Notes: generated from the sequence alone by a model not told the origin. Shown: positions 1 through 64,000, numbered from the stretch's first letter. The stretch is DNA of 64,000 nt from Endomicrobium sp. (GCA_031262585.1 JAISHK010000004.1:62001-126000); one strand, 5' to 3'. Numbers and translations: made by a program.

Positions 1-328
1 TGCCTAAATTATCAACAGGTTGTCCCAAAACATTAAATATTCTACCAAGCGTTTTCTCCCCCACGGGGACACTAATAGGAGCGAAAGTTCTCACAGCTTT
101 CATACCTCTCTTCATTCCATCAGTTGAACCCATAGCAATAGCTCTTACTTCAAAATTATCCATTTCAAACATTGTTTCAAGTACTAAATCAGTATTATTG
201 GGCATTTTTACAATTAATGCTTCATAAATTTCAGGAACGGTATTTTTAAACTTAAAATCTACAACAGCCCCTTGTACTTTTATAACAACACCTACATTAT
301 TTTCCCTATCTATTTTTTTGGTTTCCAT
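1..328 (-). CDS. atpD: F1Fo ATP synthase subunit beta, N-terminal part (truncated by window edge)
   Basis: Reverse-strand translation from the CAT at 326-328 reads ...NVGVVIKVQGAVVDFKF...VRAIAMGSTDGMKRGMKAVRTFAPISVPVGEKTLGRIFNVLGQPVDN; next to atpG. Confidence 0.93.
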   Translation of the reverse strand, partial: METKKIDRENNVGVVIKVQGAVVDFKFKNTVPEIYEALIVKMPNNTDLVLETMFEMDNFEVRAIAMGSTDGMKRGMKAVRTFAPISVPVGEKTLGRIFNVLGQPVDNLG

Positions 329-329
329 T

Positions 330-1175
330 TTATATTCCCCATTGCCCATTGGCAAGATCTAAAATTTCATTTGTAATTTTTTCTTGTCTAGATTTATTGT
401 AAATATTAGTTAAAGTAACAGATATATCATTTGCATTATCTCTAGCATTTCTCATAGCTGTCATTCTAGCTGCCTGCTCCGAAGCATAGGCATTCATTAA
501 TACGCCATAAAACTCAACTTCAAAATAAAAAGGAAGCAAATCTTTAAGAACTTGCTTAGAACTAGGTTCAAAAATATAATCCAAACCTGGCTCTTTAAAA
601 TTCTTATCTGCTTTAACAGGGAATATTTCATCAACAATAGGTTCTTGTACAAGCATATTTTTAAATTCAGTATAAACTACACTTACTTTTACAAACTCCC
701 TAGAAAGATAAAACTTTTTTGCAATATCAATTATAGGGTATATGTCATCATACTTCGGGAAATTTGATCCCATATCAAATGATGCTAATACATTATAACC
801 ACATCTTGCCGCCTCTACAGATGCCTTTTTACCTATAACAACAATATAGTCATCTCTTAAAATATAAGACTCCATTTTTTTAAATAAATTTACGATTAAT
901 CCACCTGCTAAGCCTTTATCTGGAGAAATAATATAAACAAGACGTTCTCTACTTCTATCAACAGTAAAATTTGCTACATCTTTATATAAATCTTTATTGA
1001 CAAGAATTTTTTGAACCATATACTTAATTTTTTTAGCATAAGGATTGTGTTTTTCAACTACCTTTCGGGCTTTACGTATTTTAGAAGCGGCTATCATTTC
1101 CATAGCTTTTGCTATTTGAAATATACTATTTGAAGTTTTTATTCTTTTCTTAAGTTGTTGTAGGTTTTGTGCCAT
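330..1175 (-). CDS. atpG: F1Fo ATP synthase subunit gamma
   Basis: ORF 281 aa; N-term LKKRIKTSNSIFQIAKAMEMIAASKIRKA and C-term ARMTAMRNARDNANDI are typical of gamma; operon context. Confidence 0.95.
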   Translation of the reverse strand: MAQNLQQLKKRIKTSNSIFQIAKAMEMIAASKIRKARKVVEKHNPYAKKIKYMVQKILVNKDLYKDVANFTVDRSRERLVYIISPDKGLAGGLIVNLFKKMESYILRDDYIVVIGKKASVEAARCGYNVLASFDMGSNFPKYDDIYPIIDIAKKFYLSREFVKVSVVYTEFKNMLVQEPIVDEIFPVKADKNFKEPGLDYIFEPSSKQVLKDLLPFYFEVEFYGVLMNAYASEQAARMTAMRNARDNANDISVTLTNIYNKSRQEKITNEILDLANGQWGI

Positions 1176-2691
1176 AATTATTTATACTCTTAAACTCATA
1201 AATTTCTTTTTTAAGTTCAGCCCTTAAAGTCTCATCTATTTTTACACCAGTCGAAAGTTTGTTTGCAGTATCAAGATACAATTTCTTTATGTATTCTATC
1301 ATTTGATTCTCAACTTCCGCAATTTTGACAACATCTATATCGTCAAAAAAACCCGATGTCACTGCAAAAATAGACAATATCTCCGAAAGTTCATCATAAG
1401 ACTTATACTGAGGCTGTTTAAGAATTTCTGTAATTCTTCTGCCTCTTTCAAGTCTATTTAAAGTACCCTCGTCCAAGTCACTACCAAACTGCGTAAATGC
1501 TTGCAACTCTCTAAACTGCGAAAGCTCCAATCTTACCGGACCTGCCAGCTGTTTCATCGATGCAGTTTGTGCTGCTCCTCCCACACGAGAAACAGAAAGA
1601 CCCACATTTATAGCTGGACGTACACCAGCATTGAACAAGTCAGCTTCTAAATATATTTGACCATCAGTAATTGAAACTATATTTGTAGGAATATAGGCTG
1701 ATAAATCATTGCCCTGAGTTTCAACAATAGGAAGCGCCGTTATTGATCCACTACCTTTTTCTTTAGACATTTTTGATGCCCTTTCTAAAAGTCTTGAATG
1801 AAGATAAAAAATATCTCCAGGATAGGCTTCGCGACCTGCAGGTCTCTTAATTAAAAGAGAAAGCTGTCTATATGACCAAGCGTGTTTTGTTAAATCATCA
1901 TAAACAACTAAAACATCTTCTCCTTTATCCATGAAATACTCTCCTATTGCGGATGCAGCAAGAGGGGCGATATATTGCATTGATACAGAATCTGATGCAG
2001 AGGCAGCAACAATAATTGTATAATCTAAAGCACTTTCTTCCTTAAGTTTTGTTGTGATAGATGCCAAGCTAGATTGTTTTTGTCCAATAGAACAATATAT
2101 ACATATAACCCTTTTTAATTTCATATCATTTTTTTTTTGATTTAATATAGTGTCAATTGCTATTGCCGTTTTTCCAGTTCCTCTATCTCCTATTATAAGC
2201 TCTCTTTGGCCCCTACCTATAGGAGTTAATGCATCAATAGCTTTAATACCAGTTTTTAGAGGAGTGTCTACAGGACTTCTTTCTATAATACTCGGTGCAA
2301 TTTTTTCAACAGGATAATAAGCAACATTTTCATGTTTTAATTCTTTACCGTCAATAGGTTCTCCTAAAGTATTTACAACTCTTCCAATAAGTTTATCTGA
2401 AACAGCAACATTTAAAACTTTACCAGTAGCTTTTATTTTCATCCCACGCACAATATGTCCTGAATTTTTTAGTAAAACTATTGTAACAAAATCTTGGTCA
2501 ATATTTAAAACAAAACCTATTGATCCATCATCGAATTCTACTTTTTCATAGTATCCCACATCTGAGAGACCTAAAGCCCTTACAATTTCATCACCTATAC
2601 TTTCAACTCTTCCAAAATTTACAAATTCTGGATCTATTTGCATAGAATATAATTCTTTTTCAATTTTCAATATTATTTCTTCTGGTTTCAT
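1150..2691 (-). CDS. atpA: F1Fo ATP synthase subunit alpha
   Basis: 513 aa with GDRGTGKTAIAIDTILNQ P-loop and RPAINVGLSVSRVGGAAQ. Confidence 0.97.
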   Translation of the reverse strand: MKPEEIILKIEKELYSMQIDPEFVNFGRVESIGDEIVRALGLSDVGYYEKVEFDDGSIGFVLNIDQDFVTIVLLKNSGHIVRGMKIKATGKVLNVAVSDKLIGRVVNTLGEPIDGKELKHENVAYYPVEKIAPSIIERSPVDTPLKTGIKAIDALTPIGRGQRELIIGDRGTGKTAIAIDTILNQKKNDMKLKRVICIYCSIGQKQSSLASITTKLKEESALDYTIIVAASASDSVSMQYIAPLAASAIGEYFMDKGEDVLVVYDDLTKHAWSYRQLSLLIKRPAGREAYPGDIFYLHSRLLERASKMSKEKGSGSITALPIVETQGNDLSAYIPTNIVSITDGQIYLEADLFNAGVRPAINVGLSVSRVGGAAQTASMKQLAGPVRLELSQFRELQAFTQFGSDLDEGTLNRLERGRRITEILKQPQYKSYDELSEILSIFAVTSGFFDDIDVVKIAEVENQMIEYIKKLYLDTANKLSTGVKIDETLRAELKKEIYEFKSINNYGTKPTTT

Positions 2692-3047
2692 TACAATTTC
2701 TCTCTTATTTCATTTAAAGTTCTTTTTATTATCCCAGAAATGCTGTAATCAACAACAAAATCACCATATTCAAAACGCATTCCACCAATAATATTTTCGT
2801 CATCACGTTTAAACCAAATTTTTTTATTTGGAAACATATCAATAATCTTCGCTTTACATACGTCACTCAATTCGCCAGCAAAACTCACCACAACACTGCT
2901 ATTTTTTATTTCTTCGGACAATAACAAAAGAAAAAGCTTAATATTTCGTTTTGAAAGATTTAAATATATCCATTTCAAATCTTTTTCAGATAATTCGTTA
3001 TATTTTATTACAGATTCTGCAAGTTCTTTAATTTGTGTTCTTTTCAT
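2691..3047 (-). CDS. atpH: F1Fo ATP synthase subunit delta, short form (start taken at internal ATG, about 118 aa)
   Basis: C-term IIGGMRFEYGDFVVDYSISGIIKRTLNEI matches the delta/OSCP C-terminal motif; position between atpF and atpA. Confidence 0.85.
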   Translation of the reverse strand: MKRTQIKELAESVIKYNELSEKDLKWIYLNLSKRNIKLFLLLLSEEIKNSSVVVSFAGELSDVCKAKIIDMFPNKKIWFKRDDENIIGGMRFEYGDFVVDYSISGIIKRTLNEIREKL

Positions 3048-3537
3048 ACATTTTATCCAATACACGTAACATAAGTTTTTGTTTTTCATCATCAGTAAAC
3101 AAATCTGATAAAATTTTTGATAGAATTTTACTTGAAATATCTATTGAAATCTTACCAATTTGTTTATTAACAACTTCAAATTCTGCTAATGCTTTACACC
3201 TCGCATCTTCTAAAATTTTCTCCGAACACTGCTTTGCTTCCTCTTTTGCCTTTTCTTTTGTTTCATCATTAGAAACTTTAATTGAAACCATCAACTTATC
3301 AGCATTGCTTTTAGCAGTCGCAATTATTTTTTTCGCTTCTTCTCCTGCATTATCCAAAGCTATTTTGGCATTCTCAGAATCTCGTAAAGACTGTTCAATT
3401 TTATTTTTTCTTTCATCAAGTATTTTCTCTAAAGGCTTATATAAAAACTTTTTAAGAATAAACACTATAATTGAAAAGTTAATAAGCTGAAATAAAAACA
3501 ATTTCGTTTCCAAACCAAATTTTTGTATTATTTCCAT
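3028..3537 (-). CDS. atpF: F1Fo ATP synthase subunit b
   Basis: 169 aa, one N-terminal TM helix followed by LYKPLEKILDERKNKIEQSL and a charged coiled coil. Confidence 0.93.
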   Translation of the reverse strand: MEIIQKFGLETKLFLFQLINFSIIVFILKKFLYKPLEKILDERKNKIEQSLRDSENAKIALDNAGEEAKKIIATAKSNADKLMVSIKVSNDETKEKAKEEAKQCSEKILEDARCKALAEFEVVNKQIGKISIDISSKILSKILSDLFTDDEKQKLMLRVLDKMYEKNTN

Positions 3538-3573
3538 TTTATACCTCTTAAGTACTACTTACTATTCAAACAA

Positions 3574-4511
<938 letters not shown>

Positions 4512-5421
4512 TTAAAACCACCTTTGCTCTATTCAAAATGTAAACAAACCATTTTCTTCCTTATCATTAGGACATAATTTATACACCTCAAATTCACTAC
4601 TGCTTCACCTTTTCTTTATCTCTAAATTTACCGTAGACAACACAAACAACACAGGTTCTTTTTAGCATTTAAAACAAAAATTTTCAAGTCCACGACTTTT
4701 ACATGCACGTTTTTTGCATTTAAAATCCACCTTTGTTTAAATACAAGTTGCCAAATTGAATATATATTTCTATATACTCATTTTGTCTATTTATTATCTT
4801 CCATTTTGATAATCACATAAAATTTCTAAAAAAATTCTATTTATTCTTTCAGAAATTTTATTATTCAATATCACAACAAAAATAAAAACTAAAATAAGCA
4901 TAATTATTCTTTTGTTAAGCTTATGTTTTAAAAACACATATTAATAAAAACAAATCTGCTGAAAACCAAGTCACGCCTCCTTTTTGAAAACGTTTGATAA
5001 ACACACATTAAAACCCATAAAATTATAATAAAAAGTTTTTCTTATAAATATTTCACACTAAAGTCATTCTGTTCATCAGTATTAAAAAATTATCAAAATT
5101 TAAATCTCAAAAGAAAATATTATTTTATTGTCAAAAACCTAGCACTAAGCAAAAAGACTCAATTCAAGAAAAAACAAAAATCCAAGTTTTTACTATACAA
5201 TATAAGCGGACTAATAAGCTAGTTTTTAAAGATATAAGTTTCTATTATTGAACTAATCAACTATTATAAAAACTGTACGTAATATATGAATCTTTCAATA
5301 AATTTATTTAAACTAACTAACTTAAACGAAGAGATAAAAAGAAAAATCAGACATGAAAACAAAATTAAAAAACGACAAAACCTCTAGGTGTCATCTAACG
5401 ATCGTTAACATAAACACCGAA

Positions 5422-5494
5422 GCCGATGAGAGGATTTGAACCTCCGACTTATTGCTTACGAAGCAATTGCTCTACCAACTGAGCTACATCGGCA
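5422..5494 (-). tRNA. tRNA-Thr(CGT)
   Basis: Reverse strand: GCCGATGTAGCTCAGTTGGTAGAGCAATTGCTTCGTAAGCAATAAGTCGGAGGTTCAAATCCTCTCATCGGC; anticodon loop TTCGTAA. Confidence 0.92.
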
Positions 5495-5542
5495 TTAAAT
5501 ACATATTTTTATAGTAACTAATAAAATCGATAAATAAAAATA

Positions 5543-5616
5543 TGCTGAGGGACAGAATTGAACTGTCGACACCAGGTTTTTCAGACCTGTGCTCTACCAA
5601 CTGAGCTACCTCAGCA
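5543..5616 (-). tRNA. tRNA-Phe(GAA)
   Basis: Reverse strand: TGCTGAGGTAGCTCAGTTGGTAGAGCACAGGTCTGAAAAACCTGGTGTCGACAGTTCAATTCTGTCCCTCAGCA; anticodon loop CTGAAAA. Confidence 0.92.
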
Positions 5617-5632
5617 TGCAAAAAAACTTTTT

Positions 5633-5926
5633 CTAGTTTTTACCGCTGTATTTTTCAACAAAAACCTGCTTTCCTGTTTCAAAGACTTTGTCAATCTTAT
5701 TCTTATTTTCTTCCAAAACCTCTTCTTTACGTTCTTCAAAAATTTTACGATTACTCCCAACAACATCTTCATTTAACTCACTAATAGTATTGACTATTTC
5801 CTCTCCTAAATTTTTAATATTACGTCTAGTTTCTTTACCTGATTTTGGAGCATACAAAATTCCAAACACCGCACCTATCAATCCTCCTAAAATAAAAGTA
5901 AAGAAAATATCTCTATTATCGCTCAT
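5633..5926 (-). CDS. YtxH-domain-like membrane-associated protein
   Basis: FILGGLIGAVFGILYAPKSGKETRRNI is typical of the YtxH/gas-vesicle-like small family. Confidence 0.75.
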   Translation of the reverse strand: MSDNRDIFFTFILGGLIGAVFGILYAPKSGKETRRNIKNLGEEIVNTISELNEDVVGSNRKIFEERKEEVLEENKNKIDKVFETGKQVFVEKYSGKN

Positions 5927-6219
5927 TTATTTCCTCCAGGCATTCGTTTTTTTCTTTTATTAATGTTTGAAATAATACAAAATAAAAGTGAAACAAACGA
6001 AATAATTGGTGATGAGAACTTTTCTATTATAGATGCAACCTTATCAGATAATTTAGTAACAAAACCTAATTCATTATTAATTTTACGCATAACTAACTCA
6101 AACTCTTTTGTTGCTCTTTTTATCTGAACTAACGTAATCACTAAACAAAAAACAACTGCAAGTATAGAAATACCTAACAAGATAACTACAATAATTAACA
6201 CATGATCTAGTGATCTCAT
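5923..6219 (-). CDS. Small membrane protein, DUF948-like
   Basis: One N-terminal TM helix followed by an amphipathic region; overlaps the YtxH gene start by 4 bp. Confidence 0.5.
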   Translation of the reverse strand: MRSLDHVLIIVVILLGISILAVVFCLVITLVQIKRATKEFELVMRKINNELGFVTKLSDKVASIIEKFSSPIISFVSLLFCIISNINKRKKRMPGGNK

Positions 6220-6355
6220 ACCAAGAAGGTTTTAACAAAATTTTTATAGTATGTCAAGCAAAATAAACTAAAATTATTTCTTTGGTTTTTATAAAATAAA
6301 TATAACACTATTATAAAATTAAAATATTTTTTATTAATTATTAAAATGAAAATAT

Positions 6356-8386
6356 TTATTTTCTTTTATTTTTAGATAAATTCTTACTAAATTTCATACT
6401 TTTAAGCTCAAGTATTTTATCTCTAAAAATAGTTGCAGATTCAAAATCAAGATCTTCTGCAGCTTTTTTCATTTTTAATTCTATTTCTTTTATTATTCCA
6501 CTAATATTTTTTGGCGTAATTTTACAACCAAACTGCTGTTGAGTAACTATATGAGAAATAGATTCTCGTTTTGATAAATTACTAAATTCGTCAAGCTCAT
6601 AAACTGCTTTAACTATTGTTTCAGGCTTAATATTATTTTTTTTGTTGTATTCAAGCTGCTTCTTTCTACGACGATTCATCTCGGTTAAAGCTTTCTGCAT
6701 TGAACCTGTTATAATATCAGCATAAAAAATAACGCGCCCATTAACGTTCCTTGCAGCTCTACCGCATATCTGAATCAGAGCAGATTCAGAACGTAAAAAA
6801 CCCTCTTTATCAGCATCTAAAACCGCCACTAAAGCAACTTCAGGAAGATCTAAACCTTCTCTTAAAAGATTAATGCCAACCAAAACATCAAATTTCCCAA
6901 GTCGTAAATTTTTAAGTATCTCTATTCTCGTTAAAGTATCTATTTCAGAATGTAAATATTCAACTTCAAACCTTTTTTCTTTTAAATATAATGACAAATC
7001 TTCTGCTGTTCTTTTTGTAAGAGTAATAACTAATGTTCTTTGCTTATTACTGATTGTTTTTTGTATTTCTTGAATTAAATCTTTTACTTGTCCATTAATA
7101 GGTCGTATAATTACTTCAGGATCAACTAATCCAGTTGGACGAATGATTAAATCTACTACATGTTTTTTACTTTTTTCTAATTCATAAAGTCCCGGCGTTG
7201 CAGACACCATCATAAACTTTTTTATAAGTTTATCAAATTCTTGAAATTTCAACGGTCTATTATCTAAAGCTGATGGAAGTCTAAATCCAAAATCTATAAG
7301 GGTTTGTTTTCTACTTCTATCACTTTCATACATGCTTTTTATCTGAGGAAGAGATATGTGAGATTCATCGATTATTACTAGAAAATCATCATTGTTTCGC
7401 AAAAAATAATCTATTAGTGTTGTAGGTCTTGTTCCTAAAGGACTACCTGACAAATGCATTGAATAATTTTCAACACCACTACAAAATCCCGTTTCTTTTA
7501 GCATTTCCATATCATATTTTGTTCGCTGATAAAGGCGTTGAGATTCAAGAAGTTTATTTTGAGATTTTAATATTCCAACTCGCTCATTTAACTCTTCTTC
7601 TATAGTTTTTAATGCATTATTAATTTTGTCCTTACTAGCAACAAAAAGTTTAGCTGGATAAATGTATGCTTTATTCTTTTTATCAATCACCTCTCCTGTT
7701 AATGGCTTAAATTCTTTTATGCTTTCTATCATATCACCATAAAATTCAATTTTTAAAGCTGTTTCAAGATAAGCTGGAAAAATTTCAACAGTATCGCCTT
7801 TTACTCTAAATTTTCCTCTTATAAACTCACTTTCATTTCTTTCATAGTGACTTGCAACAAGTTCAGCTAAAAGCTGTTTCATTGATTTTTCCTTGCCACA
7901 AATTATTACAACACACATGTTTTGATAATCTTTTGGAGAACCCAAATTATATATACACGATACCGAAGCAACAACAATAACATCTTTTCTTTCAAGAAGA
8001 GACGTAGTAGCTTTTAGACGAAGACTATCTATACGATCGTTTATTGATGCATCTTTTTCTATATACGTGTTACTAGACGGGATGTAGGCCTCAGGTTGAT
8101 AATAATCATAATAAGATATAAAGTATCCTATAGCATTTTTTGGAAAAAAAGCCTTAAATTCCGCGTAAGTTTGAGCAGCTAAAATTTTATTAGGTAATAT
8201 TACAAGAGTAGGTTGTTGCAACTTCTCAATAACATTGGCCATAACAAACGTTTTACCTGAACCTGTAACACCAAGCAAAACCTGCGAATTTTTATTATTC
8301 AAATAATTATTATACAACTTATTAATAGCTTGAGATTGATCACCTGCAGGCTGAAATTTAGATACTAATTTAAATTTACTTTCCAT
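6356..8386 (-). CDS. uvrB: Excinuclease ABC subunit B
   Basis: 676 aa; LLGVTGSGKTFVMANVI, YYDYYQPEAYIPSSNTYIEKDASIND, GINLLREGLDLPEVALVAVLDADKEGFLRS, C-terminal UVR motif. Confidence 0.98.
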   Translation of the reverse strand: MESKFKLVSKFQPAGDQSQAINKLYNNYLNNKNSQVLLGVTGSGKTFVMANVIEKLQQPTLVILPNKILAAQTYAEFKAFFPKNAIGYFISYYDYYQPEAYIPSSNTYIEKDASINDRIDSLRLKATTSLLERKDVIVVASVSCIYNLGSPKDYQNMCVVIICGKEKSMKQLLAELVASHYERNESEFIRGKFRVKGDTVEIFPAYLETALKIEFYGDMIESIKEFKPLTGEVIDKKNKAYIYPAKLFVASKDKINNALKTIEEELNERVGILKSQNKLLESQRLYQRTKYDMEMLKETGFCSGVENYSMHLSGSPLGTRPTTLIDYFLRNNDDFLVIIDESHISLPQIKSMYESDRSRKQTLIDFGFRLPSALDNRPLKFQEFDKLIKKFMMVSATPGLYELEKSKKHVVDLIIRPTGLVDPEVIIRPINGQVKDLIQEIQKTISNKQRTLVITLTKRTAEDLSLYLKEKRFEVEYLHSEIDTLTRIEILKNLRLGKFDVLVGINLLREGLDLPEVALVAVLDADKEGFLRSESALIQICGRAARNVNGRVIFYADIITGSMQKALTEMNRRRKKQLEYNKKNNIKPETIVKAVYELDEFSNLSKRESISHIVTQQQFGCKITPKNISGIIKEIELKMKKAAEDLDFESATIFRDKILELKSMKFSKNLSKNKRK

Positions 8387-8395
8387 AAAAATACT

Positions 8396-9130
8396 TTAAT
8401 TATATTCCTCTATTTTTTCTATCAGCTCATAATTTGTTTGATCTAGTTGTAAAGGAGTAATGGAAATATAACCTTTATCCACCATATCAACATCAGTTCC
8501 ACTACCTTTTTTCTCAAAGATATACCTTCCAGACAATTTATAAAGATAGTTCCCATTTTTATCTGTTATAGTATCAATATTTTCATTATACGCTCTTGTT
8601 CCCAAAGGAACTACTTTTATGCCTTTATAATCTTTTGGAATATTTATATTTAAACAAATATTTTTAAATCTCTTCTTTCTTTTCAGCAATTTTTCAACAA
8701 TATTTCTAGTAGCAGCTGCCGAGTGAGCATATTCAGTAGCATTCATTTCAGCTGCTGAAACAGCGATTGAAGAAATTCCCAGCATAGCACCTTCTCTTGC
8801 TGCACCCACAGTTCCAGAATAAATAACATCTTGACCAAGATTAGGGCATGTATTTATACCTGACACTACAAGATCTATTTTATTCTTCAAAAATGAGTAT
8901 AAACCATATTTTACACAATCTGCGGGGGTTCCACCTCTAATTATATAAAAATCTTTAGCTACCCTTTCAACCTTTTTATACTTATCAAGAGAAATGCCGT
9001 GGCCTGTTCCTGACATCTGTCTTACTGGAACAATAACATAAACTTTAGCAATTTCAGAAAGTTTTTTTATTAATGGACGAAGTCCAGGTCCTTTGATACC
9101 ATCATCATTTGAAATCAAAATTTTATACAT
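8396..9130 (-). CDS. surE: 5'/3'-nucleotidase SurE
   Basis: ILISNDDGIKGPGL...SGTGHGISL...VVSGINTCPNLGQDVIYSGTVGAAREGAMLGI. Confidence 0.97.
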   Translation of the reverse strand: MYKILISNDDGIKGPGLRPLIKKLSEIAKVYVIVPVRQMSGTGHGISLDKYKKVERVAKDFYIIRGGTPADCVKYGLYSFLKNKIDLVVSGINTCPNLGQDVIYSGTVGAAREGAMLGISSIAVSAAEMNATEYAHSAAATRNIVEKLLKRKKRFKNICLNINIPKDYKGIKVVPLGTRAYNENIDTITDKNGNYLYKLSGRYIFEKKGSGTDVDMVDKGYISITPLQLDQTNYELIEKIEEYN

Positions 9131-10197
9131 TTCATTATTTCCTCAAATATTAATTTTTGTGCTAGAATATTAGCATTTTTAGTCATATTAATTTCAATAT
9201 TTTTTATATTACTTTTCAGTTCACTTATTGCTTCTTTTAAATTCATGCTCGTAAAATACTTTTCTTCTATTATTATTACTTTTCCTTCTGATTCTATTTC
9301 TTTCGCATTCCAATATTGATGTTCATCAGTAGCATAAGAATAAGGAACAAGAATAGCAGGTTTATTTAAAACTTTAAGCTCAAAAACTGTTCCTGCCCCT
9401 GAACGACATATTACAATATCACTAGCAGCATATGCATATTCAATATCATGCATATACTCATAAACTCTATAATTTTCATACTCTTTAACTTGCCTTTTAA
9501 TATAAACATAGTCTCTAAATCCGGTCACATGTAAAATTTGAGTTTTATCATTATAGAATAATTCTAAAAAAGCTTGACACGTAACTTGATTAAGTTTAGA
9601 TGATCCTAAACTACCACCAAAAATTAAAATTGTAAACAAATCTCTATTTAAATTAAGAGTTTTAATAGCTTTTTCTTTTGAAACATATAAAATATCCTCT
9701 CTTATAGGACATCCCACAAATAAAACATTCCTATTTTTAAACTTTTTTTTCAAACTTCGAAAACTTATAAAAGTCTTGATTGCAATTCTATTTAAGAGTA
9801 TATTCGCTTTTCCTGGCACAGCATTTTGTTCGTGAATAAAAATTTTTTTATGCAATATTTTAGACGCAAAAAGAACAGGCACAGTAATATATCCACCAGT
9901 ACCTACTACAACTAACGGTTTTAAAATCACAATTTGCCTTAACGCTTTTAAAAATACCAATAATGTTTTAATAAAAAATGAAATAAAGGAAACTGAAATT
10001 CTTTGCGGAGCTACAACTACATTAGAAATAATATATTTAAATCCACTTTTTTCTAAGATTTGTCTAGAAATAACATTATCACTTATAAAAAAAATTGGCT
10101 CATACCCGCTATCTCTAAACTCTTTTGCTAAAACTATACCAGGGTAAATATGACCACCCGTTCCACCTGAAACAATAAGAATGTTTTTTTGACACAC
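9115..10197 (-). CDS. murG: UDP-GlcNAc:undecaprenyl-PP-MurNAc-pentapeptide transferase
   Basis: SGGTGGHIYPGI, HEQNAVPGKAN, FGGSLGSSKLN, CRSGAGTVFEL. Confidence 0.97.
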   Translation of the reverse strand: MCQKNILIVSGGTGGHIYPGIVLAKEFRDSGYEPIFFISDNVISRQILEKSGFKYIISNVVVAPQRISVSFISFFIKTLLVFLKALRQIVILKPLVVVGTGGYITVPVLFASKILHKKIFIHEQNAVPGKANILLNRIAIKTFISFRSLKKKFKNRNVLFVGCPIREDILYVSKEKAIKTLNLNRDLFTILIFGGSLGSSKLNQVTCQAFLELFYNDKTQILHVTGFRDYVYIKRQVKEYENYRVYEYMHDIEYAYAASDIVICRSGAGTVFELKVLNKPAILVPYSYATDEHQYWNAKEIESEGKVIIIEEKYFTSMNLKEAISELKSNIKNIEINMTKNANILAQKLIFEEIMKCIKF

Positions 10198-10301
10198 TTT
10201 TTATTTTCCCCACAAAATTAAATCAACATTTCTTTTTAGAACGCACTTATCAAATCAAAAAATTAAATTACAAACTAATTTAACTATCATAAATAATATT
10301 T

Positions 10302-11402
10302 TTATCTCTTATTTTTATCATACTGTGATAAATTAATTAATATACCAGTAATTGCCATTGTTATAACAAGAGATGTTCCACCAAAAGATATAAAAGGCAA
10401 GGGAAGACCTTTTGCAGGAAATACTCCTGTAGCTACAGATAAATTTATAATTGCTTGAAAAACAATAAGAAACGTTATGCCCAAACATAAATACTGTGAA
10501 AAAGTGTCAGGCATAAATTTGCTCATTTTCATGCCAGTTAAAAAAAAGTATATAAAAAACATAATAACCAAAACTGATCCAATAAAACCTAATTCTTCCC
10601 CAATGATGGGGAAAATAAAATCTGTGTGAGCTTCTGGAAGGTACATAAGTTTCATTTCGCTTCGCCCAAGTCCTTTACCAAAAATACCACCTGAACCTAA
10701 AGCATTTAATGACTGTTTTATCTGATAAGAAGAAGCATCAATATTCACAAAAGACGCAAGATAATCTTTAAACCTCAAAAGTCTGTAAGGTTTCCTTATA
10801 ATTTCCTCCAGCACCAATAAAAGCATCATTATAGCTACTGAAGATATAATTTTCATTTTTACACCTGCACAAAATAACATCGCAAAAGAAACGATAGTCA
10901 TCAAAATAGGAGTCCCCAAGTCAGGTTCTAAAACAATGGGGGAAATAATTAAAAAAATAATAGTAATCGGAGCTATTAAACCACCCTTTTTTTTAATCAA
11001 ATTTTTCTTCCTAGATATAAAATCAGATAACATCACAATTATGGAAAACTTAGCCAATTCTGATGGTTGTAAATTAAAAAAACCAACATTCAACCACCTT
11101 TTAGCTCCTAACCGCAAATCGCCGACAAACAAAACAAGAATAACCAAAATTAACGATATTAAATAAATCATTTTTGAATATTTCTTATATATTTGATAAT
11201 TAATTAAAAAACACGTTATAAACATCAGAATAAAACCTATGCTAATCCACAAAATTTGTTTTAGCAAAAATTTATATGGCCTTGACCAGCGCACATAAGC
11301 CATAACAAAACTAGATGAAAAAACCATAAATACACCAAAGAGAACACATATACATGTTAATATTATTAATGGACAATTATATTTTTTAAAATTAATTTTC
11401 AA
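10302..11402 (-). CDS. ftsW: SEDS-family peptidoglycan glycosyltransferase FtsW
   Basis: LNVGFFNLQPSELAKFSII, EAHTDFIFPIIGEELGFIGS, GVFPAKGLPLPFISFGGTS. Confidence 0.95.
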   Translation of the reverse strand: MKINFKKYNCPLIILTCICVLFGVFMVFSSSFVMAYVRWSRPYKFLLKQILWISIGFILMFITCFLINYQIYKKYSKMIYLISLILVILVLFVGDLRLGAKRWLNVGFFNLQPSELAKFSIIVMLSDFISRKKNLIKKKGGLIAPITIIFLIISPIVLEPDLGTPILMTIVSFAMLFCAGVKMKIISSVAIMMLLLVLEEIIRKPYRLLRFKDYLASFVNIDASSYQIKQSLNALGSGGIFGKGLGRSEMKLMYLPEAHTDFIFPIIGEELGFIGSVLVIMFFIYFFLTGMKMSKFMPDTFSQYLCLGITFLIVFQAIINLSVATGVFPAKGLPLPFISFGGTSLVITMAITGILINLSQYDKNKR

Positions 11403-11417
11403 TTTAAAATCTCTTAA

Positions 11418-12728
11418 TTATAATTTTACAACAAGTTTTTTAAAAAACTCACCGCGTTCTTCAAAATTATTAAATTGATCAAACGAGGCACAAGCTGGAG
11501 AAAATAACACAATATCCCCTGAAACAGCGACTTTAGATATTTGATTTAAGGCATTTTCTACGGTATCTGAATTAAAAAATATAGACAAATTCAACAAATC
11601 TTCTTTTATTTTATTCGCAGCCTCTCCTATAAGAAAAACAGCTTTAACTTTTTGCTTTATAAGTTTTTTTAACGGCGTGTACGACATGCCTTTATCACGT
11701 CCACCAAGAATAAGTAAAATATTTCCATTAAAAGATTCAATAGCGGCTTTTGTAGAATCAATATTCGTTGATTTGGAATCGTTATAATAATCAACACCAT
11801 TTAATCTTCTTACAAATTTAATTCTATGCTCCATTCCTTCATACTCAGAAATAATTTTTTCTATAATATCAAGTTTAATGCCAATTACATAAGTAGTCGC
11901 TACCGCTGCGAGAATATTTTCCATATTATGCATACCTACAATATTAATTTTTGGACTTATTTCCATGCATTTTTTACCATTCTTTACAACTATTTTTCCA
12001 TTATTACAAAATATTCCATTTTGTAGAAATTGCTTGCTAAAAAAAATTACTTTAGCTTTAGATTTTATAGCTATTTTTCTGCAAATTTTATCATCATAAT
12101 TTATCACTAAAAAATCTCTTTTTTTCTGATTTATAAACACATTTTCTTTAGCTCTTATATAAGCTTTCATCGTTTTATGACGCTTTAAATGATCTGGTGT
12201 AATATTTAATAATACAGACACATTAGGTCTAAAATCACAAGTGTCTTCAAGTTGGTAACTTGAAAGCTCCATAATAATATAAGTTTTTTTTGTAGTTTTC
12301 AGTGCCATACTAGCTAGAGGGCAGCCTATATTTCCTACAACTATAGAATTCTGCCGTGAATATTTTATTATCTTTGAAATTAAATCTGTAGTAGTTGTTT
12401 TACCATTTGTACCTGTAACTGCTATAATTTTTTTATATTTTGAATTTTTGAGAGAAAAAGCAAGTTCACTCATAACTTTTATTTTTCGATTAACAGCTTT
12501 TTTTAAAATAGAAATATTCGTACTAATGCCTGGACTCTTTATAATTATTTTTGAATTTAAAATTTTATCTGAATGTTTACCAAGTTCTATAACAACTTTT
12601 TTGTCCAAACCGTTTATTTTATGTTCTTCATTATCACTTGCGAAAACTTTATATCCTAATTTTACAGCAAGATTAGATACAGCAATACCGCTTTTACCAA
12701 GTCCTAAAACACCTATAATTTTATCCAT
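11418..12728 (-). CDS. murD: UDP-N-acetylmuramoylalanine--D-glutamate ligase
   Basis: AVTGTNGKTTTTDLI, MEHRIKFVRRLNGVDYYNDSKSTN, LILGGRDKG. Confidence 0.96.
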   Translation of the reverse strand: MDKIIGVLGLGKSGIAVSNLAVKLGYKVFASDNEEHKINGLDKKVVIELGKHSDKILNSKIIIKSPGISTNISILKKAVNRKIKVMSELAFSLKNSKYKKIIAVTGTNGKTTTTDLISKIIKYSRQNSIVVGNIGCPLASMALKTTKKTYIIMELSSYQLEDTCDFRPNVSVLLNITPDHLKRHKTMKAYIRAKENVFINQKKRDFLVINYDDKICRKIAIKSKAKVIFFSKQFLQNGIFCNNGKIVVKNGKKCMEISPKINIVGMHNMENILAAVATTYVIGIKLDIIEKIISEYEGMEHRIKFVRRLNGVDYYNDSKSTNIDSTKAAIESFNGNILLILGGRDKGMSYTPLKKLIKQKVKAVFLIGEAANKIKEDLLNLSIFFNSDTVENALNQISKVAVSGDIVLFSPACASFDQFNNFEERGEFFKKLVVKL

Positions 12729-12734
12729 TAATAA

Positions 12735-13820
12735 TTACCTCAACTTAAGCGATGCAAACGATAATATAGCAAGAATTATCCCTACTATCCAAAATCTTAT
12801 TGTAACTTTAATTTCTGAAATACCCAACATTTCAAAATGATGATGGATCGGTGCCATTTTAAATATTCTTTTGTTTGTTTTTTTGTAATAAAATATTTGC
12901 ATAAGCACAGAAAGTGCTTCAACAACAAAAACTCCTCCTAAAAGAACTAAAATCAGTTCTTGCTTTATAAATACCGAAGTCATTCCTAAAACACCACCTA
13001 AAAATAAACTACCAGTATCACCCATAAAAACTTCAGCAGGGTACGAATTATACCACAAGAAACCTAGTCCGGCACCAATAACTGCAAATAAAAATATAGA
13101 TATTTCTCCTGAACCGGACACATTAATAATTTTTAAATAGTTAGCTATTTTAAAATGTCCAGAAAAATATGCAAAAAGAGCTAAAGATAAAGCCACTATA
13201 ATTATGTTGCCTATTGCAAGACCATCAAGTCCATCTGTTAAATTAACAGCATTAGAACTACCCACAATTATAACAATTACAAACAACATATATAAGAAAG
13301 ACAAATTTACAAAAAAACTCTTAGCAAAAGGGACGTTGATAAGTGTATTAAATTCTAAATTTGAAGGGAAAAAATTTAAATATATTGCAAGTATTAATGC
13401 AAAAAATACTTGTCCAAACAATTTCCATTTTACAGAAATACCTTTTGAGCTTTGTTTTTTTAATTTTAAATAATCGTCATAAAAACCAATAAAACCAAAC
13501 CAAATAGTCCCTATCAAAAGCCATATAATAAATCTATTATTCAATCTTGACCATAAAATTGTTGACACAATTACGGATAACAGAATAAGAACTCCACCCA
13601 TAGTTGGAGTAGAACTTTTTATTAAATGTGTTGACGGGCCATCGATCCTAACCACTTGTTTTATTTTAAATCTTATGAGTTCTTTTATAACATAAGGTCC
13701 AAATATAAAACAAATCAAAAGACTTGTTAAAATCGCCCCACCCGCTCTAAAGGTAATATATTGAAAAACATTAAAAGGAGTAAAAATATCGCTTAAATAA
13801 TAAAAAATATGATACAACAC
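12735..13820 (-). CDS. mraY: Phospho-N-acetylmuramoyl-pentapeptide transferase
   Basis: STPTMGGVLIL, NAVNLTDGLDGLAIG, FMGDTGSLFLGG, KMAPIHHHFE. Confidence 0.97.
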   Translation of the reverse strand: MLYHIFYYLSDIFTPFNVFQYITFRAGGAILTSLLICFIFGPYVIKELIRFKIKQVVRIDGPSTHLIKSSTPTMGGVLILLSVIVSTILWSRLNNRFIIWLLIGTIWFGFIGFYDDYLKLKKQSSKGISVKWKLFGQVFFALILAIYLNFFPSNLEFNTLINVPFAKSFFVNLSFLYMLFVIVIIVGSSNAVNLTDGLDGLAIGNIIIVALSLALFAYFSGHFKIANYLKIINVSGSGEISIFLFAVIGAGLGFLWYNSYPAEVFMGDTGSLFLGGVLGMTSVFIKQELILVLLGGVFVVEALSVLMQIFYYKKTNKRIFKMAPIHHHFEMLGISEIKVTIRFWIVGIILAILSFASLKLR

Positions 13821-13826
13821 TTTGTA

Positions 13827-15227
13827 TTACCTTTCTTTTTCTAAAATATCTAACAATTCAATATAAATATTTTCAAGCCTCATACCTCTAGAACCTTTAA
13901 ATAAGAAAACAGAATTACTATCAACATCAATTCGTTTTAAATTTTCTATAAGTTTACAAGGATCTTTCGTATAAAAAATTCTTTTATTATTTATATTTTT
14001 TTTTGTATAAAAACTCATTTCACCTAATAAAGTTACAGAATTTATATTATGGAAATTATTAATAAATTTTCCAAGCTCTAAATGATAATATAAAGACTTA
14101 TCGCCAAGCTCAAGCATATCTCCAAGAACAAGATTAATTTTTTTGTCATTATAAGATTCTATTACAGTTCGTATAGCTTCTCTTACCGAGGAAGGATTAG
14201 CGTTATAGGCATCATTTATTAAAACAACTCCTTGAGATGTTATTAAAGTCTCCATCCTCATTTTTGGCAAAGTAAAACTCTCTATTCCCTTCTTTATATC
14301 CTCAAGAGAAAAGCCAAAACCAATTGCACAAGACGCTGCTGCCAAAGCATTGGCAACGTTAAACCGACCTTTTGATGGTATAGATATTTTAATACTATCT
14401 TCTTCATGAAAAATAGTAAAAACAGTTTTATCAGGATACAATTTCAAATTCTTTGCATAAACATCGGCAACAGAATCCAAAGCAAAAGTAATAAATTTAT
14501 GTCTGCTCATATCAGGGGCTATTCTTAAAAACTTATCATCATTATTTATAACTATAAAACCACTTTCTTTCACATTACTAAATAAAACTTTTTTCTCTTT
14601 GTAAACACCTTTAGGAGAAATAAAAGTCTTTAAGTGAGACTCTCCTATATTTGTAATAATACCGCAATCAGGTTTCAAAATATCAGTCAGTACTTCAACT
14701 TCACCATGTAAAGACGTTCCTATCTCAAAAACACCATATTTTGTATCTGAATTTAAATTAAATATCGAAAGAGGAAGTCCTATCCTATTATTAAAATTTC
14801 CACTATTTGAAACGGTCTTACCTTTTATATTCAAAATTGAATTTAACATTTCTTTTGTCGTAGTTTTTCCATTGGAACCTGTGATACCAACTACTTTTAC
14901 ATTTTGAAATTTAGTTTTGTATCTTTTGGCAAAATTTCCAAGAGCGGCAAGAGTATCTTTTACTTTAATTAATGCAGGTATTTTTTGAACATATTTCAAC
15001 AAATTAATATCATCTCTTGAATATACTACAGATGATGCACCCATTTTTATAGCTTCTTCTATAAAATCATGCCCATCATAATTATTTCCTTTTATAGCAA
15101 AATAAACTTCATCTTTTTTTATCACTCTTGAATCAATAGAAATTCCTTTTACTAAAAGACTTGGATCACCTATTATAAATTGACCATCTATAGCAACTAT
15201 CAATTCTTTAATATAAAAAGATTCCAT
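13827..15227 (-). CDS. murF: UDP-MurNAc-tripeptide--D-Ala-D-Ala ligase
   Basis: GITGSNGKTTTKEML, NFNNRIGLPLSI, INDAYNANPSSVREAI. Confidence 0.96.
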   Translation of the reverse strand: MESFYIKELIVAIDGQFIIGDPSLLVKGISIDSRVIKKDEVYFAIKGNNYDGHDFIEEAIKMGASSVVYSRDDINLLKYVQKIPALIKVKDTLAALGNFAKRYKTKFQNVKVVGITGSNGKTTTKEMLNSILNIKGKTVSNSGNFNNRIGLPLSIFNLNSDTKYGVFEIGTSLHGEVEVLTDILKPDCGIITNIGESHLKTFISPKGVYKEKKVLFSNVKESGFIVINNDDKFLRIAPDMSRHKFITFALDSVADVYAKNLKLYPDKTVFTIFHEEDSIKISIPSKGRFNVANALAAASCAIGFGFSLEDIKKGIESFTLPKMRMETLITSQGVVLINDAYNANPSSVREAIRTVIESYNDKKINLVLGDMLELGDKSLYYHLELGKFINNFHNINSVTLLGEMSFYTKKNINNKRIFYTKDPCKLIENLKRIDVDSNSVFLFKGSRGMRLENIYIELLDILEKER

Positions 15228-16759
15228 TAAAAAATAAACTCCTTTTGCTCCATTTCTTTTAATTTAGATTTTTTCTCTTCCTCTTTTAAAATTATATATT
15301 TATTGGCAATCTCAATGTCACTAAAATGCACTCTTTGGGTCCCTATAACTTGATACGTTTCATGTCCTTTCCCAGCAAGTAAAATAACATCACCTTTATT
15401 GGCCATCATAATCGCTTCTCTTATTGCATTTTCTCTATCAATTATAACTTTATAATTATTTCTATAAGTCTTTTTTATTCCTACTTCTATATCTAAAGCT
15501 ATATTATTGGGATCCTCGGTTCTTGGATTATCAGACGTTACAAAAACAAAATCACTCATTTCTACCGCTATTTTTCCCATCACAGGCCTTTTTGTTCTGT
15601 CTCTATCTCCACCACAACCAAAAACCGTAATAATTCTTTTAGGATGCATCTTTTTTAATGCACATAAAACATTTTTTAAAGCATCATTAGTATGTGCATA
15701 ATCCAAAATTACATCAAATCCAAAATTCTTTGTATCTATTTTTTCTAGTCTTCCTGGAACTTGTTTTGAAGCACTTAATCCTTCAGCTATTTTATTAAAA
15801 GAAATTCCATTGCAAATTGACACCGCACTTGCTGCTAAAGCATTATATATGTTATGCAATCCTATATGTTTTATATTAACTTTAGCTCTTTTATCACCAA
15901 ACAATAAATCAAATTTACCACCATTGCTTGTCATTTCAACATTTTCAGCTTTAAATTCTACTTCTTTATCTTCTATAGCATAAAGCTTTACTTCAGAATT
16001 TACTGTTACTTTAGAAAGTTTTTTGCCATATTTATCGTCAGCATTAATTATAGCATACTTTTTGTTTCTTTTAACGTCTGTTCGCGAACCAATAAAAAGC
16101 ATAGATTTAGCTTTAAAATAATTATTCATGGTTTTATGAAAATCTAAATGATCTTGCGTTAAATTTGTAAAAACAACAGTATCAAAATCTATTCCATAAA
16201 CTCTATGCAAACTCAAAGCATGTGAAGAAACTTCCATAACCAGATATTTAACACCGTTATCAATCATATCTCTCATAATTTTATAAATATCAGGCGATTG
16301 AGGTGTCGTATTAAGAGCACTTATAACATTCTCCTTATATCTATAGTTGATAGTACCTATAACACCACAATCTATACCAGCACCTGCAAATATGCTTTCA
16401 ATCATATAAGCAATAGTTGTTTTACCATTTGTACCTGTAATACCTATAATATTTAATTCTCTATCCGGATAGTTATAAAATTTTGCACAAAAAACAGCCA
16501 TAAATATAAAAATATTTTCAACTACTACTTGAACTGCAGAAATTAAATCGTATTTTAAATCAGTAATCACCACAGAAGCACCTTTCTTAATTGCTTCATT
16601 AATATATTTTCTACCATCAGTATTATGACCAGGAAGAGCAAAAAAAGCACAATCCTTGGAAATTGTTCTTGAATCATAAGAAATTCCAGTGACATTAACA
16701 TCATCATTACCAATTATAATTACATTAACATCAGATAAAATTTCTTTAAGTTTCATCAT
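15227..16759 (-). CDS. murE: UDP-MurNAc-L-Ala-D-Glu--diaminopimelate-type ligase
   Basis: GITGTNGKTTIAYMIESI, MEVSSHALSLHRV, TSDNPRTEDPN, LLAGKGHETYQ. Confidence 0.96.
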   Translation of the reverse strand: MMKLKEILSDVNVIIIGNDDVNVTGISYDSRTISKDCAFFALPGHNTDGRKYINEAIKKGASVVITDLKYDLISAVQVVVENIFIFMAVFCAKFYNYPDRELNIIGITGTNGKTTIAYMIESIFAGAGIDCGVIGTINYRYKENVISALNTTPQSPDIYKIMRDMIDNGVKYLVMEVSSHALSLHRVYGIDFDTVVFTNLTQDHLDFHKTMNNYFKAKSMLFIGSRTDVKRNKKYAIINADDKYGKKLSKVTVNSEVKLYAIEDKEVEFKAENVEMTSNGGKFDLLFGDKRAKVNIKHIGLHNIYNALAASAVSICNGISFNKIAEGLSASKQVPGRLEKIDTKNFGFDVILDYAHTNDALKNVLCALKKMHPKRIITVFGCGGDRDRTKRPVMGKIAVEMSDFVFVTSDNPRTEDPNNIALDIEVGIKKTYRNNYKVIIDRENAIREAIMMANKGDVILLAGKGHETYQVIGTQRVHFSDIEIANKYIILKEEEKKSKLKEMEQKEFIF

Positions 16760-16828
16760 TACTCCTTTTATAAAATTCCCTATTATTTATTTTAGTAAAA
16801 AGTAACAAATATTTAACATTATTTAACA

Positions 16829-18550
16829 TTATTTAATTATATCATCTTTTTCTACACCTAAATATTCTGTAACTCGCTTAGCAATAGCTGCAAAAATAGG
16901 AGAAGCTACTGAAGAAGCATAATAACTTCCACCTTTTGGTTCATCAATAATAACAAGTATGACAACTTTCGGATTCATTGCAGGAATCATGCCACAAAAA
17001 GAAGCAGTATAACACTTTGTTGAGTAAGTCTTTGTAATTAAATCAACCTTTTGAGCAGTTCCCGTTTTGCCTCCAACAGTATATCCTAAAATTTTTGCAT
17101 TTTTCCCAGTACCAAAATCTACTGCATTTTTTAAAATTTTTTTTAACTGACGAGCTGTTTCAACCGAAACTACTCTTCTTATCTCTTTTGACTTAAAAAT
17201 GTTTGATTCCGTTTTATCGTATAAATTTTCTATTTTTTGCACTACATACGGTTTTTTTAGTACACCATCGTTTGCAATACAAGAAAAAGCATTTATTAGT
17301 TGAACAGCTGTAACGCCTATACCTTGTCCAAAAGAAATATTGGGCAACGTTAGAGAATTCCAATTTTTTATCTCCATTAAAAGACCTTTAGCTTCACCAG
17401 GCAAATCTATACCTGTAAGCGAATAAAATCCAAATTTTCTTATATACCTATAAAAATCTTCTTTGCCTAATTTTTGTGCAATTTTTATCACGCCTATGTT
17501 TGAAGAAATTTCCATTATTCTACTTAAAGACACTAACTCTTTCACTTTATGATCATCTTTTATTGTATGACCTGCAATTCTAAATTTACCATTCTCCAAA
17601 TAAAACTTATCAGAATATTTTACTTTTCCTGTTTCTAAAGCTGCAGCAATTGCAACAACTTTAAAAGTTGAACCTGGTTCATATACATCACTTATGGCAG
17701 CATTTCTTAAAAAACCTATATTTTTAATTTTAGTTGAAGAATTAAAATCAGGTAAGGATACCATAGCAAGAATTTTTCCCTCCGTTGGATCTTGAACTAT
17801 ACATATAGCTTTTTTGGCATTATATTTTTTAAAAGCATTTCTTAACTCTTGTTCTGCTATAAATTGTATGTTCCTATCTATGCAAAGTTCAACATTTTGA
17901 CCCTGCAATTTCAAACCATCAATAAATTTATCGCGTATCACATGACCTAATCCATCCCTGTACATTTTTGTCGTAATATAATTTCCAGAAAGATAAGAAT
18001 TATACATTTTTTCTATTCCTTCTAAGCCATTTCCATCACAATCTGTTATTCCAAGAATATGAGAAAGCAATCTTCCTTCAGGATACTGTCTTGTGTATTT
18101 ACTTTCAAATCCAATTCCTTTTAACTTTTCATTTTTTATATTATTCACAATATCCATATTAACATTAAACGCTATAGGCACATAAGCAGCATTTCCAAAA
18201 TCACTAATTCTTTTCTCTTTAATCTTTATTCCATTTTTAAATAAAACCGTCTTTACTTTATTAAAATCTTCAATTATTCTAGTATCAAGAAAAACAGTAT
18301 ACCGTTTCACACTTGTTGCAAGAATATTCGCTCTTGAATCTAAAATATTACCTCGTTTAGGTATCTCAATATTTTTACGATTTACCATTCTATCAACAAC
18401 ACGATTTATCTTACTATGAAGAAAAATCTGTACATATATAAGTTTTAAAAGCAACAGAAAAAAGACTGTCAGCACTATAATCGCCAGCACAGTCTTTCTA
18501 TTATTTTCATCTTTTGTGTTTTTTTTCATTTTTAGATGAACCTTAATCAA
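16829..18550 (-). CDS. ftsI: Penicillin-binding protein, transpeptidase (FtsI/PBP2 family)
   Basis: YEPGSTFKVVAIAAALE (SxxK), SSN motif (SSNIGVIKIA), VGGKTGTAQKVD (KTG). Confidence 0.93.
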   Translation of the reverse strand: MIKVHLKMKKNTKDENNRKTVLAIIVLTVFFLLLLKLIYVQIFLHSKINRVVDRMVNRKNIEIPKRGNILDSRANILATSVKRYTVFLDTRIIEDFNKVKTVLFKNGIKIKEKRISDFGNAAYVPIAFNVNMDIVNNIKNEKLKGIGFESKYTRQYPEGRLLSHILGITDCDGNGLEGIEKMYNSYLSGNYITTKMYRDGLGHVIRDKFIDGLKLQGQNVELCIDRNIQFIAEQELRNAFKKYNAKKAICIVQDPTEGKILAMVSLPDFNSSTKIKNIGFLRNAAISDVYEPGSTFKVVAIAAALETGKVKYSDKFYLENGKFRIAGHTIKDDHKVKELVSLSRIMEISSNIGVIKIAQKLGKEDFYRYIRKFGFYSLTGIDLPGEAKGLLMEIKNWNSLTLPNISFGQGIGVTAVQLINAFSCIANDGVLKKPYVVQKIENLYDKTESNIFKSKEIRRVVSVETARQLKKILKNAVDFGTGKNAKILGYTVGGKTGTAQKVDLITKTYSTKCYTASFCGMIPAMNPKVVILVIIDEPKGGSYYASSVASPIFAAIAKRVTEYLGVEKDDIIK

Positions 18551-18794
18551 TATAAATTATAGATTTTTCATCAGGACACAAAAGACCTTTTTCATTTGCA
18601 ATTTTATACATCTTTTCCAAAGAAAGTATAGAATTGATTTTTAATCTTAAAATATCATTTTCAGAATTAATTTTATCATATTCAACTTGAAGATTATTCA
18701 CTTTATATGCTAATCTTGTAGATATATTTTGTTGCCACAGATAAACAAAAATACTAAAAATTATGAACGTAATTAATAAAAATGATTTATACAT
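18543..18794 (-). CDS. ftsL: FtsL-like small division protein
   Basis: 83 aa, N-terminal TM followed by short coiled coil, located between rsmH and ftsI. Confidence 0.65.
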   Translation of the reverse strand: MYKSFLLITFIIFSIFVYLWQQNISTRLAYKVNNLQVEYDKINSENDILRLKINSILSLEKMYKIANEKGLLCPDEKSIIYID

Positions 18795-19662
18795 TTATCT
18801 TCTCTGCAACTCTCATTTTTGCACTTCTACTTCTTGCGTTATTTTTTGTCTCTTCGCTGGAGGCAGTAATAACTTTTTTCGTAAGAATTTTATATATTCC
18901 GCCAACAGAATTTTGTTTAAAATCATGCTTAACTATTCTATCTTCCAAAGAATGAAAACTTATAACTACAATTCTACCATTAAGATTTAGTAATTCTGGA
19001 ACATTACTAAGTAAAATTTTTAAATTTTCAAGCTCTCTATTTACAAAAATTCTCAGAGCTTGAAAAACTTTTGTTGCAGGATTTATTCTTTTTTTATATT
19101 TTTTTACTGAAGCAATTATAGATTGCAATTCATATGCCGTATTTATTATGCCTCTTTTTCTTCTAGCAATAATCGCTGATGCAATTTCCTTTGATTTATA
19201 CTCTTGTCCATATTTATAAAAAATATTGGCTAATTCTTCATTAGAATAAAAATTAACAACTTCCTTTGCAGTTAACAAATTTCTTTTATCCATTCTCATG
19301 TCAAGAATATTAGAATTAAAAGAAAACCCTCTATTTAAATCATCAAATTGTTTTGAAGAAACACCAATGTCAGCTAAGATACCATCAACTTTTTTTACAT
19401 TCATATTAAATAAAGTTTTTTTTATATTTTTAAAATTTTCTCTAACAAAAATTACTCTATTTTTAAATTCTTTTTCTCTTTCAAAAAACATTTTTGAAGC
19501 ATCTTCATCCCAGTCAAATGTTATTACTTTAATATCTCTAAACTTTTTAAGAAGATATGAAGTATGTTCTCCACCACCAAAAGTACAATCAACGTATAGT
19601 CCATTAGAATTATTCACTAAATATTGCGATATTTCTAAAGGCATTACCGGAATATGATACAT
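18787..19662 (-). CDS. rsmH: 16S rRNA (cytosine(1402)-N(4))-methyltransferase
   Basis: YHIPVMPLEISQYL, DCTFGGGEHTSYLL, ILADIGVSSKQFDDLNRGFSF, VISFHSLEDRIVK. Confidence 0.97.
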   Translation of the reverse strand: MYHIPVMPLEISQYLVNNSNGLYVDCTFGGGEHTSYLLKKFRDIKVITFDWDEDASKMFFEREKEFKNRVIFVRENFKNIKKTLFNMNVKKVDGILADIGVSSKQFDDLNRGFSFNSNILDMRMDKRNLLTAKEVVNFYSNEELANIFYKYGQEYKSKEIASAIIARRKRGIINTAYELQSIIASVKKYKKRINPATKVFQALRIFVNRELENLKILLSNVPELLNLNGRIVVISFHSLEDRIVKHDFKQNSVGGIYKILTKKVITASSEETKNNARSRSAKMRVAEKINV

Positions 19663-19678
19663 TTATTATACACACATC

Positions 19679-20032
19679 CTATTTAGAAATAAACATTTTT
19701 ACAGCTATAAAAAATAAAACAAATGCAAACATTTTCTTTAAAATATGTTCAGGAACAGCATCAACAACACTAGCCCCCAAAAATCCACCTATTACAAAAC
19801 CAATACCTATTAAAGCAGCAATAGTAAGATTTACATATCCTTTTTTATAATACACAAGCATTGAAAAGAAACTCAAACATATCACCGCAAGAGCTGTTCC
19901 TTGAGCCTGATGCTGACTCATCTTTAAAAAAATAAGCATAAATGGAATTAAAATAGTAGAACCACCGATACCTAAAAGACCACCTAAAATCCCAGCACTT
20001 GTACCTATTATAATATAAATTAAAAACCCCAT
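19679..20032 (-). CDS. TauE/SafE (TSUP) family membrane protein, half-length form
   Basis: 117 aa; GGLLGIGGSTILIPFMLIFLKMSQHQAQGTALAV and a second GFLGA motif. Confidence 0.8.
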   Translation of the reverse strand: MGFLIYIIIGTSAGILGGLLGIGGSTILIPFMLIFLKMSQHQAQGTALAVICLSFFSMLVYYKKGYVNLTIAALIGIGFVIGGFLGASVVDAVPEHILKKMFAFVLFFIAVKMFISK

Positions 20033-20129
20033 TAACCCTTACCATAACATGTTTTTGCATTAAATAAAATATATTTTCATATCTACTTTAGCACAACAAC
20101 AACTACATTTATCATGCAACTTTATAAAG

Positions 20130-20472
20130 ATGGATTATACACCGAATTCTGTCTTTTAACCAAAATTAAAAGTGCAATCATTTCTCTGCCGTTAAAATTG
20201 CTCATAACGGTCAAGCGGCTATAAACTCTCTCTCAGCCTTGCTTTCCGGTAAGGATTTAGCCGTTTCATCTTTTGCATTACTGCAAAAACTTATCCTTTC
20301 TCAAGGATACTTTTTCCGTTTCTGAAAAAAGCGTCTCTGTTCGCACCTCTGCTTTTACAAGCGACAGGTATTACCTGTTACCGTTTACTACACAACAACA
20401 TCATCAAATATGCAGTTAAAGTTCGGACTTTCCTCTTTACAATAAATGCAAAGCGATTGCATATCCATCCTT
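20130..20472 (-). ncRNA. rnpB: RNase P RNA (bacterial)
   Basis: Reverse strand begins AAGGATGGATATGCAATCGC...GAGGAAAGTCCGAACTT and ends ...ACAGAATTCGGTGTATAATCCATC; these are the conserved 5' (P4) and 3' RNase P signatures. Confidence 0.88.
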
Positions 20473-21081
20473 ATAAAATATTTTATCTTTTCAACAATAT
20501 TCTTAAACAATTAGCACAAAACGCCAACACTTGCTCTTTTAAGCTTGACCAATAAGGTAAGGTCTTAATAATACCTTTCATTATTTCCACGCCATCTATA
20601 ATTTTCAGCGTCAATTACAGCATAATCGCTTATTTATTTTACACAATTTACAATTTCTCGTATTGTGGATTTATATTCTTCTCCCGTTTTTCTATACTAA
20701 TCCTTACGAATCCCTTTTCCCACAAATTTCAAATCCATTTTATGTTTATTGTATTTTAAAATTCTTTTAAATCTTTATCAAAAGATTTCATAATTTAAAC
20801 TCTACGTTTATTTTATCCATTAACTTTAAAAAACTCATATTTAAAAACACTGTTTAATTCTATAGAATATTCATCTGTGCTTTTTCTCCTGCTGGATATT
20901 CGTTTCATCTTTCTTTATGTCCAAAGCTTTATTTTACCATCAATCAACAATAAAACCTGTGCCAAATTATAATTTGATATCATCAATTTTAATGCCGTAA
21001 TTTACAACAACTCTAAATCTTTATTGTAAATTACCCACCCATATGTCATTTATTTAACTCTAATTTCAAAACCAGCCACAG

Positions 21082-21154
21082 TGGGTAGTGCAGGACTTGA
21101 ACCTGCGACCACTCGCGTGTGAGACGAGTACTCTTCCACTGAGCTAACTACCCA
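21082..21154 (-). tRNA. tRNA-Val(CAC)
   Basis: Reverse strand: TGGGTAGTTAGCTCAGTGGAAGAGTACTCGTCTCACACGCGAGTGGTCGCAGGTTCAAGTCCTGCACTACCCA; loop CTCACAC. Confidence 0.88.
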
Positions 21155-21189
21155 TCCATCATTGAATTATAGCAAATTTACTAAATAAA

Positions 21190-21214
21190 AAACTCCCAAT
21201 TCTTCAAGGAGTTA
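21190..21214 (-). terminator. Rho-independent terminator downstream of the CAT tRNA
   Basis: Reverse strand AACTCC-TTGAAGAATTG-GGAGTT followed by TTTTA. Confidence 0.5.
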
Positions 21215-21240
21215 TTTATACACACTTATCTTCCACACAT

Positions 21241-21315
21241 TGGGCCTGGTAGGACTTGAACCTACGACCATTCGATTATGAGTCGAGTGCTCTAACCAAC
21301 TGAGCTACAGGCCCA
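21241..21315 (-). tRNA. tRNA with CAT anticodon (tRNA-Ile2, lysidine-type, or elongator tRNA-Met)
   Basis: Reverse strand: TGGGCCTGTAGCTCAGTTGGTTAGAGCACTCGACTCATAATCGAATGGTCGTAGGTTCAAGTCCTACCAGGCCCA; loop CTCATAA. Confidence 0.88.
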
Positions 21316-21504
21316 TTAATTTATATTAATTACACCAATAATAATTGTTCATTATATTCAAAAATTCATTTTAAGTCAAATATTAAAATCATAAAATTAC
21401 AGCACTTATAACTACTTTTTTACCTATTTATTCTTATTTGTGTTAAAATTAGTTTTATATTTCTTACTAATTAAGTAAAAATAAAAAAAGAAATTCTCTT
21501 CATA

Positions 21505-22053
21505 CTACTTAATATTTTTCAATAAATCATCAATTGCGACTTCTAAAATTGTTATATCTGTAGAATTATTAATAAATGTAATATCAGCTAAATCAGCCGT
21601 TTTTTTTAACTGTTGACACGAACCTTTTGATTGTGACTCTTTTTCTTCAAGCTCAATAAATTTTTCTAGTGTTTTAGGATCTCCTATTCTTTGTCTTTTC
21701 TGCATTCTTTCAAATCGTATACTACGAGGTGCATCAACATTAATTAAAATAAAATTTCTTTTCTTTCCTAACTCTTTAATCTCATCAGAATGCCTTATTG
21801 AAGTAATACAATATTTTCTATTTAAATCCATTTTATCTAAAACTTTTTTAGCAAGTACGCCATTCCCATTTTCTTCTCTAAGCTTAGTTCCAAATTTTAT
21901 AAGATTTTTCCTTGTAGGTTCAATATTTTTTTCTTTCATTATTTCTCTTATAACATCAGATAAAGAAAAGTGTTTATATTCATGCTTCCTGACAATATAT
22001 TCTGCTATTGTATCCTTACCAGAACAATATGAACCTGTCAACCCTATAATCAT
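21505..22053 (-). CDS. P-loop nucleotide kinase-like protein (dephospho-CoA kinase/dNMP-kinase-like AAA family)
   Basis: IIGLTGSYCSGKDTIAEYIV Walker A and ITSIRHSDEIKEL. Confidence 0.7.
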   Translation of the reverse strand: MIIGLTGSYCSGKDTIAEYIVRKHEYKHFSLSDVIREIMKEKNIEPTRKNLIKFGTKLREENGNGVLAKKVLDKMDLNRKYCITSIRHSDEIKELGKKRNFILINVDAPRSIRFERMQKRQRIGDPKTLEKFIELEEKESQSKGSCQQLKKTADLADITFINNSTDITILEVAIDDLLKNIK

Positions 22054-22203
22054 TTTTTACCCGCTCCAAACTTAGTATAATTCCATTTTTGACATTTTAA
22101 CACTTACACAAGCACTTAATTCTTATTTCTAAACAACAAAATTAAATCATAATTAAACATCGTTTAATAATGTTATTAATAATATATACAAGCAAAAAAC
22201 AGA

Positions 22204-22236
22204 CTGTTACACATAAATTCTCTCCTTTTTTAGAAT
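22204..22236. other. Inverted repeat / hairpin
   Basis: acataaattct ... agaatttatgt perfect 11 bp arms with flanking tgtt/aaca. Confidence 0.6.
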
Positions 22237-23805
22237 TTATGTAACAATACACACTGTTTCTATCATTTCTAACACATTACCGATTGTTCTCATATTGTTT
22301 TACATATAAGAATTTCTATTCACCACCACCACCACTATTCCATCCTCTAAATTTCGCAACCATAGCTCAATAAGTTACACTACCTTACCATTATTTCTTA
22401 TCCTTATTCTATCTTTTCTTTCTTTTCCGTCACACCTAATAATAAAATTATTAGATTAAAAACTTTCTTAATATATGCTTTGGTAATCCTCAACTCTTTG
22501 ATGCTTATATCATTAAACTTAACAAATTATTAATATCAGTATGATTGATATTAACATACCAATTGCTATCTTATTTCTTTTTTACACTATAATTTTTATT
22601 CATTAATCTTTTTTTAAAATTACCTAACTTCAAAGCAACAAATTCTAATCTGTTTGCTAACAAGAATAAATCACTAATTCATATCTTGCTAAATTAATTG
22701 TTCAACAATTACAAAAACGAAAAAGCAACAATAAACTTCAATCGAAAGTAATATCAGAAGAATAAATTAAAAGTATAAGTCCTATTTGTATCATTTGATT
22801 TCTTTTATTAAAACTATAATTACAACAAATACGATCTGTTATACTATTTATCACATTACCCCAAATGCCTAAAAGAACACGCAATTTTCATAGTTCATCA
22901 TTTACAATATCATTAATCTTTAATCAAATCCATATCCATTATTCAATGTTTTTGCTTGCTTTATATTTTGAACCTTATTTCAGACTTTTTCACTTAAGAC
23001 AAAATTATTCCATATCTATTTATCACTATAAATATCACTACATTAGCAAACCACTTGACCGTAAATATATATTTTCTTTGTTAATATAAATTAAATTCGC
23101 TTTCATACTTCTTTTTTCTTCCATTTAAAAAATTATCTGAAAATTTAATTCCCAAAGCTAATATCAACATTATTTATTATTTGTAAATATTATTATTTCA
23201 ATACACTTTTCCTTTCTTTTTATTACATATACTCAACTTTTTGCTCCACAATTCTAAATAAATAGCATTATATTTCTTTCACTACTTCTTTTTCATTTTC
23301 AAAACCCTAAATACCATGTACTAAAACTATTATTAAATACTTAATTTTTTTCAGTTTTTTAACTTTATAATCTATAGTTATAATATCCTTCCCAGTTTAT
23401 AAAAGTGAATTTTTATATAGATTAACAATTAGTATAACTATAGAACAATAGTTTAATAATTCAAACGTTGTATAAACAACTTTAATTTTTCGATATTTCT
23501 GTTTCGTAAAAACGATCGCTTTTAAGTATAATATTAAAATTAATAAGCCAAGGAATTAGAAATATTATTAGTAAGTTAGATTTAAAAATCAATTCATATT
23601 CTTATAACACATATTAACATATATCTTAAAAAACATAACACCATAACCTGCAGTAGTATTACAATTTTTAATATTTTTGTCAACGCTATAAAAGAATATT
23701 TACAGGTTAATTGTATCTATTTTATGAAATTTTTAATTATACTTTATATCTTTTATTCCTAATATATAAAACATAAAAAATTAAAATGATACAATTATTA
23801 TTTAA

Positions 23806-24990
23806 ATGGAGAATAAATTAGGAATAAACGATAAATTTAAACGAGTGGTTGCTTTAATAGAAAACTCTTGTAACAGGCAGTACTAACTGTAAAAAACTAC
23901 ATTCTTGCGTTATTATATGGGGATACAAAAAAAGAATAATAATTTGAGCTTCTTTCGATATAACTGCTCTTGATTGTAAAGAACAAACAATCCATTCTTT
24001 TTTCAATTTTAAACCAAACGGTGCTCTTTCAAAATTTAAAAACTAAAACTTTCAAGAAAATTCATATACAAAAAAGTTAAAACAATTACCATTGATGACC
24101 CATCAATATTGCAATAAATATTTAGATTGCATAGACAAATTTTTAAAATTAAACAAACGAAAACACCAACATATTTTTGATGAAATCCAAATGATTTTTA
24201 TAGGAAACCTGAAGCAACTATCTCCTGTAATTAAAAAGATGTGGAATATATATTTGAATCCATATAAATCATCTTATTTTTTAAGCACACACTTCCTTAA
24301 TGTGAACTATGATTCACTCTACTAAATTTAAAAAAATACTCATACAAATAGAGCAAAATTTTGTAAAATCTCTAGATATGTTTCCTGATGACCAGCAGGA
24401 AACAAAGGATTAACAGAATTAAATAAAAAGTTTCTTTAAATGTTTCGTACAAACCTATTGTAGTTTATCTTACTATAATAAATAAAAAAGTAGTTCTTAT
24501 AAATATCTTTCAAAAATAAAATCAAAAAAACAATTTTTCCCGCAGCAACAGAAAATATAGAAGAAAATTTATAGGATTTTCCAACGGAAAAATCTTATAA
24601 TTAAAAAGGACCATCAAGGAATGATTAAATAACAACAGTTAAAACAAATGGATTAATTTAATGGAAGCATAGTTGAAAATATAAAAAGTAATACACTCAT
24701 TCAAATAAAACGCAAATATTGTAAAATTTTCAAATAAAAAGATAGAATGCACAGAACCTTATAAATGGAATTTATTTAAAAAAAGAACGAATCAAAAAAC
24801 AAATAAAAACATAAAGCACAAGCATTTTTAAGCGATATTTATCAAAACTTTCATGAACTGTAACAATATATAAAAGTTAAAAATCAAAAAAAATTTCTTA
24901 TAATACAGTTATAGATGTAGAAATATAGAACTTTCGCTCCTGGACAATTTTAACATCACTCTAAGTCGCTGCACATTTTTAGTCGGATAA
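23806..24990 (+). pseudogene. Decayed PIF1-like/RecD-like helicase
   Basis: Frameshifted and stop-interrupted reading: VTGSTNCKKLHS (Walker A region) / ASFDITALDCKEQTIHSFFNFKP (cf. APTGIAAlN.gGqTIHSFF) / LDCIDKFLKLN...IQMIFIGNLKQLSPVI / FKKILIQIEQNFVKSLD / VYLTIINKK / FAPGQF...ITLSRCTFLVG (motif VI). Confidence 0.8.
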
Positions 24991-25054
24991 TTTTTGCACA
25001 ATTCACTACTATGTCATTGCACCTAAACTGCAATTTCAACAAGGAGATTTCGGG

Positions 25055-26221
25055 ATGAAAAAGTTTTTTTACAGTTTACCGTCAAGACTTATTTTAAGTA
25101 TGATAATTGGAATAACCACTGGCTGCTACGCCAACAATTATCTTATGCGAATAATTATTTCTATAGAGAAACTTTTAGGTGCTTTTATTTTCCTTTGCAC
25201 ACCTTTCATTGTTATAGGTTTTATCGCCCCATCAATTACAAAACTTGGACAAAAAGCTTCTAAAATTTTAGGATTTGCTTTTATACTAGCTTACTTTTCA
25301 AGTGTAGGTACGGCACTAATGTCCATGTTTTACGGATTCAAAATCATTCCTTATTTAAATATTAGTTCACAAATAGTCAAAATCAACGAATTGCCAAAAA
25401 TGATATTTGAAATAAATATTCCTCCAATTATGAACGTGACAAGTGCATTAATACTTTCCGTTATTATAGGTATAGCAGCTTGCTGGAATAAATCAAAAAT
25501 CACAATAAAATTATTAGAAGAATTTCACAAAATAATTCTTTCCATAGTTATAAAGATAATAATTCCTATACTGCCAATTTTTATCAGTTGTACATTTTGT
25601 TCCTTATCATATGAAGGAATAATAACAAAACAACTGTCAGTTTTTGCGATAATAGTATTACTAGTAATATTAGGACAATACATATGGCTTACAATACTAT
25701 ATACTATTGCGGCAGTATATTCAAAAAAAAATTCTTTCAATGTATTAAAGTATTATGGACCAGCATATCTTACAGCACTAGGGACAATGAGCTCAGCTGC
25801 AACTCTGCCTGTTGCACTAGAATGTGCAAAAAAATCCAATATTTTACGCAAAGACATAGTAGATTTTGGAATCCCTCTTTTTGCCAACATACACGTTTGC
25901 GGTTCAGTGCTTACAGAAGTTTTTTTTGTTATGATTGTTTCACAAATATACTATGGAACTCTGCCATCTGCAAAAATAATGATTTTATTTTGCTTTCTAT
26001 TAGGATTATTTGCTGTAGGTGCTCCTGGTGTACCTGGAGGAACAGCAATAGCTTCTTTAGGACTTATCATAAGCGTAATAGGTTTTGATAACAGTGCGAC
26101 TGCTCTTATAATTACAATTTTTGCTTTACAAGATAGTTTTGGCACTGCTTGCAATATTACCGGAGATGGGGCTTTAACACTTATACTTACAAAATATGCC
26201 CAAAAACATAAAATAACTTAA
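25055..26221 (+). CDS. Dicarboxylate/amino acid:cation symporter (DAACS family)
   Basis: 388 aa multi-TM; TALGTMSSAATLPVALECAKK, GAPGVPGGTAIASLG, NITGDGA; upstream aaggag RBS. Confidence 0.92.
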   Translation: MKKFFYSLPSRLILSMIIGITTGCYANNYLMRIIISIEKLLGAFIFLCTPFIVIGFIAPSITKLGQKASKILGFAFILAYFSSVGTALMSMFYGFKIIPYLNISSQIVKINELPKMIFEINIPPIMNVTSALILSVIIGIAACWNKSKITIKLLEEFHKIILSIVIKIIIPILPIFISCTFCSLSYEGIITKQLSVFAIIVLLVILGQYIWLTILYTIAAVYSKKNSFNVLKYYGPAYLTALGTMSSAATLPVALECAKKSNILRKDIVDFGIPLFANIHVCGSVLTEVFFVMIVSQIYYGTLPSAKIMILFCFLLGLFAVGAPGVPGGTAIASLGLIISVIGFDNSATALIITIFALQDSFGTACNITGDGALTLILTKYAQKHKIT

Positions 26222-28070
26222 TCACTAAATTATATCTTGTATTATCTTAAATTACTCGATATATTACAAAATGTTTAAAGATAAATATACTCACAACCAT
26301 CAAGTTCATGAACATAATATTAAGTTTACAATTAATAAAAAATTATCATTTTTTTTATTTTCACTTTATTTTTACTAGTCTCTTAAATGCCTCTATATTA
26401 TTGCTGCACATCAATTATAATAATTATACTAGTCTTATTAGTTAAACCACAACGACATAATGACTTATAGTTTACTCAGTTCTGAGAAAAAGCTAATTTC
26501 AAGTCAAAAAATCAACAACAAAATTATTATTTAAGTGGACACTTATGAGCTTACTCATCACTCCAATATATCCACGCTACTAATCTATCCAATAACATTA
26601 TCAAAGTCACATCTCACAATTTTGCTCAACTTTTCTCCATTTCTTGAACTTTGTTAATCTATTCAACACTATATCTTCTTAAATGTTCTCAACTCTTCAA
26701 CACTCCCCTATCTGATATCTCCAATGTCTCACAAACTTACGCTCTACTTCTTGGATCCATCATTCTTTAAATTTTTACACATACACTATATATCCACCTC
26801 TCCACAATATTGCTTTTGCCTCTTCAACTCTAACCAAATCCACTGTTAATAATTCTGACCTACACTATCTTCATAAAAATTCTTTCAAATCAACAACTCC
26901 GATTTATCTCTTCACCAATAGTCACAATTCTTCTCTCTCAATACTACTTCTTAAATCATCCTACACATACCAGTCACCTCTCGCCTATTGCTATTATTAT
27001 CTACCCAAGTGTCCCATATATCCAATTTATCATTGAAATTACATAAAACTTCAAATTCTCATGCTTTTTCATATCATTGCTCGTACATGAGACCAACTCT
27101 TTTATATAATAATAACACTTTATTCCTATAGTTACTGCGTCACCATCACCCATATACCATTCTTTTATAGAAAAATAAAGAGATCTTCTCTTTTATCTAC
27201 AACTATATTATTCTTATTAATTTTAAAACTTCCCTTTCTTAAAATCACTTACTTTTCTTCTTCATATTACACTTTTTGAACTTCATACTTTTTGTCCACT
27301 AAACTTTTTATGTTCAATATAGTTATTTTCTCTCTATTTTCCACATTATAACCAATAATATTGTTAGTTTAAACTCTTTTTTAGTATGTAGTTTTTATGA
27401 TAACTTTACATTCTTTGACAGTTGTATCGCGTTGGATTAGCAAAAATTGATATGGGTAAAATCGTTGTATTTAAAGCTTGTCTACTCATTAACTACCCTA
27501 TCTCCACATTGTTTGACTTTTTCCTTTTCATCATACTTTTCAATTCTAATGTCATAACTTCTTCATCTTTATCGTTATTTCCTTATGTAAATAATTTTTT
27601 TACTTGTAATCATCTAACCAATTTACCGCTGGTTATTGTTTCCTTAATTTCCACACATTCATTTAATATACTAATTGATATTTTATTTTTTTGCAATTTT
27701 TCATGAATTATTTTTTCTAATAATTAATAGTTTAGTAGTCAAGATAAGTTAACACATAATATATTATTAGAAATAAATTTTAAATTTACATCTAACATAT
27801 ATTAAAAGCATAACAAAATAATTTAACGCAATAACACACTTTAATATTTTTATTAGTGCTACGAACGGGAGAAGTTTATGATACCTTAAAACGCAAGAGC
27901 TTTCGAAAATTTATTACAATCTTTCTAAAATCTGGTTTTTTTATTCTTACAACATTAAATTTTCCAAGATGTTATAAAACACTAAGATAGATACACTTTT
28001 TATATTTTGTTATAATAATTGTCTAGATTAATTTTTTCTGTTTTAAAAACTTCAAAATTTAGGAGACAAA

Positions 28071-28298
28071 ATGACATTAAAAGAAAAAGTAGAAAAAGCC
28101 TTAGTATCCATAAGGCCACATCTTCAGGCAGATGGAGGCAATGTTGAATTAATAGACATAAGCGAAGATGGTATTGTAAAAGTAAAATTGAAAGGAGCAT
28201 GTAGTTCATGTCCAATGGCAACTATGACATTGCAACATGGCGTTACGAATGCAATTAAAGAAGCAGTCCCTGAAATAAAAGAAGTACAAGCAATATAA
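28071..28298 (+). CDS. NifU C-terminal domain (Nfu-type) Fe-S scaffold protein
   Basis: RPHLQADGGNVELIDI...VKVKLKGACSSCPMATMTLQHGV. Confidence 0.92.
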   Translation: MTLKEKVEKALVSIRPHLQADGGNVELIDISEDGIVKVKLKGACSSCPMATMTLQHGVTNAIKEAVPEIKEVQAI

Positions 28299-28316
28299 TA
28301 ACAGAAAAGGTAAAAA

Positions 28317-29234
28317 ATGTATCTAAAAGTAAAGGTACCTGCAACAACTGCAAATTTAGGACCAGGATTTGATGTACTTGGAGCAGCTTTGTCATTATAC
28401 AATGAATTTGAAGTTGAATATGTTCCAAATGCTCAAAAAACCAATTTCATTTTAAAAGGTGAAGGAAAAAAGACTCTTCCTAAAAATAACAAAAATCTTG
28501 TTTGGCAATCAATGTGCGAAACATTTAAAATCTTAAACGAAACTAGATATAATTTAAAAAATTTAAATATAACAATAAATGCAAGCATCCCACTAAATAG
28601 AGGACTTGGCTCAAGTGCAGCAACAATAGTAGGTGGAATTATTCTTGCAAATGCTTTAAGTAAAAACAAATTAAATACATCTCAAATTGCAAATTTAGCA
28701 ATTAAAATAGAAGGTCACCCTGACAATGTTATTCCTGCAATTTACGGGGGGGTATGCATATGTTGCAAAGATAAATACAAAGATCACGAAACAGTGGTCC
28801 AACTTCCCATTCCAAAGCTTAAAGTTGTTTTATGCGTACCTACTTTTGAAGTGAAAACAAAACAATCTAGACAAATTTTACCAAAATATGTAAACTTAGG
28901 GGATGCTATTTTTAATATTTCTAGAGTGACTCTTCTTACTGCAGCTTTTTACAGAGCAGATTATTCGTTATTAAGTCACGCTATGCAAGATAAAATACAT
29001 CAACCATATAGAGGAAAAATGATTCCTGTTATGAACGAAGTTTTAAATGCTGCGATTGTTGCTGGTGCCTACGGAGCGTACTTATCAGGATCAGGTCCGA
29101 CTCTTGCAGCTCTTTGCGATAAAAAAAATATTAAAAAAGTTAGTAAAGCTATGACAAAAAGATGGGAAAAAGAAAATATTTCTACAAGAACATATATAGC
29201 AGACTTCAATAGAAACGGCGTTTTAAAAATATAA
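28317..29234 (+). CDS. thrB: Homoserine kinase (GHMP family)
   Basis: VPATTANLGPGFDVLGAALSLYNE, IPLNRGLGSSAATIVGGI, GAYLSGSGPTLAAL. Confidence 0.95.
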   Translation: MYLKVKVPATTANLGPGFDVLGAALSLYNEFEVEYVPNAQKTNFILKGEGKKTLPKNNKNLVWQSMCETFKILNETRYNLKNLNITINASIPLNRGLGSSAATIVGGIILANALSKNKLNTSQIANLAIKIEGHPDNVIPAIYGGVCICCKDKYKDHETVVQLPIPKLKVVLCVPTFEVKTKQSRQILPKYVNLGDAIFNISRVTLLTAAFYRADYSLLSHAMQDKIHQPYRGKMIPVMNEVLNAAIVAGAYGAYLSGSGPTLAALCDKKNIKKVSKAMTKRWEKENISTRTYIADFNRNGVLKI

Positions 29235-29259
29235 AAGTGAAGGTTTGTAGGAGATCAAA

Positions 29260-30504
29260 ATGGCTCTTGTCGTAATGAAGTTCGGTGGTTCTTCTGTGGC
29301 TGACGCTAATAAAATGAAAATAGTCGCAAGCAAAATAATTGCCAAGAAAAACGCCAGCAATAAAATTGTTGTTGTTGTCTCAGCTCCAGGCAATACAACT
29401 GATAATTTGTTTGAAAGTGTTGATAAAGTTACATCTAATCCTCCATTAAGAGAATTAGATATGTTGCTAGCAACAGGTGAAATAATTTCTATTTCTCTTC
29501 TCGCAATGACTTTTAGTTCTATGGGACAAAAAGCTATTTCTCTAACTGGACCACAAGCTGGAATTTTTGCAGATTCCAGTTATACACGTGCAAGAATTAA
29601 AAAAATTAATCCCAAAAAAATTAAATCCTTACTTGCAAAGAATAGCATTGTTATAGTTGCAGGGTTCCAAGCTTTAAATCCTAAGGGAGATATTACTACA
29701 TTAGGAAGAGGAGGATCGGATTTAACAGCTGTTGCATTAGCTGCAGAATTAAAAGCAGATTTGTGCGAAATATATTCTGATGTAGAAGGGGTGTATACAA
29801 CCGATCCCAGAATTATAAAAACCGCTAGAAAACTTGATTACATATCTTACGATGAAATGCTTGAAATGGCCGGTTCTGGTGCTCAAGTATTACAATCAAG
29901 AAGCATAGAAGTGGCAAAAAAGTTTAAAGTTGAAATACATTCAAGAAGCACTTTTAGTCAAAACCAAGGAACTATAATAACAAGTGAAGAGAAAATTAGG
30001 AGGAAAAAAATGGAAACCTTACTTGTTTCGGGAATAACCTTTGATAAAAATCAAGTAAAGTTTACGATAGTAGATTTACCAGACATTCCGGGTGTCGCTG
30101 CTAAAATTTTCAGCAAACTCGCAAAAAATAGTGTAAACGTTGATATGATTATTCAATCAGCTGCAGTAAATAAAAAAAATGACATTTCATTTACTGTATG
30201 CAAACAAGACGCAAAAAAAGCACAATTAGAACTTGATAATATAATCGAAGAATTTAAAAACTCACAAGTCGTATACGACGAACATGTAGCCAAAATCTCG
30301 GTAGTAGGAATAGGAATGAAAAGCAATGCAGGTGTCGCCGCTAAAATGTTTGAAATTCTTTACAAAAAGGGGATCAATATTGAAATGATATCCACTAGCG
30401 AAATTAAAATATCATGTATCGTTGATGAACGCGATATGACAAAAGCAATTGAAGAATTGCATAAAGGATTTGGACTAGCTAAAAAAGTTGAGAAATTTTC
30501 ATGA
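29260..30504 (+). CDS. lysC: Aspartate kinase
   Basis: VMKFGGSSVADANKM, TLGRGGSDLTAVALAAEL, EIYSDVEGVYTTDPR, C-terminal ACT repeats. Confidence 0.96.
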   Translation: MALVVMKFGGSSVADANKMKIVASKIIAKKNASNKIVVVVSAPGNTTDNLFESVDKVTSNPPLRELDMLLATGEIISISLLAMTFSSMGQKAISLTGPQAGIFADSSYTRARIKKINPKKIKSLLAKNSIVIVAGFQALNPKGDITTLGRGGSDLTAVALAAELKADLCEIYSDVEGVYTTDPRIIKTARKLDYISYDEMLEMAGSGAQVLQSRSIEVAKKFKVEIHSRSTFSQNQGTIITSEEKIRRKKMETLLVSGITFDKNQVKFTIVDLPDIPGVAAKIFSKLAKNSVNVDMIIQSAAVNKKNDISFTVCKQDAKKAQLELDNIIEEFKNSQVVYDEHVAKISVVGIGMKSNAGVAAKMFEILYKKGINIEMISTSEIKISCIVDERDMTKAIEELHKGFGLAKKVEKFS

Positions 30505-30707
30505 ATAATACCAAAGCAAAAGGATTTACATTAATAAAGCTTTTAATGGTAATCGTTTTAATAGGATTGCTTAGTATTATAGCTTTACCCATATATAAAA
30601 ATCACATAGAAAGAACCAAAATTATAAAACAAAAATTTATTATTGAAAAATCTAACATAAAAGAAAATCATCCAGAAGAACTTCTAATAAGCGGTAACAA
30701 TAAATAA
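30501..30707 (+). CDS. Short type IV pilin/pseudopilin-like protein
   Basis: GFTLIKLLMVIVLIGLLSIIALPIY prepilin N-terminal methylation-like motif; start overlaps lysC stop (ATGA). Confidence 0.7.
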   Translation: MNNTKAKGFTLIKLLMVIVLIGLLSIIALPIYKNHIERTKIIKQKFIIEKSNIKENHPEELLISGNNK

Positions 30708-30747
30708 ATTAAAATAAGAAAATTTAACATAAACGGTGAGCAATAAA

Positions 30748-32319
30748 ATGAAACAAATATTAATATTTGATACAACATTAAGAGACGGTTCTCAAGGTGC
30801 TGGTATATCATTTACCATTGAAGACAAAATAAAAATAGCAAAAGCATTAGATTCTTCTGGTTTTACTTACATTGAGGGTGGTTGGCCAGGAGCTAACCCT
30901 AAAGATAATTTATTTTTTGAGCAAATGAGAAAAACTCAGTTAAAAACTGCAAAACTTACAGCCTTTGGCTCAACGCGACATAAAAACAAAAAGACTTCAG
31001 AAGACAAAAGCTTAAAGGCACTAGTTGAATGTGGAGCTAAAACAGCATGCATATTTGGAAAATGTTGGGATCTTCAAGTAAAATATGCTTTAAATACAAC
31101 AAACGATGAAAATCTTAAAATGATTAGTGAAAGTGTAGCTTTTCTTAAATCCAAAAAATTAGAATTAATATTTGATGCTGAACATTACTTTGATGGATAT
31201 AAAAACAATAAAGAGTATGCCTTTAAAACAATAAAAGCTGCTATGGATGCCGGTGCAGATGTAATATGCTTATGCGAGACTAATGGCGGTATGCTTCCAT
31301 CCGATATACAAACTATAGTTAAAGAAACAATAAGTGCTTTCCCAAAAATCAAATTTGGTATACATGCACATAATGATTCTGAATGTGCTGTTGCAAATTC
31401 TATAGTCGCTGTAGAGGAAGGATGTACACTAGTTCAAGGAACAATAAATGGCATAGGTGAAAGATGTGGAAACACAAATTTATGCTCTACTATACCTGCT
31501 CTCCAAATAAAAAGAAACTACAAATGCTTATCTAAAAAAAACTTGACAAAATTATCTGAATTATCAAGATATGTTGACGAGATAGCTAATCTTATTACAA
31601 ATGATTCATGTCCTTACGTAGGTAAAAATGCATTTGCCCATAAAGCCGGTATTCATGTTTCTGCTATAACAAAAACTCCAGAAACTTACGAACATATAGA
31701 TCCAGCTCTTGTAGGAAATGCTAGGAGAATTTTGATAAGTGATTTATCTGGTAAAAGCAATGTTATATCCAAAGCAACAGAAATGGCAATAAATATGGAA
31801 GATGTTCCAGAAAAAGTTAAAAAAATCATAAATATAGTAAAAGAAAAAGAAAATAACGGATATCAATATGAAGATGCAGATGCTTCTTTCTTTTTACTTA
31901 CAAAAAAAACATTGGATTCTTTTAAACCTTTTTTTCTTTTAAAAGAGTATAGAGTTTCTATAGAAAAAGATATCAATGGTAATATTGTTTCAGAAGCAAC
32001 AGTTAAACTTTATGTAAGAGATAAAGAAGAACATACTGTAGCAGAAGGTGACGGTCCGGTAAATGCTTTAGATCGTTGTCTACGAAAAGCTTTAATAAAA
32101 TATTATCCAGACATAAAAGACATTACTCTAACTGATTTTAAAGTAAGAGTTGTGAACAGCAAAGCAAATACAGCTGCAAAAGTAAGAGTATTAATTGAAT
32201 CTACAGACAAATCAAAAAGTTGGGGAACTGTTGGCGTGAATGAAAATATAATAGATGCTTCTTGGCAAGCTCTTTCTGATTCTATTGAATATAAATTGCT
32301 CAATTGCTCTAAAAAATAA
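30748..32319 (+). CDS. cimA: (R)-citramalate synthase
   Basis: IFDTTLRDGSQGAGISFTIEDKIKIAKALD, GWPGANPKD, HAHNDSECAVANSI, VQGTINGIGERCGN; citramalate/isopropylmalate synthase family. Confidence 0.93.
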   Translation: MKQILIFDTTLRDGSQGAGISFTIEDKIKIAKALDSSGFTYIEGGWPGANPKDNLFFEQMRKTQLKTAKLTAFGSTRHKNKKTSEDKSLKALVECGAKTACIFGKCWDLQVKYALNTTNDENLKMISESVAFLKSKKLELIFDAEHYFDGYKNNKEYAFKTIKAAMDAGADVICLCETNGGMLPSDIQTIVKETISAFPKIKFGIHAHNDSECAVANSIVAVEEGCTLVQGTINGIGERCGNTNLCSTIPALQIKRNYKCLSKKNLTKLSELSRYVDEIANLITNDSCPYVGKNAFAHKAGIHVSAITKTPETYEHIDPALVGNARRILISDLSGKSNVISKATEMAINMEDVPEKVKKIINIVKEKENNGYQYEDADASFFLLTKKTLDSFKPFFLLKEYRVSIEKDINGNIVSEATVKLYVRDKEEHTVAEGDGPVNALDRCLRKALIKYYPDIKDITLTDFKVRVVNSKANTAAKVRVLIESTDKSKSWGTVGVNENIIDASWQALSDSIEYKLLNCSKK

Positions 32320-35300
32320 TATTACAGTTTATATCTAAAAATTAATTTATAATTTGAATACCTGTTACATTCAAGATTTTTAAACAATTTTTTATTATTG
32401 AGACGCCTGTATGACTTAATATAAATTGGATACGTAACAAATATTTTCAACCTCGTATTCAGGTCTTGACAAAATGGTAATTAAGGTAAGCGTGCCTACC
32501 CTATATCAGTTTTTACTAGTTTTCAATAACACGGTCATCTGTTTGATGAATAAAAGTATTCAATAATATTACAAACTTTCGTACTTTAATCAGTTTTTCA
32601 CAATCTAAATGTAATCTTTCAAAACTCTTATTTTATCACAAATTCTTTCCTTAGACTGATAATTTGTAATATCATTTTCGCTATGTTGGCATCACTCTTT
32701 TCCCATGCAATAAACCATCAATTTAAACTACAATCAATAAATGTGCTTATTGAACTAACTATTCCGCGCTTAAAACTTAAAAATCCATCTATACATTTAA
32801 TGATCACATCTTTGTGCTTCCGAATACATTATTGACTTTTTTATACTCGTAATTCAAAAAAATATTATCTCTTACTTTTTCATAAAAATTTCCAAGCTTT
32901 ACTTCAGTTATATTTTCTATTTTCATACTTTTTTACAAAACCTTAAATATTAGTTATTGAATAATATTTATCAAGTTTGACTATATCTCATTCAATCTCT
33001 TCAATAAATGCTTGTCGTATTTGCTAATTTCAACAATTTTAATATATCTATTATTCAAATTGCTTTAATCATTTTCAAATAATTTTTAAATCTCTAATTC
33101 TACTTTAACAACAATTGCTTCTTTTTAAAATTCTATTTTACTTATACTCTCTAATATAAATTTATCAAACATAAATTTAAAATCCGCTAGTAACAAGTAC
33201 TAAAAACCAACCTCTAATCAACTACTACAATTTATTTGAGTATTTAATTTTATGCACTTGCCATTTTACTCAATCTCATTATTGGAAGCAAAATAATTTT
33301 CTTTTCTTTTATTAAAATAAGTCATCTGGATATAAAATATTACCGAAATCTGCTATAAATTTTTGTTTTTTCTAAAAGGTAAATTGCATTTATTCCAATG
33401 TATCACTAAAAATGAATCATTAACTTGTATTTTTACTTCTTTCTTATTTACTTTGTACTCTTTTCTATTTCTTCATACTATTTCGAAAAACTATAAAATA
33501 TTTTTTTTTGTGATGATTTGCTTTTCAACAATTACATTCTCAATAATATTATTATTTATTATTCACTAATACCACACGGAATTTCGTTACAAAATGACTT
33601 TCTTATTTAACTTCAAAAACTAGTTGATTAAAAGTTTAGAACAGAAGAACTTGAAAGAAGAAACAGTTCTACTAACGAAAGAATAATATTATTAATAATT
33701 TTTATAATTTTAGTAACAATATTTTTTTTATTGTAACAACATTTTTAAAGACCTAACAATTACAGTTTCTACTTTTATTGATTTTTGGTAAATTTCACTA
33801 TTTATTTCGGAATGAGAGTAGAATTTAATTTGAATCACTACACACCTTTATCTGACAAGTCCCATTTTATCTTATCCTTTATACTTTATCAAATTTTAAC
33901 TATTTCGCTGTCGTGCAATTAGCGATAACAAAATTCCAAATAATATTATTTTTATTTTATTCTCATTCATCTCATTCATGTTTTATATACAATATCTTAT
34001 TTAATTTTTTTTGTTTTTCTTCTTTACATCTTTGACAATCTCTATTTCTGTGATTTGGAGTTTTGCTCATTAACATTTATTATTTCTTTCTATTAATCTC
34101 TTTTCATTCATTATTCATTACGGTACTTAAATATTAAAATCAATTATTTTTTTCACTTTAATTTGATCATAATAAATATAATAATTATTAAAAATTATTA
34201 TATTTGTAAGAACTAATATACATTAAGTTGTTAATTCCTAAACAAAATACTTTGTCACAACGTTAAATCTCATAAAAAACAACTTAACTTTACTACATCA
34301 AAATTGTTTTTTATTCAGTGTCAACACTTTCTTTTAAACTCACTTTAAAATAGATAAAAGCATATCATCTTTCATTTTCGGCACATTCAAAATATTTATT
34401 TACAAATACAATACCCATATTTAAAAATGATATTAATAATATTATTATTCTCATATTGCTTAACAATTTTATACAACACTATTGGACTCCACCTATTATC
34501 CTAATATTATTGGAGAAATTATCACGAAATTATACAAATAAACATTAGCTTTTAATAGACATAATTAAGCATAGCGTAACATAACATTTATTATAAAATG
34601 ACACGTCTTAATTTCCTCTTTCTTTTCACTACTTTGCTAATTCACTATTATCTCTTAATTCTAAATTTTTCCATCAAAAAAATCTATGTTTTTTATTTCT
34701 GCTAATTTCGTGAGAATATATGATTTATACATATTAAAACAATACAGCAAGCAATACTATCGCGTATATCACGATAAAAGCTGAACTTAAAATTAAACAT
34801 TTTTTGCTATTAAATAATTAATATGATACTATAAAAACTTTAAAACCCTATTGCAACTTACAGTCAACAGCAAAGTATACTATGTAATGAAATGGATACG
34901 ACTTTTTACTGATATTTGCAAAACTATTTTCTATTTACTTTATTATAACTCTAATTTAACTATATCCAGATCTTTATTTCAACATTTAATTCAATAATTC
35001 CACAGTTTACCTTTTACACAACTTTTAACTTATCTCTTACCTTTTTTTAAACGCTCCTTGTTTTTTCACCAATGATCGTTAACGCTCACTAACACTTATT
35101 ATATTCCGCCTTCTATAATATCTATTAATAGTCTTGGAAAATTTTTAGATTAGATAAAAAACTTAATGATTTCATATTTTATACTCTCAAATTTAAACTT
35201 ATCAATTTCTGCGAACATAAATTTAACATTGACTTACTCACATTTTATATCTAATAACAAAAACCATAACATATCGTTATATTATTTCTTTACACCATTT

Positions 35301-35407
35301 ATTGAAAACAAACCTTAATTTAGATTTACTTTGACGAAAAAGACTGACTGTTTGTTACACACTGAAATAAACAAGTTACAAGTAATATAGAAAAGTCTTG
35401 AATTTTA

Positions 35408-35481
<74 letters not shown>

Positions 35482-35571
35482 ATTTTAAAATATTGTACAA
35501 ATTATTTTCTACTTATTGTGTTTTATCAAATTTGTTATGCTTTGTCAAACTACAATAACAAAATTGGATTT

Positions 35572-38253
35572 TCAAATAAAAACATAAAAACACCATGTCC
35601 CTTCATTGTAACACCATAAAAAGTATCTGCAATCTACATCATACATTTCAATTTTATTAAAATCATTCTTAACTTCTTCATAATCTTTTAAAAAAAATTC
35701 GAATAATCTTTTCTCTAAATCGTTTTTTTGATACTCAAAATTCTTTAAATTAATTTGCAAATTATTCACCTCACTATTTAACTTATCAACCTCACTTCTC
35801 AAATCGTGCAATTGACTAACTTTACACCCAACATATCTTGCAAAAACCTTTTATTATTTAAAAAATTTGTATTTCAGTTTTTTTGATTTGTTCTTTACGA
35901 AGTTGCTGAATTTTTAGCGTTTCTATTTTCTAGGAAGCAAGTAACTCTAAAAATTTCTTATCGTTTTTTATAACTTTATTTTCATTATTGCATTTTTTTG
36001 TTTTATACTAGCAATATTATTTGCATTTGCAATATATTGTTGTCTTTTTTGCTTATTTTCCAGCTCTAAAACTTTTTTATCCAAAATACTTCCCGTCTGC
36101 ATCATTCTGAAGCAATACGTTCCTCTTTTTTGCTAATAAATATATTATCTTCTACAATTTTTAACTCTTTATTAAGCTTATTTTCTTCATTATTACAATC
36201 TATCAATTTTCTTGCAAAAACAGATATTTATGTCTACTATTTTTTCAGTAATATTTTTTATATTATTTTCCTTTTCTTTAATTTAAACATGCTTTTCTTC
36301 AATTTGCGTTTTTAATTTTACAAAACCAAAATTTAATCTATCTTTTTCAAAATACAAATTAATTTAAAGTTCATTTATCTGTCCTATTTCAGGATGCATT
36401 AAAATAATTTTTTACTTAAATTCCCAATTTTTTTGAAGTTTTTTTATTTATTCTTCAATTAGCCAGATTTTTCAAAAGATATTTCCCCTCCATTTTAAAC
36501 TATAGCATCTCCATAAATTTTGTTTGCAAATACAAAAGCTACACAACATTATAAAACAAATTATCTTTTCGTCCAAAAGACCATATTTTAAATATCATAT
36601 AAGTTCTGTATTATATCTCCTACTTGGCAATCCTACTTTAGAATTTTGATGATATGAATTCGAAATTTTAACAACAATTATAAAAGAAGTCTATTCATAC
36701 TATTTTTTCTAAAAACTTAATTGATTGTTCCGTTTGTCGTATTGTTTGACAAACAAAATAATTTAATTTCTCAGCTAGAGAGTTAAAGCTACAAGTTTTT
36801 CATTATCTTTATCAGTATTAATTAACTACTTATGGGATCTCTTGCCAAGCTACTCAAACCTTAACACAGCTCTTATAGAAATTTTTTACTGGATCCATTT
36901 TGATCAAATTCCTTAAAAATAGTTATATGAGAATTGTTTGAAGCAAAAGATTCTTGGTATTATAATAAAAAATTCATTATTTTTTTTCATTCTCAGAAAT
37001 AGCTTTATTTATCTCTTATTTTTTTACTTTAAAAAAATGTAACGATTTGTTTACATTAATAAAATCCATTTTAATAACAGCAATTTCATCATTTGTAAGT
37101 TCAAGGCCAGTGTCAAACCTTGTTATTATCTTTTGCAAAGAAGTCACGTCTGTGTCAAAATGTGGTTTTGCTGTTACAAAAGTGCTGCTTTTAAACTAAC
37201 TTTCCGATCTTTTCACGTTTCAAGTTCAGATATTTTTAAACATACAATAGCTTCTTTTAATACACAAATTCCATAAAATTAGTTTTTATTAAATCATATC
37301 GTTGCTCTTTTACCTTATATTCGTTCTCAAATTTGGCAATCTCTTCCTTCAAAGAACTATCATCTATATTTAAAGTAAGTTCTCGTGAAAAACTATCTTT
37401 TTCAGACTTTATTTTCTGTTCATGTTGCATTGCATATTACATTACTTGATCTGCAAAATCTACAGGCATTTTTATTTCACTTAAAGTCTTTATTCATATT
37501 TTACATACTGTTCACTTTTATCGTTTAACAACAACCTCACACCCTGCACTTCAGCATCAAGTTGAACTACAAGAACATTTATGGATTTAAATTCTTTTAC
37601 CTTAGATTCCAACTCAATTTTTATTCTTTTTATCTCTTTATCATCACAAAATATATTTTTAACTAAAGCTGCTATTTTATATTTTACCAACTCTTTCTGA
37701 TATTTTTTATATCGTTCTGTTTTCTTAACAGACGTATCTAAAACTGTCATTTGTCGTTTATGTTATAAAAACATCGGACAAACTAGGACATTATCTACCT
37801 CTATTTTTTTAAGCCTTCTTAATGTCTCTCTCTTCCTGATTTTATATTTTGACACTCCAACAACTCTTTTATATCTTTAAGTCTACATTGCACTTTATTA
37901 ACAAAATACTCACTTCACCCATACCTGAATAATCTTCTTGCTACAACAATCTCAGAATAACTTACTGGCAAAATATTTTGAGAATTATCAAAACTAAGAG
38001 AAACTTTCGCCATCCCTCAGTACTTTTGGTTTGGGGTTCACTAAATATCATTTCCTGCATATTTGAATTTCTCATTAACTTAGCTTTTTTTGTTCACACA
38101 AGGCAAACCAACCAGCGGCTAGAAATCCGATATTTTGGATTTACCACAACCCATTAGACCACATATTATACCAAAAATTTCAGGCTCAAAATTAAAAATC
38201 GTTCTATCAGCAAATGATTTAAAACCGCATATCTCAACTTTCTTTAAATACAT
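35572..38253 (-). pseudogene. smc: Decayed chromosome-segregation ATPase SMC
   Basis: Reverse-strand start MYLKKVEICGFKSFADRTIFNFEPEIFGIICGLMGCGKS; then AKLMRNSNMQEMIFSEP, SLSFDNSQNILPVSYSEIVVARRLFRYG*SEYFVNKVQCRLKDIKELL; multiple frameshifts/stops; coiled-coil fragments downstream (ORFs 37490-37750 and 35572-35811). Confidence 0.88.
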
Positions 38254-38784
38254 TTATATTCTCTTATCAAACACAGCATATTTCTAAATAAAAAGAATAC
38301 AATTTAATATCTGTTAAGTATTCCTTAAATATTTATCAATTATGTTATATATTTCTTACAATAAATAGAAACAAAAAAACAATAAAAATAATTTTTTTAA
38401 ACTTTTATGTAAAGTTTTTGCTTTCAACATACTTTACACTTTCTAGTTGCTATTTCCAAAATAATATCACCTTTAAGATTTACAATTCTTGCTGAAAAAA
38501 CATTTTTTTGGATTAAATATATCTAATCAAATTTTCAATAATCAGAAACAAACCTATAATAACAACCTTTAATCTTTTTAAACTCTATATGATAGGTCTG
38601 TCTAAAAAATATAAAACTTTAGAATTATCATTTTGATACTATATTCAAAATACTATCATAACTTTAATTTTTTAAGGATGTATTGATCAAAACCATTCAA
38701 AAAAGAATCATAATACAAAAATATTTTTTAAACTAATATTTAAAATATTACAACTTTTAAAAACAGAAAATAATTTTATAAAAC

Positions 38785-39903
38785 TTAAATATTAGAATCT
38801 CCATATATCGCATATTTCTTATAAATTCTACCATTCATCATTTCAGCAGTACGCTGCGTCATTATATTATCATCAAGAACCCAAGAAAGCTCACAATTTT
38901 TATATCCAATTTTTAAAGCATTTTTTAAACCCTTTTCATACATAACGGCTTCTATACCCTTATGTCTATACTCCTTGACAACTCCCATTATCATAAGTCT
39001 TAAGCTATCTATTTTTTTTCTATAATAAAAAAACTTAAAAATTCCAAAAGGTAGCAAACTCCCATTAAGTTTTTTTAGTACCTGATTATAATCCGGCAAA
39101 GAAATAAGTATACCTACAGGAACATCGCCTATAATAGCCATTATCACCATTTCAGGTTCTACTAAAAGCTTCAACTTTGAAGCTATTGCCTTAAACTCTT
39201 CGTTACTCCAAGGAACAAATCCCCAATTTTTTCCCCATGCTTTATTATATATTGACATTATACTTTTTAAATCTTCTTTAAACAGATCTTTACGAATATT
39301 TCTAATTTTTAACATTGGCATTTTCTTTTTAGTCATAGCCACAATTCTTTCTAATCTATCCACTCTAGAATCTTGCAAAACATCCATATTATAAGCATAA
39401 AGATCTTTTATTTTTTTCAAACCTGATTGTTCTGCAAGATTTAAATAATACTGAAAGGTATAAGGCATCATAAGACTTGGAGCAATATTGAAACCTTTCG
39501 ACAAAAAACCACACTCGTCATTAGAAGAAGGATTCATAGGACCAATCATTTTATATATCTTATTTTCTTTCAGCCAATTTTTTACAGATGAAAAAAGTTC
39601 TTTTGCTACTTTGATATCATCAATACATTCAAAAAAACCAAAAAAACCGCACCTATCATTATGAAAAGATATATAATTATAGTCTATTATTGCCGCAATC
39701 CTTCCAACAACTTTATTTTCATCATTGCATGCTAAAAAAAGTTGCTTTTTAGCATGCATCCAAAAAGGATTCTTATTCCCAAGTTTTGCCATCTCCTCTG
39801 AAACCAAGGGTGGAACCCATGGACTTACTTTTGAATAAATTTTCCACGGGAAACGCACAAACTGTTTTAACTGTCTCTGATCAGTCACTTTAATTATTTT
39901 CAT
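38785..39903 (-). CDS. GNAT-fold acyltransferase-like protein; candidate bacterial ceramide synthase-like (bCerS) by context
   Basis: 372 aa; FPWKIYSKVSPWVPPLVSEE, VVGRIAAIIDYNY, LMIMGVVKEYRHKGIEAVMYEKG; 28 bp downstream of the Spt-like gene. Confidence 0.6.
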   Translation of the reverse strand: MKIIKVTDQRQLKQFVRFPWKIYSKVSPWVPPLVSEEMAKLGNKNPFWMHAKKQLFLACNDENKVVGRIAAIIDYNYISFHNDRCGFFGFFECIDDIKVAKELFSSVKNWLKENKIYKMIGPMNPSSNDECGFLSKGFNIAPSLMMPYTFQYYLNLAEQSGLKKIKDLYAYNMDVLQDSRVDRLERIVAMTKKKMPMLKIRNIRKDLFKEDLKSIMSIYNKAWGKNWGFVPWSNEEFKAIASKLKLLVEPEMVIMAIIGDVPVGILISLPDYNQVLKKLNGSLLPFGIFKFFYYRKKIDSLRLMIMGVVKEYRHKGIEAVMYEKGLKNALKIGYKNCELSWVLDDNIMTQRTAEMMNGRIYKKYAIYGDSNI

Positions 39904-39931
39904 CTCATCATCTCACTTAACTCTTATGACA

Positions 39932-41122
39932 TTAGGGAACTATCACTCCTAATTGTTTCCCAACTTTCTCAAACTTTTCAAGAATAAAATTCAAATGAGC
40001 ATCAGTATGAGTAGCCATATAACTTGTCCTTATTATAGACTGTCCTTCAGGAACTGCAGGAGTTACAACTGGAGAAGCAAACACTCCTTCATCAAAAAGC
40101 ATTCTCCACATTTTAAATGCAACCATATCGCTTCCCACTGTTAAAGGAATGATAGGCGATTGTGAATGACCTACATTATATCCCATAGATTTAAAAGCTT
40201 CTTTCATTTTACTTGCAGTATTCATAAGATTTCTTCTTCTCTCAGGCTCAGTGATAATCAAATCTAAAGCAACATCTATTGCACCAACACATGCCGGAGG
40301 AAGACTTGCAGTAAAAATTATAGTCCTTGCACTATGTTTAATATAATCAATAACTTTTGACTTACTTGCAATAAAACCACCTATTGATGCTAAGGATTTA
40401 GAAGCTGTAGCCATCAATACATCAACATTATCTTCCATATTAAAATGCTCGCCCACTCCCCTTCCATTGACACCTAATACACCCAAAGAATGCGCCTCAT
40501 CAACAAAAACCTTTGCCCCATATTTTTTAGCAAGTCTTGATATTTCTGGAAAATTTGCAATGTCACCTTCCATGCTAAAAATTCCATCAATTACAATAAG
40601 CATACCATTACCTTTATGCTTAATAAGCTGTCTTTCTAAATCAGACATGTCATTATGTCTAAATCTTACCATCTCTCCAAAAGATAGACGACAACCATCT
40701 ATAATTGAAGCATGATCTAATTTATCTGTAATCAAAATTTCGCCTTTACCAACCAAACATGAAAGAGAACCGAGATTTGAATGATGTCCAGTGGTAAAAA
40801 GAATCGATTCCTCTTTACCTACGAATTTAGCAAATTTTTTTTCTACTTTTTCATGTAAATCATTAGTACCATTTAAAAATCTTGAACCAGTACAAGATGT
40901 TCCATATTTTTTTACTGCATTTATAGAAGCTTCTATTACTTTAGGATGATTTGCAAGGCCAAGATAATTATTTGAACAAACAACAACTTTTTTAGTCCCA
41001 TTAACTATAATTTCTGGACCTTGTTCAGATTCAACTCTATGAAAATATGGATAAAAACCACTACTTCTTAATTTATCAGCGGCAACAAAATTAAAACATT
41101 TATCAAAAATATCTGAATTCAT
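39932..41122 (-). CDS. Alpha-oxoamine synthase, serine palmitoyltransferase-like
   Basis: 396 aa PLP enzyme; SNNYLGLANHPKV, GTSCTGSRFLNGTNDLHEKVE, DHASIIDGCRLSFGEMVRFRHNDMSDLE, DGIFSMEGDIANFPEI, VDEAHSLGVLGVNGRGVGEHF, TASKSLASIGGF; wording closer to remembered Sphingobacterium-type SPT than to BioF. Confidence 0.75.
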   Translation of the reverse strand: MNSDIFDKCFNFVAADKLRSSGFYPYFHRVESEQGPEIIVNGTKKVVVCSNNYLGLANHPKVIEASINAVKKYGTSCTGSRFLNGTNDLHEKVEKKFAKFVGKEESILFTTGHHSNLGSLSCLVGKGEILITDKLDHASIIDGCRLSFGEMVRFRHNDMSDLERQLIKHKGNGMLIVIDGIFSMEGDIANFPEISRLAKKYGAKVFVDEAHSLGVLGVNGRGVGEHFNMEDNVDVLMATASKSLASIGGFIASKSKVIDYIKHSARTIIFTASLPPACVGAIDVALDLIITEPERRRNLMNTASKMKEAFKSMGYNVGHSQSPIIPLTVGSDMVAFKMWRMLFDEGVFASPVVTPAVPEGQSIIRTSYMATHTDAHLNFILEKFEKVGKQLGVIVP

Positions 41123-41147
41123 TTATATTATCCTCTTTTTATAATAA

Positions 41148-42149
41148 TTAAAAAAAATTATTTATTAAATACCAATTATACGTTACTTTAGAAGCAACTT
41201 CAAGACATGTAAACTTAATATTTAGATCATTTTCTGCTGGTTTAGTTTCAGCTATCCAATACTTTTGAAGTATTTCTGAAACCTTTTGATTATTCAATAT
41301 AAAAGATTTTTTTGTTACAATAGATATCGCTCCTGCCATAAAACCAACAAATTTAAAAACAAAATCTGGAATTGGTAAAGGAATTGTGTTTACATTAGCT
41401 ACATAAGATATAATTCTACCTACGTCATACCATGTATAACTTTGAGGATTTGCGAGATAATAAATATTATTATCACTTTTTTTATTCTGCAAACATACAA
41501 ACGTAACTTTTGCTACATCTTTTACATAAACAAGTTGAAGAAATTTTTTTGTTATAGTAAACGGTCTTAAATGTCTATTTATTAACTTAAAAAATATATA
41601 AACATCTTTATCACGCGGCCCATAAATGACCGCGGGTCTCAAAATTGTATACGGTATTTTTCCCAAAAATAATTTTCTAATCTCAGATTCGGCAATAAAT
41701 TTACTCAGTCCATAATCAGAAATTGGAGTTTCAATGTCATTTATTTTCTTAAAATTTTTAGTATTTGAAGGCCCCATAGCTGCTTGAGAAGAAATAAATA
41801 TAAATTTTTGTAATTTACGATTATTATTTAAAATTGCCAAACATAGATTTCTAGTATTTTCAACATTTACTTTAAAATATTCTTCTTTAGATGTTGCTCG
41901 CAAAACTCCAGCACAATGAACTACAGCATCAACATCTTTAACTATCTCTTCTAAAAATTCTATATTATTTAAATCACCATACCTATAGTCAATAGGCAAA
42001 TTCTTTATCCATCTTAAATTTGACATTTTTCTTACAACACATATAACATGATAATTTTCTTCTAATAATGTTTCAACTATATGACTTCCAACAAAACCAC
42101 TCGCACCAGTAACTAAAATTTTCAACATTAAAGTCCTCATATACCACAC
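41148..42149 (-). CDS. Extended SDR, NAD(P)-dependent epimerase/dehydratase-like; candidate 3-ketosphinganine reductase (CerR-like) by context
   Basis: MLKILVTGASGFVGSHIVETLLEENYHVICVVRKMSNLRW, VVHCAGVLRATSKEEYFKVNVENTRNL, DYGLSKFIAE (YxxxK). Confidence 0.7.
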   Translation of the reverse strand: MWYMRTLMLKILVTGASGFVGSHIVETLLEENYHVICVVRKMSNLRWIKNLPIDYRYGDLNNIEFLEEIVKDVDAVVHCAGVLRATSKEEYFKVNVENTRNLCLAILNNNRKLQKFIFISSQAAMGPSNTKNFKKINDIETPISDYGLSKFIAESEIRKLFLGKIPYTILRPAVIYGPRDKDVYIFFKLINRHLRPFTITKKFLQLVYVKDVAKVTFVCLQNKKSDNNIYYLANPQSYTWYDVGRIISYVANVNTIPLPIPDFVFKFVGFMAGAISIVTKKSFILNNQKVSEILQKYWIAETKPAENDLNIKFTCLEVASKVTYNWYLINNFF

Positions 42150-43559
42150 AATTTAAGTTTATTACAAAAACGTTTAAATTAACAAAAAATATATGCAACT
42201 CCTCAAATATTATTAACATACACCAAAATATTATTGTTTTTTGAAATAACAAATAGAAGAAAATCAACCACATCTTAAACAAATATTACTATAGACCATT
42301 TACATTTTATACCATTTCACACTATTATTTACGTCAATTAAGATTAATTTTGATTTATTCTTTTTCATTAATAAAATTTAACACAATCTCAAAATCATCA
42401 ATTTTAGGCATACCATTACTCACTATAGGTTTCTATAAGAATTTTTGTCAATAATAAACTTTTAAAATTTAGTTTACACTAAAACCATAATATATTATCA
42501 AGTTCTTTAATCTAGCATTTACATTTATCCAATTTCTTTATTTATTTTACAAACGTCTTTATAGATATGACATATTATTTATTACAACTTTCATTATATT
42601 CATCTTCCATTTCCTCCTTTTATAAACATATATTTACTTAATTGTCATTTAATAGTCTATCATTTACTATAAAAATTCATTTATAATCTGCATATTAATA
42701 ATACCATTCTTTCTTTAAAATGCTCAAAAAAACTATATTCTCTTTTCGCGTATTGAAACTTTTATATATTTATTATTTAAATCTTTTACTTAACTTTTTT
42801 GATATTTTCACTTTTATACAACAATACCACACTATATGGTCTTTGCTTAACTCCATTAAAGAACAATTTGTCACACAATGAACACCCATTCTAGCAATAT
42901 ATAATATCTATCAAATACATTTAAGATATTTTGTTCCAAATTATATTTTAAATATTTTAACAGTTTTTTTATTTAAATCATCAACAATATAAAGACACAG
43001 TCTTGCCAAGTCATCTTTCTCGACAACTTTTGCAACAACAGACACTATTTATTTCTCATGAAACCCTAAATTATATATTCTATTTTGAATTTTCATTGTC
43101 AAATTGCTCTTCAGAATAATTATAAATCACGACATTTTTACTTATAAATAACCCACCAAATTTCTCACGATTTATTATATAATTCATATTTTCATTTTTA
43201 CGAGCTTAATCTTTTCGGCAATACAAAAAAACTTACAAAAATATAACATCAGAACTATCAGATTAAACTTTTTGTGCAAAATACACATAGTACAAAGATT
43301 TTAATATGCGGCACAAATTTACTTATTTCAGTAAGAAGTTTCATCACAAATTGAGTAACGCAACACAACAAGATTGTCATGAAAATTCATTTTTTATACA
43401 TTTTTAAATTTTAAACATTCATTTCCAGCAATAGCTTTATATCTGGACATCTCTCTGTCATCTTACAAAACTTTCCTTATATGAATTAATAGCTTCCAAT
43501 ACGTTCTTATTGACCATTCTTTAACATGAGATGAACTCACAATAACATTTCATACATAA

Positions 43560-43850
43560 TATACAATTACTACAATCTTTCTAAACTGCATCATTCTCAT
43601 TTTTCTCATCAGATCTATAAGACAAATTTTTCATAATAGCATCAAAAACAAGTCGCAACATATATTTTACAGCTTTTACATTTAGATATATCTATAAGAT
43701 TTATCATTAATTACACTTATAGCTTCAAACTTACACCCACTAACACATGAATTTACTATAACTTTACTTGACATAAATCATTATATATTCTGTCCTGCAA
43801 CATCACTTCCTTACACACTATTTCAATAAATGCAAGAGCTTTTCATTAGT
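43560..43850 (-). pseudogene. Decayed 4Fe-4S cluster protein (ferredoxin / [FeFe]-hydrogenase-like)
   Basis: Reverse strand, with frameshift: MSSKVIVNSCVSGCKFEAISVINDKSY(ID)ISKCKSCKIYVATC...; Cys spacing resembles CxxC ferredoxin repeats. Confidence 0.4.
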
Positions 43851-44156
43851 TTACTTAACATTTGATTTTTTTACTTATTGGGTATAATTCAATAATTTCA
43901 TCATCTTTTATAAAAAAACCTAGTCCCGTTATAATAAGTTATTTAAGAATTACAAGCTCTTTGTACACACAATATTTATAAAGAATACCAAAACCTTTTT
44001 GACACATTTTACCTACTTTCTCAAAAATTTTAGATAAAAACGTCGTTACGCTTCTCTCAAAAACTTCTTTAATTAAATGTAATTTCACTCATTACCAACT
44101 TTTTATTACAACCTCCTACAAAAATTTTTTCATCCAGACAAACATAATACTTTATA

Positions 44157-45386
44157 TCAGCTACATTTTAACACTTTTATTTCTTTTATTATATTTGGAA
44201 CTATCTCATACATATCACCTTCCAAAGCATAAGTTGCAGTTTGCATCATATCGCAATAAGGATCTTTATTTATTGAAACAATAATATCAGATGCTCTCAT
44301 TCCAATAGTGTGCTGTATTTGTCCAGATATTCCGCAAGCAATATACAACTTTGGCGCAACTGTTTTTCCTGTTTGGCCGATTTGGTGAGAATAAGGTATC
44401 CATCCTGCATCAACAGCTGCCCTAGAGGCTCCAAGCGCACCACCAAGAATATCAGCCAATTCTTTAAGAAGTTTAAAACCTTCTATTTTTCCTACTCCTC
44501 TTCCACCAGCAACAATAACATCAACATCATTAATATTAACAACACTACTAGAATCTTTTATAAATCCTAAAAATTTAGTTCTATTCATTAAAGTTTGCAT
44601 ATCAATTTTAAAGTCAATAAGTTCACCATTTCTTCCTTCTTCTACTTTGGCTTCCTTAAAAACTCTATATCTTAAAGTAGACATTTGAGGACGATGATAT
44701 GGAGTCAAAATTGTAGCCATTATATTTCCACCAAAAGCTGGTCTTGTTTGTTTAAGATTTCTTGTTTGAATATCTATTTCTAAAGAAGTACAATCCGCCG
44801 TAAGTCCTGTACGAACCTTAGCAGCAACCCTAGGAGCCAATGAACGTCCTATATTTGTAGCTCCAACAAGAACAATTTCAGGCTTTTCTTTTTCTATAAG
44901 TTGAGATAAAACAAATGCATAAGGTTCATCTTGAAATTCAACAAAAATCGGATCATCACATACATAAACTCTATCCGCCCCTCTATTTATTAAGTCTTGA
45001 GCCTTAGATTTAATGTTATCACCTATCAAAACTGCACTTAATATAGTACTCAATTTATCCGCAAGTTTTCGCCCTTCATTTAAAAGTTCATATACAACAG
45101 TCGCCATTTCACCATGTCTTTGTTCTGCATAAACCAAAACACCATTATATAAATGTGTATCAACCCCTACATCTAAAACATCTCTTTCAATTTTTATTGC
45201 ATTAAATTTACAGATTTGAGAGCATTGCCCACAATATACACATTTATTTAAATCTATAAATGCAAGCTTTAATTTTTTGGAATGACTGGAATCTTCAACT
45301 AACGAAATCGCCCCAAAAGAGCAGGAGCTTACACATATTCCACACCCTACACATTTATCATATAACACTTTTATATTGTTTGCCAT
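44157..45386 (-). CDS. etfA: Electron transfer flavoprotein subunit alpha with N-terminal 2x[4Fe-4S] ferredoxin domain
   Basis: CVGCGICVSSCSFGAI and CVYCGQCSQICKFNAI, then ETF alpha; C-term GGALGASRAAVDAGWIPYSHQIGQTGKTVAPKLYIACGISGQIQH. Confidence 0.95.
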   Translation of the reverse strand: MANNIKVLYDKCVGCGICVSSCSFGAISLVEDSSHSKKLKLAFIDLNKCVYCGQCSQICKFNAIKIERDVLDVGVDTHLYNGVLVYAEQRHGEMATVVYELLNEGRKLADKLSTILSAVLIGDNIKSKAQDLINRGADRVYVCDDPIFVEFQDEPYAFVLSQLIEKEKPEIVLVGATNIGRSLAPRVAAKVRTGLTADCTSLEIDIQTRNLKQTRPAFGGNIMATILTPYHRPQMSTLRYRVFKEAKVEEGRNGELIDFKIDMQTLMNRTKFLGFIKDSSSVVNINDVDVIVAGGRGVGKIEGFKLLKELADILGGALGASRAAVDAGWIPYSHQIGQTGKTVAPKLYIACGISGQIQHTIGMRASDIIVSINKDPYCDMMQTATYALEGDMYEIVPNIIKEIKVLKCS

Positions 45387-45427
45387 TTAAAAACTCCCTA
45401 AATTTTAAAGCAAAATGATCCACACAT

Positions 45428-46213
45428 TTATATTACTCCAATATCTGACAATTTCTTAACCAATGCGGCAGCAATTTCATGAGGCTGTCCAACAAACTTT
45501 TCTCCTCCTGTTCTATAAACAGGAGTAAATATTTTTACAACTTGCGTGGGAGAGCCATTTGGTCCAATTTTTCTAACGTCTGCTCCTATATCTTTCGCAT
45601 CAAAAGTTTTAATAATTGCTTTTCTTGCAGCCATCTTTCCTTTAAGAGAAATCACTCTAGGAGTATTTATTTCTTTAACGACGGTTAAAAGAACTGGAAC
45701 TGAACTTTCTATTAAATCATAACCATCTTCCATCATCCTTTCAACTCTAATAGATTTATCATCAATAGTCTCTATTTTTTTTACATAAGATATATGCGGT
45801 ATATTTAACATTTCAGCAGTTTCCGGGCCAACTTGAGCAGTGTCACCATCAGAAGCTTGTTTTCCGCAAATTACAATATCATAATTGCCAATAGTTTTTA
45901 TTGCACAAAACAAAGTATATGAAGTTGCTAAAGTATCTGCTCCACTAAAAGCCTTATCACTCACTAAAATAGCTTCATCAGCACCTCTGGCTATAGCTTC
46001 TCTTAAAGCATTTTCAGCTTGAGGAGGTCCCATTGTAACAACAATAACTTTTCCGCCTAGTTTCTCTTTAATTCTCACGCCTTCTTCTATAGCATATTCA
46101 TCATAAGGATTTATGATAGCTTCCACACCATCTCTTTTAAGTCTACCTGTTTCATCATCAATTTGCACATTTGTTGCATTAGGTACTTGTTTAATACAAA
46201 CAATTATATTCAT
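45428..46213 (-). CDS. etfB: Electron transfer flavoprotein subunit beta
   Basis: IIVCIKQVPNATNVQID, NPYDEYAIEEGVRIKE, CGKQASDGDTAQVGPETAEML. Confidence 0.95.
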   Translation of the reverse strand: MNIIVCIKQVPNATNVQIDDETGRLKRDGVEAIINPYDEYAIEEGVRIKEKLGGKVIVVTMGPPQAENALREAIARGADEAILVSDKAFSGADTLATSYTLFCAIKTIGNYDIVICGKQASDGDTAQVGPETAEMLNIPHISYVKKIETIDDKSIRVERMMEDGYDLIESSVPVLLTVVKEINTPRVISLKGKMAARKAIIKTFDAKDIGADVRKIGPNGSPTQVVKIFTPVYRTGGEKFVGQPHEIAAALVKKLSDIGVI

Positions 46214-46385
46214 CTTTCTTACTCCTGCATTCTGCCTTCCTTTTAAAGTACAATTAACTCAAGTAACTTTCACATTCAACGATGCATAAAATAATATTTA
46301 TTGCCACTTTAAACCTTTAATATTTATTATTCCCCATTTTTGTGTTTATTTTATAACCACATTATTTAAAATTAAAAAAATAAAT

Positions 46386-47555
46386 TTATTTAGATTTTGC
46401 TGCTGATTCTTTTATAAGATTAAGTGCAATTTCATTTTTTTGAATTTGACTTGTCCCTTCATAAAGAGTAGTTATTTTTGCATCTCTCATCATTTTTTCT
46501 ACGGGATATTCCCTTGAATAACCATATCCGCCAAATATTTGAACCGCATTTGTAGTAACCTTCATTGCAACTTCAGAACAAAAAAGTTTAGCCATTGCAG
46601 ATTCTTTACTGGTACGTTTTACCGTTCCTGAATCAATCATTCTCGCAGACGCATAAAGTAACGCTCGAGCAGCTTCAACTTCTGTGGCCATTTCAGCAAG
46701 CATATGTTGAATTCCTTGAAAAGAAGCTATAGGCTGACCAAACTGCACTCTTTTCCTTGCATAATCTACTGCTTCTTCTAAAGCACCTGCAGCAATACCA
46801 AGCGCTTGAGCGGCAACACCTGGACGAGAATTATCAAGCGTTGTTTGAGCTATCATTAAACCATGCCCTTCCTTTCCCAAAAGCTGATCTTTACCAATTT
46901 TACAATTATTAAATATAAGTTCTCTTGTTGAAGACGCTCTAATACCCATCTTTTTCTCTTTTTTACCAAATTCAAAACCACTTATACCTTTTTCTACAAT
47001 AAAGCAAGAAATACCTCTTGCACCTCTTTGAGGATTTGTTTTTGCAAAAATTGTATACGTCTCAGCATCGCCACCATTAGTGATAAAACATTTCGTTCCA
47101 TTTAATACATAATAATCACCTTCTTTAACTGCAGTCGTAGTCATCCCAGTTGCATCAGAACCTGCATTAGCTTCAGTTAAACCAAAAGCTGCAAGTTTTT
47201 TACCTGACGCAATATCAGGCAAATATTTTTTCTTCTGCTCCTCACTTCCCGCAACAAGGATTGGAAGAGTTCCTAAAGCTGTAGCAGCAAGAGAAAGAGC
47301 TATTGCTCCATCTATCTTACATAATTCTTCAACAACAAGAACAAGTCCCATAATACCTTTCCCAAAACCACCATATTCTTCTGGAATATATACTCCACAT
47401 AAGTCAGCTTGGGCAAATTCTTTTACGATGTCCCAAGGAAACTCTTCTTTTTCATCATATTGTTCCCTTACTGGTTTTATTTTTTCAACTGCAATTGTCC
47501 TAGCAGTTTCAATCATAATTCGTTCTTCTTCTGATAACATATAGTCCATTGCCAT
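46386..47555 (-). CDS. Acyl-CoA dehydrogenase (butyryl-CoA dehydrogenase-like)
   Basis: [55 protein letters not shown]-type C-terminus. Confidence 0.93.
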   Translation of the reverse strand: [389 protein letters not shown]

Positions 47556-47602
47556 ATCATAAACCCCTTTTTCTCAAAACCCACCAACACAAACTTGTAT
47601 AC

Positions 47603-48349
47603 TTATTTTTTAACATCGTTTGCGAAAGTAGACCGATTGATATTCCGTATTGCCTGCTCAGCAGCAACTTGATGAGCTTGTTTTTTAGAACTTCCTATAC
47701 CTTTCCCTAAAAATTCACTATTTACATATACTTCCGCTTCAAATTTTTTATTGTGATCAGAACCAAATTCATTTACTATTTTATATTCAGGGAGTTTTTT
47801 GTAAATTAACTGTGTAATTTCTTGTAATTTGCTCTTATAATCCCTCATTATTATTTTTTTTTGAGATTCTAAAAACTTTAAAATAAACTTTTTAGCAACT
47901 TCATATCCACCATCCAAATAAAGCGCACCCACAACAGCCTCAAACACATCACAAAGCAAATGTTTTCTTTTTCTCGCTTGTCTCGAATCTTCATTTTTAC
48001 CAAGAAAAATATATTCACCTAAACATATCTTTTTAGCCCAAAAACTTAAATTACACGCTGAAACAATTTGAGCCTTAAGTTGCGATAATTTTCCCTCTGG
48101 CTCAGAAGGATACCTTATATAAAGTGTTTCTGTTATAATAGCAGACAAGATACTATCACCCAAAAATTCCATGCGTTCATTATAATCTTCAATACATATA
48201 CTAACAGCAGAATTAACGTCACAATCACTAGCTTCATTAGCAGCTTCCTTAACATAAGATACATGCGTTAAAGCTGTCACTAAAACCTTAAGATTATTAA
48301 ACTTATAGCCAATAACTTCTTGAAATTTTTCAGGATTTTTATCTAACAT
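47603..48349 (-). CDS. rnc: Ribonuclease III
   Basis: NERMEFLGDSILSAIITETLY, DVFEAVVGALYLDGGYEVAKKFI, C-terminal dsRBD. Confidence 0.95.
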   Translation of the reverse strand: MLDKNPEKFQEVIGYKFNNLKVLVTALTHVSYVKEAANEASDCDVNSAVSICIEDYNERMEFLGDSILSAIITETLYIRYPSEPEGKLSQLKAQIVSACNLSFWAKKICLGEYIFLGKNEDSRQARKRKHLLCDVFEAVVGALYLDGGYEVAKKFILKFLESQKKIIMRDYKSKLQEITQLIYKKLPEYKIVNEFGSDHNKKFEAEVYVNSEFLGKGIGSSKKQAHQVAAEQAIRNINRSTFANDVKK

Positions 48350-49613
48350 ACTTTTTTATCACAATAGTTGCATTATGACCGCCAAAACCTAAAGAATTTG
48401 AAAGAGCACATGTAATCTGCTGCATTCTTGCCTTATTTGGAACATAATCTAAATCACAATCAGAAGCAGGAGTTTCATAATTTATAGTAGGTGGTATAAA
48501 ACCTTCTTGCATGGCAAGTAATGTAGCTGCAAGTTCAACTCCCGCTGCACCACCTAAAAGGTGCCCTATCATTGATTTTGTGGATGAAATAGGTATTTTA
48601 TATGCCCTATCACCAAAAACCTTTTTTATAGCTAAAGTTTCAGTTTTATCATTCAATATAGTTGATGTACCATGAGCATTTATATAATTAATCTCATCCT
48701 TTGAAACATCGGCATCAATTATTGCCTTTTCCATAGCCAAAACAGCAGCTTTTCCTTCAGGTTCTGGAGCAGTAATGTGATAAGCATCATCAGAAGCTCC
48801 ATACCCTGCAAGTTCAGCATAAATTTTTGCATTTCTATTCAAAGCATGCTCTAAAGTTTCGAGAACCACTATGCCTGCACCCTCGCCCATAACAAAACCA
48901 TCACGATCCTTATCAAAAGGTCTTGACGCTTTTTGAGGTTCATGATTTCTTTGCGAAAGAGCCTTAATTGAACAAAACCCAGCTAAACCTAAAGGAACTA
49001 CCGCGCCTTCAGCTCCTCCAGAAACTATTACATCTGCGTCACCACTACGTAGTAACCTTAAAGCATCACCAATAGCATTATTAGAAGAGGCACAAGCACT
49101 TGTAACCGCATAATTAGGACCTGTGAAACCATAATTAATAGCTATTTCACCGGGTAACATATTTGTAATTATCATTGGAATAAGAAACGGACTAACTCTT
49201 CTTGGACCCTTATTTAAAAGGGTCTGTTCCTCTTTTTCTATTATATCTAAACCGCCTATTCCAGTACCAGTTATAACCCCAATTCTCGATAAATCTTCTT
49301 TAGAAACATCTAATCTAGAATCTTCAATAGCCATTTTTGCTGCAGAAAATCCAAATTGTGTAAATCTCGCCATTCGTTTTATCTTTTTTTTATCATCAAT
49401 AAATTGTTCAGGACAAAAATTTTTAACTACGGCAGCAAATTTTGTAACATATGCACTCGTATCAAATGATTCAATAATAGAAGCACCAGATTTTCCAGCT
49501 TTTAAAGCCTTCGTAAATTCAATATTACCTATACCTATAGGCGTAACCACACCTATACCAGTTATAACTATTCTTTTACTCATTTTCCATGCCTTATTTT
49601 GTATTTGTAACAT
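48339..49613 (-). CDS. fabF: 3-oxoacyl-ACP synthase II
   Basis: [65 protein letters not shown]. Confidence 0.97.
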
Positions 49614-49839
49614 GCGTCTTAATATAATCTATCGCATTGCCAACCGTTTGAATTTTTTCTGCTTCTTCATCAGGAATTTCAACACCAAATTCTTCCTCAA
49701 AAGCCATAACAAGTTCCACAGTATCCAAAGAATCTGCACCTAAATCATTAACAAACGATGCTTCAGCTACCACTTCAGCTGGATCCACTCCTAGTTGTTC
49801 AACAATAATTTCTTTTACTCTACCTTCAAGTTCTGCCAT
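49594..49839 (-). CDS. acpP: Acyl carrier protein
   Basis: [35 protein letters not shown]. Confidence 0.98.
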
Positions 49840-49954
49840 TTTACATCCCCCTTTAATTTTTCATACTTTTATCTTTTTTGAACACAACCACTTCTACATT
49901 TCAAAAAATAAAAATGTACTTTAATCATATTAATTATTTAAATCTCATTCTAAC

Positions 49955-50698
49955 CTACATATACATCCCTCCATTAACAGCTAAAACATGCCCTGTTATA
50001 TAAGACGAGTCATCACTTGCAAAAAATAAAGCAGCTTTTGCTATATCAAGAACTTCGCCAAATCTGACAAGAGGAATTGATGAAATCATCATATCTTTTT
50101 GCTCTTTTGACAATTTATCAGTCATCGCAGTGCGAATAAAACCCGGCGCAATCGCATTCACTAAAATATTTCTTGAAGCAAATTCCCTCGCACATGTTTT
50201 TGTAACAGCTATAACTCCGCCTTTTGAGGCAGAATAATTCACTTGACCTGCATTTCCCATCTGTCCTACTACAGAAGCTATATTTATAATTCTACCTTGT
50301 CTTTGCTTAAGCATTGCTCTACTAACAGTCTTTATGCAATTGAACACACCTTTCAAATTAACTGTTATAACAGCATCCCATTCAGATTCACTCATTCTTA
50401 AAACAAGATTATCTTTAGTTATACCAGCATTATTAACTAGTATATCTATTTTAGAAAATTTGTCAAGAGAAGACTTTATCAAAGCTTCACAATCCTCTAA
50501 TTTTGCAACATTACATGCAACAGCTATAGTTTCAACTAAATACTTTGCTTTTATCTCATCGGCTGCTTTTTGCGCTAGTCCTAAATTAATATCTGAAATT
50601 ATGAGCTGTGCTCCCTCAGACGCAAAAACATCGGCTATTGCTCTTCCTATTCCTTGCGCTGAGCCGGTTATTAATGCTGTTTTTTCTTTAAGTCTCAT
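49955..50698 (-). CDS. fabG: 3-oxoacyl-ACP reductase
   Basis: ALITGSAQGIGRAIAD, NNAGITKDNLVLRM, YSASKGGVIAVTKTCA. Confidence 0.96.
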   Translation of the reverse strand: MRLKEKTALITGSAQGIGRAIADVFASEGAQLIISDINLGLAQKAADEIKAKYLVETIAVACNVAKLEDCEALIKSSLDKFSKIDILVNNAGITKDNLVLRMSESEWDAVITVNLKGVFNCIKTVSRAMLKQRQGRIINIASVVGQMGNAGQVNYSASKGGVIAVTKTCAREFASRNILVNAIAPGFIRTAMTDKLSKEQKDMMISSIPLVRFGEVLDIAKAALFFASDDSSYITGHVLAVNGGMYM

Positions 50699-51627
50699 TT
50701 ATTTAATTCCTCCAGTGTTTTTTGTAAACTAATCATATTTTCTATATTTAAAGCTTTTTTTGAACTATCTATCCTTTTTAAAAGTCCTGATAGAACCCTT
50801 CCAGGACCAATCTCTATAAATTTATCAAATCCAGATTTAATTATGCTCCTAATACTCTCATCCCACTTTACAGAATTTTTAATTTGTTTTACAAGTTTTT
50901 CCTTAACAAAAGACGAGCTCGTCGTCAACAATGCATCGCAATTTGTATAGACCCCAAAATTCGGAACATTAAAATTATATTTCTCAAGCTCTTTCGACAT
51001 GTTATCGGAGGCAGATGCCATAAGAGAAGAATGAAAAGGACCTGATACATTTAAAATAACTGTTCTTTTCGCACCATATTCTTTCGCAAACATAACAGCC
51101 TTATCTATAGCCTCTTTAGTACCAGCTATAACAATTTGTTCGGGAGAATTCAAATTAGCAACTTCACAAACACCAAAAATCGAAGCTTTTTTACATACAC
51201 TCTCAACTATAAATTTATCCACACCTATAATCGCAGCCATCAGACCAGGATTATCTTCAGACGCTTTTTGAATAAATTCACCTCTAGCTTTTACCATAGC
51301 AAAACCTTCTTCAAATCCAAAAAAACCAGCTGCACATAAAGCAGAATATTCTCCTAAAGAATGTCCAGCAGCTACAAACTCAACATTTGAAATATCAAAC
51401 AGTTCCTTGAAAACTTCAAAAGCAGCTATACTAACAGCAAATATTGCAGGTTGTGCATATTTTGTAGATTTTAAAATTTCTTCTGGACCTTCAAAAATAA
51501 TTTGCTTAAGCTCTTTTCCCGTCAAATCTATTATTTCTCTTGCTTTTGAATACTTATCATAAAACTCTTTTCCCATTCCAACAAACTGAGTTCCTTGTCC
51601 CGGAAACATCAATGCTATTTTAAACAT
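50695..51627 (-). CDS. fabD: Malonyl-CoA:ACP transacylase
   Basis: MFPGQGTQFVGMGKEFY, AGHSLGEYSALCAAG, GPFHSSLM. Confidence 0.96.
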   Translation of the reverse strand: MFKIALMFPGQGTQFVGMGKEFYDKYSKAREIIDLTGKELKQIIFEGPEEILKSTKYAQPAIFAVSIAAFEVFKELFDISNVEFVAAGHSLGEYSALCAAGFFGFEEGFAMVKARGEFIQKASEDNPGLMAAIIGVDKFIVESVCKKASIFGVCEVANLNSPEQIVIAGTKEAIDKAVMFAKEYGAKRTVILNVSGPFHSSLMASASDNMSKELEKYNFNVPNFGVYTNCDALLTTSSSFVKEKLVKQIKNSVKWDESIRSIIKSGFDKFIEIGPGRVLSGLLKRIDSSKKALNIENMISLQKTLEELNK

Positions 51628-51731
51628 TTCAACTCCATAAAATATATTGACTTTAAAATAATTCTAATTCATTATTGTCAATTCTTTATCTTTTTTATAA
51701 AAATCATTAAAGCAATTATACTATATATATT

Positions 51732-52724
51732 CTAAATTCTTATTATTGCAGCACCAGATGTAAAACCACCACCAAAAGCAACTAGCTCTATAATGTCTCC
51801 TTTTTGAACTTTATTAACCTTTATGGCCTCATCCAATGCTGTAATAGTCGTCGCTGAGGAAATATTTCCTGTTTTATGAATATTAACAAAAACTCTATCC
51901 ATAGAAATCCCCAATTTTTTCGCTACTGCTTCAATTATTCTTATATTAGCTTGATGAGGAATAAAAAGCTTTATATCTTCTAATTGTTTTCCTGAAAGTT
52001 CAAGAGCTTTTTTAGCAGCAATGGCCATTTTAGGCACAGCAGCCTTGAAAACCTCTTTCCCCTGCATTTTTATCGCATGAAGTTTTTCATCCATAGTTTT
52101 TGTCGTCACAGGATTTACAGTACCACCTCCAGGTAAAAAAAGCAAATCAGAATAAGCACCTTCAGCCTCAAGATATGTTGATAAAATATCATCTTCTTCT
52201 TTAGAAGCAGATAAAATCATAGCTCCTGCTCCATCACCAAACAAAACGCAAGTATTCCTATCTGTCCAATCTACAAATTTAGATAATTCTTCAGCACCAA
52301 CTAACAGAATTGTTTTATACAAACCAGATTCAATAAAAGCTCTTGCAACCGTAAGTCCATATATAAATCCGCTACACGCTGCTGACAAATCAAAAGCAGG
52401 CGTGGATAATTTACTGCCCAATTTTTTTTGTAAAAAACACGCAGTGGAAGGAAAAAGCATATCAGGTGAAATTGTTGCCACTAAAATTAAATCTATTTGT
52501 TTTGGAGATATCTCTGCTGTTTTCAATGCTTCAATAGAAGCTTTATAAGCAATATCCGAAGTATACTCATTTTCTTCAGCTATTCTTCTCTCTTTTATCC
52601 CAGTTCTTGTGCTTATCCATTCATCAGAAGTATCAACTATTTTTTCTAAATCTACATTCGTAAGGACTTTTTTTGGGAAATATGAGCCTGTACCTAAAAT
52701 TTTTACACCATTTTTTTTATTCAT
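51732..52724 (-). CDS. fabH: 3-oxoacyl-ACP synthase III
   Basis: STRTGIKERRIA, FDLSAACSGFIYGL, FIPHQANIRIIEAVAKKLG, GNISSATT. Confidence 0.97.
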   Translation of the reverse strand: MNKKNGVKILGTGSYFPKKVLTNVDLEKIVDTSDEWISTRTGIKERRIAEENEYTSDIAYKASIEALKTAEISPKQIDLILVATISPDMLFPSTACFLQKKLGSKLSTPAFDLSAACSGFIYGLTVARAFIESGLYKTILLVGAEELSKFVDWTDRNTCVLFGDGAGAMILSASKEEDDILSTYLEAEGAYSDLLFLPGGGTVNPVTTKTMDEKLHAIKMQGKEVFKAAVPKMAIAAKKALELSGKQLEDIKLFIPHQANIRIIEAVAKKLGISMDRVFVNIHKTGNISSATTITALDEAIKVNKVQKGDIIELVAFGGGFTSGAAIIRI

Positions 52725-52735
52725 TATCTAACACC

Positions 52736-53743
52736 TTATAATTTATACTTCACTATTGCTTCTTTAATCTCGTGTACAAGATTATTTTTCACAGCTCTTG
52801 CACCTGCTAAAATTGCATTCTTCACAGCTTTAGCATTTGAACTACCATGCCCTATTATACAAATACCATCAACACCCAAAAGTGGCGCCCCACCAGTTTC
52901 AGTATAGTCAACTCTTTTTTTTATATCTTTTATTGCAAGCCATAAGAATGGAAGAGATGCCCACGCTACTGGATGTTGCTTTAATGCTTTTTTTATAAGT
53001 TTGAACATCATACTAGCAAGTCCCTCCCCAAATTTTAGTATTATATTTCCTACAAACCCGTCACATATAACAACATCAGCCTTCGCTCTAGGAATGTCCC
53101 TACCCTCAATATTTCCAATAAAATTAATACCAATTTTTTGAAACAACTCAAAAGCAGACAACGTAAGAGCGTTACCCTTTGTAGATTCTTCTCCTATTGA
53201 AACCAAACCTACTTTTGGACTTTTAATACCAGTAACTTTTTCACAAAACAAGCTAGCCATTATACCAAATTGTACAAGATGCTCTGGCTTACAATCAACA
53301 TTAGCTCCCACATCAGAAATTATACAATGTCCACTAATAGTAGGGAAAGAGGTTGAAATAACAGGTCTTAAAACACCATCGATTCTTTTTAAATAAAAAA
53401 GAGCAGCGGCCATTGCAGCACCAGAATTTCCCATAGAAATAAAAGCGTCAGCTTTTCCATCTGCAACAAGTTTTGCACAAACAGATAAAGAAGAATCCTT
53501 TTTCTGTCGAACAGTTCTCGCAGGTTGATCAGTCATATAAACAACTTCCGTTGCATTAATTATTTCTACGTTAAGAGACATAATATCAAATTGTTTACTA
53601 TGTTTTAACATCTCCTCCATTATAATTTTCTTATGCCCCACAAGTAGAATTTTATAATTAGATTCTTTGGCCGCTAGAAGTGCACCTTCAACTGTTGATA
53701 CCGGAGCAAAATCACCACCCATTACATCAAGAGCAATTCTCAT
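52736..53743 (-). CDS. plsX: Phosphate acyltransferase PlsX
   Basis: RIALDVMGGDFAPVSTVEGAL, DAFISMGNSGAAMAAALF, GAPLLGVDGICIIGHGSSNAKAVKNAI. Confidence 0.97.
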   Translation of the reverse strand: MRIALDVMGGDFAPVSTVEGALLAAKESNYKILLVGHKKIIMEEMLKHSKQFDIMSLNVEIINATEVVYMTDQPARTVRQKKDSSLSVCAKLVADGKADAFISMGNSGAAMAAALFYLKRIDGVLRPVISTSFPTISGHCIISDVGANVDCKPEHLVQFGIMASLFCEKVTGIKSPKVGLVSIGEESTKGNALTLSAFELFQKIGINFIGNIEGRDIPRAKADVVICDGFVGNIILKFGEGLASMMFKLIKKALKQHPVAWASLPFLWLAIKDIKKRVDYTETGGAPLLGVDGICIIGHGSSNAKAVKNAILAGARAVKNNLVHEIKEAIVKYKL

Positions 53744-53961
53744 TTATTATTGTCCACTTGGGTTACTTGTTCAACTTTTTTTACTTTTCTGGCAATAACA
53801 AGTTTACCATTATAAAAACCACACTCAGAACATACCATATGAGGCATTTTAGTAAGGCCACAATTTGAACATTTGTTCGTATTCGGAACATCAAGTTTTG
53901 AATTTGCCGATCTTCTACAATCTCTGCGATGCGGCGTATGTTTTCTTTTTGGATTTGGCAT
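53740..53961 (-). CDS. rpmF: 50S ribosomal protein L32
   Basis: MPNPKRKHTPHRRDCRRSAN...CSNCGLTKMPHMVCSECGFYNGK. Confidence 0.96.
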   Translation of the reverse strand: MPNPKRKHTPHRRDCRRSANSKLDVPNTNKCSNCGLTKMPHMVCSECGFYNGKLVIARKVKKVEQVTQVDNNK

Positions 53962-54044
53962 TTTACTTCCCCCAATATTTTATTAACAATTCTATCCATC
54001 TTTTTTTATAAGTCTAGTCTCACTATCAATACATAAACAAGAAT

Positions 54045-54369
54045 TTTTTTACCTTTACGATACCGACATTCTTTAGATACTCTAAACACTCCAGTACAAC
54101 TTATTACCACACAAAGAATTCCTAGGTAATTTAAGCAACAATAATTGACATACTTACTCTACAACATCAACAATTTCATTTTTAACATCTATTTTATTAT
54201 TTATAGGAATTTTTAAAGCTAAAGAGTGAGTATAAACATCAAGACAACAAAAGCACTCGAGATAAACAAAACTTTCTATTTTAACATTAATGTATAATCT
54301 TATTGGATAATTTACCAGCTTTAAAAGGCACCAAAACATTAAATTTACAACCAAAAATTCGAGACACAT
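54045..54369 (-). pseudogene. yceD: Decayed YceD/DUF177 family protein
   Basis: YINVKIESFVYLECFCCLDVYTHSLALKIPINNKIDVKNEIVDVVE then LLLKLPRNSLCGNKLYWSV* in downstream frames (cf. DUF177 L.CsRCL... and LaLP..pLC...C.GlC); sits directly upstream of rpmF. Confidence 0.65.
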
Positions 54370-54463
54370 AAAACTGTTTTAGTTCAATGACACCTGTTTT
54401 CAAAAAATTACACAATTTCAGTATTAATTTTTTCATAACAATGTCCAGATTATAAGATGTTAT

Positions 54464-55672
54464 TTATTTACTTGTCAATCTTTTTTTAGCTTCTCTTGCT
54501 ATCATCAATTCTTCATTTGTAGGAATTATCATAACTTTCACTCTAGAATTCTTCGTTGAAATAAATCTTTCATACGTACAATGCTCATAATTTTTTTCTT
54601 TATCTATTTCAATGCCTAAAGCACAAAAATTCTTACATACAGCCTCTCTTATAAAAGCAGAATTTTCACCAATTCCAGCAGTAAAAATTAAAGCATCAAT
54701 TCCATTTAATATTCCATAATAGGCACCTATATATCTTTTAATACTATATATAAACATTTCAAAAGCAAGCATTGCTTTTCTGTTTCCATCATTGACTGCT
54801 TGAACAATAGTTCTCATATCACCCGAAAGACCAGAAATTCCAGCTAAACCACTTTTTTTATTTAACATATCATTCAAAACTGAACTATCTTTGTAAGTGG
54901 GATATTTATCCAAAAGATAAGCTATAATCGCAGGATCTATACTGCCACATCTTGTCCCCATTATAACTCCTTCAAGAGGAGTAAATCCCATAGAAGTATC
55001 TATAACATTTCCTTTTTCTATCGCTGTTATGCTACTGCCATTACCCAAATGAGCAGTAATTAAATTCACTTCATTCAAAGATTTTTTCAACATTTTTGCA
55101 GCTTTTTGCGAAACGTAATTATGCGATGTTCCATGGAAACCATACTTTCTTATATGGTCTTTCTCATAAAATTCATAAGGAAGAGCGTATACATAAGCAT
55201 AATCCGGCATTGTATGATAAAAAGCAGTATCAAACACTAAAACTGATGGTATACTTGGAAGCATTTTTTCTATAGCGATAATTCCAGCATAATGAGCTGG
55301 ATTATGCAACGGTGCTATAGAAAAACTATTTTTTAAATCCTCTTTTACTTTATCATTAACTAAAACTGTTTCAAAAAATTTATCGCCACCATGTACTACT
55401 CTATGTCCTACAACAGCAATTTCTTTTATATTCAAAATACTCCCAGATTTTTCATCCAAAAGTTCTTCTATCATAAGTTCAACAGCTTCTGTATGATTTG
55501 CAATTTTGACACTTTCTTTCTTTTCATCACTTTTAACGGTCTGTCTTCTATAAAACGCTTCTGGAAGTCCTATGCATTCAATTAGTCCCCAGGCAATTTT
55601 TTTCTCTTTCTCCATTTCAAACAATGCATACTTAACCGATGACGAACCGCAATTAACAACTAATATCTTCAT
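54464..55672 (-). CDS. ackA: Acetate kinase
   Basis: [67 protein letters not shown]. Confidence 0.97.
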
Positions 55673-56041
55673 AATATTCTAACTCCCATTTATATACTCT
55701 AATTTTACCAATTTTTCATAATCATTTTTCTTCATAATCTTCAACAAAAAATATATCTCTAAATATTCAAAAATAATTAAGAAACACAATCATATTTTAT
55801 TGATACTGCAGGACATCTCATGACAATACTTTGATAAGTTTAATTATAACTTATAATATTTAACTCCAACATTAATATTTATATCCAAATCAAAAATCAT
55901 AAACACTTTCTCTACTTTATAAGTAATAAAATTATTAACATATTTTTACCGATTCTCTGATTCTATAGTATTTTTTAATTATTGTCAACACTTTAAATTA
56001 TTTTTAGATAAAGTATATTGATTTTATGTAAGATAAGGTTT

Positions 56042-56731
56042 CTATTTCGTTTTATCATTAGAATATATTAAAATCACAAATTCACCAAGCAAACCTTGTC
56101 TATTTTTTATATTTTCTAATACTTCTTCTATCGTTCCTCTTATGAACTCTTCAAATTTTTTCGTTAACTCTCTTGCAAGACAAATATTAGCATTCCTACC
56201 AAAAACATCAAAACATATTTCAACTGTTTTTAATATTCTGTGTGGAGACTCATAAAAAATAATTGTTTTTTGTAAATTGGCCAACTCTAAAAGTTCTTTT
56301 TTCATTTTTCCAGGTTTTCTCTTCAAAAAACCACAAAATATAAAACCACTTGTTGGAAGACCAGAACCTACAAGTGCAGTTATAAATGCACTCGCACCAG
56401 GTAAAACTTCAACTTTTATACCCTTATTTATTGATTCTTTAATCAAATTATTACCTGGATCTGAAATACCTGGAGTACCTGCATCCGAAACAAGAGTAAT
56501 TTTTCGCCCTTCTGACAACTTATCCAAAATATGTCTTACTTTATACTGCTCATTATAAGAGTAAAAGCTTATTAAAGGTTTAGAAATTTTAAAATGAGAC
56601 AAAAGTTTCAAACTTTGTCTAGTATCTTCACAAGCGATTAAATCACATTCTTTAAGAATTCTTAAAGCTCTTAAAGTTATATCTTCAAGATTCCCTATAG
56701 GTGTTGAAACTACATACAAAACCCCATTCAT
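56042..56731 (-). CDS. rsmI: 16S rRNA (cytidine(1402)-2'-O)-methyltransferase
   Basis: LYVVSTPIGNLEDITLRALRIL, CEDTRQSLKLL, LVSDAGTPGISDPG, FYESPHRI. Confidence 0.97.
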   Translation of the reverse strand: MNGVLYVVSTPIGNLEDITLRALRILKECDLIACEDTRQSLKLLSHFKISKPLISFYSYNEQYKVRHILDKLSEGRKITLVSDAGTPGISDPGNNLIKESINKGIKVEVLPGASAFITALVGSGLPTSGFIFCGFLKRKPGKMKKELLELANLQKTIIFYESPHRILKTVEICFDVFGRNANICLARELTKKFEEFIRGTIEEVLENIKNRQGLLGEFVILIYSNDKTK

Positions 56732-58559
56732 TATAAGTTATCCTTTTTTAGTACATTTACAAAAATATGTACAACTTTTAGATCAAATTGTTTTTTAATC
56801 TTTTAACAAGTGCTGAAATTGCAATTTTTTCATAAAGATCCTCTGTGTGATTTACTTGAAATCATAGAAAATCATAAGGTATAATTACAGCAATTATTCT
56901 GAAGCCTAAATTTCTCTTCACCAGGCAATACTTGAGTATAATCATGACTTCATATATATTTCACCTAATGATATTAAGCTAAAGATAAAAATCCATTTGA
57001 GCAGTTTCATTATATTTTAAAATAGAGTCATTTTCATGATATATTTTTGGTTTATCAACTTACTATTTTCTTGTAAAATATACTCTGATATTCCTTTTTT
57101 TCTATATCATGTATTAAAGCGCATATTTAATTGATTCACTATTTTAGGAAAAACCCATTCTCAACTATAAACATCGTACAATGTTTTACTTTGGTTAGCA
57201 TAAGCAAAAGTATAAAAGTCTTTACATCAATACAAAAATTTTAAATATCATTGAATCCAATTTTCCTAAACTAAACGCTACTAACGTCCAATATAACAAG
57301 AAATTTCAAATCTTTTTTTCAAATGGCGATCTGAAATAAAAGATTTGGATTTAGATTTGCATCTATTACTTATTATTTTTTGCAAAATCTTAAATCTTTT
57401 TCTATATCTAACAACCAAAACAAAATCACTTTTTCGTGCTTATATATAATACCAGACATTTTTTCGCATATTTTAATGTAAACAAAAGATCTTAAGTTTT
57501 CAGATGAATTTTTTGATATCGCAATGTAAAACTCATATTATTTTCACATTTTTTAAGCAGTAATGCTCTATAAAAGTCCTCTTCATTAGTTTATTAATAA
57601 CTTATCTACCACAAAATCTAATAAAATTACTTTTTAAAAAACTGTGGTTTCAATAAAAAAACATCAATATTTATTAAGCAACAATAACAAATTATTGATA
57701 GCGGTGACTTATTAATTTTGTTGTTAAGAGCTTTATTATCTCTACTTTTAAAAAATAAAACCTCCGAAACAAAATCAAAAATCATTGTTAATAAAAAATT
57801 TAATTTTTTTTCAAAATAAATTTTCATAGTTTCTAGCCACATCAGAAGAACTTCTCGCTATTTATCACAAATCTAATATTTTAAACTACTTCTCAAATTT
57901 CAATTTAAAGTATGACTATTGTTCATTTAAAACATTAAATAAACAATATTTTGGCATTACAAGAGTATTTTAACTAGCAATAATATAATTTTAAAAAACA
58001 TATCCAATATGCCAAAGAATGATTATATTTACCAACATTTATAATCAACTTAAAGATTCTAAACTTACTTTTACATCAAAATATTTATAAGCATTTGAGT
58101 CACTAAAATTCATATTTATAACATTATAAACCCTTGAAACAACTAAGGCGCTATCAAAAACATCATCATATTTTCTTGCTATTCCCTATCATAAATATGG
58201 TACGAATTTCCCAATAAGCAACATATATCCAAGTAGAATTTTGATGTAATATAATAATTTTTGTTCCATTATGTGTTTTGAATAATTCATAATTTATCAA
58301 TAACATCAGGATTTATCATACTTTTTTACTAAAACTAAAAAATTTATCTATAAAACCTATATCGAGTTCTCTAAAAATATATTTAAAAATTTATTTGCAA
58401 TAAATAAATCTCAAATGAAGCAAAAAATTTACCTTTATTTAGACTTATTCGCGGACATAAAATCAATAAGTTTTTAAACTGCTTAAAAGATCCAGCAGTG
58501 CAAAAACTATTTTAAAAATCAATAAAAAAGTTTTTGTCGATTAAAGTATATGAAATTGC

Positions 58560-59374
58560 AAAGCTATTCTTACAATCATTTAAACTTCCTAAAAATACAA
58601 TATGAAAATTGTTCTTTTAATAGAACTAATTATCCAAAATCATTAATTTTTCCAGATAAACTTCTTCCTCTACAAAAAAAGGAATATTCTAGAAAAAGAT
58701 TTTGACTCAATATCAATGTTAAAAAAATAAGTAAACACAGAAAGCAGTTACATCTAAATCTACATCATATTTTGCTAAAATAGTATTAGCTCTGCAAGAT
58801 GAATAGACACATTTTAATCTCAAAAAAACAAATCAAAAACTATAGTTGTTTTAGAGAATGGCTACTTGTAAATTATCATCACAAAAATGCAAAACTTCAA
58901 GAGACAATCTCGCAAAATGAAGTAATTATAAGCGTATTTCATCTTAAACATTAACTTGATAAAAAACTTTTCTTAAAAGGAACAAAATAATACAGATTTT
59001 TCAAAAAGTCATACTGTCACAAAAGTCTTTATTTGAAAGCAGAATCTATAACAGTTAACTTTCATGCCAAGGACATGAAAGATGTTTTTGCTGTTCCAGG
59101 AAATATTTATTTAAATGTATTAAAGAAAAAAATAAACTTATACAAAAGATATTCACTCTACATTAACTCCACAGAATATAACAAATCTTGATTGAATTCG
59201 CAAAAATTAATCAAAAGTAATCTACAAAACCTTAATAAACTTGAACTTTCTATTATTAATTTGATAGAAAGTAACAATTACGAATTCCATCAAGATTTAA
59301 TAGTTCAAAAATTGAACGGTAATACTTCAAATATTACACACAAAACTTTTAAATTTTGGTTAAACACTCATTAA
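58560..59374 (+). pseudogene. dprA: Decayed DNA-processing protein A
   Basis: Frameshifted + strand reading: NYPKSLIFPDKLLPL..KKDFDSISMLK / TIVVLENGLLVNYHHKNAKLQETISQNEVIISVFHLKH / AESITVNFHAKDMKDVFAVPGNIY / C-terminal winged-helix-like ORF 59192-59374; lies directly upstream of topA. Confidence 0.8.
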
Positions 59375-59446
59375 TTTAGCTTCAGGACAAATATATACGA
59401 ATATTCCAATAACATTGGCAAAATTAATAACACAAAAGGAGCAAAA

Positions 59447-61642
59447 ATGCCCAAATATTTAGTAATAGTAGAATCACCAGCAAAAGAAAAAACCATATCA
59501 AATATTTTAGGCAAAGATTTCATTGTAAAAAGTTCTTACGGACATATAAGAGATCTACCTAAAAGCAAATTGGGCATTGACATTGAAAATAATTTTAAAC
59601 CAACATACATAAACATACCTAAAGCAAAAAAAATTATATCTTATTTAAAAAAAGCTACTAAAAACACAGATAAAATTTATCTTGCTACAGATTTTGATCG
59701 CGAAGGCGAAGCCATAGCATGGCATTTAAAAGAAACTTTAAAACTTTCTGATTCTGAAATTTCACGAATAACCTTTCACGAAATTACAACAAATGCTATT
59801 CTTGATTCCCTAAAACATCCTAGAGGATTAGACATGGGATTAGTAAATAGTCAACAAGCACGCAGACTTTTAGATAGACTTGTAGGTTATAAACTCTCTC
59901 CTCTTCTATGGAAAAAAGTAAAACTCGGACTTTCAGCTGGAAGAGTGCAATCTGTAGCTGTAATGATCATATGCACAAGAGAAGAAGAAATTAAAAATTT
60001 TACACCTATAGAATATTGGAAAATTGAAGCAGAACTTACAAAGTTTAAAAAAGACACTATACCTTTTAAAGCACAACTTTTCTCAAAAAACAACATTGAT
60101 TTTGACAAATTATTCATTAAAAATAAAGAACAAGCTAATACAATATTAAAAGAACTTGAAAATGCATCATATGTTGTTCAATCTATCAATAAAAAACAAA
60201 AAAAATGTTCTCCTTATGCACCTTATACCACATCTACTATGCAACAGGACGCTTCAAAGAAACTTAACTTTTCTGCTTCCAAAACAATGTTAATAGCTCA
60301 AAAACTATATGAGGGTATAAACATAGGCACAACTATATGCGTGGGTCTTATAACTTACATGAGAACAGATTCGCTAAACATAGCCAAAAATGTTCAAGAA
60401 GAAACTTTAAAATTCATTGAATCTTCATATGGGAACAATTTTATTCCAAAAGTTCCAAGAATTTACAAAACAAAATCCAAAAGCGCTCAAGAAGCACACG
60501 AAGCCATAAGACCTACTTCATCAAATAGAATACCGACAAATATAAAACAATATTTGTCGCCGGATGAATTCAAACTTTATAATTTAATATGGAAAAGATT
60601 TTTAGCAAGTCAAATGACAGATGCTATATATGACATTACAACTGTTGAAATATCAGCAAAAAAATATTTATTTAAGACTTCAAAAAGCACTTTACTTTTT
60701 GAGGGATTTTTAAAAATATATTGTGAAAACAACAATAATGAAAAAGAAATAAAAATACCATCATTAATTGAACATGAAAATTTAAACCTTTTACAAATAA
60801 ACACGGAACAACATTTTACAGAACCACCACCTCGCTACAGTGAAGCAAGTTTAATTAAAGTTTTAGAAGAGCATGGTATTGGAAGACCATCAACTTATGC
60901 CCCAACAATAAAAATTATACTAGATAGGTCATATGTAAAACTTGACGGCAAAAAATTTGTCCCTACAACTCTTGGAATAGTTGTCAATGATATCCTAAAA
61001 AATCACTTTGATAATATAATTAACGTTAAATTTACTGCAGAAGTTGAAGAAAAGCTTAATAAAATCGCCGAAAACAAAGAGATATGGCAGAACGTTTTAA
61101 AATATTTATATAAGTCTCTTGAAAAAGATTTAATTGAAGCAGAGAAAAATCTACAAAAACGAAAAATTCAACCTCAAGTAACAACTGTAATATGCACAAA
61201 TTGCGGCAAATATATGGCTATAAGAAAGTCTAGAAACGGTCAATTTTTAGGATGTCTCGGATATCCGGAATGCAAAACAACAATACAATTAAATAAAGAT
61301 GAAAACATCAATGTAACACCACAAGAAACAGATATAAAATGTAACAAATGCGGAAGTTTATTAATCAAAAAAATTGGATTTAATAGAAAGGAATATTTCA
61401 CCTGCAAAAATTATCCAATATGTAAAACAACATATAACATTGACAAAAATGGCGACAAAGTTATAAAATTAGAGCCTCAACTCACCAAAATTAAATGCGG
61501 CAAATGCGGTTCTAAAATGCTTAAAAGAATAGGGAAAAGAGGACCTTTCCTCACATGTTCGGCATTCCCAAAATGCAGGAATTTACAATGGATAAAAATA
61601 TCAGAAAAGCAAAAAGCAACAACATCTTTACCTGTGAAATAA
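59447..61642 (+). CDS. topA: DNA topoisomerase I
   Basis: YLVIVESPAKEKTISNILG, DFDREGEAIAWHL, GLITYMRTDSLNIA, C-terminal C4 zinc ribbons. Confidence 0.97.
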   Translation: MPKYLVIVESPAKEKTISNILGKDFIVKSSYGHIRDLPKSKLGIDIENNFKPTYINIPKAKKIISYLKKATKNTDKIYLATDFDREGEAIAWHLKETLKLSDSEISRITFHEITTNAILDSLKHPRGLDMGLVNSQQARRLLDRLVGYKLSPLLWKKVKLGLSAGRVQSVAVMIICTREEEIKNFTPIEYWKIEAELTKFKKDTIPFKAQLFSKNNIDFDKLFIKNKEQANTILKELENASYVVQSINKKQKKCSPYAPYTTSTMQQDASKKLNFSASKTMLIAQKLYEGINIGTTICVGLITYMRTDSLNIAKNVQEETLKFIESSYGNNFIPKVPRIYKTKSKSAQEAHEAIRPTSSNRIPTNIKQYLSPDEFKLYNLIWKRFLASQMTDAIYDITTVEISAKKYLFKTSKSTLLFEGFLKIYCENNNNEKEIKIPSLIEHENLNLLQINTEQHFTEPPPRYSEASLIKVLEEHGIGRPSTYAPTIKIILDRSYVKLDGKKFVPTTLGIVVNDILKNHFDNIINVKFTAEVEEKLNKIAENKEIWQNVLKYLYKSLEKDLIEAEKNLQKRKIQPQVTTVICTNCGKYMAIRKSRNGQFLGCLGYPECKTTIQLNKDENINVTPQETDIKCNKCGSLLIKKIGFNRKEYFTCKNYPICKTTYNIDKNGDKVIKLEPQLTKIKCGKCGSKMLKRIGKRGPFLTCSAFPKCRNLQWIKISEKQKATTSLPVK

Positions 61643-62646
61643 TTGCAGAAAAAGACAAAGAACAAATATTTTTTTTAAAAAAATATTTCAAAGCTGGAAA
61701 AAATTTCTTTTTGCATACTTTAAGATCTTATACAAAAGATATATTTGATTTGGTAATTTTTGCACAAAAAAAACGACTGAATTTATACAATATAAAAAAG
61801 CATGATATAAGAACTCTTTTTGGAGAATTAAATAAAAAAAATCCAAGTGAAGAAACTTTGGGGGAAAAATTTGCCGCAATTCGCTTATTATATAAATTTT
61901 TAATAATAAACAATGTTGTCAACAAAAATCCTTTGGGAAATATCATTGCCACTCAAAAAAATAAAAAAGAATCATTGTTCTTGACAGAAAATGAAATTCA
62001 AACACTTCTTAATATTCATAATATCAAATTAAGAAATAAAACTATGATTGAATTGCTTTATTTTTGTGAACTTAGAATTGAAGAATTAATTAATTTAAAC
62101 TTAAAGAATATAGATTTTATATCAAATATTGTCATTGTACTAGTTGGCGAGCAATATTTAAATGCCATCAGAGATTATATAAACGAGCGACGTAGTCTTG
62201 ATCTTACATGTGATATAAATTTTCCACTATTTTTAAGTTATCATCTAAAAAGATTAAATCAAAAAACTGTAAGAAGAAATATATATAGATTATTTATTAA
62301 AGCTGACTTCAAAAAAAAAGTAAGTTCTCACACTTTAAAACATACATTCGCAACTCATCTACTTGATAGAAAATGCGATTTAAAAAGTATTCAAGAAATG
62401 CTTGAACATAAGAACCTCGTCAGTACACAAATTTATACACATGTTACAATAGAAAGACTAAAAGAAATTTATAAGAAAACTCATCCAAGATTTGTTATAG
62501 TACCCGAAAAATTATCTTCTACTAAACCAAATTACAAAATTCATAAAATTGAAAAAATAAAACTAGAAAATCTGAAAAAAGTTTACGAGAAAGTTCATTT
62601 AAGAAAACAATATTCCATAATAAAGTACATATATAATTACAACTAA
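61588..62646 (+). CDS. Tyrosine recombinase, XerC/XerD-like, with non-canonical catalytic residues
   Basis: C-term SSHTLKHTFATHLLDRKCDLKSIQEMLEHKNLVSTQIYTHV; overlaps 3' end of topA. Confidence 0.85.
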   Translation: MDKNIRKAKSNNIFTCEIIAEKDKEQIFFLKKYFKAGKNFFLHTLRSYTKDIFDLVIFAQKKRLNLYNIKKHDIRTLFGELNKKNPSEETLGEKFAAIRLLYKFLIINNVVNKNPLGNIIATQKNKKESLFLTENEIQTLLNIHNIKLRNKTMIELLYFCELRIEELINLNLKNIDFISNIVIVLVGEQYLNAIRDYINERRSLDLTCDINFPLFLSYHLKRLNQKTVRRNIYRLFIKADFKKKVSSHTLKHTFATHLLDRKCDLKSIQEMLEHKNLVSTQIYTHVTIERLKEIYKKTHPRFVIVPEKLSSTKPNYKIHKIEKIKLENLKKVYEKVHLRKQYSIIKYIYNYN

Positions 62647-62670
62647 TTTAAAATCACTTAAGGATTTGAC

Positions 62671-63579
62671 ATGAAAGAACAATATCAACTACAGTTACAA
62701 ATTTTAATGGAAGAAACTGGTTGCGAACGAAGTGAAGCAGAACTTGCTTTTTCACTTTCAGGCAATAATATAGAAAAAGCTATAACCACAATAGGATTTC
62801 TTTCAAAATTTATAACTGTATTCAAAATAAAACTTATATTCACAAAAGAAACTATTTACAGTTTAATAGATATGGCTATAAATAGTAAAACTTTAGAAAT
62901 TTTACGTTTTAATATAGTATTTTCACATAATCCATCAGTATACGAAATACCTGCAAATATGGACTGGTTTTCTTTTGAAAAAGCAATTTTTTCTGCACGT
63001 CTAGATGCAGGTACTATGGAAAATTATACACGAGAGATAGAAAAAAATTTAAAATCATACGTACAACAAGCAGTTAAAGAATTCTCTTCTATTTCAAATG
63101 ACAGAATCAAAAAAATAATCAAAACCTTCTTCTCTTACACTGAAGTCAGTATTGAAATTATAAATGAAAACTTAAATTTAACTCAATTTAAAAAACTTCC
63201 AGATTACAATGTAAAACAGAATTCTGATTTTTTTACAGGTTATGATTTAGGATTTGTAAAACTTGACGTTAAAATACTTGAAGATTCAAAAGGAGAGTTC
63301 GTTAGAAAAATTTCAGAAGGAGATACGGTACTATCAATTATAACTGACAAAAGAGATATAGCACATTATCTTGTACATTTAATAGGAGGAATTAAAGACG
63401 GTTCCATGATGCCTATTCCAGCAACCGTAAAAAAAATATTTTACAAAAATAATAATTATGAAATACATTTATACTATGCACCATCCATTATGGGTCTAGC
63501 TAAAACTAAGAATAATATTAAATTAAAAGTTTTAGGAGCAAAAAGCCAACTTTGGTGGGAAAAAATACTTCCTTGGTAA
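62671..63579 (+). CDS. Conserved-looking hypothetical protein with UBA-like N-terminus
   Basis: 302 aa intact ORF; EETGCERSEAELAFSLSGNNIEKAI resembles the UBA helix pattern of EF-Ts; remainder not recognised. Confidence 0.6.
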   Translation: MKEQYQLQLQILMEETGCERSEAELAFSLSGNNIEKAITTIGFLSKFITVFKIKLIFTKETIYSLIDMAINSKTLEILRFNIVFSHNPSVYEIPANMDWFSFEKAIFSARLDAGTMENYTREIEKNLKSYVQQAVKEFSSISNDRIKKIIKTFFSYTEVSIEIINENLNLTQFKKLPDYNVKQNSDFFTGYDLGFVKLDVKILEDSKGEFVRKISEGDTVLSIITDKRDIAHYLVHLIGGIKDGSMMPIPATVKKIFYKNNNYEIHLYYAPSIMGLAKTKNNIKLKVLGAKSQLWWEKILPW

Positions 63580-63591
63580 AAGGTTATAATA

Positions 63592-63628
63592 AAAAGTAAG
63601 TCTCCATAAAACTTGGAGACTTACTTTT
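63592..63628. terminator. Bidirectional intrinsic terminator between convergent ORF and groEL
   Basis: aaaagtaagtctcc-ataaaactt-ggagacttactttt: perfect 14 bp stem, A/T tracts on both sides. Confidence 0.85.
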
Positions 63629-63656
63629 ATTTGCTACTTGTTTGACTATCTGAATA

Positions 63657-64000
63657 TTAATATTCAGGCATAGGCGGCATTCCTGCTCCAACTGGAGATT
63701 TTGCTGTTTTTTCAGGAATATCTGTTACCAATGTCTCTGTTATAAGAATAAGTCCAGCTATGGAAGCTGCGTTTTCTAATGCTGTCCTTGTTACTTTTGC
63801 AGGATCAACAATACCGGCCTTTATCATATCAACATACTCATTAGTATCTGCATTATAACCAAAAACCAGCGATTCTTTTGAATTTTTAACTTTATCTATT
63901 ACTACAGAAGCCTCAATTCCAGCATTTTCAATTATCATTCTCATAGGTCCCTCAAGAGCTTTAAAAACAATTTCTATACCCGTTTTTTCATCAATATCCG
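63657..64000 (-). CDS. groEL: Chaperonin GroEL, C-terminal part (truncated by window edge)
   Basis: Reverse strand: ...[51 protein letters not shown]...MPPMPEY. Confidence 0.96.

Follow-up and report, generated by a model that had tools for sequence, protein, structure and literature searches.

A likely ceramide-backbone operon retained in an Endomicrobium genome that has lost lipid A genes

The DNA stretch analysed here (the window, 64,000 nucleotides) corresponds to positions 62001-126000 of contig C4 of an Endomicrobium sp. genome, whose assembly (936,649 bases in 11 contigs) is 83.5% complete. Its minus strand carries three tightly spaced genes, as a preliminary description of the same DNA had pointed out; their open reading frames (ORFs) are all intact. 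The first gene encodes an extended SDR resembling the reductase CerR (41148-42149, 333 aa when read from GTG 42149). It is followed after 25 bp by a gene for an alpha-oxoamine synthase of the serine palmitoyltransferase (SPT) kind (39932-41122, 396 aa, with PLP lysine K242 in the sequence S-K-S) and, after a further 28 bp, by a gene for a tandem-GNAT N-acyltransferase assigned to the bCerS/CerS, YghO family (38785-39903, 372 aa). The gene boundaries first proposed hold for the synthase and GNAT genes. For the SDR, initiation at ATG 42128 (41148-42128, 326 aa) is more likely than at GTG 42149, because an AGGA motif lies just 5' of this codon and the SDR genes of relatives have the same start. 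Given the base composition of the window, stop-free frames as long as the three ORFs have a chance probability of ~1e-11 to 1e-13 per gene, and all three products are conserved at the protein level in relatives. A fab cluster is found on the same strand ~5 kb upstream of the operon. From sequence comparisons, we consider it probable, at roughly 85%, that the three genes form a vertically inherited and functional bacterial operon for synthesis of the ceramide backbone.

The operon is bracketed by heavily decayed DNA. The decay on both sides was recognized in the preliminary description and could be attributed to individual genes by comparison with congeners, in which intact copies occupy the same place. 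The upstream flank holds the relic of a [FeFe]-hydrogenase gene (~43083-44085, minus strand) and the downstream flank that of an SMC gene (~35644-38253, minus strand), both outside the pathway. A gene for a fused aldehyde/alcohol dehydrogenase (AdhE-type), present at this place in relatives, is gone in this genome. Relics on both flanks, together with an SPT relic in one congener (G024) and the joint absence of the three genes from several others, could mean that the operon is intact by recent chance only and is drifting toward decay as its neighbours did. This is very improbable in view of the median pairwise dN/dS across the genus, where the frames are open (0.11 for the SPT, 0.14 for the GNAT and 0.22 for the SDR gene), of the retention of all three genes in 25 of the 37 genus genomes, and of the conservation of every checked key active-site residue in the SPT of the window. 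Purifying selection acts on all three operon genes, in agreement with the earlier argument that their intactness implies selection.

The NCBIfam model that scores highest with the synthase is SerpalmtaseCFB (507 bits), ahead of the BioF/Kbl-type models (370-389 bits). The score is under the cut-off of that model (640 bits), and no SPT equivalog in NCBIfam reaches its curated cut-off with the protein; these cut-offs are naming thresholds and the label SPT-like is therefore used here. The best match in the PDB is the Sphingobacterium multivorum SPT (390 bits), the next alpha-oxoamine synthase scoring 288 bits, and identity to SPT-like proteins of Prevotella and Parabacteroides is 45-49%. Both the closest characterised SPT and the closest family model are thus of the Bacteroidota/delta type (S. 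multivorum, Parabacteroides, Prevotella). Besides its score under the SerpalmtaseCFB cut-off, the synthase differs from this type in its PLP motif, A-T-A-S-K-S instead of G-T-F-S-K-S, in which G and F are both replaced by A. The Parabacteroides SPT gene, unlike the one described here, has no annotated SDR or GNAT gene as a neighbour. Aligned with the S. multivorum SPT, the synthase retains the active-site and PLP-motif residues N51, G79, S80, H137, S183, T239, S241, K242 and S243. L-serine is contacted in the S. multivorum enzyme by Asn52, Ser81 and His138 (numbering of PMC10196870), and the L-serine- and PLP-contact residues of that structure are conserved in the synthase. The SPTs of relatives in the order and class carry a basic, aromatic C-terminal extension of ~45 residues, absent in the genus, that may be a membrane-binding helix.

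The preliminary description had preferred an SPT to BioF (AONS) or Kbl and had proposed a phylogeny with characterised members of the three groups. A maximum-likelihood tree of 59 rows unites all 45 of its SPT-type rows in a single group with support 100/100, and a constraint joining the class with Kbl is rejected by the AU test (p=2.6e-5). All SPT references have a serine directly after the PLP lysine (K+1); the Kbl, BioF and CFAT-like proteins compared all lack it. The synthase and BioF/Kbl do share a fold and the PLP superfamily. The genome moreover keeps bioD and bioA intact next to a bioF that is a relic (~8250-8750 of G000:C9:152000-167000, minus strand), so that biotin synthesis appears to be broken and the synthase could in principle substitute for the missing enzyme; the operon would then serve biotin metabolism or, with a Kbl, threonine metabolism or an unrelated pathway. 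The preliminary description had held that clustering within BioF/Kbl combined with a biotin locus elsewhere would speak against an SPT: the locus exists, its bioF being a separate, decayed gene, and the clustering was not found. At least 14 congeners carry both the SPT-like gene and a separate BioF-like gene (~29-34% identity), the latter adjoining bioA and bioD in four of the four loci examined. The synthase itself adjoins neither biotin genes nor tdh, and its partners across phyla are GNAT and SDR genes. Tree, motif and separate bioF loci leave hardly any room for a BioF or Kbl identity, which we reject. The tree, the conserved residues, the S-K-S motif and the separate BioF genes support the conclusion that the synthase is SPT-like and is not the missing BioF of this genome.

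An SPT-like enzyme might use another amino acid, in which case the operon would yield not canonical ceramide but a relative of it: with alanine or glycine a 1-deoxyceramide, with cysteate a sulfonolipid. SPTs accept alanine and glycine with low efficiency (PMC10196870), 1-deoxysphingolipids have been reported from the Black Sea (PMC11334938), and the A-T-A-S-K-S motif departs from G-T-F-S-K-S. We regard such a product as unlikely, the conserved L-serine contacts described above arguing for serine. For the sulfonolipid branch, the comparison was made with a CFAT-like protein of Legionella lytica, encoded beside a phosphosulfolactate synthase gene. In a quick tree this protein falls outside the main SPT group, and it has A-K-A at the PLP motif; both features disfavour a CFAT identity of the synthase.

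No Pfam or NCBIfam model reached its cut-off with the GNAT protein taken alone, and a sequence search of the PDB with it found no close solved relative. At a lenient threshold PF00583 was matched in 19 of 19 aligned relatives. The AlphaFold model (pLDDT 88.8) gives Foldseek matches to tandem-repeat GNAT enzymes with E values down to 9e-14. At the sequence level the protein aligns over ~99% of its length with an N-acyltransferase of Sphingomonas parapaucimobilis (34% identity, BLASTP E=9e-66, hhalign E=2.7e-65), encoded ~6 kb from spt-acp-SDR genes, and with YghO of E. coli BL21(DE3) (33% identity, ~99% coverage, BLASTP E=4e-61, hhalign E=1.7e-69), whose gene adjoins those for an acyl-AMP ligase, an SDR, an ACP and an annotated spt (BLASTP E values are computed for a database of 1e8 letters). 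The hhalign probability with these spt-linked N-acyltransferases is 100%. The yghO gene of E. coli B is the counterpart of Caulobacter CC_1154 (PMC9386255), which is cerS, the ceramide synthase gene (PMC11324152). Placement of the GNAT protein in the bCerS/CerS, YghO family is thus supported by homology, its tie to CC_1154 running via YghO in the literature. The proposal of a bCerS-like protein at this locus was well founded, and no other single line of evidence speaks as strongly for the ceramide idea as this family link.

The SDR has Epimerase and 3Beta_HSD matches and the motifs GASGFVG and YGLSK, as in an extended SDR with a Rossmann motif. It aligns over its length with spt-adjacent SDRs of Sphingomonas (hhalign E 8.5e-34) and Roseomonas (5.9e-31) and shares with the alphaproteobacterial proteins the top family model and 25-29% identity. 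The E values are ~1e-18 to 1e-20, with BLASTP values of 9e-18 and 3e-20 against the two reference CerR proteins compared. They fall short of the 1e-30 that serves as criterion in PMC11334938, where a different query set was used. In a tree, the operon SDRs and the CerR references lie near each other, but the outgroups are so distant, on very long branches, that the grouping is not firm. The assignment as CerR-like, already made in the preliminary description, is upheld by the full-length alignment and the common family model, the match itself being weak. The link is weaker than for the other two proteins and is consistent with the conserved gene position and the tree.

By homology, we infer the substrates, products and step order of the pathway as follows. 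The SPT-like enzyme would form 3-oxosphinganine (3-ketodihydrosphingosine) by condensation of L-serine and a fatty acyl thioester; N-acylation of the long-chain base would fall to the tandem-GNAT protein and reduction of the 3-keto group to the SDR, yielding (dihydro)ceramide. The order of N-acylation and 3-keto reduction is debated even in Caulobacter, where localisation data point to acylation as the earlier step (PMC11087976); BT_0972 of Bacteroides thetaiotaomicron reduces 3-ketosphinganine directly (PMC9278070). By homology, the three genes correspond in activity to spt, cerR and cerS of Caulobacter crescentus (CC_1162, CC_1164 and CC_1154), which stand for an SPT, an epimerase-type SDR and a GNAT N-acyltransferase. 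In Rhodobacteria, a dedicated ACP and an acyl-ACP synthetase serve the SPT, and cerS belongs to another operon; the present operon is single and compact, carries no dedicated ACP, acyl-ACP synthetase or ligase, and encodes an SPT of the Bacteroidota/delta type. A genome search for headgroup genes gave two CDP-alcohol phosphatidyltransferase matches and DAGK_cat matches below cut-off only; no ceramide kinase of the PF00781 type was above cut-off, and no headgroup path was identified among these matches.

The gene order SDR-SPT-GNAT recurs throughout the order and the class, and SPT-GNAT pairs are present in further classes of the phylum. Among the best 80 GNAT loci in GTDB genomes, an SPT gene lies within 2.5 kb in 55 and an SDR gene within 5 kb in 45; their phyla include Ignavibacteriota, Nitrospirota, Zixiibacteriota, Myxococcota, Gemmatimonadota and Planctomycetota. 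Since the same order recurs in the class and in many phyla, the operon is considered to be inherited and to belong to a cluster type already known. Spt-like proteins have been found in environmental MAGs of 38 phyla, with Spt-bCerS-CerR clusters that have the same three-gene neighbourhood as the operon (PMC11334938). Those clusters come from environmental MAGs, in contrast to the reduced-genome protist-endosymbiont lineage studied here, and the main text of that work does not mention Elusimicrobiota. A special acquisition by the symbiont is ruled out by the class-wide distribution of the operon and the phylum-wide distribution of SPT-GNAT pairs. For this lineage the operon is no exception: comparative data indicate that it is ancestral to the class, was retained under selection in most lineages and was lost in some. 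The pathway appears to descend from free-living ancestors.

Endomicrobium-type bacteria are a lineage living inside termite-gut protists. The named close relatives of this genome are Candidatus Endomicrobiellum and Endomicrobium species, and further out Endomicrobiales and Elusimicrobiota; this taxonomy supports the earlier view that the DNA belongs to an endosymbiont. Most of the genus genomes that lack the complete set of three genes have none of them, and the presence of SPT and SDR genes is strongly associated (Fisher p=1.4e-8). The SPT relic of G024 (contig C11, ~106014-106271) has an intact SDR gene on one side and an intact GNAT gene on the other; this congener's genome is 99% complete and keeps lpxC. 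Because some congeners have lost the operon and G024 retains an SPT relic, the operon is not essential throughout the genus.

All genomes of the genus with a completeness of 90% or more and a contamination of 5% or less carry lpxC, which is missing here. At the bamA locus of relatives lie lpxD, an lpxC-fabZ fusion, lpxA, lpxI and gnnA/B-like genes. In this genome bamA is intact, and all that remains after it is the FabZ part of the LpxC-FabZ fusion, with traces of lpxC (G000:C2:121000-140500, 14718-15940, minus strand). LpxA and LpxD were found nowhere in the 83.5% complete assembly. Because of this incompleteness, the loss of lipid A synthesis is called from the read-through bamA-fabZ locus and not from absence alone. 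Two congeners (G006 and G028) have the same lpx loss and kept the ceramide operon. On the tree of the operon proteins three separate lpx losses are needed, of which at least two are forced by strong branches. LPS genes are known to be missing in many Endomicrobiellum and LptD in the whole family, in a study where sphingolipids are unmentioned (PMC11257099). The three-gene cluster itself is already known from many phyla; what is new is that this genome has lost lpxA, lpxC and lpxD while keeping bamA and the ceramide operon.

Sphingomonas has a glycosphingolipid in place of LPS. In Caulobacter without LPS, the sphingolipid becomes essential (PMC10331486). Lipid A-less Caulobacter, dependent on an anionic sphingolipid, and Sphingomonas thus combine ceramide genes and an outer membrane with the lack of lipid A, as does this genome, judged for the membrane by its bamA. 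The role of the sphingolipid in those bacteria was shown by experiment; in this genome the parallel is one of gene content. Ceramide would most likely serve as an envelope lipid, possibly as an outer-leaflet lipid in place of lipid A; its membrane location and the replacement are put forward as a hypothesis only. We also suggest, tentatively and at less than even odds, that the endosymbiont may have an outer membrane lacking lipid A, with an outer leaflet built on ceramide lipids from the operon, and that ceramide may have pre-adapted the lineage to repeated, independent LPS loss in the course of its intracellular life.

The interest of the operon lies in its setting, a protist-endosymbiont lineage whose genomes are strongly reduced and to which sphingolipid synthesis is likely extended, and in its occurrence alongside the loss of lipid A. 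Should ceramides be made, they would offer a concrete, testable answer to the make-up of the outer membrane after that loss, and they might also bring the symbiont into chemical contact with its protist host.

A strict rule by which bamA requires either lipid A or ceramide is contradicted by a congener of 0.4 Mb that shares the loss at the bamA locus, keeps bamA and fabZ and has neither lipid A nor ceramide genes (G032:C1:180000-196000). Complementarity of lipid A loss and ceramide retention likewise found no support: among the 32 genomes of the genus that have bamA and a known status, the counts are 21/7/3/1 (Fisher p=1), and the losses of lipid A and of the ceramide genes are statistically independent across this set. 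Two tandem lpxA-like genes were observed at L231 (10782-12316), and the same arrangement is found in G026.
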